From Onishia taeanensis (lineage in GTDB: Bacteria; Pseudomonadota; Gammaproteobacteria; Pseudomonadales; Halomonadaceae), in the NCBI RefSeq assembly GCF_003268885.1, contig NZ_QLSX01000016.1, positions 1 through 35,977 on the forward strand: a DNA stretch of 35,977 nucleotides, given 5' to 3'. The translations under genes were made by a program, and so were the position numbers. The notes under the pieces are model-generated. The model worked only from the letters and a program-made list of their open reading frames with translations. It searched no databases and was not told the DNA's origin. How positions within the stretch are numbered: position 1 is the stretch's first letter; the number at the start of each line of letters is the position of its first letter. Below, piece by piece: positions 1 to 35,977 of this stretch.

Positions 1-1758
1 GCCGGCATCCATGTGATAGAGCAGGTGACAGTGGAAGGCCCAGCTGCCCTCGGCATCGGCGGTGATCAGGGCAGATACCCGTTCGCCGGGCTTGACGTTC
101 AGGGTGTGCTTGCGGGGAATCAGCTCGCTGGCGCCGTTCTCCAGCTCCATCCACATGCCGTGCAGGTGAATGGGGTGTTCCATCATGGTGTCGTTAACCA
201 GGATCAGGCGCAGCCGCTCATCCTTCTCGAAGTGGATGGGGCCGGTCACTTCGCTGAACTTCTTGCCGTCGAAGGACCACATGTAGCGTTCCATGTTGCC
301 GGTCAGGTGCAGCTCCAGTTCACGACCGGGAGGACGCCGGTCCGGCCAGGGTGTGAAGGCCTTGAGGTCGCGATAGACCAGCACGCGGCGTTCGCTCGGG
401 TCGATGCCGACACCGGCCTGATCATAGCGAGAGCCGGGTTGTGCGGCGCCCACGGGGAGTATCGCACCGGCCTCGTGGGAAGCCATGTCCTGCATGCCGG
501 ACGGGCCCGAGTTCTGCATGTTGGAATGGTCCATGCCCTGCATGCCGGACGGGCCCGAGCTCTGCATATTGGAATGATCCATGCCCTTCATGCCGGCCAT
601 GTCCATGTCGCCATGAGCGCCCATGGCCTCCATGCCACGGTCGGCGATCTGGCGCCGCGCCGGGACGGCGGCGGTCATGCCCAGGCGCGGCGCCAGGGTG
701 CCCAGCGCGAAGCCGCTGCGGTCCATGGATTCGGCGAATAACGAATAGGCGCTGTCATCCTTTGGCGTGACCAGGACATCATAGGTTTCCGCCACGCCGA
801 TGCGGAACTCGTCGACCGGGACGGGCTGTACCGGTTGGCCATCGGCGGCCACCACCGTCATCTTTAGGCCTGGGATGCGCATGTCGAAGTAGCTCATCGC
901 CGAACCGTTGATGATGCGCAGTCGCAGCGTCTCGCCGGGCCTGAACAGGGCGGTCCAGTTATCGCTCGGGGCGTGGCCGTTGAGCAGGTAGGTATAGGTG
1001 CTACCGGTAACGTCGGCGATATCCCGTGAGCTCATGCGCATCTGGGCCCACATGGCGCGTTGGGTCGCGGTATCGGCTAAGCCATGCTGCTCCACGTCGG
1101 CGAAGAAGTCGGCGACGGTGCGCTCCTGGAAGTTGTAGTAGCCCTCGCCGAGCTTCAGGTTGCGAAAGAGACTGGCCGGATCCTCGAAGGTCCAGTCGGT
1201 CAGCAGTAGCACATGCTCGCGGTCATACCGAAAGGGCTCACGCTCGGCGGCATCGATGACCAGGGGGCCGGCATGACCGAGCTGTTCCTGCAGCCCCGAG
1301 TGGCTGTGATACCAGTAGGTGCCGTTCTGGCGAACCGGGAAACGGTAGGTGAAGGTCTCGCCGGGTGCGATGCCGGCGAAGCTTACGCCGGGTACGCCGT
1401 CCATGCCGGGAGGCAGGATCATCCCGTGCCAATGAATGGAGGTCGGTTCCTCGAGCAGATTGGTGACTCGAAGCACGGCATCCTGGCCTTCCTTGAGGCG
1501 GATCAGCGGGCCGGGGCTGGTGCCGTTAATGCTGATCGGGCTGGCGGTCTTGCCGGCGATGGGCAAGGTGTCACGGCGTATCGCCAGAGCCAGGTCGGGC
1601 CCGGTTTCGACGCCCTGAGGATAACCAGCGGCCTGGCCCCAGGGATTGGCCCAGGCTGGGCGCAGGCTCAGGGCGGCGGTACCGAGACCCAGGGCGGCAC
1701 CACTCTTGAGCAGCTGGCGGCGTGATAGGGGAAGCCTGGATTGCTTCGCGGCGACCAT
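1..1758 (-). CDS. copA: Copper-resistance multicopper oxidase CopA (3' end beyond window)
   Basis: Periplasmic multicopper oxidase of the CopA/PcoA type, thought to oxidise Cu(I) and bind copper. The 586 residues visible start at ATG 1758 with a twin-arginine signal (SRRQLLKSG followed by a hydrophobic stretch ending PAWA), which fits export of a folded copper enzyme. The cupredoxin copper motifs are all present: HWHG near residue 105, HSHSG, HPIHLHGMW, and HCHLLYHMDAG at the cut end. A Met/His-rich insert of about residues 380-425 carries two 16-residue repeats and probably binds extra copper. Only about nine C-terminal codons are missing, judging from the duplicated 3' end at 7876-7997. It lies 56 bp after copS and has its own CopR-type box. 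The symbol is shared with copper ATPases; this one is the oxidase. Confidence 0.94.
   Translation of the reverse strand, partial: MVAAKQSRLPLSRRQLLKSGAALGLGTAALSLRPAWANPWGQAAGYPQGVETGPDLALAIRRDTLPIAGKTASPISINGTSPGPLIRLKEGQDAVLRVTNLLEEPTSIHWHGMILPPGMDGVPGVSFAGIAPGETFTYRFPVRQNGTYWYHSHSGLQEQLGHAGPLVIDAAEREPFRYDREHVLLLTDWTFEDPASLFRNLKLGEGYYNFQERTVADFFADVEQHGLADTATQRAMWAQMRMSSRDIADVTGSTYTYLLNGHAPSDNWTALFRPGETLRLRIINGSAMSYFDMRIPGLKMTVVAADGQPVQPVPVDEFRIGVAETYDVLVTPKDDSAYSLFAESMDRSGFALGTLAPRLGMTAAVPARRQIADRGMEAMGAHGDMDMAGMKGMDHSNMQSSGPSGMQGMDHSNMQNSGPSGMQDMASHEAGAILPVGAAQPGSRYDQAGVGIDPSERRVLVYRDLKAFTPWPDRRPPGRELELHLTGNMERYMWSFDGKKFSEVTGPIHFEKDERLRLILVNDTMMEHPIHLHGMWMELENGASELIPRKHTLNVKPGERVSALITADAEGSWAFHCHLLYHMDAG
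491..586 (-). repeat. 48-bp tandem repeat coding the Met-rich linker of CopA
   Basis: Two adjacent 48-bp units (491-538 and 539-586) differ at only a few bases and encode MDHSNMQ(S/N)SGPSGMQ(G/D) twice. This is the kind of Met-rich copper-binding insert that varies in copy number in CopA oxidases. Confidence 0.85.
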
Positions 1759-1792
1759 GGACGATTCCTTTGCGATGAGGTGAGAGGAATCG

Positions 1793-1825
1793 ATCATGCC
1801 GGGGTAAACTGAATCTAGCCTGAGT
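1793..1825 (-). promoter_or_regulatory. CopR-type box and -10 of copA
   Basis: The plus strand reads CTGAAT at 1809-1814 and CTGAGT at 1820-1825, an 11-bp period. Reading leftward, 10 bp separates the box from a -10-like CATGAT (1793-1798), 35 bp before the copA start. The box overlaps the stop codon of copS. The same layout precedes copI and the gene at 7526. Assignment to CopR is inference. Confidence 0.6.
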
Positions 1826-3173
1826 CGCTGGAGGAATTTACGCGTGCTGTGGCGGTTGGCAGCACGATGGTGACGGCCAGGCCCCCCGCGACCGCCGCGG
1901 CGAAGGTCACGCGCCCCTCATACTGCTCGACCAGCTGCCGAAGGATCGAGAGCCCCAGGCCATGACCCGGGCGCCCTTCGTCGAGGCGGAGCCCGCGTCG
2001 GCCCAGTTGGGCGAGATCCGCCCTTGCCACGCCGGGACCGTCATCCTCGATGACCAGCGTCAGCGTCGTCGTCACGCTCAGGCGACAGTGAACGTCGCGC
2101 TGCGCCCATTTCCCGGCATTGTCGAGGACGATCCCCAGCATCTCGGTGAAGTCCTGGCGCTCGACGCTGACCGTGGCCCGACCATCCTGCAGTCCATCAA
2201 GGTGAAAGCGCTTGTCGGGGTGCAGGGTGGCGAACATCTCGATCAGTTGCTCGGCCTCCTTCCGGACGCGGGTGAGCTGGCCGGCATAGGGGCCGGCGAT
2301 GCGTGAACGACGCAGCTCCGCGTCAAGCTGAGCCTGCATGTCCTCCAGGCGGGTCAATAGCTTCAGGCGGCGATCGCCATCGATGGGGCGAGAGCCTCTT
2401 AGCACCTGCGTGACGGCCGCCAGGGGCGTCTTTAGTGCATGAGAGAGGTTGGCGACGGCGTCCCGCGAGCGCTTGAGTCGCTTGTCCTGCTCGTCCATGA
2501 AGCGGTTGAGCTGACCGACCAGGCCATCGAGTTCTGATGGCGTGTCCAACTGCAGGCGCTCGCGATACCCCGCACGCAGTTCATCGAGTTGCCGCTGAAG
2601 CCGAACCAGGGGTGACAGTCCTGCATTCACGGCGACCAGGTTGAGCGTAATCAGCAGGAGCAGTACCAGGCCCGCGATGCCACCGACCCACCAGTGCAGG
2701 GTGGCCAGGCCGGCTTCCACCTCGGCGAAGTCCTCGCCGATCAACAAGGTGCCGGCGGCGCCGTCTTCCAGGGTAAAGACCTCTCGATAGAGCAGCAGGT
2801 GGCGGCCCTGCCACTGCACCTCGAGCAGGGTATCGTCTTCGCCCTCCAGGTAGGGGGAAAGGTTGGTCAGCCAGCCGGGGTGGGAGGTGCTGACCGTGCC
2901 ATCCAGCCGCAGCACATAGAGATGATGAAACATCTGCGAGGTCAGGCTGGCGGAGTCCAGCCAGGGTTTCACCTGGGATTGTTCCTGACGCAACCGTTGC
3001 AGCGTGTAGTGCGCTTCCTGGCGCAGGCGATCGCCGAGGAAGTCGCGAGCTAGGTCGCGCAGCAGGATGCCATGCAGCAGCCAGGTGATGGCGACGGCGA
3101 TCAGGGCCACGCCACCCAGCCATAGGGATAGGCGAAAGCGCAGGCTACGACGATCAACGCGAAGCAAAGACAT
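1815..3173 (-). CDS. copS: Copper-responsive sensor histidine kinase
   Basis: Inner-membrane two-component sensor kinase, 452 residues. Membrane segments lie at about 16-36 and 162-184 around a 125-residue periplasmic sensor, followed by a linker/HAMP-like region. The H-box is NLSHALKTP with phospho-acceptor His245, the N-box DNAGKW at 351, the G1 box DDGPG at 377-381 and the G2 box GHGLGL at 403-408. The H-box and N-box resemble PhoQ-type kinases. I take the start at 3173, which overlaps the regulator gene by 20 bp (translational coupling); the frame stays open upstream but that lies inside copR. Copper as the signal is inferred from the flanking copI and copA. Confidence 0.92.
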   Translation of the reverse strand: MSLLRVDRRSLRFRLSLWLGGVALIAVAITWLLHGILLRDLARDFLGDRLRQEAHYTLQRLRQEQSQVKPWLDSASLTSQMFHHLYVLRLDGTVSTSHPGWLTNLSPYLEGEDDTLLEVQWQGRHLLLYREVFTLEDGAAGTLLIGEDFAEVEAGLATLHWWVGGIAGLVLLLLITLNLVAVNAGLSPLVRLQRQLDELRAGYRERLQLDTPSELDGLVGQLNRFMDEQDKRLKRSRDAVANLSHALKTPLAAVTQVLRGSRPIDGDRRLKLLTRLEDMQAQLDAELRRSRIAGPYAGQLTRVRKEAEQLIEMFATLHPDKRFHLDGLQDGRATVSVERQDFTEMLGIVLDNAGKWAQRDVHCRLSVTTTLTLVIEDDGPGVARADLAQLGRRGLRLDEGRPGHGLGLSILRQLVEQYEGRVTFAAAVAGGLAVTIVLPTATARVNSSSDSG

Positions 3174-3819
3174 AGCCCTGGCCGCGACGCGTCTGGATGA
3201 TGTGATTGCCAAGCCGGCGGCGCAGCCGGCCGATATAGACCTCGACCAGGTTCGGGGCGGGGGCATCCTGATCCAGGGTGTAGAGCTGGTCGAGCAGCCG
3301 CACCTTGGAGTGCACGTGATCCGGGTGATGCATCAGGTAGCGCAGTAGCCGAAATTCGGTGGCGGTCAGGGACTGCCAGGTCGCGCCATCGGTGCTGACT
3401 GCCTGGGTCTGCTCATCCAGTTGCACCCCATTGACGGTCAAGCACTGGGTCAGCCCCCCGGCCTGTCGCCTCAGTAGGGCATGCAATCGAGCCAGCAGCT
3501 CGGCCTCGTGAAAGGGCTTGGTCATGTAATCGTCGGCTCCTCGCCGCAACCCCACGACCTTGTCTTCCCAGGTGTCTCGTGCGGTCAGTGCCAGGATGGG
3601 CAAACGATGGCCCTGCTCCCGCCAGCGTTGCAGCAGCTCCAGGCCAGAACCGTCGGGAAGGCCGATATCGAGGATGGCGAGGGAATAGGCTTCCGTGGCC
3701 ATCAACGCGTCGGCCACACGCATGCGTGTGGCCGTATCGACGCTGTAGCCCTCGTCCTGCAAGGTCTCCGCCAGGCTCTCGGCCAGTAGGTCATCGTCCT
3801 CGACTAGCAACAGCTTCAT
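3154..3819 (-). CDS. copR: OmpR-family response regulator
   Basis: Cytoplasmic transcription factor of 221 residues: receiver domain (about 1-115) with acidic pocket D8/D9, phospho-acceptor Asp51, Thr79 and Lys101, then a winged-helix DNA-binding domain (about 125-221) ending in the typical RGQGYVFA motif. It resembles the QseB/PmrA branch, whose members bind direct repeats with an 11-bp period. That matches the CTGAAW-N5-CTGAAW boxes found before several copper genes here. It begins 4 bp after copI and overlaps copS, so the three are one transcription unit. The copper role is inferred from context. Confidence 0.93.
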   Translation of the reverse strand: MKLLLVEDDDLLAESLAETLQDEGYSVDTATRMRVADALMATEAYSLAILDIGLPDGSGLELLQRWREQGHRLPILALTARDTWEDKVVGLRRGADDYMTKPFHEAELLARLHALLRRQAGGLTQCLTVNGVQLDEQTQAVSTDGATWQSLTATEFRLLRYLMHHPDHVHSKVRLLDQLYTLDQDAPAPNLVEVYIGRLRRRLGNHIIQTRRGQGYVFASR

Positions 3820-3823
3820 GCGT

Positions 3824-4294
3824 TCATCCCTGGAAGTGGATCTCTCCGTTCATGCCTGACTCGTAGTGGCCGGGAATGTTGCAGGCGAATTCTAGCGTAT
3901 CGGTGTCCTGCGGGGCGGTCCATACCAGGGTCGCGGTCTCACCCGGGGCGATGGTCACGGAGGGCATGCCGCCGCCGTGCCCGCCGTCACCATGTCCACC
4001 GGACATGTTGTGGCCGCCGCTCGATGCCATCTCGCGCATCATTTCGCGGTGTTGCTCCTGAGCGGCGGCGTTGCCGATCACGAACTCGTGCTTGAGGTTG
4101 CCGGTGTTGGTGATCTCGAACTTTACCGTCTTGCCTGGCTCGATATCGAGCTTGCCAGGGGTGAACCACATGTCACCGGCCTCGAAGCTGATGGTGCGGT
4201 CCACCTGAGCGTGATTCTCACTGCCATGTTCGCCGCTGGCCAGGACCGCGGTAGAGGCGAGGCCCAGGGTCATTGCTAGGATTGTCTTGCGCAT
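3824..4294 (-). CDS. copI: Periplasmic cupredoxin, CopI type
   Basis: Secreted small blue-copper protein of 156 residues, with a signal peptide of about 20 residues. Type-1 copper ligands can be placed: His69 in KHEFVIG, then Cys138, His143 and Met148 in the motif FACNIPGHYESGM. A Gly/His/Met-rich loop (about 92-110) may bind more copper. Such proteins are linked to copper tolerance beside copA and copRS. It is the first gene of the copI-copR-copS unit and has a CopR-type box with a good TATAAA -10 upstream. A decayed copy of its 5' half lies at 7996-8208. Confidence 0.9.
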   Translation of the reverse strand: MRKTILAMTLGLASTAVLASGEHGSENHAQVDRTISFEAGDMWFTPGKLDIEPGKTVKFEITNTGNLKHEFVIGNAAAQEQHREMMREMASSGGHNMSGGHGDGGHGGGMPSVTIAPGETATLVWTAPQDTDTLEFACNIPGHYESGMNGEIHFQG

Positions 4295-4328
4295 ATGGAT
4301 AGCTCCATTGGGTCAATCGGCAGGTCCG

Positions 4329-4361
4329 TTTATAAGTCATCAAGCTGAATTTGGGCTGAAT
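4329..4361 (-). promoter_or_regulatory. CopR-type box and promoter of copI-copRS
   Basis: CTGAAT-TTGGG-CTGAAT on the plus strand at 4345-4361, 11-bp period. Leftward, 10 bp lies between the box and TATAAA (4329-4334), 35 bp before the copI start. The box takes the place of a -35 element, typical of OmpR-family activated promoters. This is the best of the five sites. Confidence 0.7.
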
Positions 4362-4493
4362 GCCGAAAGGGGCTTAGCAAGGAAACAGTGAGCATCCGAC
4401 CTCATCTTCCAAGCGGCGAGGCACCTTCTCATCACAGGGTCGTCAGGGACTAGAGCGAGGTCACTCCGGTCCCTGGACGGAGGATGCCGGACG

Positions 4494-4527
4494 CCCGCCG
4501 GCTGTCTCTCGATAGGAGTCCGGCGGG
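4494..4527 (-). terminator. Hairpin downstream of the DUF411 gene
   Basis: Inverted repeat CCCGCCGG (4494-4501) / CCGGCGGG (4520-4527) with an 18-base loop, 17 bp past the stop of the gene at 4545. No T-run follows, so it is a weak terminator candidate. I see no gene in 4295-4544. Confidence 0.3.
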
Positions 4528-4544
4528 GCATCAGGCGGGTCTCG

Positions 4545-4985
4545 CTAAAGCGTCATGAAGGGTGCGTCCTGGTGATCTTGGAACTGGTAGACCTCATAAG
4601 GCTCCGTCTGTGGCCCCGGCATGCCTGGCGTGCCACTCGGCATGCCGGCCAGTCCGATGCCATTGGCATCGGGCTGTTGTTCGAAGAGCGCTTCTACTGC
4701 TGCCAGGGGGACATGCCCCTCGATCACATAGTCGCCCATGATGATGGTGTGGCAGGCACCCATTCCGAAGGGGACGCCCGCCGCCTTCTTGACCGCGCTT
4801 AAGTCCTTGTCATCGACGATGGTGACGTCGATACCCGTTCGTTCCAGGTGGCGGGCATAACCATCGCAGCAGCCGCACTGGGGATTCTTGTAGAGAGTGG
4901 CCTCGTCCGGCAGGGCGGCATGGGCGGTGGTGGCGCCCAGCAGCAGGCCGGTCGCCAGCAGTAGGTGAGGCATGGTGAGTTTCAT
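4545..4985 (-). CDS. DUF411 periplasmic metal-binding protein
   Basis: Secreted protein of 146 residues with a signal peptide ending near AHA (about 22 residues), then the DUF411 core: thioredoxin-like opening TLYKNPQCGCCDGYARHLE with a CGCC cysteine cluster, GACHT with another Cys/His pair, and YVIEGHVP. The family is widespread in copper-resistance loci, but its biochemistry is not established to my knowledge. The start at 4985 is chosen because AAGGGAG lies 7 bp upstream and the signal peptide begins there, although the frame is open to 5093. A same-length paralogue is at 9561-10001. It follows the cytochrome c gene by 104 bp and may be co-transcribed. Confidence 0.88.
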   Translation of the reverse strand: MKLTMPHLLLATGLLLGATTAHAALPDEATLYKNPQCGCCDGYARHLERTGIDVTIVDDKDLSAVKKAAGVPFGMGACHTIIMGDYVIEGHVPLAAVEALFEQQPDANGIGLAGMPSGTPGMPGPQTEPYEVYQFQDHQDAPFMTL

Positions 4986-5089
4986 GAGCGATCTCCCTTG
5001 TCGGAGGTAAACAGATATTTGATGAGGGTGGCAATGCCGAAACCTAGGCACAGTCGACCTGGCAGGCGGGGAGGAGGAACCAGAGGGCC

Positions 5090-5884
5090 TCAATGCGTGT
5101 GGCCGTCCGCATAGTGGTCGTTAGTGGATTGTGGCGAGGACGAGGCATCCTGGCGCGAGTCGGCCAGCTGGAGTTTTGCTGCGGGTTCTGCGTCTGCCGA
5201 GGCGGAGCCTGAGGAAGCCGACTTGTGCTCGCTCATGGCGGTCATGTCACCATGCTCATGGTCGTGGCCGTCATCTGCCGGCTCGTGAGAGTCGTTTGCT
5301 GAGCGAGCCATAGCGCTGGTGTCACCATGGTCGTGGTCGTGGCCATCATGCTTCGCTTGATCGGCCATTGGGCTGTCAGGACGGACCAGGTCCTGGTAAT
5401 CCTGCGGCGAGAGTTCGGGCAACCGCTGCAGGAAGGCCACGATCTCCCATAACTCCTGGTCGTCGTGGGTCACGCCCCAGGCTGGCATGCCAGTCATCTT
5501 GATGCCGTTCTTGATGACCCAAAACTGCTGCGCAGGATCTTGATGAGTGGAATCCGAGAATGTCGGTGGCATGGGATTGAGACCGGCACGAAGTACCGTG
5601 CTCTCGAGGCTGGGCTTGAGGTGGCAGGCCGCACAGAGGCCATCATAGGCTTTGGCCCCGGCTTGAACCATGCTGTCACTGCTTAGGTCGGGAGCTTCTA
5701 TCTCTTCGGCCCCGGCCTCTACCGAGGCGTGCATGGTAGAATGCAGGACTGACTTGACAAGCGGAAGGTGCTCGTCCGTTGCTGCGACGTTGTACATTCC
5801 GCTATGCATGACCGCCATTCCTCCGACGGCAAGGAGGAGTAGGGTAATGATTCCACCTAACGCAAGTTTGAACATCTTTAACAT
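5090..5884 (-). CDS. Cytochrome c with a His/Asp-rich C-terminal tail
   Basis: Single-haem c-type cytochrome, 264 residues. An N-terminal membrane anchor or signal lies at about 8-26; the haem site CAACH is at 84-88 and a likely axial Met is in KMTGMPAW (130-136). Residues after about 175 form an unusual tail with two repeats of the type DGHDHxHGD plus Ser/Ala-rich sequence ending DGHTH, probably a metal-binding tail. It may pass electrons from a metal-handling periplasmic protein, but no partner is proven. Start could be 5884 or 5875 (ATG-N6-ATG); spacing from AGGA favours neither strongly. It sits with DUF411 in a metal cluster. Confidence 0.87.
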   Translation of the reverse strand: MLKMFKLALGGIITLLLLAVGGMAVMHSGMYNVAATDEHLPLVKSVLHSTMHASVEAGAEEIEAPDLSSDSMVQAGAKAYDGLCAACHLKPSLESTVLRAGLNPMPPTFSDSTHQDPAQQFWVIKNGIKMTGMPAWGVTHDDQELWEIVAFLQRLPELSPQDYQDLVRPDSPMADQAKHDGHDHDHGDTSAMARSANDSHEPADDGHDHEHGDMTAMSEHKSASSGSASADAEPAAKLQLADSRQDASSSPQSTNDHYADGHTH

Positions 5885-6117
5885 AGTCCTATATATGGGT
5901 ATCGGGTCTGGAATGGTTGTCTCCCGGCTTTTTGAGCGCCCGGGCCGATCTCCTACCAGCCTTTCATTGCATCTACAGGTGGCTGGAGGTGAAACGCTTG
6001 TTGCAAAGTAGGCTTTTTCGGCGACGTTGCTTACCGTCTCATCCTACAGGCCCCGCAGGTCGACCGCCGTATCCATTCGTCAGTGTTTGTCAACGGTCAT
6101 GGGAGGCTTGCCTACTC
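5885..6117. other. Intergenic, no gene seen
   Basis: I see no convincing gene, CopR-type box or terminator in these 233 bp between the cytochrome c gene and the ATPase relic. Confidence 0.5.
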
Positions 6118-6615
6118 TCATGGTTTAATCTTCGGTTCGTGTAAACGCAGGGCATTGCCCACCACGGAGAACGAGCTGAATGACATTGTCACGGAGGCAA
6201 TGGTCGGAGACATCAGCAGGCCGACGGCGGGGTAGAGCACCTCGGCGGCGATGGGTACGCCCAGGCTGTTGTAGCCGAAGGCAAGATCTGATTCTGCTTG
6301 ATATTGCGCATGGAGGCGCGTCTAAGGCGGCGAGCGAGAACGATGCCCTTCAGGTCGCCCTTGACCAGGGTGACGCCGGCGCTCGCCATGGCCACGTCGG
6401 TGCCGGTGCCCATGGCGACGAAGCGCCCCTCGGCCTGCAGTGCCTTGACCTGCTCCGGCAGCACCCCGGCGATGATCTCGTCGATTCCCAGCTCCTTCGC
6501 TACGGCCTGGGCCGTGGTCTGGCTGTCACCGGTTAGCATGACGATGCGGATGCCTTCCTCATCAGGGCGTGGATAGCTTCGGCTGTAGTGTTCTTGATCG
6601 GGTCGGCGCCAGTGT
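6118..6615 (-). pseudogene. Relic of a copper P-type ATPase (C-terminal half)
   Basis: Read leftward this gives [15 protein letters not shown], a frameshift, [38 protein letters not shown], then directly [18 protein letters not shown] and MRNIKQN. A second frameshift is followed by the final membrane segments [26 protein letters not shown] and a C-terminal VVGNALRL. These are hallmarks of P1B-1 (CopA/CopB-type) copper ATPases. Between AM and GTGTD the invariant GDGxNDAPAL block is deleted. At least two frameshifts and the loss of everything upstream of the hinge make it non-functional. It belongs with the other broken copper genes between 6118 and 8208. Confidence 0.88.
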
Positions 6616-6770
6616 CGAGGCTTCTTCGTGACAATGGTTGTCTCGGCGTGACGTCATGTCAGTAACTCTATTGCTGACCGGCTTGCTATAGATCGTTTGC
6701 CTTATCGAGCAGGCGGCGACTTGGGGCCGAAGAAAGATTGTGATCAATAACTACTCTTCTGGCTTGAATG

Positions 6771-6793
6771 CCTTAGTGTTACCCCAAGGTCAA
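6771..6793 (-). promoter_or_regulatory. CueR-like operator/-35 upstream of the ATPase relic
   Basis: Leftward, TTGACC (6788-6793) overlaps the dyad CCTT-N11-AAGG (6771-6789), the same half-sites and spacing as copper MerR-family (CueR) operators at copA ATPase promoters. It lies about 155 bp before the ATPase relic, pointing into it. The -10 is poor. Probably a leftover of the original ATPase promoter. The rest of 6616-7112 has no convincing gene. Confidence 0.45.
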
Positions 6794-6876
6794 GCCGTGG
6801 CCGTTAAAGGTCATATTTTAGCAATAGAGGGTTTGATTTTGTGCGTGCACTTTCCCCGTGTTTCATGAAAGTGGTT

Positions 6877-6909
6877 AGTATGGGCGACTTTTCTGAATCT
6901 AGGCTGAAT
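6877..6909 (-). promoter_or_regulatory. Orphan CopR-type box with -10
   Basis: CTGAAT-CTAGG-CTGAAT on the plus strand at 6893-6909, with CATACT (6877-6882) 10 bp to the left, the same geometry as at copI and copA. No intact gene follows leftward; a short ATG frame at 6865 lacks a ribosome site. Either the gene was lost or the transcript is untranslated. Confidence 0.55.
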
Positions 6910-7112
6910 AGGCAAGTGAGGTCGCGGTGTGTCGAGCAGTGAGGGGGTGACCTTTCTCCCCAAGATCTGGTCTGGTGCTATTTTGGTAGCAGCCAAAGTG
7001 TGCTATCAGGGGTGGGGTGTGTCTCTTCAACGCAGCTAGCGTTGAAGAGACATCCGGCAATGACTAGGCCAGCAACGATCGGCCTAGTCGGTGACGAACT
7101 AATTGGCTAGTT

Positions 7113-7526
7113 TTATTCGAAGTCCAAGTGCAGGTTATAGCGCTTGGAAACTTCATCAGGGCTTCCCATCGCATTCCCTTCCACTTCCAGAATATAGGTT
7201 CCGGGCGCTACTCGTTTGGTAATCAGGAAGTGACCTCGTTGATCTGAGTCCTTGGAGACGAGGCGCCCTTCTTCGTCGTATAGACTTCCCTGGATATTGA
7301 CGCTAGCACTAGAGTCGCTGGCCAGGTGCTCGCTACTGAGCTGTACGATGCTCTCATCGATTACTTGAATTCTATAGCGTTTGGGGTTGGAAGATATGAT
7401 CTGGCTATCACTCTCTCCCTCGTTCAACATCAATAGCTCTGACGTCTGATTACCGGTGACGGCAAAGGTCGTCATTGAAAATAGACCTAGCATGGTAGCA
7501 CCGAGAATAGTGGCATAACGTTTCAT
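7113..7526 (-). CDS. Secreted protein of unknown function under a CopR-type box
   Basis: A 137-residue protein with a clear signal peptide (MKRYATILG to about TFA, 22 residues). The mature part is predicted mostly beta: RYRIQVIDES, NIQGSLYDEEGRL, and APGTYILEVEGN followed by a short acidic end. The layout (variable polar strands, a GTYILEV strand) resembles pre-peptidase C-terminal (PPC)-like or jelly-roll domains, but I cannot assign it firmly. No cysteines or obvious metal-ligand clusters. Start 7526 is fixed by a strong AAGGAGGTC upstream. It is the only intact gene among copper relics and has a CopR-type box 48 bp before its start, so it is probably copper-induced. Confidence 0.82.
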   Translation of the reverse strand: MKRYATILGATMLGLFSMTTFAVTGNQTSELLMLNEGESDSQIISSNPKRYRIQVIDESIVQLSSEHLASDSSASVNIQGSLYDEEGRLVSKDSDQRGHFLITKRVAPGTYILEVEGNAMGSPDEVSKRYNLHLDFE

Positions 7527-7557
7527 GATTGACCTCCTTGGCTGTTTGGCAAGAACT

Positions 7558-7590
7558 AGCATGGAGGGGAAAGCTGAAACGGCACTGAAA
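7558..7590 (-). promoter_or_regulatory. CopR-type box and promoter of the secreted protein gene
   Basis: CTGAAA-CGGCA-CTGAAA on the plus strand at 7574-7590; leftward 10 bp then CATGCT (7558-7563) as -10, 31 bp before the start at 7526. Geometry identical to the copI promoter. Confidence 0.6.
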
Positions 7591-7632
7591 ATACACAAAA
7601 TTGATTTGATATGACCTAGCCGTCATTTTTAT

Positions 7633-7872
7633 CTAGCCATACCATGCCATGCAGAGTGTCGAGTGAAGGCTGGAGTATAGGGCATCCTCGACCTTGTCGG
7701 GGGTAGCATATTTCAAGCGATCGAAGAGTATCGAGCCCTGTGAGTGCTCGGCCCTCGGCGATGGCCAGTTCGCCGGGGCATCGTAGCCATCGCTGGCCTG
7801 AGCGCCAGCGGCCACCAGCATGGCGAGGGTAGAACCGGTACCGATAACGACAGTCTTGGACTTCATGAACAT
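7633..7872 (-). pseudogene. copB: 5' remnant of copB (outer-membrane copper protein)
   Basis: Starts with a signal peptide (KTVVIGTGSTLAMLVAAGAQA) and continues YDAPANWPSPRAEHSQGSILFDRLKYATPDKVEDAL, which resembles CopB N-termini where 'AEHS.GSL..DRLEY...GEDAL' precedes the beta-barrel. After EDAL the frame is corrupted (YSSLHSTLC) before an AWYG-like fragment and a stop; the barrel of over 200 residues is missing. It sits 3 bp after the stop of the copA 3' fragment, the normal copA-copB order. The identification is from memory of the family and fairly confident. Confidence 0.72.
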
Positions 7873-7875
7873 CCC

Positions 7876-8141
7876 TTACGCGACTTTGACGACCCGGAAC
7901 ATGCCGGCATCCATGTGATAGAGCAGGTGACAGTGGAAGGCCCAGCTGCCCTCGGCATCGGCGGTGATCAGGGCAGATACCCGTTCGCCGGGCTTGAACC
8001 ACATGTCACCGGTCTCGAAGCTGATGGTGCGGTCCACCTGGGCCGTGGCCTGACTACTCTGGTCACTACCACCTTTAGTGCCGCCGGCCACGCTGCGGTG
8101 GCCGACTAGCCGAGTGCGATCGCCAGTAATGTCTTGCGTAT
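7876..8141 (-). pseudogene. Chimeric copI::copA fragment (cupredoxin start joined to oxidase end)
   Basis: Leftward, the segment from 8141 to about 7996 resembles the start of copI (IRKTLLAIALG, then AQVDRTISFETGDMWF). From 7997 to 7903 it is identical to window positions 1-95, the copA 3' end, and finishes HCHLLYHMDAGMFRVVKVA. The join is in frame at a KPG motif found in CopA and similar in CopI (TPG). The copI-derived signal peptide is destroyed: ATG has become ATA, an in-frame TAG follows and the frame shifts. An internal GTG at 8091 leaves a 71-codon frame, but without a signal peptide it would stay cytoplasmic. Probably not functional. Confidence 0.85.
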
Positions 8142-8191
8142 GTGGATACCTCCGTTGGCGTCAGTGGAAGGGTCCATTTCTTCGCATCAAC

Positions 8192-8208
8192 CTGAAACGA
8201 AGCTGAAA
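8192..8208 (-). promoter_or_regulatory. Decayed copI-type promoter with CopR-type box
   Basis: CTGAAA-CGAAG-CTGAAA with the 11-bp period. The flanking bases align with the copI promoter (GTTGATG..., TGGACC), but the -10 is AGAAAT where copI has TATAAA. The box belongs to the chimeric fragment and is probably inactive leftward. Confidence 0.55.
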
Positions 8209-8346
8209 CCGTTGCCGCTCACTGTCTCACTGAACACCTTGACTTGGGGGGTGCACATAGGTTGTAAGTTCATAACGGTAGTTCATGCCCCTTGCCCAAC
8301 CAAAGAAGTCGTCGTCACTGCGATCATCAAAAATAGGAGAAAGACC

Positions 8347-8862
8347 ATGATCAACTATAAGCAAGTAATCGCCATTGCGCTGGCCTCTGGTCTGGGCATC
8401 GCCACCAGCGGTGCCGCTTCTGCTCACGGGATGCATCAAGGCACCCAGGGAGCTGGCGGCATGATGATGGGCGGCGGCCAAGCTGGCATGGGCCCCGGCA
8501 TGATGATGGGCGGTGGCCAAGGTGGCATGATGCCCTGTCCCCTGATGGGCGGTATGGGAGCCATGGGCGGCGCGGCAGCAATGCTCGACGACGAGCAGCT
8601 GAGCACCCTGCGCGAAATGCGCAAGGCACATCGTTCCGCCTACTTTGAGCGGATGGGTGAGATGATGAACCTGCGCGAGGAGATGCTGCTGCTTATGCAG
8701 GCTGATCGTCCGGATTCAGAGGAGGTAAAGACACTCCATGGTCAGATGGCTGATCTGCACGGCGAGATGATGGCAGACGAGGTACGCATGCGTAACCAGA
8801 TGCAGGACCTGCTGACAGACGAGCAGCGAGAGCGGATGCGGCGGGGCAACGCAGCGCAGTAA
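8347..8862 (+). CDS. Met-rich Spy/CpxP-like periplasmic protein
   Basis: Periplasmic protein of 171 residues. The signal peptide ends near ASA (about 25 residues). A Met/Gly-rich stretch follows with repeats of the form GGMMMGGGQ(A/G)GM and PCPLMGGMGAMGG. Then comes a helical domain with LDDEQLSTLREMRKAHR and, near the end, LTDEQRERMRR, the LTxxQ signature of the Spy/CpxP/ZraP family of metal-responsive chaperones. The Met-rich part likely binds Cu(I). ATAGGAGA lies 6 bp before ATG 8347; the frame is open further upstream but lacks a ribosome site there. It stands alone, with a hairpin after it. Confidence 0.88.
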   Translation: MINYKQVIAIALASGLGIATSGAASAHGMHQGTQGAGGMMMGGGQAGMGPGMMMGGGQGGMMPCPLMGGMGAMGGAAAMLDDEQLSTLREMRKAHRSAYFERMGEMMNLREEMLLLMQADRPDSEEVKTLHGQMADLHGEMMADEVRMRNQMQDLLTDEQRERMRRGNAAQ

Positions 8863-8871
8863 CGCTCCCCT

Positions 8872-8920
8872 AACGCTCCCCAATTCCTCTGCGCACTCCG
8901 CCAGGCGTGGAGCGTTTCTT
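8872..8920 (+). terminator. Possible terminator after the Spy-like gene
   Basis: AACGCTCC (8872-8879) pairs with GGAGCGTT (8909-8916) and TCTT follows; an inner CTCCGCC/GGCG-TGGAG pairing is an alternative. The stem has a long loop, so confidence is moderate. Confidence 0.4.
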
Positions 8921-9038
8921 GATATCGCTCCGGGTTGTGCTGGATAGATATGGTTACTCGCCCGCCTAGCGCAGAATGGCCTCGCGATAACGAGGAAATC
9001 GCCATGACCGGTCAGGCCAGACAACCGCATCTCACCCT

Positions 9039-9350
9039 ATGAGGAAGCTTGCTAGCGCTGTTGTTAGCTGTGCTGCTGTTGGTGTCCAGCCTGGCGGCCC
9101 AGACGGCCATGCCGACGGCTGCGACGTGGCCCAGGTCAAGGTGCTCAATAACGCCGATCCCGAGTGTGGCGTCTGTGCGGCCATTTCGACAGTAACCCTC
9201 GTCATTACCTACTATCAGAATACCCTGGCCGGCATCGGCATCGGCATCGGCATCGGCATCGGCATCGGCATCGGCATCGGCATCGGCATCGGCATCCAGG
9301 CCGCGGTCGAATTCATCGCCCCGTCCCCGCTCAAACCTCCAAGATCCTGA
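9039..9350 (+). pseudogene. Decayed small gene or noncoding segment carrying a (GGCATC)11 tract
   Basis: One frame starts MRKLASAVV and later reads DVAQVKVLNNADPECGVCAA before a Gly-Ile run. In the next frame the same DNA near the start reads LLALLLAVLLLVSSLAAQTA, a convincing signal-peptide core. This suggests a small secreted protein whose signal and body are now in different frames. I do not recognise the family. The repeat below interrupts the 3' part. Confidence 0.35.
9231..9296 (+). repeat. Hexanucleotide tandem repeat (GGCATC)11
   Basis: Eleven perfect copies of GGCATC. In the three forward frames it encodes Gly-Ile, Ala-Ser or His-Arg dipeptide runs. A hexamer repeat keeps frame when it expands, so it would alter length, not reading frame. 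Confidence 0.97.
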
Positions 9351-9417
9351 CGCCCACCCTGGTCACACGATGTCCCCAGCATGTCGGCAGTAATATATTA
9401 TCGTTAGGAGTCACAAC

Positions 9418-9564
9418 ATGATGTTGAGCAACGAATGCTTCGCCCTTATGGGCTTGATGGGCTGGCTGATGCCTTTGGCCTTCATGCTGTTTCTGGGCCT
9501 CGGCACCGCCGCCTATGCCAAATATGTGATCACGTTCCGTCATTCTCAGGAGAATCGCTCGTGA
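9418..9564 (+). CDS. 48-residue membrane microprotein coupled to DUF411
   Basis: A short protein with one long hydrophobic stretch (about 9-35: ALMGLMGWLMPLAFMLFLGL and on), very Met-rich in its first half, ending in a short polar cytoplasmic-like tail HSQENRS. TTAGGAG lies 8 bp before the ATG at 9418 (a second ATG follows at 9421). Its stop overlaps the GTG start of the DUF411 gene (GTGA, 9561-9564), the classic sign of translational coupling. I do not recognise a family. A role in anchoring, or in Cu(I) movement through its methionines, is conjecture. Confidence 0.72.
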   Translation: MMLSNECFALMGLMGWLMPLAFMLFLGLGTAAYAKYVITFRHSQENRS

Positions 9565-10001
9565 ACCGCCTCGTCCCTTCGCTGTTCTTCTCTGCCGCCT
9601 TGTCACTTGGCACCGGCACCGCCCAAGCCGGCTTGCCGGGCCAGGCTATCCTTTATAAGAACCCCCAGTGTGGCTGCTGCGACGAGTATGCCCGCCAGCT
9701 TGAGGCGCTTGGCGTCAGGGTTGCCATCGTAGACGACGTACCAATCGGTCAGGTTAAGGAGCGAGCCGGACTTCCCTACGGACTGGGTTCCTGTCACACC
9801 ATCGAGATGGGCGAGTATGTCATTGAGGGTCACGTGCCCTTCGAGGCAGTGGAGCGGCTCTTCGAGGAGCAACCCGACACAGACGGTATGGGCTTGGCGG
9901 GTATGCCCATCGGCACCCCGGGTATGCCAGGGCTCAAGCAGGAAGAGTGGGATATCTACCAGTTCCGTGACGGTGAGGCACAACCCTTCGTGACATTGTG
10001 A
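9561..10001 (+). CDS. Second DUF411 metal-binding protein
   Basis: 146 residues, exactly the length of the copy at 4545-4985 and clearly paralogous. A signal peptide (about 22 residues, ending TAQA) is followed by ILYKNPQCGCCDEYARQLE, GSCHTIEMGEYVIEGHVP, and a C-terminus with GLAGMPIGTPGMPG and YQFRDGEAQPFVTL. The GTG start at 9561 is chosen over upstream frame because of CAGGAGA 5-10 bp before it, the signal peptide and the 4-bp overlap with the microprotein. The periplasmic cysteine cluster implies copper or other soft-metal binding; function unproven. Confidence 0.88.
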   Translation: MNRLVPSLFFSAALSLGTGTAQAGLPGQAILYKNPQCGCCDEYARQLEALGVRVAIVDDVPIGQVKERAGLPYGLGSCHTIEMGEYVIEGHVPFEAVERLFEEQPDTDGMGLAGMPIGTPGMPGLKQEEWDIYQFRDGEAQPFVTL

Positions 10002-10023
10002 CTGCTTGAGTCGATGCATCGAC

Positions 10024-10049
10024 GGTCCGGATGCACGAGCACCCGGACC
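10024..10049 (+). terminator. Hairpin after the second DUF411 gene
   Basis: GGTCCGGATGC (10024-10034) pairs with GCACCCGGACC (10039-10049), one mismatch, loop ACGA, followed by ATATTCATCTTTC. It lies 22 bp after the stop at 10001. Confidence 0.6.
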
Positions 10050-10169
10050 ATATTCATCTTTCAAACGACTATTTGTTATGCGCTAGGCATGGCCGACGTT
10101 GCCAGCCAGTATGGGTCGAGTTTCACATCCAATGACGAAGCGCCAAAAAATGAAAGCGACCCCTTACAA

Positions 10170-10199
10170 GCCGGCGCCGCCCCTGAAGGCAGCGCCGGC
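10170..10199. terminator. Strong hairpin between the convergent DUF411 and RadC genes
   Basis: GCCGGCGC (10170-10177) / GCGCCGGC (10192-10199) with a 14-base loop. Rightward it is followed by GTTGTGTTTTCGTT, leftward by TTGTAAGGGG. It could end transcripts from either side. Confidence 0.55.
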
Positions 10200-10218
10200 G
10201 TTGTGTTTTCGTTGACGT

Positions 10219-10716
10219 TCAGAGGTATCCAAGCTCTGCAAAGGATGAGCATCCTTCTGTCCCAACCACGATGTGATCGATGATGCGGATTTCCACCAGG
10301 CCCAAGGCTTCTGTGAGCCGCTGCGTGATGCGTCGGTCTGCATCGCTGGGCTCGGGATCGCCAGAGGGGTGGTTGTGAACCAGGATCACCGCAGCAGCAT
10401 TGCAGGCTAGGGCTTGCTTGACGACCTCACGGGGGTAGACGCTCGCCGAATCGATGGTGCCGCGGAAAAGCTCCTCGAAGCAGATCACCCGATGCTGGCA
10501 GTCGAGGAATAGGGCACTGAATACTTCATGCTCATACTCCTGCAACAGCACCTGCAGGTGCTCGAATGCCAGCCCGGGCTTGGTAATCTTGCGTCCCTTG
10601 GCCAGTCGTCGGCGAGCGAAGGCTTTGGCGATGCTCAAGAGCTCCGCTTCGGTCACAGTATCGGTTATGCGATAGGTGCCGGCGGTCTCGCCGGCACTCA
10701 GCTTGCAGTGGTTCAT
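10219..10716 (-). CDS. RadC-like JAB/MPN-domain protein
   Basis: 165 residues. After a short N-terminal helix region, the MPN/JAMM fold carries the metal site: Glu64 in YEHEVF and HNHPSGDPEPSDAD with His114, His116 and Asp127. This plasmid/ICE type lacks the helix-hairpin-helix of chromosomal RadC. RadC-like proteins are common on mobile elements, but their role in repair is unproven. ATG 10716 has GAGGAGC upstream. It is the last gene of the minus-strand recombination set and follows YqaJ by 11 bp. Confidence 0.9.
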   Translation of the reverse strand: MNHCKLSAGETAGTYRITDTVTEAELLSIAKAFARRRLAKGRKITKPGLAFEHLQVLLQEYEHEVFSALFLDCQHRVICFEELFRGTIDSASVYPREVVKQALACNAAAVILVHNHPSGDPEPSDADRRITQRLTEALGLVEIRIIDHIVVGTEGCSSFAELGYL

Positions 10717-10727
10717 GATGTTGCTCC

Positions 10728-11339
10728 TCAGGCCGCCATGACCATGTCCATGCGGCGCTCCAGTTCCTCGTAGAACGCCTCGACCCGCTCGGCGATGGTG
10801 CGAATCATCACCTCGTCCCGGTAGGCCCGCTTCACGAACAGCGGCATGCCCGGCCAGTAGCTGACGAAGTCGATCCACTCCCGCTCGCTGACCCACAGGC
10901 CACCCTGGCACTGCGCGACATGCTCCTGGGGCAGCTCGTCTGCTAACAGCAGCTCGATCTGATACTTGGGCAGCTTGGTTTTTATCTCGACGAGGCCGTT
11001 GCCATCCACCAGGCAATCCGGCGAATAGCCGACTCCGTGGTTCAAGATGATGCCGACCTGCTCCAGGCGTGGCAGCCCAGCGGATTCGTGATAAAGATCG
11101 CGGGCCACCGGCTCCAGCTCGTGGCCGCGCAGTGTATGAGCATTGCCTTGGAAGGTATCGGAGGGCTCGCCAGTGATGCGCTCACCGATCAGCTGGTGCA
11201 TGTAGCTCATCGCACCGGCACCGAAGCCTCCCGGCCCCTTGCCCTTGACCAGCAGAGTCTTCAGTTCGGACATGGTGATGATGCCCAGACGGGCGGCATG
11301 CCACTCGGGCGTGCCCTGTTCCAGTGTCAGGATCTGCAT
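10728..11339 (-). CDS. YqaJ-family (lambda Exo-like) recombination exonuclease
   Basis: 203 residues. PD-(D/E)XK nuclease of the YqaJ viral recombinase family, which resects double-strand ends. Visible motifs: TPEWHAARLG near the start, RGHELEPVARDLY (Glu76), PDCLVDGNGLVEIKTK (Asp108, Glu118, Lys120) and the Gln in QCQGGLWV (143). AAGGAGAAC precedes ATG 11339. It is paired with an ERF annealing protein just upstream, forming the two-component exonuclease/annealase set used by phages and SXT-type elements. Confidence 0.9.
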   Translation of the reverse strand: MQILTLEQGTPEWHAARLGIITMSELKTLLVKGKGPGGFGAGAMSYMHQLIGERITGEPSDTFQGNAHTLRGHELEPVARDLYHESAGLPRLEQVGIILNHGVGYSPDCLVDGNGLVEIKTKLPKYQIELLLADELPQEHVAQCQGGLWVSEREWIDFVSYWPGMPLFVKRAYRDEVMIRTIAERVEAFYEELERRMDMVMAA

Positions 11340-11373
11340 GACGTTCTCCTTCTCGATGACACGGCATAAGCCA

Positions 11374-11392
11374 GCGAGGGGAAGCCCCTCGC
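11374..11392 (-). terminator. Hairpin between erf and yqaJ
   Basis: Perfect stem GCGAGGGG (11374-11381) / CCCCTCGC (11385-11392), 3-base loop, in the 60-bp gap between the two genes. No T-run, so it may act as a pause, processing or RNA-stability element, not a full terminator. Confidence 0.45.
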
Positions 11393-11399
11393 CAGCCGG

Positions 11400-12137
11400 T
11401 CAGTGATGTTGGTGGTTGGGTTGTGCCCGCTTCTGTAGGGAGGCACGCAGCTTGTCGAAGTCGCTACGTGGCACCTGCTCGGCGTCGCTGTACCTACCGA
11501 CGAACCATTCCTGAGTCGTCGGGGGACAGGCGGCAATCAGCTGCCGGATCTGCCCGGCCTGGAAGGGGGTGACCAGCTTGACCGGGTCAGCGGTCTGACC
11601 GTTGTCGTCCTGGCCGCGGGTTGTGATGTTGAGCAGGGCACACAGCACGTAGCGCTTGCCGTAGCTAGTGGACGAGCCGAATGCCTGGACGGCGTTCTTG
11701 CTGCCGCTGGTATCGGCCGGCAGCAGCATGCTGGTCTCTTCCCGATGGCCGTCCTGATGCATGAGCACACCGGTGACCTGAATCCCGCGCTCCTGTGTCT
11801 GAATGCGAAAGCTCACCGCGAAGCCGTGTGTCTTCATGATCGGGCGCACGGTATCGACGATGTCTTCCAGAGTGGCGTAGTGGCCGTTGTTGGTTTTCCC
11901 GCGCTCGGCGATGCTGGGCAGTTCGGTCTGCATGGCCGCCATGGCAGCGCTATAGGCCATCAGCGCCTGGCGATCGAGCACGCGCTCCTGCATCTGCAGC
12001 AGGCGCTCCATCTTGTCGATATCGACCTCAGGGTTGAGGGCGGCCCGCTCGATCACCTGGATGATCGCCGTGCTGTCCGGGATGGCTTGCGTAACCGGTG
12101 CTTTGTTGACGGTTTTGGGATGAATAGGGGTTGCCAT
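11400..12137 (-). CDS. ERF-family single-strand annealing protein
   Basis: 245 residues. Typical ERF content: KMERLLQMQERVLDRQALMAYSAAMAAMQTELPSI, NGHYATLEDIVDTVRPIMKTHGFAVSF, and the signature GSSTSYGKRYVLCALLNI followed by an acidic DDNG. ERF proteins anneal complementary single strands during homologous recombination. The C-terminal third is variable and ends in a His-rich tail. GGAGG precedes ATG 12137. Together with YqaJ it should form a RecA-independent recombination pair. Confidence 0.9.
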   Translation of the reverse strand: MATPIHPKTVNKAPVTQAIPDSTAIIQVIERAALNPEVDIDKMERLLQMQERVLDRQALMAYSAAMAAMQTELPSIAERGKTNNGHYATLEDIVDTVRPIMKTHGFAVSFRIQTQERGIQVTGVLMHQDGHREETSMLLPADTSGSKNAVQAFGSSTSYGKRYVLCALLNITTRGQDDNGQTADPVKLVTPFQAGQIRQLIAACPPTTQEWFVGRYSDAEQVPRSDFDKLRASLQKRAQPNHQHH

Positions 12138-12148
12138 AATGGCCTCCG

Positions 12149-12334
12149 TTAGCGATAGCGTTGGATGACGTCAGGGAGTTGTTCGATAGGCACCGGCTCA
12201 AGGGACAGGGCCACGCGATAGACGCGGCCCTTGGCTAGCACGTGGGTCTCTGTTGCGTGTTCGCCGGCCTCCAGCAACTGACGCGTCAGCTGGGTCAGGA
12301 CACGGCACATTTCGAACGTCATGGGCGGTTGCAT
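12149..12334 (-). CDS. Small hypothetical protein in the recombination module
   Basis: 61 residues (MQPPMTFEMCRVLTQLTRQLLEAGEHATE and on). Helical N-terminal half, then a strand-rich half (KGRVYRVALSLEPV). TGGAG lies 6 bp before ATG 12334, which favours this start over ATG 12340. It is 11 bp upstream of erf and probably co-translated. No family recognised. Confidence 0.65.
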   Translation of the reverse strand: MQPPMTFEMCRVLTQLTRQLLEAGEHATETHVLAKGRVYRVALSLEPVPIEQLPDVIQRYR

Positions 12335-12355
12335 TGGCATCTCCAGAAACAGTAA

Positions 12356-12381
12356 CGCCCGGCCTTTGAAGGGGCCGGGCG
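12356..12381 (-). terminator. Hairpin after the DUF932 gene
   Basis: CGCCCGGCC (12356-12364) / GGCCGGGCG (12373-12381), 9-bp stem, 8-base loop; leftward the next bases are TTACTGTTTC. A likely terminator or attenuator between DUF932 and the downstream set. Confidence 0.55.
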
Positions 12382-12430
12382 CTATGCCGTGATGAGGGAA
12401 AGACTGAGTGGGGATGTCGCTACTGGGAAA

Positions 12431-13399
12431 TCAGCCCACCAGCGCAAGCGCCGACTCCAGGGCCTTGTCCTTGAGATTGGCTCCCTGGCCAAACCAGGCG
12501 GAATCCATGCGGTAATCATTACCACGGGCGCGCTTCTCATGGTCCACGTACTCGGTGACCGCGTTTAGCAGCCCCCAGGCGGTGCTTTGCGCCGTGCACA
12601 GCCGCGAGCCGCGCCCCTCACCCTGGAAAAGCTTATGGACGCGATTGAGGGCACGGACGTTGGGCAATTTAGAGGGATCTTCCAGCGGTGCCTCGGTGTT
12701 GCAGATCACCGCCTGGAAGTAGGCTCTCGCTTCCTCCTGGCTGACCTTGCGCTCGGCCAGCGTTTTCAGGCGATACATGAAGTCGTCCCACTGTGAGACA
12801 GATATCCCCAACTGCTGCTTGACCAGCTGAGGACGGAACTCGGTGCTGTGAGACACTTTCACCCCTTGCGACATACCGTCCACGGCAATGGACAGGGTGT
12901 TGTTGCATACCACCCGCACCGAGGTCGGGGTGGCGACGGTGGCCAAAGACCCATCACAGGACGTCGCCAACAGCAGGTAGTCGTTGACCTGGTCCTGGCC
13001 CTTCAATGCCCCGCCCAGGCCACTCTTGGCCAACGCCCAGAACTTGCGACCGCCCTTGAGCACACCGGCAGTCTCGAGCTCATAACCCGCGTATTCCGTC
13101 AGATCCCGGTAGAACTCCAATACCTCTTCTGGCTGAACCACCTTGTAGCGCTGGGAGACCACTGATAGCGGGACCTTGGTGTCTGAGCGATAGAGCACCT
13201 TCTGCTCCGGAAAGGAATGGATGCTCCCCAGGTGGCCCGCGCCATCTGCAATGAAGCGCACTGGAGATTCATCGATGTGCCAATCCATGCCGGCTTGCTG
13301 CCGCCAGACTTCCAGCGGCTGGTGACGCGAAAGCTGCTGGCCCAGGCCATGCCAGGGGGTGTCACCGACGTAGGCCATGTGTTCGATTTGATGTGCCAT
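12431..13399 (-). CDS. DUF932 phage/plasmid-like protein
   Basis: 322 residues, a usual length for DUF932 (phage/plasmid-like protein family). Typical segments are MAYVGDTPWHGLGQQL at the start, SQRYKVVQPEEVLEFYRDL, VCNNTLSIA and SAWFGQGANLKDKALE at the end. The function is unknown, but the family is carried by plasmids, phages and ICEs beside recombination and replication genes. AGGAG lies 7 bp before ATG 13399. Hairpins on both sides suggest it is a separate transcription unit. Confidence 0.9.
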   Translation of the reverse strand: MAHQIEHMAYVGDTPWHGLGQQLSRHQPLEVWRQQAGMDWHIDESPVRFIADGAGHLGSIHSFPEQKVLYRSDTKVPLSVVSQRYKVVQPEEVLEFYRDLTEYAGYELETAGVLKGGRKFWALAKSGLGGALKGQDQVNDYLLLATSCDGSLATVATPTSVRVVCNNTLSIAVDGMSQGVKVSHSTEFRPQLVKQQLGISVSQWDDFMYRLKTLAERKVSQEEARAYFQAVICNTEAPLEDPSKLPNVRALNRVHKLFQGEGRGSRLCTAQSTAWGLLNAVTEYVDHEKRARGNDYRMDSAWFGQGANLKDKALESALALVG

Positions 13400-13415
13400 G
13401 AGAAATCTCCTGAAC

Positions 13416-13441
13416 GAAAAAAAGCCGGCTGAGTGCCGGCT
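13416..13441 (-). terminator. Rho-independent terminator upstream of DUF932
   Basis: Leftward, AGCCGGC / GCCGGCT (13435-13441 with 13423-13429) and a 5-base loop are followed by a run of seven T (A-run 13416-13422 on the plus strand). This is the cleanest intrinsic terminator in the window. It ends the transcript of the gene at 13471-13785 only 17 bp before the DUF932 start. Confidence 0.8.
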
Positions 13442-13470
13442 GATGGGATAAGAGGATGAGTCGTGCCGGG

Positions 13471-13785
13471 TCAGGCCAACTCACGAAACGCGTGGCCACA
13501 CCCCAGACAGAGCCAGGGGATGCCTTCTCCGGGAGGGAACAGGTTTACAACTAGGCGATCGCCAGCCGCAGCTCCAGCGATGCCACCTGATGCGCCGGCG
13601 ACGACAGCGGCAGCGGCTCGGGTGAGCGGAAATTGTCTGGAAGAGAGCAGGTTTCCGGGAGAGTAGAGCGACCCATAGGCGCCCTGGAGCGTACCGGCCA
13701 TTGCGCCGGCCGCGATCCCGAGTTTGCGGGCGCTCTCGAGGTTGATGACGCGCTGCGACTCGCAGCGTAAGCAGGGTGGGGGCAT
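13471..13785 (-). CDS. Small protein with two CxxC pairs and a Gly/Ala-rich middle
   Basis: 104 residues. CLRCES (5-10) near the start and CLGCGHAF near the end could form one zinc ribbon split by a long Gly/Ala-rich middle (AGAMAGTLQGAYGS, AAAAVVAGASGGIAGAAAG) that looks like a membrane-insertable glycine-zipper hairpin. The start at 13785 has AGGAG 9 bp upstream. No named family. It leads its own transcript, ended by the terminator at 13416-13441. Confidence 0.6.
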   Translation of the reverse strand: MPPPCLRCESQRVINLESARKLGIAAGAMAGTLQGAYGSLYSPGNLLSSRQFPLTRAAAAVVAGASGGIAGAAAGDRLVVNLFPPGEGIPWLCLGCGHAFRELA

Positions 13786-14575
13786 TTCATGTCTCCTGTG
13801 ACGGCGGTAGAAGCCCGGAAGAGGTTTGGCTCACAGGAGTGATATAGATTTCAAAAAAAATGGAACAGAACCTTTACATGCAGCTCTGCTACTTTAGTTC
13901 TAGCGCCATTTCCGATGGGCCTGTCGGCAGCGTGCCAGAGTTCCTTCCAGACGTGCTTGTCAGGAGTGTGAGGCCGGGCAGCAGTCATCGCGGCTGACCC
14001 ACACGATGATGAGGCGGGTGTTTTTGAGCACGACGTTACGACGTTAGGCACCAAGTTTTTCGAAAAAACAGCCTCAGGAGTGGGCAACAGACGAGATTTG
14101 CAGCAGCGAACGTCGTCTTGTCGTGGACGTTCTGTATATGTCCAGTGAAGGCACATCCGGATCTCAAGTTCTGGATCGTGGCAGATTGCCTATAGCACGA
14201 TATCTCGATTGTCTAGGTCGCCCAGCAGCGAGGTCTCTATATCGACCTTATCCAGACCTGAATCCGCAAGGCCAAGCGCCAGGACTGGCTGCTGGCCGCG
14301 CCGCTTCTAACGGTCCGGACTGAAATCAGTAACCAATCGATTCTCCTGTCTTACTCTGAGGAGGTCGTCATCAGGAACCTTTGGTATGGGGCTCAATCGC
14401 CGTGGGTTGGCCAGGGATCGACGCTGTGCGGTGTTCAGCGAGCATTGCCTGGCGGATCTGGCTGATGGACAGGTGGGCTGGGCATCTGGCCCGCCCTCGG
14501 GAGTTTAGCTTGGGCACGTTCCACTGAACCGAGTCCTGGCGAGGGGGTAGGGTAGTCGTCGGAAACGCTGGGCGG
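13786..14575. other. Noncoding or decayed stretch
   Basis: No gene I can support. One forward frame near 14250-14460 reads KAKRQDWLLAAPLLTVRTEISNQS and could be a decayed fragment, but it has stops and no recognisable family. Confidence 0.45.
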
Positions 14576-14775
14576 TGATGACGCGCTACTTAGATGACGG
14601 CACATTGCCGATTGAAGGCGACCAAGTGGAGATTCTGATTCTCCACCTGGTCGCCGGGAAGATCCAACTGGCTGGTCGCCCGGCCACTGCGCATGAGCCC
14701 GCAGGCCTCCAACATCATGAGCCTGAGCCGGCCTACCAAGCTTCACGGCCACGAGCCCCATGCCTACCCTGAAAG
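14576..14775 (+). pseudogene. C-terminal relic of an IS66-family transposase (TnpC)
   Basis: One frame reads MTRYLDDGTLPI, matching the IS66 TnpC stretch 'LTRYLDDGRLPIDNN'. After a short inserted segment a second frame resumes GRSNWLVARPL, NIMSLSRPTKLHGHEPHAYP, matching the usual 'IGRKNWLF...NIMSLIQSAKLNGHDPYAYL' end. The catalytic core is missing, so this is only a remnant. Confidence 0.8.
14617..14655. repeat. 16-bp inverted repeat inside the IS66 relic
   Basis: Arms 14617-14632 and 14640-14655 pair with one mismatch around a 7-base loop. It sits exactly where the transposase frame breaks (after LPI) and replaces the DNN...ENAIRP coding part, so it looks like a local inverted duplication made during decay. 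Confidence 0.75.
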
Positions 14776-14790
14776 GCATACAGGGTAGGC
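14762..14790. terminator. Hairpin, perfect 10-bp stem
   Basis: GCCTACCCTG (14762-14771) / CAGGGTAGGC (14781-14790), 9-base loop, at the end of the IS66 relic and about 90 bp past the stop of the 545-residue gene on the minus strand. No T-run leftward; function unclear. Confidence 0.4.
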
Positions 14791-14880
14791 TTCCGACCTA
14801 GAAAGCCGGTCGGGTCCAAAATCCCCCTCCAAACTGGCAGGTAACCGCCTAAGTCTCGACACGCGATGAATGCAGATTGG

Positions 14881-16518
14881 TCAGAAATGCTGCATGGCGA
14901 GCCCTTTTGGACCGATCACCCAATGGCGTTTCGAGCCACGTTTACCGTTGCTACAGCAGGTAATCCCCTGGGCATCCAGCAGTGGGGCGGCACGCTTGAA
15001 GGCTGCGCCAAGGCCGCGCGCCTCACGTGGCCATTGGCTGTCCGACACACAGGTCGGCCGGAACTGGCCCAAGATGGCCAGCCAGACCCCCGCCGGATTT
15101 TCGACGGCTTCCGTGATGGCGTTAATCCTCAGGTATTCAACAACTGCCTTGGCAATCGGCTCCTCTTCAGTCATCTCGCAGAGCCGCTCATTGCGATATG
15201 CCTCGTATTGCGACCAAAAGGCCTCTGCACTGCCGGTCAGTGTGTCGGAGACAATCATTCCGATACGACAGAAATCGTGCCAGCCGTCCGGTACTCTCCG
15301 ATCCAAGCTCACTTGGCCGATATTGGCATGTGCCTTTCCGAGCATGCCAAGCAGTGCATTGAAGACGCGACTCTGATCTTCGCCTGGTAAGCTCTCCTGC
15401 GTATGCCATTGGGAAGATGCCTTGCCCGTCTGATCTGTTGAGGGTGATGGCATTTCCAGACTCAAGGTGAGTTCTACTAATTCAGGTTGTGTGATGACCG
15501 GTTCTAGGCTGCTCAGCAAAAAAGCACGCCGCACAGCGAGACTCGATGTAATCTCATGGCAACCAATAGCTTTCCATTCCAGCCTGCTTTTGCAGAGCAA
15601 CTCAAACATACGTCGCTGTACCGCCGAACTGAGCCCGTCTTCGACATTGTCCAGGTTGAGCACATGATGCCGCCAGGCTTTTTGATCTACGTCCTTGACC
15701 TTTGAGGGTGTATCACGAATCGCATTCTCCTTGATTACCGGATCTAGCGTGCGCTTGATGACGTCTTGTAGTTGTGCCATTCCAGATTTAAGCTCTCCTG
15801 TGAGTTCCAGAACCAGCTGCTGACGTTCTGGCATCATGCAAAGCACCATGAACGTATAGATCAGCAGGTCTCGATCTTTCGGAATCGGCACATACGACTC
15901 AATGATACGCACGCCTGAGGGGGCCATCGCACTGGGACCCTGGATATACACCGTGTGAAAGGGGCGACAATTGGCGGGATGCCAGTAAGGATAGGCGAGC
16001 TCTGGCTGAATCATGTTCTCCTGTTTCGGAGGGAGCATCATCACTTTTCCATTCAGTGCGATATATCGATTACCGTAATCGTCTAGCCAGGTTCGTCCAT
16101 TACCGATTTCCGCAAAATCCGGGTAGTCCCCCCGAATGATCTCAAGCGCGTCCCGGACATTTTGGTCCGAAACGTCGCGGTTGTCATGGCTCGCTGCTAT
16201 GTGCTTGATGATCGGTGCAATCATCTCCGCTTCCAACATCAGTACGGGACCGCCGAAGTTCGGTACAAGGAAATATACGCCGTTAGGATCAGCTACAAGG
16301 CGATAGGCTTGGTGAAGGATCTGCCGGATGAGGTTGGCCTTGCAGGGCTTGGGTGGCCGTCCCGCCCGGGAAAAGGGCAGTTGCTGGCTCGAGCTGTATC
16401 TACAGGTGCTTGCGGAGGAGATATCCTGATAGTTTATCTGGGAGTTAGTGGGTTGATTGGGAAGATATGTACCGTTCCCTGTTGCGGATTGGTTGAGGGG
16501 ATATGGGTTATCGTACAT
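14881..16518 (-). CDS. Phage/plasmid helicase-like protein with a defective Walker A motif
   Basis: 545 residues. The middle looks like the D5/SF3-type helicase of phage and ICE primase-helicase proteins: ERQQLVLELTGE (232-242), then a position that should be GxxGxGK[ST] but reads GELKSGMAQ (241-249), then TLDPV, and a Walker B-like HHVLNLDNVED (285-294), followed by RRAFLLSSLEPV. The C-terminus (WPREARGLGAAFKRAAPLLDAQGI, RHWVIGP) matches the winged-helix end of that family. The P-loop lysine is absent, so ATP hydrolysis is doubtful. The reading frame is long and open, so it may be a functional non-catalytic homologue. The N-terminal 60 residues are low-complexity. Start 16518 has AAGGAA upstream. 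Confidence 0.7.
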   Translation of the reverse strand: MYDNPYPLNQSATGNGTYLPNQPTNSQINYQDISSASTCRYSSSQQLPFSRAGRPPKPCKANLIRQILHQAYRLVADPNGVYFLVPNFGGPVLMLEAEMIAPIIKHIAASHDNRDVSDQNVRDALEIIRGDYPDFAEIGNGRTWLDDYGNRYIALNGKVMMLPPKQENMIQPELAYPYWHPANCRPFHTVYIQGPSAMAPSGVRIIESYVPIPKDRDLLIYTFMVLCMMPERQQLVLELTGELKSGMAQLQDVIKRTLDPVIKENAIRDTPSKVKDVDQKAWRHHVLNLDNVEDGLSSAVQRRMFELLCKSRLEWKAIGCHEITSSLAVRRAFLLSSLEPVITQPELVELTLSLEMPSPSTDQTGKASSQWHTQESLPGEDQSRVFNALLGMLGKAHANIGQVSLDRRVPDGWHDFCRIGMIVSDTLTGSAEAFWSQYEAYRNERLCEMTEEEPIAKAVVEYLRINAITEAVENPAGVWLAILGQFRPTCVSDSQWPREARGLGAAFKRAAPLLDAQGITCCSNGKRGSKRHWVIGPKGLAMQHF

Positions 16519-17111
16519 TAAGCTGGTTCCTTAGTTTTCTCTTAGGGCATGATGTTTATGTTTTTTACTTGCCTTCGCATGTTATTTGTAGCGCTGTCTG
16601 TGCGCTCGGTTACTATCAGGGTGTAGCGTATTTGGTATATACATTTTCCTGTAAGTTGAGTTTTATTTTCCGCTTGAAGCTGTAGCCAGTGCGTCGGTTT
16701 TTGATTCGAGGCCTTCCATTAATCCAAGCTGGAAATGCTATGTTTTATCGTCCTAATTCCTCCAAAAGTTGTTGTATTTATATGTGTTAAGGGTGTCGGG
16801 GCGTATGAGAAGCCCGCCGTCCTGATCTTTCATCCACCCAGTGGATGGTGAATAGCGCCAGTGAGGACCGAAGGTCATTAGCCTGGAGCAGGGTTGGCTT
16901 CGTTAAGGGGTGTTTTTCCCACCTATATCGTCTTCTGCAAGCTCCTACATGTTGAATCTCCTTCATTACTGATGTTGCCAAATTTAGCAGGTTGAACATG
17001 GAGTGAATAATGATTTTTTTTAACTTTGGGTTTGTATGTCGTTAGATGATAAAAGATGCTTTTGGATGCTTCTGGACATACATGGTAACTATTTTTGTAT
17101 GAGAAATTTTC
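16519..17111. other. AT-rich intergenic stretch
   Basis: Lower GC than the flanks, no gene I can support. A short leftward frame (16787-16999) has no recognisable family or ribosome site. Confidence 0.5.
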
Positions 17112-18219
17112 AAGGAGCCCGTCCCGATCTGTGCTTGAAGACCCGTAGCTGGGGCGTCAGGCATATCGCCGATGAACTCGGTGTCAGCAAGAACACCGTC
17201 AAGCGCTACCTGCGCCAGGGTGGATGGGCGCCCTAGGCCAGCCTGCAGCGCACCCGTTCACTTGATGTTCTGGATCACTGTCTGCAGTACCGCCTCCTGC
17301 AGCTCATCGGCATTGCCGCCGTGGTGCTGCAAGTCCTGTAGCTCGAACACGGTCTTAACCGTCAGCCTGCGGACGCTGGAACGCGCCTGCGAATCCTATT
17401 GCCAGGCGCTGGCCGCCGAAGACAAGGCGACGGTGAGATTCGAGACTCCACCTCGCGAGCAGCTTCAGATCGATTTCGGCAGCCGCCAGATCACCATCGG
17501 CAACGAAGCGATCAAGATCTACCTGTTCGTCACTACCCTCGGATACCCCCGCCGACACTACGCCCACTCCTTCCGTCACGAGCGTCAGTTGGTGTGACCG
17601 CCGGCATGGAAGAGGGGCTCATTGGCTCCGTAGGGTGCCAGAGCAGGTACTGCTGGATAACGCCTGGGCACTGGTCGACCACCACAATGCCGCCAGCCTC
17701 TAGGCGGCCTTCAACGATTAGCGTTTGGTCTTTGCCCGCTACTGGGGCTTCCGGCCGGTGCCCAGCACTCAGTATCGCCCCGTACCAAGGGCAAGGACGA
17801 GCGCGGCGCTGGCTACGTGCAGCGCAACGCTATCGCGGCCGGACATTTCTAATCGGGGTCAACAGGGGGGCTGGAGGCCTACCTGATTTGGTGGATGCGT
17901 GAGATTGCCGACCAGCGGATGCAATACGCCACCGGTGAGCTGCCGGCGGTTCGCTTCGCAGCTGAAAGGGCCAGCCTGCAACCGCCGAACGACAATCCGC
18001 CCTTCGAGCAGACGTGGAACTCGGCAGTTGCTTCCAGCGCGATGCCACCGTTGAGGTCGCCACAAACCTCTACTGCGTGCCCTGCCGTCTGATAGGCGAG
18101 CCGGTTTTAGTCAGCGTGACCGACGGTGACATGCGGGTTCAACATGTCGGCCAGGAGTTAGCCCGCCACTCCGAGTTGAGCTGGCGCCCTGTGGTGCGGT
18201 TCCTGCCGTACCATCTGCA
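17112..18219 (+). pseudogene. istA: Relic of IS21-family transposase IstA
   Basis: Pieces of IstA appear in order but in different frames. RSWGVRHIADELGVSKNTVKRYLRQGG is the N-terminal helix-turn-helix. TVSLRTLERAC and ATVRFETPPREQLQIDFGSRQITIG, LFVTTLGYPRR, SFRHERQ are catalytic-domain pieces. MREIADQRM, TGELPAVRF and VEVATNLYCVPCRLIGEPV, VQHVGQELARHSE are C-terminal ones. At least four frame changes and several stops make it dead. Confidence 0.88.
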
Positions 18220-18261
18220 GTGCATTGTCAGCTATCGGCCGCCCAAGGTGGCTACTACGGG

Positions 18262-18438
18262 GGCTCTGGAGCCAAGCGGGAAAGTGGCTACCTTGGATCT
18301 ATCATCCTCGACTGGCTGCTGCACCACAGTCACGTCATCACTTTTCGCGGCTGCAGTTACCGACTGTGGGACAAGCGTAAGGCTTGGCTCATCAAGCTCG
18401 TTGGCATCCACCATCCCGAGCAGGTCGCCAGAGGATAA
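18262..18438 (+). pseudogene. istB: 3' remnant of IS21 helper ATPase IstB
   Basis: ILDWLLHHSHVITFRGCSYRLWDKRKAWLIK matches the C-terminal end of IstB (compare 'ILDRLLHHSHV...GESYRL.EKRKAG'). It follows the istA relic, but the AAA+ ATPase body is deleted. Confidence 0.75.
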
Positions 18439-18833
18439 GGGCCAGATTTCCCTGTCGGAGGTGACCAGGTTCTGATGTCGCTTGAAAGCAAAGTGGTCGG
18501 CCAGCTGCCCAAGGCTCGCCGACCACCGATTCTTGCTTGTATGCGCACCGCATTCGCATCTGTCTGACCAGGCAGATGCGCCTGTAGGCATAACACCAGC
18601 GGAGGGGACCAGGGTCAGTAATTTTTTGCATTAGGTAGTCATTAACACACGGCCCTCATTAAGTGATTGAAAAATATGGCATAAAAATGCTTGGAATCGC
18701 CCTGGATGGTGGGCTTCTAGATATATATCCAGTGTTTGAGCCCTGTTTTTGAATAGGTGGCAAGTCGGCTCGATTATCTAACTGGTTCCGATACAATTCG
18801 TATTGTCGGTTGATTGATATAGAGGACTTGAAG
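18439..18833. other. Intergenic, IS21 end and alpA upstream region
   Basis: No gene seen. GC content falls from about 18600 onward, marking entry into the AlpA/Rep segment. I could not define the IS21 terminal repeat. Confidence 0.4.
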
Positions 18834-19067
18834 ATGAGCAACGATAGAAAACTGAAGATCCTGAGAATGGCGCAGTTGGTAGAAAAGATAGGCATTAGTC
18901 GATCTTCAATTTATGCAAAAATTAATCCTCGGATGCCACAATATGACCCAACATTCCCTGTGCAGATTTCTCTTGGTGCTAGATCTAAAGGCTGGTCTGA
19001 GCCGGATGTCGACAGGTGGTTACTTGCAAACCAAGGGGAGTCCAAGAGTGATCCTGATATTACCTAG
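18834..19067 (+). CDS. AlpA-like regulator
   Basis: 77 residues, MerR-like winged-helix fold typical of AlpA/prophage regulators: KILRMAQLVEKIGISRSSIYAKI is the DNA-binding helix-turn-helix, followed by FPVQISLGARSKGWSEPDVDRWL. AlpA proteins switch on integrase or excision genes of P4-like satellites. AGAGGA lies 7 bp before ATG 18834. It ends in a shared CTAG with the convergent gene (19064-19067). Confidence 0.88.
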   Translation: MSNDRKLKILRMAQLVEKIGISRSSIYAKINPRMPQYDPTFPVQISLGARSKGWSEPDVDRWLLANQGESKSDPDIT

Positions 19068-19864
19068 AGTTTTTTCAATTTCTTGAAGATATCGTTGACT
19101 TCTTTGTTCTTGTTCATCCAGTTGGTGATCATTCGTTGAATATCACTTTCATTCAGCTTTATTACTGACCGCTGATCGCTCTGCTCGTGGAATTGGAGTA
19201 CTTTTTCATGCAGTTTGTATGCGGCAACTTTTACTGACGGCCATCCATTATCTGGGCAATCCTCATACAGGAGGTCTATGAGACGATATTTCAAGTGCCT
19301 TAGATTCTGGTTGGCCAATCTTCCATACTCTTGCTGAAGGAGCTTTTCCCAGCGTTTTTCTTCAGCTATGCATGCGTCTTCAAGTCTTGTCTCTAGAGAT
19401 GCGAATTCAACCAGCGCTGCCCATGATTGATCGCGTAAGCCTTCTTGGGCTAGGAGGTCGGAACAAACTAACCAAATGAATGAAGTTGAGAAAAACATAG
19501 ATATTTTATCATCGATTTTTTCACAAAGATCAAGCTCTAAGGTTTCTTGGTAGTCGCTAGCTGGCGTGCCAGAAAGTATTTTCCTTTTAGCTGAAGCGTA
19601 TTCTTGGTGGAAGAGCACGTTTGCTAATTCTTCTTCATTTTTTTTCGATGGAGATGAGCCAATGCTTGGAGGTTTTTGCGATATATGAAAATAGGTTTCG
19701 CAAAGCGTTCTTTTCAGCTTCTCAATATAGTCTTCAAGCGGGATGGAGGAGATCTGGTGGTAATGGTCAGGGATGATGAGGTTTCTGTTTGTGAGGTGCT
19801 GATTGTATTCTCCTTCTTTCTTTTCTGATATGGATGTAGTGGCAGGTAAGGGATTATTGCTCAT
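19064..19864 (-). CDS. Unknown 266-residue protein in the satellite segment
   Basis: No family recognised. Soluble, charged and mostly helical, with no signal peptide or membrane segment. It has a disordered N-terminus, then helices such as DYIEKLKRTLCETYFHI, a middle with DDKISMFFSTSFIWLVCSDLLAQEGLRD, LETRLEDACIAEEKRWEKLLQQEYGRLANQNLRHLKYRL, and a Lys-rich end. AAAGGAAAT precedes ATG 19864, and leftward a CATAAT -10 lies at 19895-19900. Low GC like its neighbours. It is convergent with alpA and divergent from the Rep gene, so it is not in either operon; a regulatory or cargo (for example defence) role is possible but unproven. Confidence 0.75.
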   Translation of the reverse strand: MSNNPLPATTSISEKKEGEYNQHLTNRNLIIPDHYHQISSIPLEDYIEKLKRTLCETYFHISQKPPSIGSSPSKKNEEELANVLFHQEYASAKRKILSGTPASDYQETLELDLCEKIDDKISMFFSTSFIWLVCSDLLAQEGLRDQSWAALVEFASLETRLEDACIAEEKRWEKLLQQEYGRLANQNLRHLKYRLIDLLYEDCPDNGWPSVKVAAYKLHEKVLQFHEQSDQRSVIKLNESDIQRMITNWMNKNKEVNDIFKKLKKL

Positions 19865-20220
19865 TGCGGATTTCCTTTGAATAATAATTCTAAAATTATG
19901 CCATAAACTTGCTATAAGTTCCAGGGCTTTAGGTTCGACGTTTGATTTGTTTTGATTTTTTAACGTTATTTTCTGAATAAGCGAAGGCTATTATCTTTTG
20001 TTTTAACCCTTGCTGCGCCTGCAATGTTGAAAGTGGGTGGTTAGTTTTACTTTTGCTTTATATGTTATACCGAAGGGTTGTGCTAGGGTGGGTTGTCATG
20101 TTGTAGCAGTGCTGGAGTCATATCAGTACATGGATTTTAAATAGTGAGCGTTGAGTAAAGAGTATGTGTCTTATATCCAGATTGATACTTTTAGCCGTGT
20201 AGTCGATGATGGAGTGCTGT
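19865..20220. other. AT-rich divergent promoter region
   Basis: 356 bp of AT-rich DNA between the divergent 266-residue gene and the Rep gene. It probably holds both promoters and possibly the origin nicked by the Rep. I see no long repeat by eye. Confidence 0.4.
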
Positions 20221-21447
20221 ATGGAATATGAGGAATCTCCGGGTGAGAATTCGCATCCTTTTGACGAAGACTGGAATATTGATTGGGACTGGGGGACGAA
20301 TCATTCTCCTAGCGATAATGATGTGCCGTGGTGGGAGGGCGAGGAGCGACTGGCAAGAGGTGAGAACTTACAACAATGGGATATGAATGATGAGGAGTTA
20401 TTCTTCGAGGAGGAGGTGTCTGATGACCAAGAAGAGCTGCTTTCAGAATCCGATAAAAAGTTTATTGCACACCTGCGTCGTGCAGAAGCGGTCATAAAAG
20501 GGATATTTGACTCTCGAGAAGATCACTTCGAGGTGGTGGAGAAAAAGAATGGGAAGCTGAAGCTCTTCCAATCCTTACATGGCAAAGAATTCCTGAAAGT
20601 CGGGAAAAAGGGCTGTGATGAGAGATGCGCACAGCTGCGCGTTGTCGATAAGAATCCTTACGTCGGTATTTATCACAAGGTCACAAGGAGGTGGGAGTAT
20701 GAATTGAGGGCAATGGTGGAGTATGGCGTGTTAGCAGGAGGAGTCTCTAGGACCGTCAATGTCATGAATAAGATCATGGAGGAGATCAAGGATGAGGCCA
20801 GCAGGCCGATTATCCAGGACTTTTCACGGCGTGCTGATCGAGCGGCTAAAGACAGAAAGAAGGCGGCAACTGCAATTATCGATAGATGCTTTGCACAGCG
20901 GTCCCGTCTACTGGTGCTTAGAGTGGATTTGGGATATAGAAAAGGAAAGTTTATTGAATCGGAAGACTTTATGAAAGACATGAAGATGGTGAAGAAAGAA
21001 TGGACGTTAATGAGTGATAGCCTTAAGTCAGGAAAAGTTGCTCCCAATGTGATGGCGGTCTTTGGCAAGCTGGAATACGGGGTCTTGGCTGGCTTTCATT
21101 ACCATCTTGTTGTCATCATGAAGGGTTCCGGCAATCGACAGGATATTAACTATGCCAAGATGGTGGGGCAGTATTGGTACAGCGAAGTGACGGGCGGGGA
21201 AGGCAGATACTTTAACTGCAATCGAATCAAGCATCGCTACAAAAAACTGGGGATAGGGACGATCAACTACCATGAAAAAGACAAAATCGATGCTCTGAAG
21301 GGAGTCGTGATCGATTACATTGTCAAGAGCGATTACTATATGAGTGCCCTGTTACCCTCCAAGAAAACCTTTGTCCAGCTGTCGTGCACGAACAAGGAGC
21401 AGATGGTCAGGCGCGGACGGCCACGACGTTATCTCTCCAAGGTGTGA
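20221..21447 (+). CDS. YagK/YfjJ-type (inovirus Gp2-like) replication initiator
   Basis: 408 residues from ATG 20221, chosen because GGAG lies 6 bp upstream; ATGs at 20206/20209 lack one. An acidic, Trp-rich N-terminal extension (first about 75 residues) precedes a domain of the YagK/YfjJ family. Numbered from 20206, RSRLLVLRVDLGY (232-244) is the first core strand, FGKLEYGVLAGFHYHLVVIMKG (286-307) contains the HxH of HUH endonucleases, and VVIDYIVKSDYYM (367-379) offers candidate catalytic tyrosines. Such proteins are thought to start rolling-circle replication of inoviruses and P4-like satellites. Low GC like alpA. Confidence 0.82.
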   Translation: MEYEESPGENSHPFDEDWNIDWDWGTNHSPSDNDVPWWEGEERLARGENLQQWDMNDEELFFEEEVSDDQEELLSESDKKFIAHLRRAEAVIKGIFDSREDHFEVVEKKNGKLKLFQSLHGKEFLKVGKKGCDERCAQLRVVDKNPYVGIYHKVTRRWEYELRAMVEYGVLAGGVSRTVNVMNKIMEEIKDEASRPIIQDFSRRADRAAKDRKKAATAIIDRCFAQRSRLLVLRVDLGYRKGKFIESEDFMKDMKMVKKEWTLMSDSLKSGKVAPNVMAVFGKLEYGVLAGFHYHLVVIMKGSGNRQDINYAKMVGQYWYSEVTGGEGRYFNCNRIKHRYKKLGIGTINYHEKDKIDALKGVVIDYIVKSDYYMSALLPSKKTFVQLSCTNKEQMVRRGRPRRYLSKV

Positions 21448-21650
21448 GAACCATCACACATCAATTTATGACATTGAACCGTTCAAGCTGATGTAGAGTC
21501 AGGCAGTTAAAAATTCCCACCTCGACTCCCCTCCCAGCGGTTCACCTCTAAGGCGATCATCTCAGTACCAGCAGCGCATCAGTCACACTGGGCGCAGAGC
21601 CGATGTGGCACTGAACTGCCTATTTCTGGCGACAATCGAAGACGCATTCC

Positions 21651-21923
21651 TCAGAAGCATCGGGCTGCTTTCCCTTTGGCGTTCCGGTTTTGTGGAGCCC
21701 ATTGAGTCACCAGCGCTCTCCCCTGCACATTTATGCCCGGCAGATCATGGTGCTGCGCTTGTTGCTTGAATTCAGGAACGCCAATAAAGGTTGTCCGCTT
21801 TTCATCAACTGCACCAAGCGGTGCGGTACCCAAGGTTTTCTGGTGCTCCAAACGGTCTAGCTGCTCAACCTGCCTGAAATACTCCAGTTCTTTGCGGTAT
21901 TCCTTTAGCTCAGCGGGGAGGCG
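21651..21923 (-). pseudogene. Fragment of an unrecognised gene
   Basis: Leftward the frame reads LPAELKEYRKELEYFRQVEQLDRLEHQKTLGTAPL, then VDEKRTTFIGVPEFKQQ, a plausible coiled-coil protein piece, ending at 21651. A stop interrupts the frame upstream and no start is evident. The rest of 21448-22018 shows no gene. Confidence 0.3.
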
Positions 21924-22018
21924 GGGATGGCAACTTGCTGCTGGCGCGGCTGAACAGCATCAAAGAATTCTGGGTATCCGGATTAAGTGGTAGATGGAGC
22001 CTCCTGCTCCTTCGACCA

Positions 22019-23321
22019 TTAACTCTCCCAGAAGGTTGATAGATCGACGCCGTAGTTCTTCTCGGGCTCGGGGAGACCCATGCTGTAGGTCATGGTGGCC
22101 TTGCCCAGGAAAGGGGATTCCTTTATCTGTGGCGCCTTCTTCTTGTGCTTGGTGGTGTAGAGCATCCGCGCCTGCATCACCTCGAATGAGTAGCCCCGGC
22201 CATCCCGGTTCTTGTCCTTGGCCAGCCGGTTGATCGACTCCGTGAAGGCGTTGGTGATCGGGATGTCGGTCTCGAAGTAGGTCAGCATCTCCTCACGCCA
22301 TGAGCTGACGGCGCTGACAAGATCCTTCCAGACCTCCTTCTGCCCCTGCGGGATGTCGTCAATCCAGGCAGCTAGTGCCTGCTCAGCATCTCGCCGGGTG
22401 GCACAGTCCCAGATGTGGTAGAACTGTTCCTTGTGCTCTTAGGCTGACAGCAGCTGAGGGAAGGCCCCCCGTCCAGGTCTCCATGATGAGCCGTTCGCGG
22501 TCTGAGACATCGTGAGCCCGCTTCAGCAGGATCTTCCTATCACCCTTGAGCGTCCGTCGCTGGTTGGCCGTCAGCTCCTTCCTGAGCCCCTTGCGGACCT
22601 TCTCCAAGGCCTCGTTGGCCATACGCACCACATGGAACTTATCGACCACGATGCGGGCCTGTGGCAGCACCGCCTGGACGGCACGGAGGTAGGGCTTCCA
22701 CATATCCATGCTGACGATCTCGACCTTGTCGCGCTCGGTCATGCTCATGAGCCGCTTCGTCACCGCGTCCTGCTGACGACCGGGCAACAGGTCCAACAGG
22801 GTGCGCTCTTCCAGGTTGGTCAGGATGCAGCGGTAGCGGCGGTTCAGGTAAAGCTCATCGATGCCCAGGCAGTGAGGTGTCTCAAAGCGGTGCCAGGCAG
22901 CCAGGAACTCAGCCTTCTTCTTGAAGATCTCGCGAACAGTCTTCTCGTCGAGGCCGGTGGTATCGGCTACATAGGCGTAGGGGTGGTTGAAGGCCTCCTT
23001 CTCGACGTGGCTGTAAAGCCTCCGCGTCATGCGGTGATCGTCTACCATTTCCGGTAGAGCTGGCCGGAACGTCCTTCCACACGCCCGGCAGGTGTAGCGG
23101 CGACGGACTACCCAGAGGGTGACCCGCTTTCCGTGGATGGGCAGGTCTCGGTAAGCCACATCGCGCTTGCCAAACCTGACGAACTCTCCCTCTACGCGGC
23201 ACTCCTCGCAGGCCACAGGGACCGGAGCTTCAACCTGAAAGTGGAGGTCATGCTCTTCCATCTTTGTGCCCAGGATGCGGTATTCCGGTGAGTGAAGGAC
23301 GTTGTCAGGCAGAATGCTCAT
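22019..23321 (-). mobile_element. ISL3-family transposase, inactivated
   Basis: From ATG 23321 the protein opens with two CxxC pairs of a zinc-binding domain (CEECRVEG, CRACGRTFRP), then the DDE domain: HCLGIDELYLNRRYRCILTNLE, VSMDMWKPYLRAVQAVLPQARIVVDKFHVVRMANEAL. Near 22470 a G-run of six shifts the frame (GAFPQLL becomes GGLPSAA), and at 22439-22441 the true frame has TAA where Tyr is expected before EHKEQF. The frame then continues to TETDIPITNAFTESINRLAK-type sequence and stops at 22019. The last catalytic Glu region survives but is out of frame. I could not define the terminal repeats. Confidence 0.9.
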
Positions 23322-23350
23322 GCAAACGTTCCTTGAGCCTCTTTGTCATG

Positions 23351-24724
23351 TCACGACGGCCATCTCGTGTGATGGCCGTCGATCACAAAGGTGTGCCGAT
23401 GCCGGCCTCTCGAATGATGGTGGGGATGGCGATGCGGTTCCGGCCCCTCCCATCCCTCATGCTCATGTTGGTGGTGCTCGTCGTGATAGTGCAGATAGGT
23501 ATGCGCCACCGGGTCGTGGTCATGCTCGAGGACCAGCGGATCCCGTGCCGGCCAGACACGGGTCGCGAGCGCCGTCGACAGCAGCGCAATCGCCCCCAGC
23601 AGGGCGAAGGTCTCGATCAGCCCCACCTCGGCCCCAACCCAGCCGGCCAGCGGATAGGCCACCAGCCAGCAGGCATGCGACAGCGAGAACTGGGCGGCGA
23701 ACAGCGCCGGACGGTCCTCGGAGTGGCACGACTGCTTGAGCAGGCGCCCAGTGGGCGTCATGACCAGCGAGGCGCCGGCGCCCAGCAGGAACCACAGCCC
23801 CATCAGGCCGGCGAAGCCGGGCGCGAACAGGCCGAGGAACAAGCTCACCGTCATCAGCGCGGCGCCCGCGAGCATGATCGGGCGTTCGCGCACGCGATCC
23901 AGCACCTTCGGCAGCAGCAGGGCCACCAGCATCGAACCGCCCCCCACCGCCGCGAAGGCCATGGCCACCGCCTGCTCGCCCAGTCCCAGGGTAGAGCGGA
24001 CGTAGACCACGGTATTGACGATCTGCATGGCGCCGGCGGCCGACACCACCATGTTCAGGCCCAGCAGCCCGCGCAGCCGAGGCGTCTTCAGGTAGATCCT
24101 CATGCCGTGAGAGACCTTACGCCACACGCTCGGTGCCTCGTCCTCCGCCGCCTGGGGCGACGGCAACACCACCGAGACCACCAGACCGGCCGAGACCAAG
24201 AAGGCCAGGCCGTTGAGCAGGAACAGCACATCGAAGCGCATCACCATCAGCAGCGCCGCGGCCGCCATGGGGCTGAGCAGGTTCTCGAGGTCATAGGCGA
24301 GCCGCGACAGCGATAATGCCCGGGTGTACTGTCCCTCGTCCTCGAGGAGATCCGGGAGCGTCGCCTGGAAGACCGGGGTGAAGCCAGCAGAGGCGGCATT
24401 GAGCAGGAAGATCAGCACATAGATCTGCCAGACCTCGGTGACGAAGGGCAGCGCGCAGACCACGGATGTCCGTAGCAGGTCCAGGCTGACCAGCAGAGTG
24501 CGGCGCGGCAGACGCGAGGCATAGGCCCCGACCAGCGGCGCGATGCCCACATAGGCCACCATCTTGATCGCCAGGGCCGTGCCTAACACGATCCCCGCTT
24601 TCCCGGCCGCCAGGTCATGGGCCAGCAGCGCCAGGGCGACAGTTGTCAGCCCGGTGCCGACGAGGGCGGTGACCTGGGCCATGAATAAATGGCGGTAACG
24701 ACGGTGACTCAGCACTTGGAGCAC
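23351..24724 (-). CDS. nreB: MFS metal exporter with His-rich tail, NreB type
   Basis: 457 residues, 12-helix major facilitator, followed from about residue 398 by a tail dense in His/Asp/Glu (HDHDPVAHTYLHYHDEHHQHEHEGWEG, HRHPHHHSRGRHRH). The His-rich tail after a 12-helix MFS is the mark of NreB nickel exporters; cobalt is possible. The start is GTG 24724 with GAGGAGGA 5 bp before it. It follows the NreA-like regulator by 34 bp, so the pair is one operon under the G-tract operator at 25070-25090. Its 3' end lies only 29 bp from the ISL3 transposase start. Confidence 0.85.
   Translation of the reverse strand: MLQVLSHRRYRHLFMAQVTALVGTGLTTVALALLAHDLAAGKAGIVLGTALAIKMVAYVGIAPLVGAYASRLPRRTLLVSLDLLRTSVVCALPFVTEVWQIYVLIFLLNAASAGFTPVFQATLPDLLEDEGQYTRALSLSRLAYDLENLLSPMAAAALLMVMRFDVLFLLNGLAFLVSAGLVVSVVLPSPQAAEDEAPSVWRKVSHGMRIYLKTPRLRGLLGLNMVVSAAGAMQIVNTVVYVRSTLGLGEQAVAMAFAAVGGGSMLVALLLPKVLDRVRERPIMLAGAALMTVSLFLGLFAPGFAGLMGLWFLLGAGASLVMTPTGRLLKQSCHSEDRPALFAAQFSLSHACWLVAYPLAGWVGAEVGLIETFALLGAIALLSTALATRVWPARDPLVLEHDHDPVAHTYLHYHDEHHQHEHEGWEGPEPHRHPHHHSRGRHRHTFVIDGHHTRWPS
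23355..23380 (-). terminator. Hairpin overlapping the end of nreB
   Basis: GACGGCCATC (23355-23364) / GATGGCCGTC (23371-23380), perfect 10-bp stem and 6-base loop. It lies inside the last nine codons of nreB, so the terminator candidate is part of the coding end. The bases after it leftward (GTGACATGACAAAG) are not a T-run. Confidence 0.4.
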
Positions 24725-24758
24725 GGGTCCTCCTCGAGGCGTGGCTGTCGGTTATCGG

Positions 24759-25046
24759 TTACAGGTAGCGAACGATCGCCTTGAAGTCTTCAAGTTGTGC
24801 GCGCTGGTCTTGATTCCGGCCCCTGTCGTGGGGGCCGATCGCTGCTTCCAGGCAGTGGTCGATATGGTCGTGCACGAGGGTTCGCTTGGCCTGCTGGATC
24901 GCCTTCTCCACTGCATGCAGCTGCTGGGCGATGTCCAGGCAAGGCCGCCCGTCCTTGATCATCTGGGCCACGCTCTGCAGATGTCCCCGGGCGCGACTCA
25001 AACGCTTGATGATGTCGGGATGCGACTGGTGGGTATGCGATGTCAT
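24759..25046 (-). CDS. nreA: RcnR/CsoR-family metal-responsive repressor, NreA type
   Basis: 95 residues, all-helical DUF156 repressor: HPDIIKRLSRARGHLQSVAQMI, the conserved Cys36 in RPCLDIAQQL and a His cluster LVHDHIDHC (58-65) that supplies metal ligands. Such proteins sit on G-tract operators and leave when nickel or cobalt binds. ATG 25046 is preceded by AAAGAG; the frame is open to 25097 but that part overlaps the operator. It is directly upstream of the nickel-type exporter. Confidence 0.88.
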   Translation of the reverse strand: MTSHTHQSHPDIIKRLSRARGHLQSVAQMIKDGRPCLDIAQQLHAVEKAIQQAKRTLVHDHIDHCLEAAIGPHDRGRNQDQRAQLEDFKAIVRYL

Positions 25047-25069
25047 GCGCAGCTCTTTGTTGGTATTCC

Positions 25070-25090
25070 TATCCCTCTGGGGGGGGATTA
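25070..25090 (-). promoter_or_regulatory. RcnR/CsoR-type G-tract operator
   Basis: On the plus strand a run of eight G (25079-25086) is flanked by ATCCC (25071-25075) and GGGAT (25084-25088), an AT-flanked G/C-tract dyad of the RcnR/DmeR type, 24 bp before the nreA start. This suggests autorepression of nreA-nreB. Confidence 0.6.
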
Positions 25091-25180
25091 AGCTCAAAGA
25101 CGCTATCGTGCCAATGCCCCAGGGGACTCGGCCAGATCGCGCCTCACTATCGGTCTTCGCCCCCGAACTGGTCTGCCCGT

Positions 25181-25456
25181 ATGCTCCTCAACCGCCTGTG
25201 TCATCGCCTCGGTCACCTGACCCTCCTGCTGCTTATCGTGCAGGGGCTGGTCATGTCCGGCATTGGCGAGATACGCGCTCATGGGCCGGTCGATTCGGCG
25301 GCGGTCGAGCACAGGCTCCAGGGGGGGCTCCCGGAAGCGCATGGCCACGCGCATGCGTCGACCAGTTCCGTGAAGTCAGGCAGCTGTGGCTCGGCGAGGA
25401 CTGACGTTACCACCATCAGCAGTAAAGCCAAGCTCATCAGCCAGGCGTGCGAGTAA
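25181..25456 (+). CDS. Possible secreted His-rich protein, truncated
   Basis: From ATG 25181: MLLNRLCHRLGHLTLLLLIVQGLVMSGIGEIRAHG, a good signal sequence, then AAVEHRLQGGLPEAHGHAHAS. The His-rich start looks like a metal-binding periplasmic protein, but after about 25357 the DNA is antisense to a MucD/DegP-type remnant, so the C-terminal part is junk. The gene is probably truncated. No strong ribosome site. Confidence 0.4.
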   Translation: MLLNRLCHRLGHLTLLLLIVQGLVMSGIGEIRAHGPVDSAAVEHRLQGGLPEAHGHAHASTSSVKSGSCGSARTDVTTISSKAKLISQACE

Positions 25457-25470
25457 GGCTTGGGTATCAC
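25357..25470 (-). pseudogene. 5' remnant of a DegP/MucD-type serine protease
   Basis: From ATG 25470: a signal peptide (WLMSLALLLMVVTSVLA) followed by EPQLPDFTELVD. The 'LPDFTELV' start of the mature protein is characteristic of MucD/DegQ-type periplasmic proteases ('LPDFTELVE..SPAVVNI'). Homology stops at a GTCGAC (25357-25362) and the protease and PDZ domains are absent. Confidence 0.6.
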
Positions 25471-25578
25471 AATGGGCTCCTTCTGGGGGCATGGAACATG
25501 GTAGCCAATTTGGTGCAGCGCCCACTATGCAAAGTTCCACACGCCTAATCCCAGCTCACTCTTCAACAGAGTTCGGGC

Positions 25579-25609
25579 TTGAAGCTTGAGTCGCTATAGG
25601 TTTTATATT
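25579..25609 (+). promoter_or_regulatory. MerR-type promoter of the CDF exporter gene
   Basis: TTGAAG (25579-25584), 19-bp spacer, TATATT (25604-25609), 34 bp before the czcD start. A 19-bp spacer is the mark of MerR-family activated promoters, but the dyad within it is imperfect. The MerR regulator at 28880-29338 is a candidate activator. Confidence 0.5.
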
Positions 25610-25643
25610 GCTGGGTCATCACGTGACACCACAAGGATAACGC

Positions 25644-26558
25644 ATGGGACATCATCACGATCATCCCCACATTGATCCCACCTCTGGTGATCGTCGGGTG
25701 AGCATCGCCATCTGGGCCAACGGGATATTGACCATTGCCCAGATCGTTGGGGGTATCCTGGCGGGAAGCCTCTCGCTGATCGCGGATGCGCTGCATAATT
25801 TTTCCGACATGGCTGCGCTTGTCATTGCGTTTGCTGCCCGCAAGATCGCGAGACGACCGCCAGACTCACAGATGACGTTTGGCTATGGCCGAATCGAGGT
25901 TGTCGCAGCGCTGATCAACTACACCACCCTCATTATCGTTGGCATTTATCTAATTTATGAAGGCGCCATGCGCATGATCGACCCGCCAGAGATTAAGGGC
26001 TGGATAGTCGTAATCACCGGTATTGTCGCTCTTCTTGTCGATGCGCTAACGGCCTTGCTCACCTGGTCGATGCAAAAACATAGCGTCAATATCCGCGCCC
26101 TCTTCCTGCACAACCTGTCGGATGCCTTTGCGTCCATCGCCGTGATCATCGGGGGCTCACTGATTCTGCTGTATGATATGCGCTGGGTAGACCCTGCGAT
26201 TACGATCGGCATTGCGCTCTATATTCTTTATCTCGCCTTTACTGAGATAGGCGGCCCTGTCCGGACACTGATGTTGGGCTCGCCACCCGATATCGATGGT
26301 CAATCAGTCATTGAAGCCCTGCGTGACGTCCAAGGGGTTGAGGATGTGCATCATGTTCACCTATGGCAAATGCAGGAGAACACCGCCGCGCTTGACTGCC
26401 ACGTGGTTATCACGGAAGCCGGATGGCGCCAGCTCGAGGCGATCAAGGTAAATATCAAAGCTCAGCTGAAAGCGCGCTTTGGCATTGGCCACTCCAGTTT
26501 GGAATTTGAGCATATTGATCACGCTCATCAGGATGCCAACCTTTTTGGGCATGAGTAA
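25644..26558 (+). CDS. czcD: Cation diffusion facilitator, CzcD type
   Basis: 304 residues, inner-membrane zinc/cadmium/cobalt-proton antiporter. His-rich N-terminus (GHHHDHPH), six membrane helices, metal-site motifs IADALHNFSD (His51/Asp55) in helix 2 and HNLSDAFAS (His156/Asp160) in helix 5, then a cytoplasmic ferredoxin-like domain with HHVHLWQ. Ends with HIDHAHQD. AAGGAT lies 7 bp before ATG 25644. A MerR-type promoter precedes it. The DsbA-like and M23 genes follow on the same strand. Confidence 0.92.
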   Translation: MGHHHDHPHIDPTSGDRRVSIAIWANGILTIAQIVGGILAGSLSLIADALHNFSDMAALVIAFAARKIARRPPDSQMTFGYGRIEVVAALINYTTLIIVGIYLIYEGAMRMIDPPEIKGWIVVITGIVALLVDALTALLTWSMQKHSVNIRALFLHNLSDAFASIAVIIGGSLILLYDMRWVDPAITIGIALYILYLAFTEIGGPVRTLMLGSPPDIDGQSVIEALRDVQGVEDVHHVHLWQMQENTAALDCHVVITEAGWRQLEAIKVNIKAQLKARFGIGHSSLEFEHIDHAHQDANLFGHE

Positions 26559-26659
26559 CACGCCATATTTGCTTGCTCAGGCACCCATCAGCGGCTGAGC
26601 TCCACTCAGCAGCATCCTGAGCTTGCTTTAAACCCAACTCTTTGAAATTGAGAGAAAGA

Positions 26660-27337
26660 ATGTACAAAAAAGCGACTTTTATCCTGGTCGGAGCGTTGAT
26701 GCTGACGGCCATCATCGTGATCGTGTCGAGGCCCTCGCTGTTGGGCATGGGCGCCGAGACGGCCAGCCGAGAGGGGGCACAGGCCGAGAATTCGCTGGTG
26801 CGTGCACACTCGCCGGTCCTGGGGCCGGAAGAGGCACCTGTGACGATCGTGGAGTTCTTCGACCCGGCCTGTGAGGCCTGCCGCGCCTTCTACCCGCTGA
26901 CCAAACGCATCCTGGAAGAGTACCCCGAGAAGGTGCGGCTGGTGGTGCGCTACACCCCCTTCCATGGAGACGTATCCGAAACCGCCATTCGCGTGCTGGA
27001 GGTCGCCAGGCGTCAGGATGCCTTCCAACCGGTGCTGGAGGCGCTGCTGGCTCGCCAGAGCCAGTGGGCGGCTCATGGCAGTGTCGATGAGGAAGCGATC
27101 ATGGAGATCGCCAGCGAGGCCGGGCTGGACAGAACCGCAGCCGAAGAGCAGCTCAATTCACCAGAGGCACAGGCGGTCTACGACCAGGACAAGGCTGACG
27201 TCGAGGCCAACCAGATCAGCAAGACGCCGACCTTCTTCGTCAATGGCGAGCTGTTGGACCCCTTCGGCATGCAGGAGCTGGTCGACGCCGTTAACCGTGA
27301 GGTAGCCGAGGTCTCCGGCGAAGAGGATGCATCATGA
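26660..27337 (+). CDS. DsbA-family thioredoxin-like protein
   Basis: 225 residues, membrane-anchored periplasmic thiol:disulfide protein. Uncleaved-looking N-terminal helix (about 6-24), then the thioredoxin fold with CEAC (71-74) in VEFFDPACEACRAFYP, the inserted helical domain, and the cis-Pro loop KTPTFFVNG. This is the DsbA/'Thioredoxin_4' group often found beside metal exporters. The start at ATG 26660 follows AGAGAAAG. It is 101 bp after czcD and overlaps the M23 gene by 4 bp (ATGA), so it is coupled to that gene. Confidence 0.88.
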   Translation: MYKKATFILVGALMLTAIIVIVSRPSLLGMGAETASREGAQAENSLVRAHSPVLGPEEAPVTIVEFFDPACEACRAFYPLTKRILEEYPEKVRLVVRYTPFHGDVSETAIRVLEVARRQDAFQPVLEALLARQSQWAAHGSVDEEAIMEIASEAGLDRTAAEEQLNSPEAQAVYDQDKADVEANQISKTPTFFVNGELLDPFGMQELVDAVNREVAEVSGEEDAS

Positions 27338-28569
27338 CACGACGCTGGTTGCTAGTGGGACTGATGGTCCTGAGCCCCGTGTTGGCCGAAGCCCGTGGGC
27401 AAGAGCGTGCCGGATTATCACCTGCCAAGCCGGCATCGGACAGGGCACAAGCTATCGCGAAGGTGGGTCGCGTCGCTCAAAAGCTCACCGTGGAACCAGG
27501 GGATACCCTGGACGCACTGCTGCAACAGCTTGGCGTGAATACCGAGACGCGCACCCAAGCGGCGACCTCGCTGGCGGAGAGGTTCGACCCGAGACGATTG
27601 CGGCCCGGAGATCGTATCACTTTCACCTCTCTGGCGACGGGACAGCCGGTGTCGGTGGCCATCGAGCGTGACTCGGGTATTCAGTACGTCGTCACCCTGG
27701 GTGAGCGTCCGTCGACGCGCATTGTCCAGCCTCGCCTCGACACCCTGACCCTGGGTCGTGAAGTAGTCGTCAAGACGTCACTCTATGCCGCCTTGGCGGC
27801 TGAGGGGGTACCCAGGCGTTTCGCTGCAGAGCTTGACATGCTGCTGGGCGGACTCATGGACACACGCCGAGATATCTCGGGTGGCGAGCGCCTGCAGTTA
27901 CTGTGGGAAGAAGATCGCCGTGAGGATGGCACTCGAGTCGGGCCTCCCCGTCTGACCTATATGGGGTTGGCTGACCAGGCGGAGCGGCTGGAGCTAGTAT
28001 GGCCGGCGGACCAGAGAGCCAGCGTGATGCTCTTCAAGGACGGTAGCCTCCAAGACACCTTGCAGTTCCCGATTCTCGGCGCACGCCTGACATCCCCCTT
28101 CGGCAACCGGCGCCATCCCGTGTACGGCGGGGTCCGACGTCATGACGGTATCGATCTTGCCGCGCCTCGCGGCACCCCGGTCATGGCCACTGCGCCGGGG
28201 CGCGTCTCCTTCATCGGTCGCCGGGGAGGTTATGGACGTGTTGTCGAGATAAAACATGATACGGGCACCATCAGTCGCTATACGCATCTCAGCCGTTTCG
28301 CTGCCAGCCTGGCGGTCGGGGCCCCCATCAAGGCCGGCGACAAACTGGGTGAGGTAGGGGCTTCCGGACTCGCCACGGGGCCCAACCTGCACTACGAAGT
28401 GAGAGTGGATGACCGCCCCGTAGATCCCCTCGAGGAAGGGCAGCGCATTATTCTGAGTGAGTCACCCACACGCCAAGAGTATCGCAGCGCACTGTTCGAG
28501 GCTCGGACACGTCTGCAAAAAGCCATCGGAACGTCCGCTGCTTCCGGTCTTGCCGCAATGGTGAACTGA
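27334..28569 (+). CDS. M23 (LytM-type) peptidoglycan peptidase, one catalytic His replaced
   Basis: 411 residues. Signal peptide (about 1-20), a LysM/OapA-like N-terminal part (LTVEPGDTLDALLQQLGV, 51-68; LRPGDRITF), a middle domain, then the M23 domain: SPFGNRRHPVYGGVRRHDGIDLAAPRGTPV with zinc ligands His270 and Asp274, RYTHLSRF with His318, and TGPNLHYEV with His353. In active M23 enzymes the last motif is HLH; here the first His, a catalytic base, is Asn351. So zinc binding may persist while cleavage is uncertain. Start overlaps the DsbA-like stop. Confidence 0.9.
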   Translation: MTRRWLLVGLMVLSPVLAEARGQERAGLSPAKPASDRAQAIAKVGRVAQKLTVEPGDTLDALLQQLGVNTETRTQAATSLAERFDPRRLRPGDRITFTSLATGQPVSVAIERDSGIQYVVTLGERPSTRIVQPRLDTLTLGREVVVKTSLYAALAAEGVPRRFAAELDMLLGGLMDTRRDISGGERLQLLWEEDRREDGTRVGPPRLTYMGLADQAERLELVWPADQRASVMLFKDGSLQDTLQFPILGARLTSPFGNRRHPVYGGVRRHDGIDLAAPRGTPVMATAPGRVSFIGRRGGYGRVVEIKHDTGTISRYTHLSRFAASLAVGAPIKAGDKLGEVGASGLATGPNLHYEVRVDDRPVDPLEEGQRIILSESPTRQEYRSALFEARTRLQKAIGTSAASGLAAMVN

Positions 28570-28622
28570 CAAGCCTTTAGGTGGACTTGCTGTGAAACAC
28601 GCCTCGGTGGGCACAATGTACC

Positions 28623-28640
28623 TAGCGTCGCGTGACGCTA
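28623..28640 (+). terminator. Short hairpin after the M23 gene
   Basis: TAGCGTC (28623-28629) / GACGCTA (28634-28640), 4-base loop, 54 bp past the stop. No T-run; weak. Confidence 0.35.
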
Positions 28641-28677
28641 CAGCCTCAGCGGCACTCACTTCACACGGGCAGGGGTT

Positions 28678-28857
28678 ATGGACGGTGTCTCGCCAGTCAC
28701 ACTGGGGTTTTTAGGCAGCCCCGCCGCCGGCGCGATGATGTATGTCATTAGCCGCGAGATCATTCCCCAGGCCCACCGCAGCGGTCACCAGAACAAGGCG
28801 ACCCTGGGCTTCTCTATGAAGTTGGTGATCATGCTGTTCCTGAATGTCTCAACTAGG
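28678..28857 (+). pseudogene. 3' remnant of a ZIP-family metal transporter
   Basis: GVSPVTLGFLGSPAAGAMMYVISREIIPQAHRSGHQNKATLGF and LVIMLFLNVS match the last helices of ZIP transporters such as ZupT ('AGAMLYV.S.E.IPE.HR.GH....ATLG...G...M.FLD'), including the HE-type metal site changed to RE. The first three quarters are missing. After about 28857 the sequence no longer fits the family and overlaps the merR 3' end. Confidence 0.72.
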
Positions 28858-28879
28858 GCACGCTGGGACGCACAGGAGG

Positions 28880-29338
28880 TTATCCCAAATCGTGAGCGCC
28901 TTTGTGGGCTGCCTCACTGATACACAACTGGTGATCACTCAGCACCTCGATGATGCGACAGCTCTCGACCTTGCTGCCGGCGCACTGGCTCACCATCCGC
29001 TTGAGCTCGTCACGCAGTGCCGAGAGCCGCTGCAGCCGCGACTCCACTTCCTCCAGGTGATGCTTGGCAACGGCATCGACCTCCTGACAGGGCATGTCGG
29101 GCTGGTCGGACATCGCCAGTAGCTCACGCACCGCATCCACCGAGAAGCCAAAGTCTCGGGCATGGCGAATGAAGGTCAGCCGCCTGACAGCTTCTTCGCC
29201 ATAGCGCCGCTGCCCACCCTCGGTACGCGATGCATCGCCCATCAGCCCGATGCGCTCATAATAGCGCACCGTTTCAGGCTTGCAGCCGGCGCGCCGTGCC
29301 AGCTCGCCGATACCGATGGCATGGCTAATCTCCGGCAT
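28880..29338 (-). CDS. MerR-family Zn/Cd/Pb regulator
   Basis: 152 residues. Winged-helix start GIGELARRAGCKPETVRYYERIGLM, GGQRRYGEEAVRRLTFIRHARDFGFS, a dimer helix, and metal-binding cysteines at 84, 119, 127 and 139. The 84-119-127 spacing (35 and 8) resembles CadR/PbrR (35 and 9) and ZntR. It is divergent from the ATPase gene across a MerR-type operator, so it is the likely activator. Start 29338 follows GAGGAGC; the frame is open further upstream but without a ribosome site. Confidence 0.92.
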   Translation of the reverse strand: MPEISHAIGIGELARRAGCKPETVRYYERIGLMGDASRTEGGQRRYGEEAVRRLTFIRHARDFGFSVDAVRELLAMSDQPDMPCQEVDAVAKHHLEEVESRLQRLSALRDELKRMVSQCAGSKVESCRIIEVLSDHQLCISEAAHKGAHDLG

Positions 29339-29360
29339 CCTGATGCTCCTCTCGCATGAC

Positions 29361-29391
29361 TTGAACCTGTAGTTGCTACAGGGATTATGCT
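29361..29391 (+). promoter_or_regulatory. MerR operator/promoter of the ATPase operon
   Basis: TTGAAC (29361-29366), exact 19-bp spacer, TATGCT (29386-29391). The perfect dyad CCTGTAG-TTG-CTACAGG (29366-29382) fills the spacer. This is the standard geometry for MerR-family activation and lies in the gap between the divergent genes. Confidence 0.85.
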
Positions 29392-29427
29392 TCAAAATAA
29401 GATTAAGACATTCGGAGAAGCAACGCC

Positions 29428-31623
29428 ATGACCGAACCAACGCAAAGCACTATCTCGTCGACGCTGACACTGCAGGTGGAAGGCATGGACTGCGGCGGCT
29501 GCGAGCGCAAGGTAGAGGCCGCTCTGGGCCGCCTGGAGGGCATCGGGGAGGTGTCGGCCAGTTCGGTCACCGGATCGGTGAGGATTCACCCTCAACAGGA
29601 TACGACGCCTTCTCATGAGGCGATCGAGCGGATCCTTAACGAGCTCGGCTACCAGCTTGCCACCGATGATGAGGGAGATGAGGCGGATGCCGCTCCGGCC
29701 TCTTGGTGGCAGACCGCCAAGGGACGCTTGGTGCTCGTCACGGGGGGGCTGCTGGCTCTGGCCTTCGTTCTCCGCCTGGTCTGGCCTAGCCTAGGCAACT
29801 GGCCCTTCGTTGCGGCCACCCTGGTGGGGTTGGTGCCCATTGCACAAGGCGCCTGGGGTGCGCTGAAGATGCGCAACCCCTTCACCATCGAGATGCTGAT
29901 GAGCATCGCCGCCTTGGGGGCCCTGGCCATCAATGCCGCCGCCGAAGCGGCAGTGGTGGTCTTCCTGTTCGCCGTAGGCGAGTTGCTGGAGGGGGTGGCC
30001 GCGTCGAGGGCGCGACGCAGCATCTCGGCCCTGGCGGACCTGACGCCGTCCACGGCGAGGCTGATGGAGGATGGGGATACCCGTGAGGTTTCGGCCGCCT
30101 CGCTCACGCCTGGGCAGCGAGTCCTGGTGCGACCGGGCGACCGCGTGCCCTGCGATGGACGTATTCTGACCGGCGAATCCGACCTGGATGAGTCACCGAT
30201 CAACGGGGAGTCGGTGCCCCGCACGCGGGCGCCGGGGGACGACGTCTTTGCCGGCACGGTCAACCTCGATGCCGCCCTGGAGGTGGAGGTAACCCGCGGC
30301 GCCGAGGACAACACCATCGCACGGGTCATCCGCCTGGTGGAGGAGGCCCAGGCCGCCAAGGCGCCGGTGGCACGTTTCATCGACCGCTTCGCTCGCTACT
30401 ACATGCCGGCGGTGGTGGGGCTCGCCCTGCTGATGGCGGTGGTGCCGCCGCTGGTCTCGACCATGGCCTGGTCGGAATCGATCTATCGCGCCCTGGCCCT
30501 GCTGTTGATCGCCTGTCCCTGTGCTCTGGTGATCTCAACCCCCGCGGCGATCGCTGCCGGCCTCTCGGCGGGCGCCCGGCGGGGCCTGCTGATCAAGGGC
30601 GGCGCGGTGCTCGAACAGCTGGGTAAGCTGCGGACGGTGGCGCTGGACAAGACCGGCACCCTCACCGCCGGCACCCCCAAGGTCACCGACGTGGAGGACT
30701 GGGCCACTGGCCAAGGCACGCAAGAGATCCTGAGGCTGGCGGCTGGGATGGAACGTGACTCCAGCCACCCCATAGCCACGGCCATCCTCGCCCACGCTGA
30801 GCAGTTGGGCCTTTCCCTTCCACTGGCGAGTGAGAGCCGCGCCCTGTCGGGCCGAGGGGTCGCCGGTCGGGTCGAGGGGCGTGAGTTGAGCCTGATCACC
30901 CCCCGCCACCTGGCAGAGCAGGCCGCTCTCGATCACGACCTGAGCGCTCGGATCGCCGAGCTGGAGGGGGCCGGCAAGAGTCTCGCCGTGCTGGTCGAAG
31001 GCGAGCATCCGCTGGGCCTGATCGCCGTGCGCGATGAGCCGCGTGACGATGCCCGGGAGGGGCTGACGGCGCTGTCGCGCCTGGGCGTGCAGGCAGTGAT
31101 GCTCAGCGGTGACAATGCGCGTACCGCCGCGGCCATCGGTGACAGCCTGGGCATCGAGGCACATGGCGAGCTGATGCCCGAGGACAAGGCCCAGCGCGTT
31201 CGTGACTGGCAGGCCGCCGGCCGAGGCCCCGTCGGCAAGGTGGGCGACGGCATCAACGATGCGCCGGCGCTGGCCGCGGCAGAAGTGGGCATCGCCATGG
31301 GCGGCGGCACGGATGTGGCACTGGAAACCGCGGATGCGGCGCTGCTCAAGAACCGCGTCGGCGGCATCGCCGAGCTGATCGCCCTGTCCCGAGCCACGCT
31401 GCGCAACGTCAAGACCAACGTCGCCCTGGCGCTGGGCCTGAAGGCCATTTTCCTGGTGACCACGGCGCTGGGCATCACCGGCATGTGGATCGCGGTGATG
31501 GCGGATACCGGCGCCACCGTGCTGGTGACCCTGAACGCCATGCGGTTGCTGGGTTATCGCTTCTCGCCAGGCAATGCCACGACTGGCTCGGCAAGCCCGC
31601 GCTACCAGGCAGCCACGTCATGA
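29428..31623 (+). CDS. zntA: Zn/Cd/Pb-exporting P1B-ATPase (ZntA/CadA/PbrA type)
   Basis: 731 residues, inner-membrane ATPase. One N-terminal heavy-metal domain with GMDCGGC (Cys22/Cys25); actuator loop DESPINGES (254-262, Asn where most have Thr in TGES); CPC at 363-365 in helix 6; phosphorylation site DKTGT with Asp407; HP locus SSHPIA (His447); GDGINDAP (606-613); and Asp693 in MADTGATVLVTLNAMRLL, the helix-8 residue that sets Zn/Cd/Pb specificity in ZntA. It is activated from the MerR promoter and overlaps lspA by 4 bp. PbrA is an equally fitting name. Confidence 0.95.
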   Translation: MTEPTQSTISSTLTLQVEGMDCGGCERKVEAALGRLEGIGEVSASSVTGSVRIHPQQDTTPSHEAIERILNELGYQLATDDEGDEADAAPASWWQTAKGRLVLVTGGLLALAFVLRLVWPSLGNWPFVAATLVGLVPIAQGAWGALKMRNPFTIEMLMSIAALGALAINAAAEAAVVVFLFAVGELLEGVAASRARRSISALADLTPSTARLMEDGDTREVSAASLTPGQRVLVRPGDRVPCDGRILTGESDLDESPINGESVPRTRAPGDDVFAGTVNLDAALEVEVTRGAEDNTIARVIRLVEEAQAAKAPVARFIDRFARYYMPAVVGLALLMAVVPPLVSTMAWSESIYRALALLLIACPCALVISTPAAIAAGLSAGARRGLLIKGGAVLEQLGKLRTVALDKTGTLTAGTPKVTDVEDWATGQGTQEILRLAAGMERDSSHPIATAILAHAEQLGLSLPLASESRALSGRGVAGRVEGRELSLITPRHLAEQAALDHDLSARIAELEGAGKSLAVLVEGEHPLGLIAVRDEPRDDAREGLTALSRLGVQAVMLSGDNARTAAAIGDSLGIEAHGELMPEDKAQRVRDWQAAGRGPVGKVGDGINDAPALAAAEVGIAMGGGTDVALETADAALLKNRVGGIAELIALSRATLRNVKTNVALALGLKAIFLVTTALGITGMWIAVMADTGATVLVTLNAMRLLGYRFSPGNATTGSASPRYQAATS

Positions 31624-32123
31624 GAACGAAACGGATAGAGATGGCGCCGCAGAGCCGCTACTGGTTGGCACTGGCCGTTATGGTCGGCCTGGCCGACCAG
31701 GTCATCAAGGGGCTGGTGCAGGCGCTGATGCCGTATGGCCAGACCATCCCGCTGACCCCATTCTTCAACTGGGGTCACTGGTGGAACACGGGGGCGGCCT
31801 TAAGCTTCCTCGCCGATTCAGGTGGCTGGCAGCGCTACCTCTTCCTGTGCTTTGCAGGGTTGGCGACTATCGTGCTGACGTTCCTGTTGTGCAGGCCCAG
31901 GCCCCGCCTGGAGGCGCTGGGGTACAGCTTGATGCTGGGTGGCGCGCTGGGTAATGGCATCGACCGCCTGGTGCGAGGGTATGTGGTGGACTACCTGGAC
32001 ATCTACTGGCGAGAGTGGCACTGGCCCGCCTTCAACCTGGCGGATATCGCCCTGTTCCTGGGTGTCATCGCCTTTGCGATTGCGGCCTTGCGTGAGCGTC
32101 CCTCCCCCAGATTGTCTGAGTGA
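31620..32123 (+). CDS. lspA: Lipoprotein signal peptidase II
   Basis: 167 residues, inner-membrane aspartic peptidase that removes prolipoprotein signal peptides. Four helices; WWNTGAALSFL (family: RNTGAAFS), then the catalytic Asp pair in GNGIDRLVRGYVVDYLDIYW and FNLADIALF. ATG 31620 overlaps the ATPase stop (ATGA). In Pb resistance operons the PbrC protein is such a peptidase, which fits its place after a PbrA-type ATPase. Confidence 0.93.
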   Translation: MRTKRIEMAPQSRYWLALAVMVGLADQVIKGLVQALMPYGQTIPLTPFFNWGHWWNTGAALSFLADSGGWQRYLFLCFAGLATIVLTFLLCRPRPRLEALGYSLMLGGALGNGIDRLVRGYVVDYLDIYWREWHWPAFNLADIALFLGVIAFAIAALRERPSPRLSE

Positions 32124-32127
32124 CGGC

Positions 32128-33630
32128 ATGGATGCACAGAACCAGCCAGTCCGGGACATGACGCCTGTCGGACGGCTCTCTCCGGTCCTCGGCTGTTTGC
32201 TGGCCCTGACCGCCGGGGGGCTGACCACCCTCAGCGCCGCGCCCTTCACGCTGTGGTGGCTGGGCCCTGTGGCGGTGGCCCTGGTCTATGTCGGCATCCA
32301 TGCCCTGACACCCGCTCAAGCCGCCCTCCGTGGCTGGTGCTATGGCGTGGGCCTGTTCGGCTCCGGTGCCTCCTGGGTCTTCGTCGCAATCCACGGCTAT
32401 GGGGATACGGGGGCGCTCCTGGCGCTCTTCCTCACCGGTCTGTTCGTGGCCAGCCTGGCGCTGTTCTATACCGTGCCCTTCTGGCTCTATCGCCGCGTCA
32501 CGGGCCGACGCCTGGCCTTCCTCAGCTTCGCCGGCACCTGGGTTCTCAGCGAGTGGCTGCGCACCTGGCTGTTTACCGGGTTTCCCTGGCTGCTGCTGGG
32601 CACGTCCCAAGTGGACTCGCCGCTGGCGGCCTGGGCCCCGGTGGGCGGCGTCTATCTTCTGTCGCTGATCACCGCCCTGACCGGCACCCTGGGCGTGGAG
32701 CTGCTGCGCCGACGCTGGTGGGCCCTTGCCCCTATCGCCGCCCTGTGGCTGGCCCCGTTAGCCTTGCCGGGTCAGTGGACCAGCCCGGCCGGCGAGCCGC
32801 TCAGCGTGGCGCTGTTGCAAGGCAACCTCGACCAGAGCATCAAGTGGAGTGCCCAAGGCCAGCGCGAGGCGGTCAACATCTACACGGCGTTGACCGGGGA
32901 GCAGCCCGACGGCATCGACCTGATGGTCTGGCCCGAGGTGGCGCTGCCAATGTTCGAGGAGGAGGCGCGGCCCATACTGGAGCGGGTGCAGTCCAACCTC
33001 GCCCCCGACACCGCCCTGCTCACCGGCATCCTGCAGCGCGACGGCGGCGACTACTACAATAGCGTGATCGGCCTGGGTAACGCCGAGGGCCACTACCGCA
33101 AGGCGCGTCTGGTACCCTTCGGCGAGTACCTGCCGCTGGAGAGCCTGCTCGCCGGCACCATCGCCTTCTTCGACCTGCCCATGCCGACCATGACGCCCGG
33201 GCCCGAAGCTCAGGGGCCGATCCACGCCGCCGGAACCACCATCGGTAACGCCATCTGCTACGAGATCATCTATGCCGACCGGGTCGCCGAGCAGGCGCGC
33301 GCTGCCGAGCTACTGCTGACGGTCTCCAACGACACCTGGTTCGGCCGCTCCATCGGCCCCCTGCAGCATTTGCAGATGGCCCGTCTGCGTGCGCTGGAGA
33401 ACGGCCGATACCTGATTCGCGCCACCAGCAACGGGATGACTGCCATCGTCGATCCTCAGGGCAGTGTCACAGCCCGCGCACCACAGTTCCAGGCGACGAG
33501 CCTTCGCGGCGAGGTGCGGCCCATGGTGGGAAACACGCCGTTCACCCGAACCGGTAGCTGGCCAATCTGGCTATTGGCCGCCTTACTGGTGCTGCATGGA
33601 TGGCGACTTAACACACGTCGGTCTGGATGA
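32128..33630 (+). CDS. lnt: Apolipoprotein N-acyltransferase
   Basis: 500 residues. Several N-terminal membrane helices (to about 215), then a nitrilase-like periplasmic domain with the catalytic triad Glu270 (WPEVALP), Lys325 (YRKARLVPFGEYLP) and Cys377 (NAICYEIIY), and a C-terminal helix. It adds the third acyl chain to lipoproteins. The start at 32128, 4 bp after lspA, gives the usual family length; the frame is open far upstream inside lspA. A second copy of lnt is unusual on an accessory island and implies that lipoprotein maturation is boosted along with metal export. Confidence 0.93.
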   Translation: MDAQNQPVRDMTPVGRLSPVLGCLLALTAGGLTTLSAAPFTLWWLGPVAVALVYVGIHALTPAQAALRGWCYGVGLFGSGASWVFVAIHGYGDTGALLALFLTGLFVASLALFYTVPFWLYRRVTGRRLAFLSFAGTWVLSEWLRTWLFTGFPWLLLGTSQVDSPLAAWAPVGGVYLLSLITALTGTLGVELLRRRWWALAPIAALWLAPLALPGQWTSPAGEPLSVALLQGNLDQSIKWSAQGQREAVNIYTALTGEQPDGIDLMVWPEVALPMFEEEARPILERVQSNLAPDTALLTGILQRDGGDYYNSVIGLGNAEGHYRKARLVPFGEYLPLESLLAGTIAFFDLPMPTMTPGPEAQGPIHAAGTTIGNAICYEIIYADRVAEQARAAELLLTVSNDTWFGRSIGPLQHLQMARLRALENGRYLIRATSNGMTAIVDPQGSVTARAPQFQATSLRGEVRPMVGNTPFTRTGSWPIWLLAALLVLHGWRLNTRRSG

Positions 33631-33659
33631 TAATGGTCCAGTCAAAAAAGGAGAGAATT

Positions 33660-34721
33660 ATGGCGTTATCGAAACCTCACTCTGGTACAGCGAGAGAAGC
33701 TCCATTGTGGCAGCTCCGAAAACGCACAGTGGTGGGGGTGCTGGCCGGTTGGCTGGCACTCATCGGCGCTTCTCAGGCCGAAGAGGAGGGCGAATGGCCC
33801 CGCGGCCACTATCCGCTGCCTGAGGAAGGCAATGTGATCGGCGACACCTACCGCATAACGGTGGATGATCGAGAGGATACCCTGCTCGATATCGCCAGGC
33901 GACACAACCTGGGGTACCGGGAGATCATGCGAGCCAATCCGGACACCAGCATCTGGATCCCCGGCGAGGGAACCGAGGTGACCATTCCCGGACGCTTCAT
34001 CCTGCCCGATGTCGAGCGCAACGGGATCGTCATCAACATCGCCGAGCTGCGCCTTTATTACTATCCCGAGGTGGATGACGACGAGACGCCGCGTGTCGAG
34101 ACCTATCCTATTGGCATCGGTCGCGAGGGCTTCGGTACGCCCCTCGGTGTCACCAAGACCACCATGAACATCAAGAATCCCGCCTGGTATCCACCCGAGT
34201 CGGTTCAGCGTGAAGCCAGGGCACGCGGTGAAGAGGCGCCCAGCGTGGTGCCCCCAGGCCCGGACAATCCGCTGGGAGACCATGCCATTATCCTTGGATT
34301 CGATGGCTACTTGATCCATGGGACCAACCAACCGGATGGAATCGGCATGCGTGCCAGTCGTGGCTGTATTCGCATGTTCCCCGGGGACATCGAGTCGATC
34401 TTCGACCGCGTGCCCGCCGGCACCCAGGTCCGAATCGTCAACCAGTCCATCAAGATCGGCTGGTACGAGGGGCAACTGCTGGTTCAGGCATTCCCGCCTT
34501 TGGAGGGAGAAGGGCACAGCATGTCCACATTGGTAGAGACCATCACACGTCTCAACCAGCGCAACGCCGAGGGCTGGAGCTTCGATTATGAACAACTTCG
34601 CGGACTATTAGATGACCCCAGCGGTCGCATGGTAGCCCTGAATCCCAAGCCGGAGCCGGATAGAACGCATGACACTGACTACCAGGGTATCTACGCAGAA
34701 ATCGCGCTGGGCAGGCCATGA
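33660..34721 (+). CDS. L,D-transpeptidase (YkuD domain) with LysM
   Basis: 353 residues. N-terminal signal/anchor (about 22-40), a LysM-like domain (YRITVDDREDTLLDIARRHNLGYREIMRANPDT, 64-96), then the YkuD domain ending in HGTNQPDGIGMRASRGCIRMF with His220 and catalytic Cys236. Such ErfK/YbiS-type enzymes attach lipoproteins such as Lpp to peptidoglycan or make 3-3 crosslinks. AAGGAGAG lies before ATG 33660. It follows lnt by 29 bp and completes the ATPase-lspA-lnt-ldt unit. Confidence 0.92.
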   Translation: MALSKPHSGTAREAPLWQLRKRTVVGVLAGWLALIGASQAEEEGEWPRGHYPLPEEGNVIGDTYRITVDDREDTLLDIARRHNLGYREIMRANPDTSIWIPGEGTEVTIPGRFILPDVERNGIVINIAELRLYYYPEVDDDETPRVETYPIGIGREGFGTPLGVTKTTMNIKNPAWYPPESVQREARARGEEAPSVVPPGPDNPLGDHAIILGFDGYLIHGTNQPDGIGMRASRGCIRMFPGDIESIFDRVPAGTQVRIVNQSIKIGWYEGQLLVQAFPPLEGEGHSMSTLVETITRLNQRNAEGWSFDYEQLRGLLDDPSGRMVALNPKPEPDRTHDTDYQGIYAEIALGRP

Positions 34722-34869
34722 TGACGACGACACGGCGAGTCCTGTCAGTCTCGTGACGCTGACTTCAGGCGTGGATGATACAGGATCTATCGTCCTCTGC
34801 AGGGCCACTTTGCCTATGGTCATGTCACTCATGTCGGCACCTGCGAAGTCTCCGAAAAGAGTTTACTGG

Positions 34870-34894
34870 CCTTACCATGGTACGGTGGTAAAGG
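34870..34894. terminator. Hairpin between the convergent ldt and merA genes
   Basis: TTACCA (34872-34877) / TGGTAA (34886-34891), extended by a CC/GG pair with a bulge, in the 200-bp gap between convergent genes. No T-run; weak. I see no gene in this gap. Confidence 0.3.
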
Positions 34895-34921
34895 ACGCAG
34901 ACGTGTAGGCAACGCTATCGT

Positions 34922-35977
<1,056 letters not shown>

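Follow-up and report, generated by a model that had tools for sequence, protein, structure and literature searches.

A direct repeat that reads WTTCAG-N5-WTTCAG on the gene (minus) strand precedes copper-resistance genes of the bacterium Onishia taeanensis and is very probably bound by the copper-response regulator encoded next to it. The box is a conserved element: at the same promoter distance it recurs in dozens of related bacteria, including ahead of several unstudied genes. With high confidence, we take it to be the operator of the OmpR-family response regulator encoded at 3154-3819, which, together with the sensor histidine kinase encoded at 1815-3173, would drive a copper-induced regulon. 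The motif, its spacing and strand, its conservation, its co-occurrence with the regulator gene and the genes downstream were all computed. "The window" denotes the whole stretch of DNA analyzed (35,977 nucleotides); all boxes, hexamers and annotated genes described below lie on its minus strand unless stated otherwise.

The box in the window

The first-pass annotation had reported the repeat at five places. Four of these are exact copies of CTGAAW-N5-CTGAAW as read on the plus strand (4345-4361, 6893-6909, 7574-7590, and 8192-8208) and the fifth, at 1809-1825, carries one mismatch (ACTCAG-N5-ATTCAG on the minus strand); the common orientation relative to the minus-strand genes holds for all five. 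The exact box never appeared in 100 shuffles (mean 0, largest 0). With up to two mismatches the box alone is weak evidence, as 10 copies were found vs. 5.89 expected and 7 of 100 shuffles reach 10, whereas the box followed after 10 bp by YANNNT gave five matches vs. 0.19 expected, with a largest value of 1 in 100 shuffles. The gap of exactly 10 bp to a -10-like hexamer, also reported previously, is present at four of the five sites: CATGAT (1793-1798), TATAAA (4329-4334), CATACT (6877-6882), and CATGCT (7558-7563). At the 8192 site the hexamer has been lost, which agrees with the four well-kept cases named by the first-pass annotation.

Apart from box and hexamer, the site flanks share 24–31% ungapped identity, near the 25% expected by chance. 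Only 4345 and 8192 stand out (42%), being two copies of a single promoter; the sites thus amount to four independent ones. This pair, together with a third copy of the same promoter on contig C7 of the host genome, would suit the idea that the repeats are merely promoter duplicates spread with a copper island and contain no selected motif, an idea contradicted by the unrelated flanks of the other sites and by the relatives, in which the bases upstream of the box hold only 0.01–0.17 bits each. We consider it highly improbable.

The sequences occupying the -35 place, 17 bp away from the hexamer, are AGGCTA, AGCCCA, AGCCTA, and AGTGCC in the four sites; none is a -35 consensus, and the -10 hexamers are mediocre (CATGAT and CATGCT). 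The 10-bp gap may bring the regulator into contact with RNA polymerase and its sigma factor, which would allow initiation at promoters that have no -35 consensus. A regulator that represses through a box overlapping the promoter core, with copper relieving the repression, is an improbable alternative: the box does cover the -35 place, and activation and repression are not separable by sequence alone, but that place has no -35 consensus, and the exact 10-bp phase to the -10 fits a regulator that replaces the -35 element, as in activation of the PhoB/PmrA type.

Genes associated with the boxes

Box 1 (1809-1825) lies in the promoter of copA (1-1758, cut by the window edge), a copper-resistance multicopper oxidase gene (TIGR01480, 775.7 bits, cut-off 478.95), and overlaps the final codons of the sensor-kinase gene. 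In one relative (G003) its counterpart is exact and lies equally far from the regulator start (+1994). Box 2 (4345-4361) occupies the promoter of an operon encoding a CopI-like cupredoxin (3824-4294), the regulator and the kinase. The cupredoxin exceeds the cut-off of PF00127 and falls below those of the CopI models NF051440 (108.7 bits, cut-off 280) and NF047895 (95.5 bits, cut-off 200). Two genes recognized by their Pfam domains follow at higher coordinates: a DUF411 gene (4545-4985), which has no box of its own in the window, and a gene for a cytochrome c with a cbb3-type domain (5090-5884), the homolog of which is preceded by a box in another relative (G004).

Box 3 (6893-6909) lies upstream of what is now only a fragment of a copper-type P-type ATPase gene (6213-6539; partial matches to NF007952 and TIGR01525). 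Box 4 (7574-7590) lies in the promoter of an unstudied gene (7113-7526) for a small protein without known function, with a signal-like N-terminus as judged by eye; the box is retained ahead of distant homologs of this gene, and the family is a recurrent member of the predicted regulon. Neither a profile search of the PDB nor a Pfam scan of 18 family members gave anything convincing, and the single-sequence structure model contains strands only, at low confidence (mean pLDDT 50.7). Beta-sandwich and Ig-like families are among the commonest weak Pfam matches of the family (best E 0.0044).

Box 5 (8192-8208) is a relic in the promoter of a cupredoxin copy that has decayed; the hexamer place (8176-8181) reads AGAAAT and the start-codon place ATA. 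It was also considered as the promoter of the plus-strand gene 8347-8862 and rejected because its orientation is wrong.

The box across the host genome

Seven exact boxes occur in the host genome (3.74 Mb), four of them inside the window, vs. none for the reversed-pattern control. The relaxed form TTCAG-N6-TTCAG occurs 11 times (control 2): four copies are those in the window, three others stand, with the 10-bp spacing, before a damaged cupredoxin copy, a YHS gene on C15 and a gene for another unstudied protein, and four have no such setting. The prior proposal would have failed had the motif been equally common at random places of the genome, and it was not: the four copies without such a setting compare with two in the control. 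Among the copies set aside, the exact boxes at C1:342405 and C2:212405 lie at a gene 3' end, antisense into the gene, with no YANNNT at 10 bp; a relaxed copy on C19 is inside an ORF and has no hexamer; and one on C12 has TACAGC at 10 bp and no convincing gene nearby.

The earlier proposal of a local copper regulon finds support in so far as boxes precede copper genes and the unstudied gene 7113-7526; its restriction to the locus does not, as the predicted regulon reaches beyond it. In the window it would comprise the cupredoxin operon, copA, formerly an ATPase, and 7113-7526, and elsewhere at least the YHS protein, the other unstudied gene and the damaged cupredoxin copy.

Conservation in relatives

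The strict pattern (box, 10 bp, and YANNNT) was sought in 120 relatives of the family, half of which carry the regulator system: it was found in 51 of the 60 genomes with a regulator ortholog vs. 6 of the 60 without one. Because the genomes are related, these 51 cases cannot be counted as independent, and a within-genus permutation (0 of 20,000) corrects for this only in part. Some relatives, such as G108 and G053, hold 10 or 11 strict sites. One genome outside the family (G127), with 15 matches of which 12 are one nearly identical sequence, was left out of these counts.

Seventy regulator loci (846 kb) were picked by protein and not by motif. The box is present in 64 of them, and on the regulator's strand in 63, with 138 boxes on that strand vs. 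5 on the opposite one and none for the reversed letters. The half-sites are separated by 6 bp (an 11-bp period) in these 138 cases, and none of the other spacings from 0 to 15 yields more than 4. Of 109 distinct sites, 83 have a YANNNW beginning at offset 10 and none has one at offsets 9 and 11; any other offset between 0 and 29 accounts for at most 26 sites, and YANNNW is absent from offset 10 in 26. Information in the relatives peaks at the box and the hexamer, along with some of the intervening bases, the fixed letters of the half-sites being so by construction of the scan. A further set of island loci, chosen by the strict pattern, contains eight sites without it, three with YANNNW at 10 bp, and is no independent test of spacing.

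The genes preceded by boxes include copA, the cupredoxin operon, the regulator, other copper genes and the unstudied family of 7113-7526. The 138 same-strand sites comprise 43 before copA, 35 before the cupredoxin operon, 9 directly before the regulator (in 9 of the 70 loci) and 51 elsewhere; the first ORF after 199 distinct sites is copA-like in 48, cupredoxin-like in 39, the regulator in 12 and a member of the 7113-7526 family in 9, followed by others. The same boxes occur on plasmids of Halomonas sp. KO116, HAL1, and THAF12. Co-occurrence, strand, the 11-bp period, the 10-bp spacing and the boxes directly before the regulator together support the initial suggestion that the sites are a shared operator of the adjacent regulator.

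The association has exceptions. Nine regulator-positive genomes lack the strict pattern. The exact box is missing from six of the 70 loci: one (G099) has nothing recognizable, and the other five carry a degenerate box where one is normally found, of which only that of L208 exceeds the 99th percentile of the null, yet stays below the null maximum. The strict pattern is also present in six genomes without the ortholog. In one of these, G028, a box stands 10 bp from TATAAT before genes that include a different response regulator, only 43% identical, and in G030 boxes accompany a regulator that is 53% identical, so the 3154-3819 regulator may not be the sole user of the box; G030 and G056 both carry boxes without a close ortholog. 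With three regulators of the host genome reaching E 1e-40, the adjacent one included, these cases leave some room for a box read mainly by another PmrA/QseB-type regulator, or by several with the adjacent one among them. We hold this to be unlikely in view of the co-occurrence with the ortholog, the boxes immediately before it in nine loci, and the finding that none of the six family loci that come directly after the orthologs and G030 in the ranking (L219-L224) has a box. The 80 loci kept from a protein scan for named relatives (35–45% identical) were not used because their identity is below ortholog level.

The regulator, the kinase and their significance

The assignment of the regulator to the OmpR family, PmrA/QseB branch, is supported: it exceeds the cut-offs of PF00072 (88.2 bits, cut-off 30.2) and PF00486 (65.8 bits, cut-off 26.2), having the receiver domain and winged-helix output domain of the OmpR/PhoB family, and its best score among all models is with the PmrA equivalog NF007928 (203.2 bits), although below the cut-off of 330. 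The kinase, recognized by profile matches, keeps His34, His83, His84, and His160 in 64 of the 66 distinct sequences aligned. Through these histidines it may sense periplasmic copper and then phosphorylate the regulator, which would control its own synthesis through the box of the cupredoxin-regulator-kinase operon. Binding, phosphorylation, copper as the signal and activation rather than repression are what we infer from the sequences.

We lean towards the view that this is a separate lineage of copper-sensing two-component systems with a PmrA-branch regulator, distinct from CopR/CusR, which would be a main copper switch of the family, also on plasmids, and whose operator would expose undescribed copper-response genes (7113-7526, two Pfam-less families and one for a small Met-rich protein). 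None of the titles and abstract openings listed by full-text searches of open-access papers describes this operator, which is weak evidence of absence. A testable operator is proposed for an apparently undescribed branch of copper regulators, from which regulons could be read directly from sequence in many relatives, and several unstudied proteins are placed in the copper response on comparative evidence. Annotation as CopR/CusR and a search for TGACA-N4-TGTCA would miss the regulon.

Comparison with known systems

The kinase has one conserved His right after the first membrane segment and another close to where the sensor domain ends, a pair that may correspond to the one in CopS/CusS; in a model of P. 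aeruginosa CopS, His41 and His140 are the residues used (PMC7763554). It differs in the additional conserved pair His83-His84 and scores below the cut-off of the CopS/CusS model TIGR01386 (84.1 bits, cut-off 292.55).

By gene content (multicopper oxidase, cupredoxin, and paired kinase) the system does the same job as CopR/CusR/PcoR. The "CopR-type" label initially given to the box is nevertheless misleading, because the regulator scores far below the cut-off of the CopR/CusR/SilR model TIGR01387 (144.7 vs. 279.2 bits) and is not in that subfamily, and because known CopR/CusR operators are inverted repeats TGACA-N4-TGTCA (PMC12428095), in contrast to the direct repeats here. The window contains no such inverted repeat with up to one mismatch, and the 846 kb of the 70 loci contain four exact copies at any place (reversed letters 0) vs. 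143 direct-repeat boxes. AgrR of Cupriavidus metallidurans, likewise a metal regulator of the OmpR family, is grouped with CzcR and CopR, and its core box is an inverted repeat of ATTACA (6-4-6; PMC7380067), whereas the present box is a direct repeat.

PhoB stands in for the -35 element near the -10, as is proposed here. Its Pho box likewise consists of two 11-bp direct repeats (PMC3978041). Half-site, signal and regulon all differ from those of the system described here.

The regulator is nearest to PmrA/BasR, which gives the best full-length match among solved structures (8jo2, 4s04, and 4s05, with BasR structures 8jo2 and 4s04 on top) as well as the best NCBIfam score. The binding sites of PmrA-type regulators are direct repeats with an 11-bp period, built from a TTAAG-like half-site that differs by one base from the TTCAG found here. 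In the segment that we take to be the recognition segment, the regulator reads NLVEVYIGRLRRR and PmrA/BasR NTLEVHIHNLREK. The regulator departs from PmrA in its score, which is far below the cut-off of the equivalog model (203 vs. 330 bits), and in its predicted targets, which are copper genes, and shares with it the operator design of two head-to-tail half-sites with an 11-bp period, to which it is predicted to bind.

The direct-repeat box and its spacing in the window

The box CTGAAW-N5-CTGAAW, which reads WTTCAG-N5-WTTCAG on the minus (gene) strand, had been placed by the first-pass annotation at five positions of the window; on the plus strand it is exact at 4345, 6893, 7574 and 8192 and carries one mismatch at 1809. 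The exact form did not occur in 100 shuffles. The box alone is unremarkable when two mismatches are allowed (10 found, a count attained in 7 of 100 shuffles, vs. 5.89 expected), and the combination of box, 10 bp and a -10-like hexamer (YANNNT) gives 5 matches vs. 0.19 expected. The fixed 10-bp spacing claimed for four well-kept cases was borne out, the hexamer lying at that distance in four sites and being degraded at 8192. Since only the flanks of 4345 and 8192 proved related, the window holds four independent sites. At 8192 the box marks the promoter of a cupredoxin copy that has decayed and reads ATA where its start codon would be.

Adjoining this copy, positions 7903-7997 are an identical repeat of 1-95, which lie within copA, and 7903-8143 are putative relics of a duplicated copper cluster. 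Elsewhere in the window, eleven tandem GGCATC units occupy 9231-9296 within an ORF at 9039-9350. A stretch close to the copper cluster (28880-31623) has the appearance of a second metal-resistance operon: a MerR-like regulator and a heavy-metal P-type ATPase, both recognized by eye, point away from each other, and lspA- and lnt-like genes (31485-33630, also by eye) come next, beside the metal genes.

Conservation among orthologous loci and relatives

The anatomy of the box was examined in 70 loci (69 orthologs and the window's own; stretches of up to 12.7 kb, shorter at contig ends) selected by protein and not by motif. The relaxed form TTCAG-N6-TTCAG occurs in 64 of them, with 138 boxes on the regulator's strand vs. 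5 on the opposite one and none with reversed letters; other half-site spacings from 0 to 15 occur 0-4 times each. YANNNW starts exactly 10 bp past the box in 83 of 109 distinct sites on the regulator's strand and never at 9 or 11 bp, the remaining offsets peaking at 19 (offset 12) and 26 (offset 29). Thymine is favored at the third spacer base (0.78 bits) and at the second and third bases after the box (0.79 and 1.26 bits), and no upstream base exceeds 0.17 bits. Sites on the regulator's strand mostly keep to set places: 43 lie directly before copA, 35 about 550 bp before the regulator (that is, before the cupredoxin), 9 directly before the regulator itself and 51 elsewhere. Five of the six loci without an exact box have a degenerate one at the usual place, of which only that of L208 exceeds the 99th percentile of a null whose top end may contain real boxes on the other strand; the sixth (genome G099) has neither form.

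The strict pattern TTCAG-N5-WTTCAG-N10-YANNNT was sought in 196 genomes, the window's own included, and is present in 71 (170 sites in all; reversed control, 3). Regulator orthologs (at least 62% identity, E 2.4e-85 or better) are cleanly set apart in sequence from the next-ranking regulators (at most 53%, E 8.1e-68 or worse). An ortholog occurs in 60 of 120 same-family relatives; the box is present in 51 of these and in 6 of the other 60 (Fisher p 1.8e-17). Since related genomes do not count as independent observations, regulator labels were also permuted within genera; the observed 51 compares with a mean of 36.5 and a maximum of 45 in 20,000 permutations.

Beyond the orthologs, boxes lie close to the regulator in G030, G162 and G139 (50-53% identical regulators) and are absent from the six same-family loci ranking next below the orthologs and G030, and from the outlying G157 locus. 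In G028, a genome without a close ortholog, a box stands 10 bp from TATAAT ahead of genes with a 43% identical regulator (L284:4639-5697); the operator may thus be shared within the regulator branch. In G127 a box-containing sequence is repeated almost unchanged at 12 places on many contigs, in four cases some 217 bases from where the contig begins, and is probably a mobile or repeated element and not a regulon.

Plasmid relatives encode regulators 66.5-71% (Halomonas) and, in one Vreelandella, 68.6% identical, which suggests Halomonadaceae as the family. Four of six plasmid matches were examined. Those of Halomonas sp. KO116, HAL1 and THAF12 carry a cupredoxin-regulator-kinase-copA-copB cluster in which the cupredoxin box lies 10 bp from TATAAA, TATAAA and TATAAC and the copA box is paired with CAAGAT, CAAGAT and CATGAT, respectively; KO116 and HAL1 have a further box before CopC (TATAAC and TTTAAC). 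On the plasmid of Hydrocarboniclastica marina, from another order, the regulator is 52% identical and boxes face both ways between regulator and cupredoxin, with CATCTT at 10 bp on the cupredoxin side and ACAATG, which does not fit, on the regulator side; three more bring the relaxed boxes to five in 13.6 kb. The operator may therefore extend past the family.

Members of the predicted regulon

The genome-wide search (3.74 Mb, 30 contigs) proposed by the first-pass annotation found 7 exact boxes, of which 4 lie inside the window, as against 0 for the reversed pattern; the relaxed form has 11 copies, 4 in the window (control, 2). Two on contig C15 precede a YHS-domain protein (32912, about 150 bp ahead, TACGCT at 10 bp) and an unstudied 115-residue protein (15086, about 270 bp, CAGGCT), and C7:43813 precedes a third, apparently frameshifted, cupredoxin copy (TACATA at 10 bp). 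The remaining four (C1, C2, C12, C19) have no such gene and hexamer setting. The window sites of the proposed local copper regulon stand, and the predicted regulon is not purely local; the C15 and C7 sites share the 10-bp spacing. The YHS site shares a contig with the regulator in G002 and G005, at distances of about 23 and 28 kb, respectively.

First ORFs were surveyed after 199 distinct sites, drawn from the 70 loci, the ten outlying ones and another 21 stretches; nearly all of the 21 were picked for the strict pattern, so that the sample is not unbiased. They are copA-like (48 sites), cupredoxin-like (39), the regulator (12), the family of the window gene 7113-7526 (9), a 126-residue family without Pfam match (7), prolipoprotein diacylglyceryl transferase, lgt (6), a Met-rich protein (5), DUF411-like (5), an unstudied 119-residue family, CopC-like, NuoA-like, YHS and OEP (4 each) and ATPase-like (3). 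Smaller clusters, many single, occur besides, some surely chance ORFs, and 8 sites have no ORF. Lgt, NuoA-like, YHS and OEP score above their Pfam cut-offs and CopC just under its own, on a 70-residue piece; for copA, cupredoxin, regulator, DUF411 and ATPase the label derives from likeness to window genes and from place. The NuoA-like protein (NADH-quinone oxidoreductase chain 3 domain), unexpected in a copper regulon, follows the box in four genomes (L261, L270 and two more loci), and lgt in six genomes (L198 and others) and on the THAF12 plasmid (L287:11253-12074).

Homologs of the 7113-7526 protein occur in 42 of 196 genomes at E 1e-5. The inclusion of this gene of unknown function in the regulon, already put forward, agrees with an exact box no more than about 120 bp from the gene in 9 of 28 loci examined (the window's own, G074, G008, G081, G079, G048, G103, G011 and G069); in 7 the box is complete but for the final G of its second half-site, and the other 12 either show neither form inside 400 bp or could not be resolved. 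As box-bearing relatives are down to 29% identical to the window protein, the kept box argues for regulation. By eye, the N-terminus of these proteins is signal-like; no His, Met or Cys is invariant among them, and they fit no family.

Regulator, sensor kinase and proposed mechanism

The adjacent regulator (3154-3819, minus strand) has receiver and winged-helix domains, as expected of the OmpR-family, PmrA-branch assignment: PmrA is the nearest model (203.2 bits; cut-off 330) and BasR (PmrA) entries are its best solved-structure relatives. The CopR-type label is misleading, the CopR/CusR model scoring 144.7 bits, far below its cut-off of 279.2.

PhoB and PmrA-type regulators bind as a head-to-tail dimer in the -35 place and activate close to the -10. 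In the best-supported mechanism, for which we infer binding, phosphorylation, copper specificity and activation, the phosphorylated regulator would form such a dimer on the 11-bp direct repeat, occupy the place of the -35 element, where the stretch covered by the box has no -35 consensus, and activate from 10 bp upstream of the -10. Judged from sequence, the predicted operator and promoter architecture is real, conserved and ordinary in mechanism, and apparently undescribed for this regulator's branch; the box is a good handle on the predicted copper regulon, including its unstudied members. Repeats of 11 bp are likewise described for PhoB (PMC3978041).

In the sensor kinase, 64 of 66 distinct aligned rows, which represent 68 of the 70 loci, keep four histidines: one past the first membrane segment, a pair mid-domain and one ahead of the second segment (segments by eye). 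For Pseudomonas aeruginosa CopS, PMC7763554 describes a model in which His41 and His140 bind copper at the dimer interface; the kinase histidines correspond to these two by position only.
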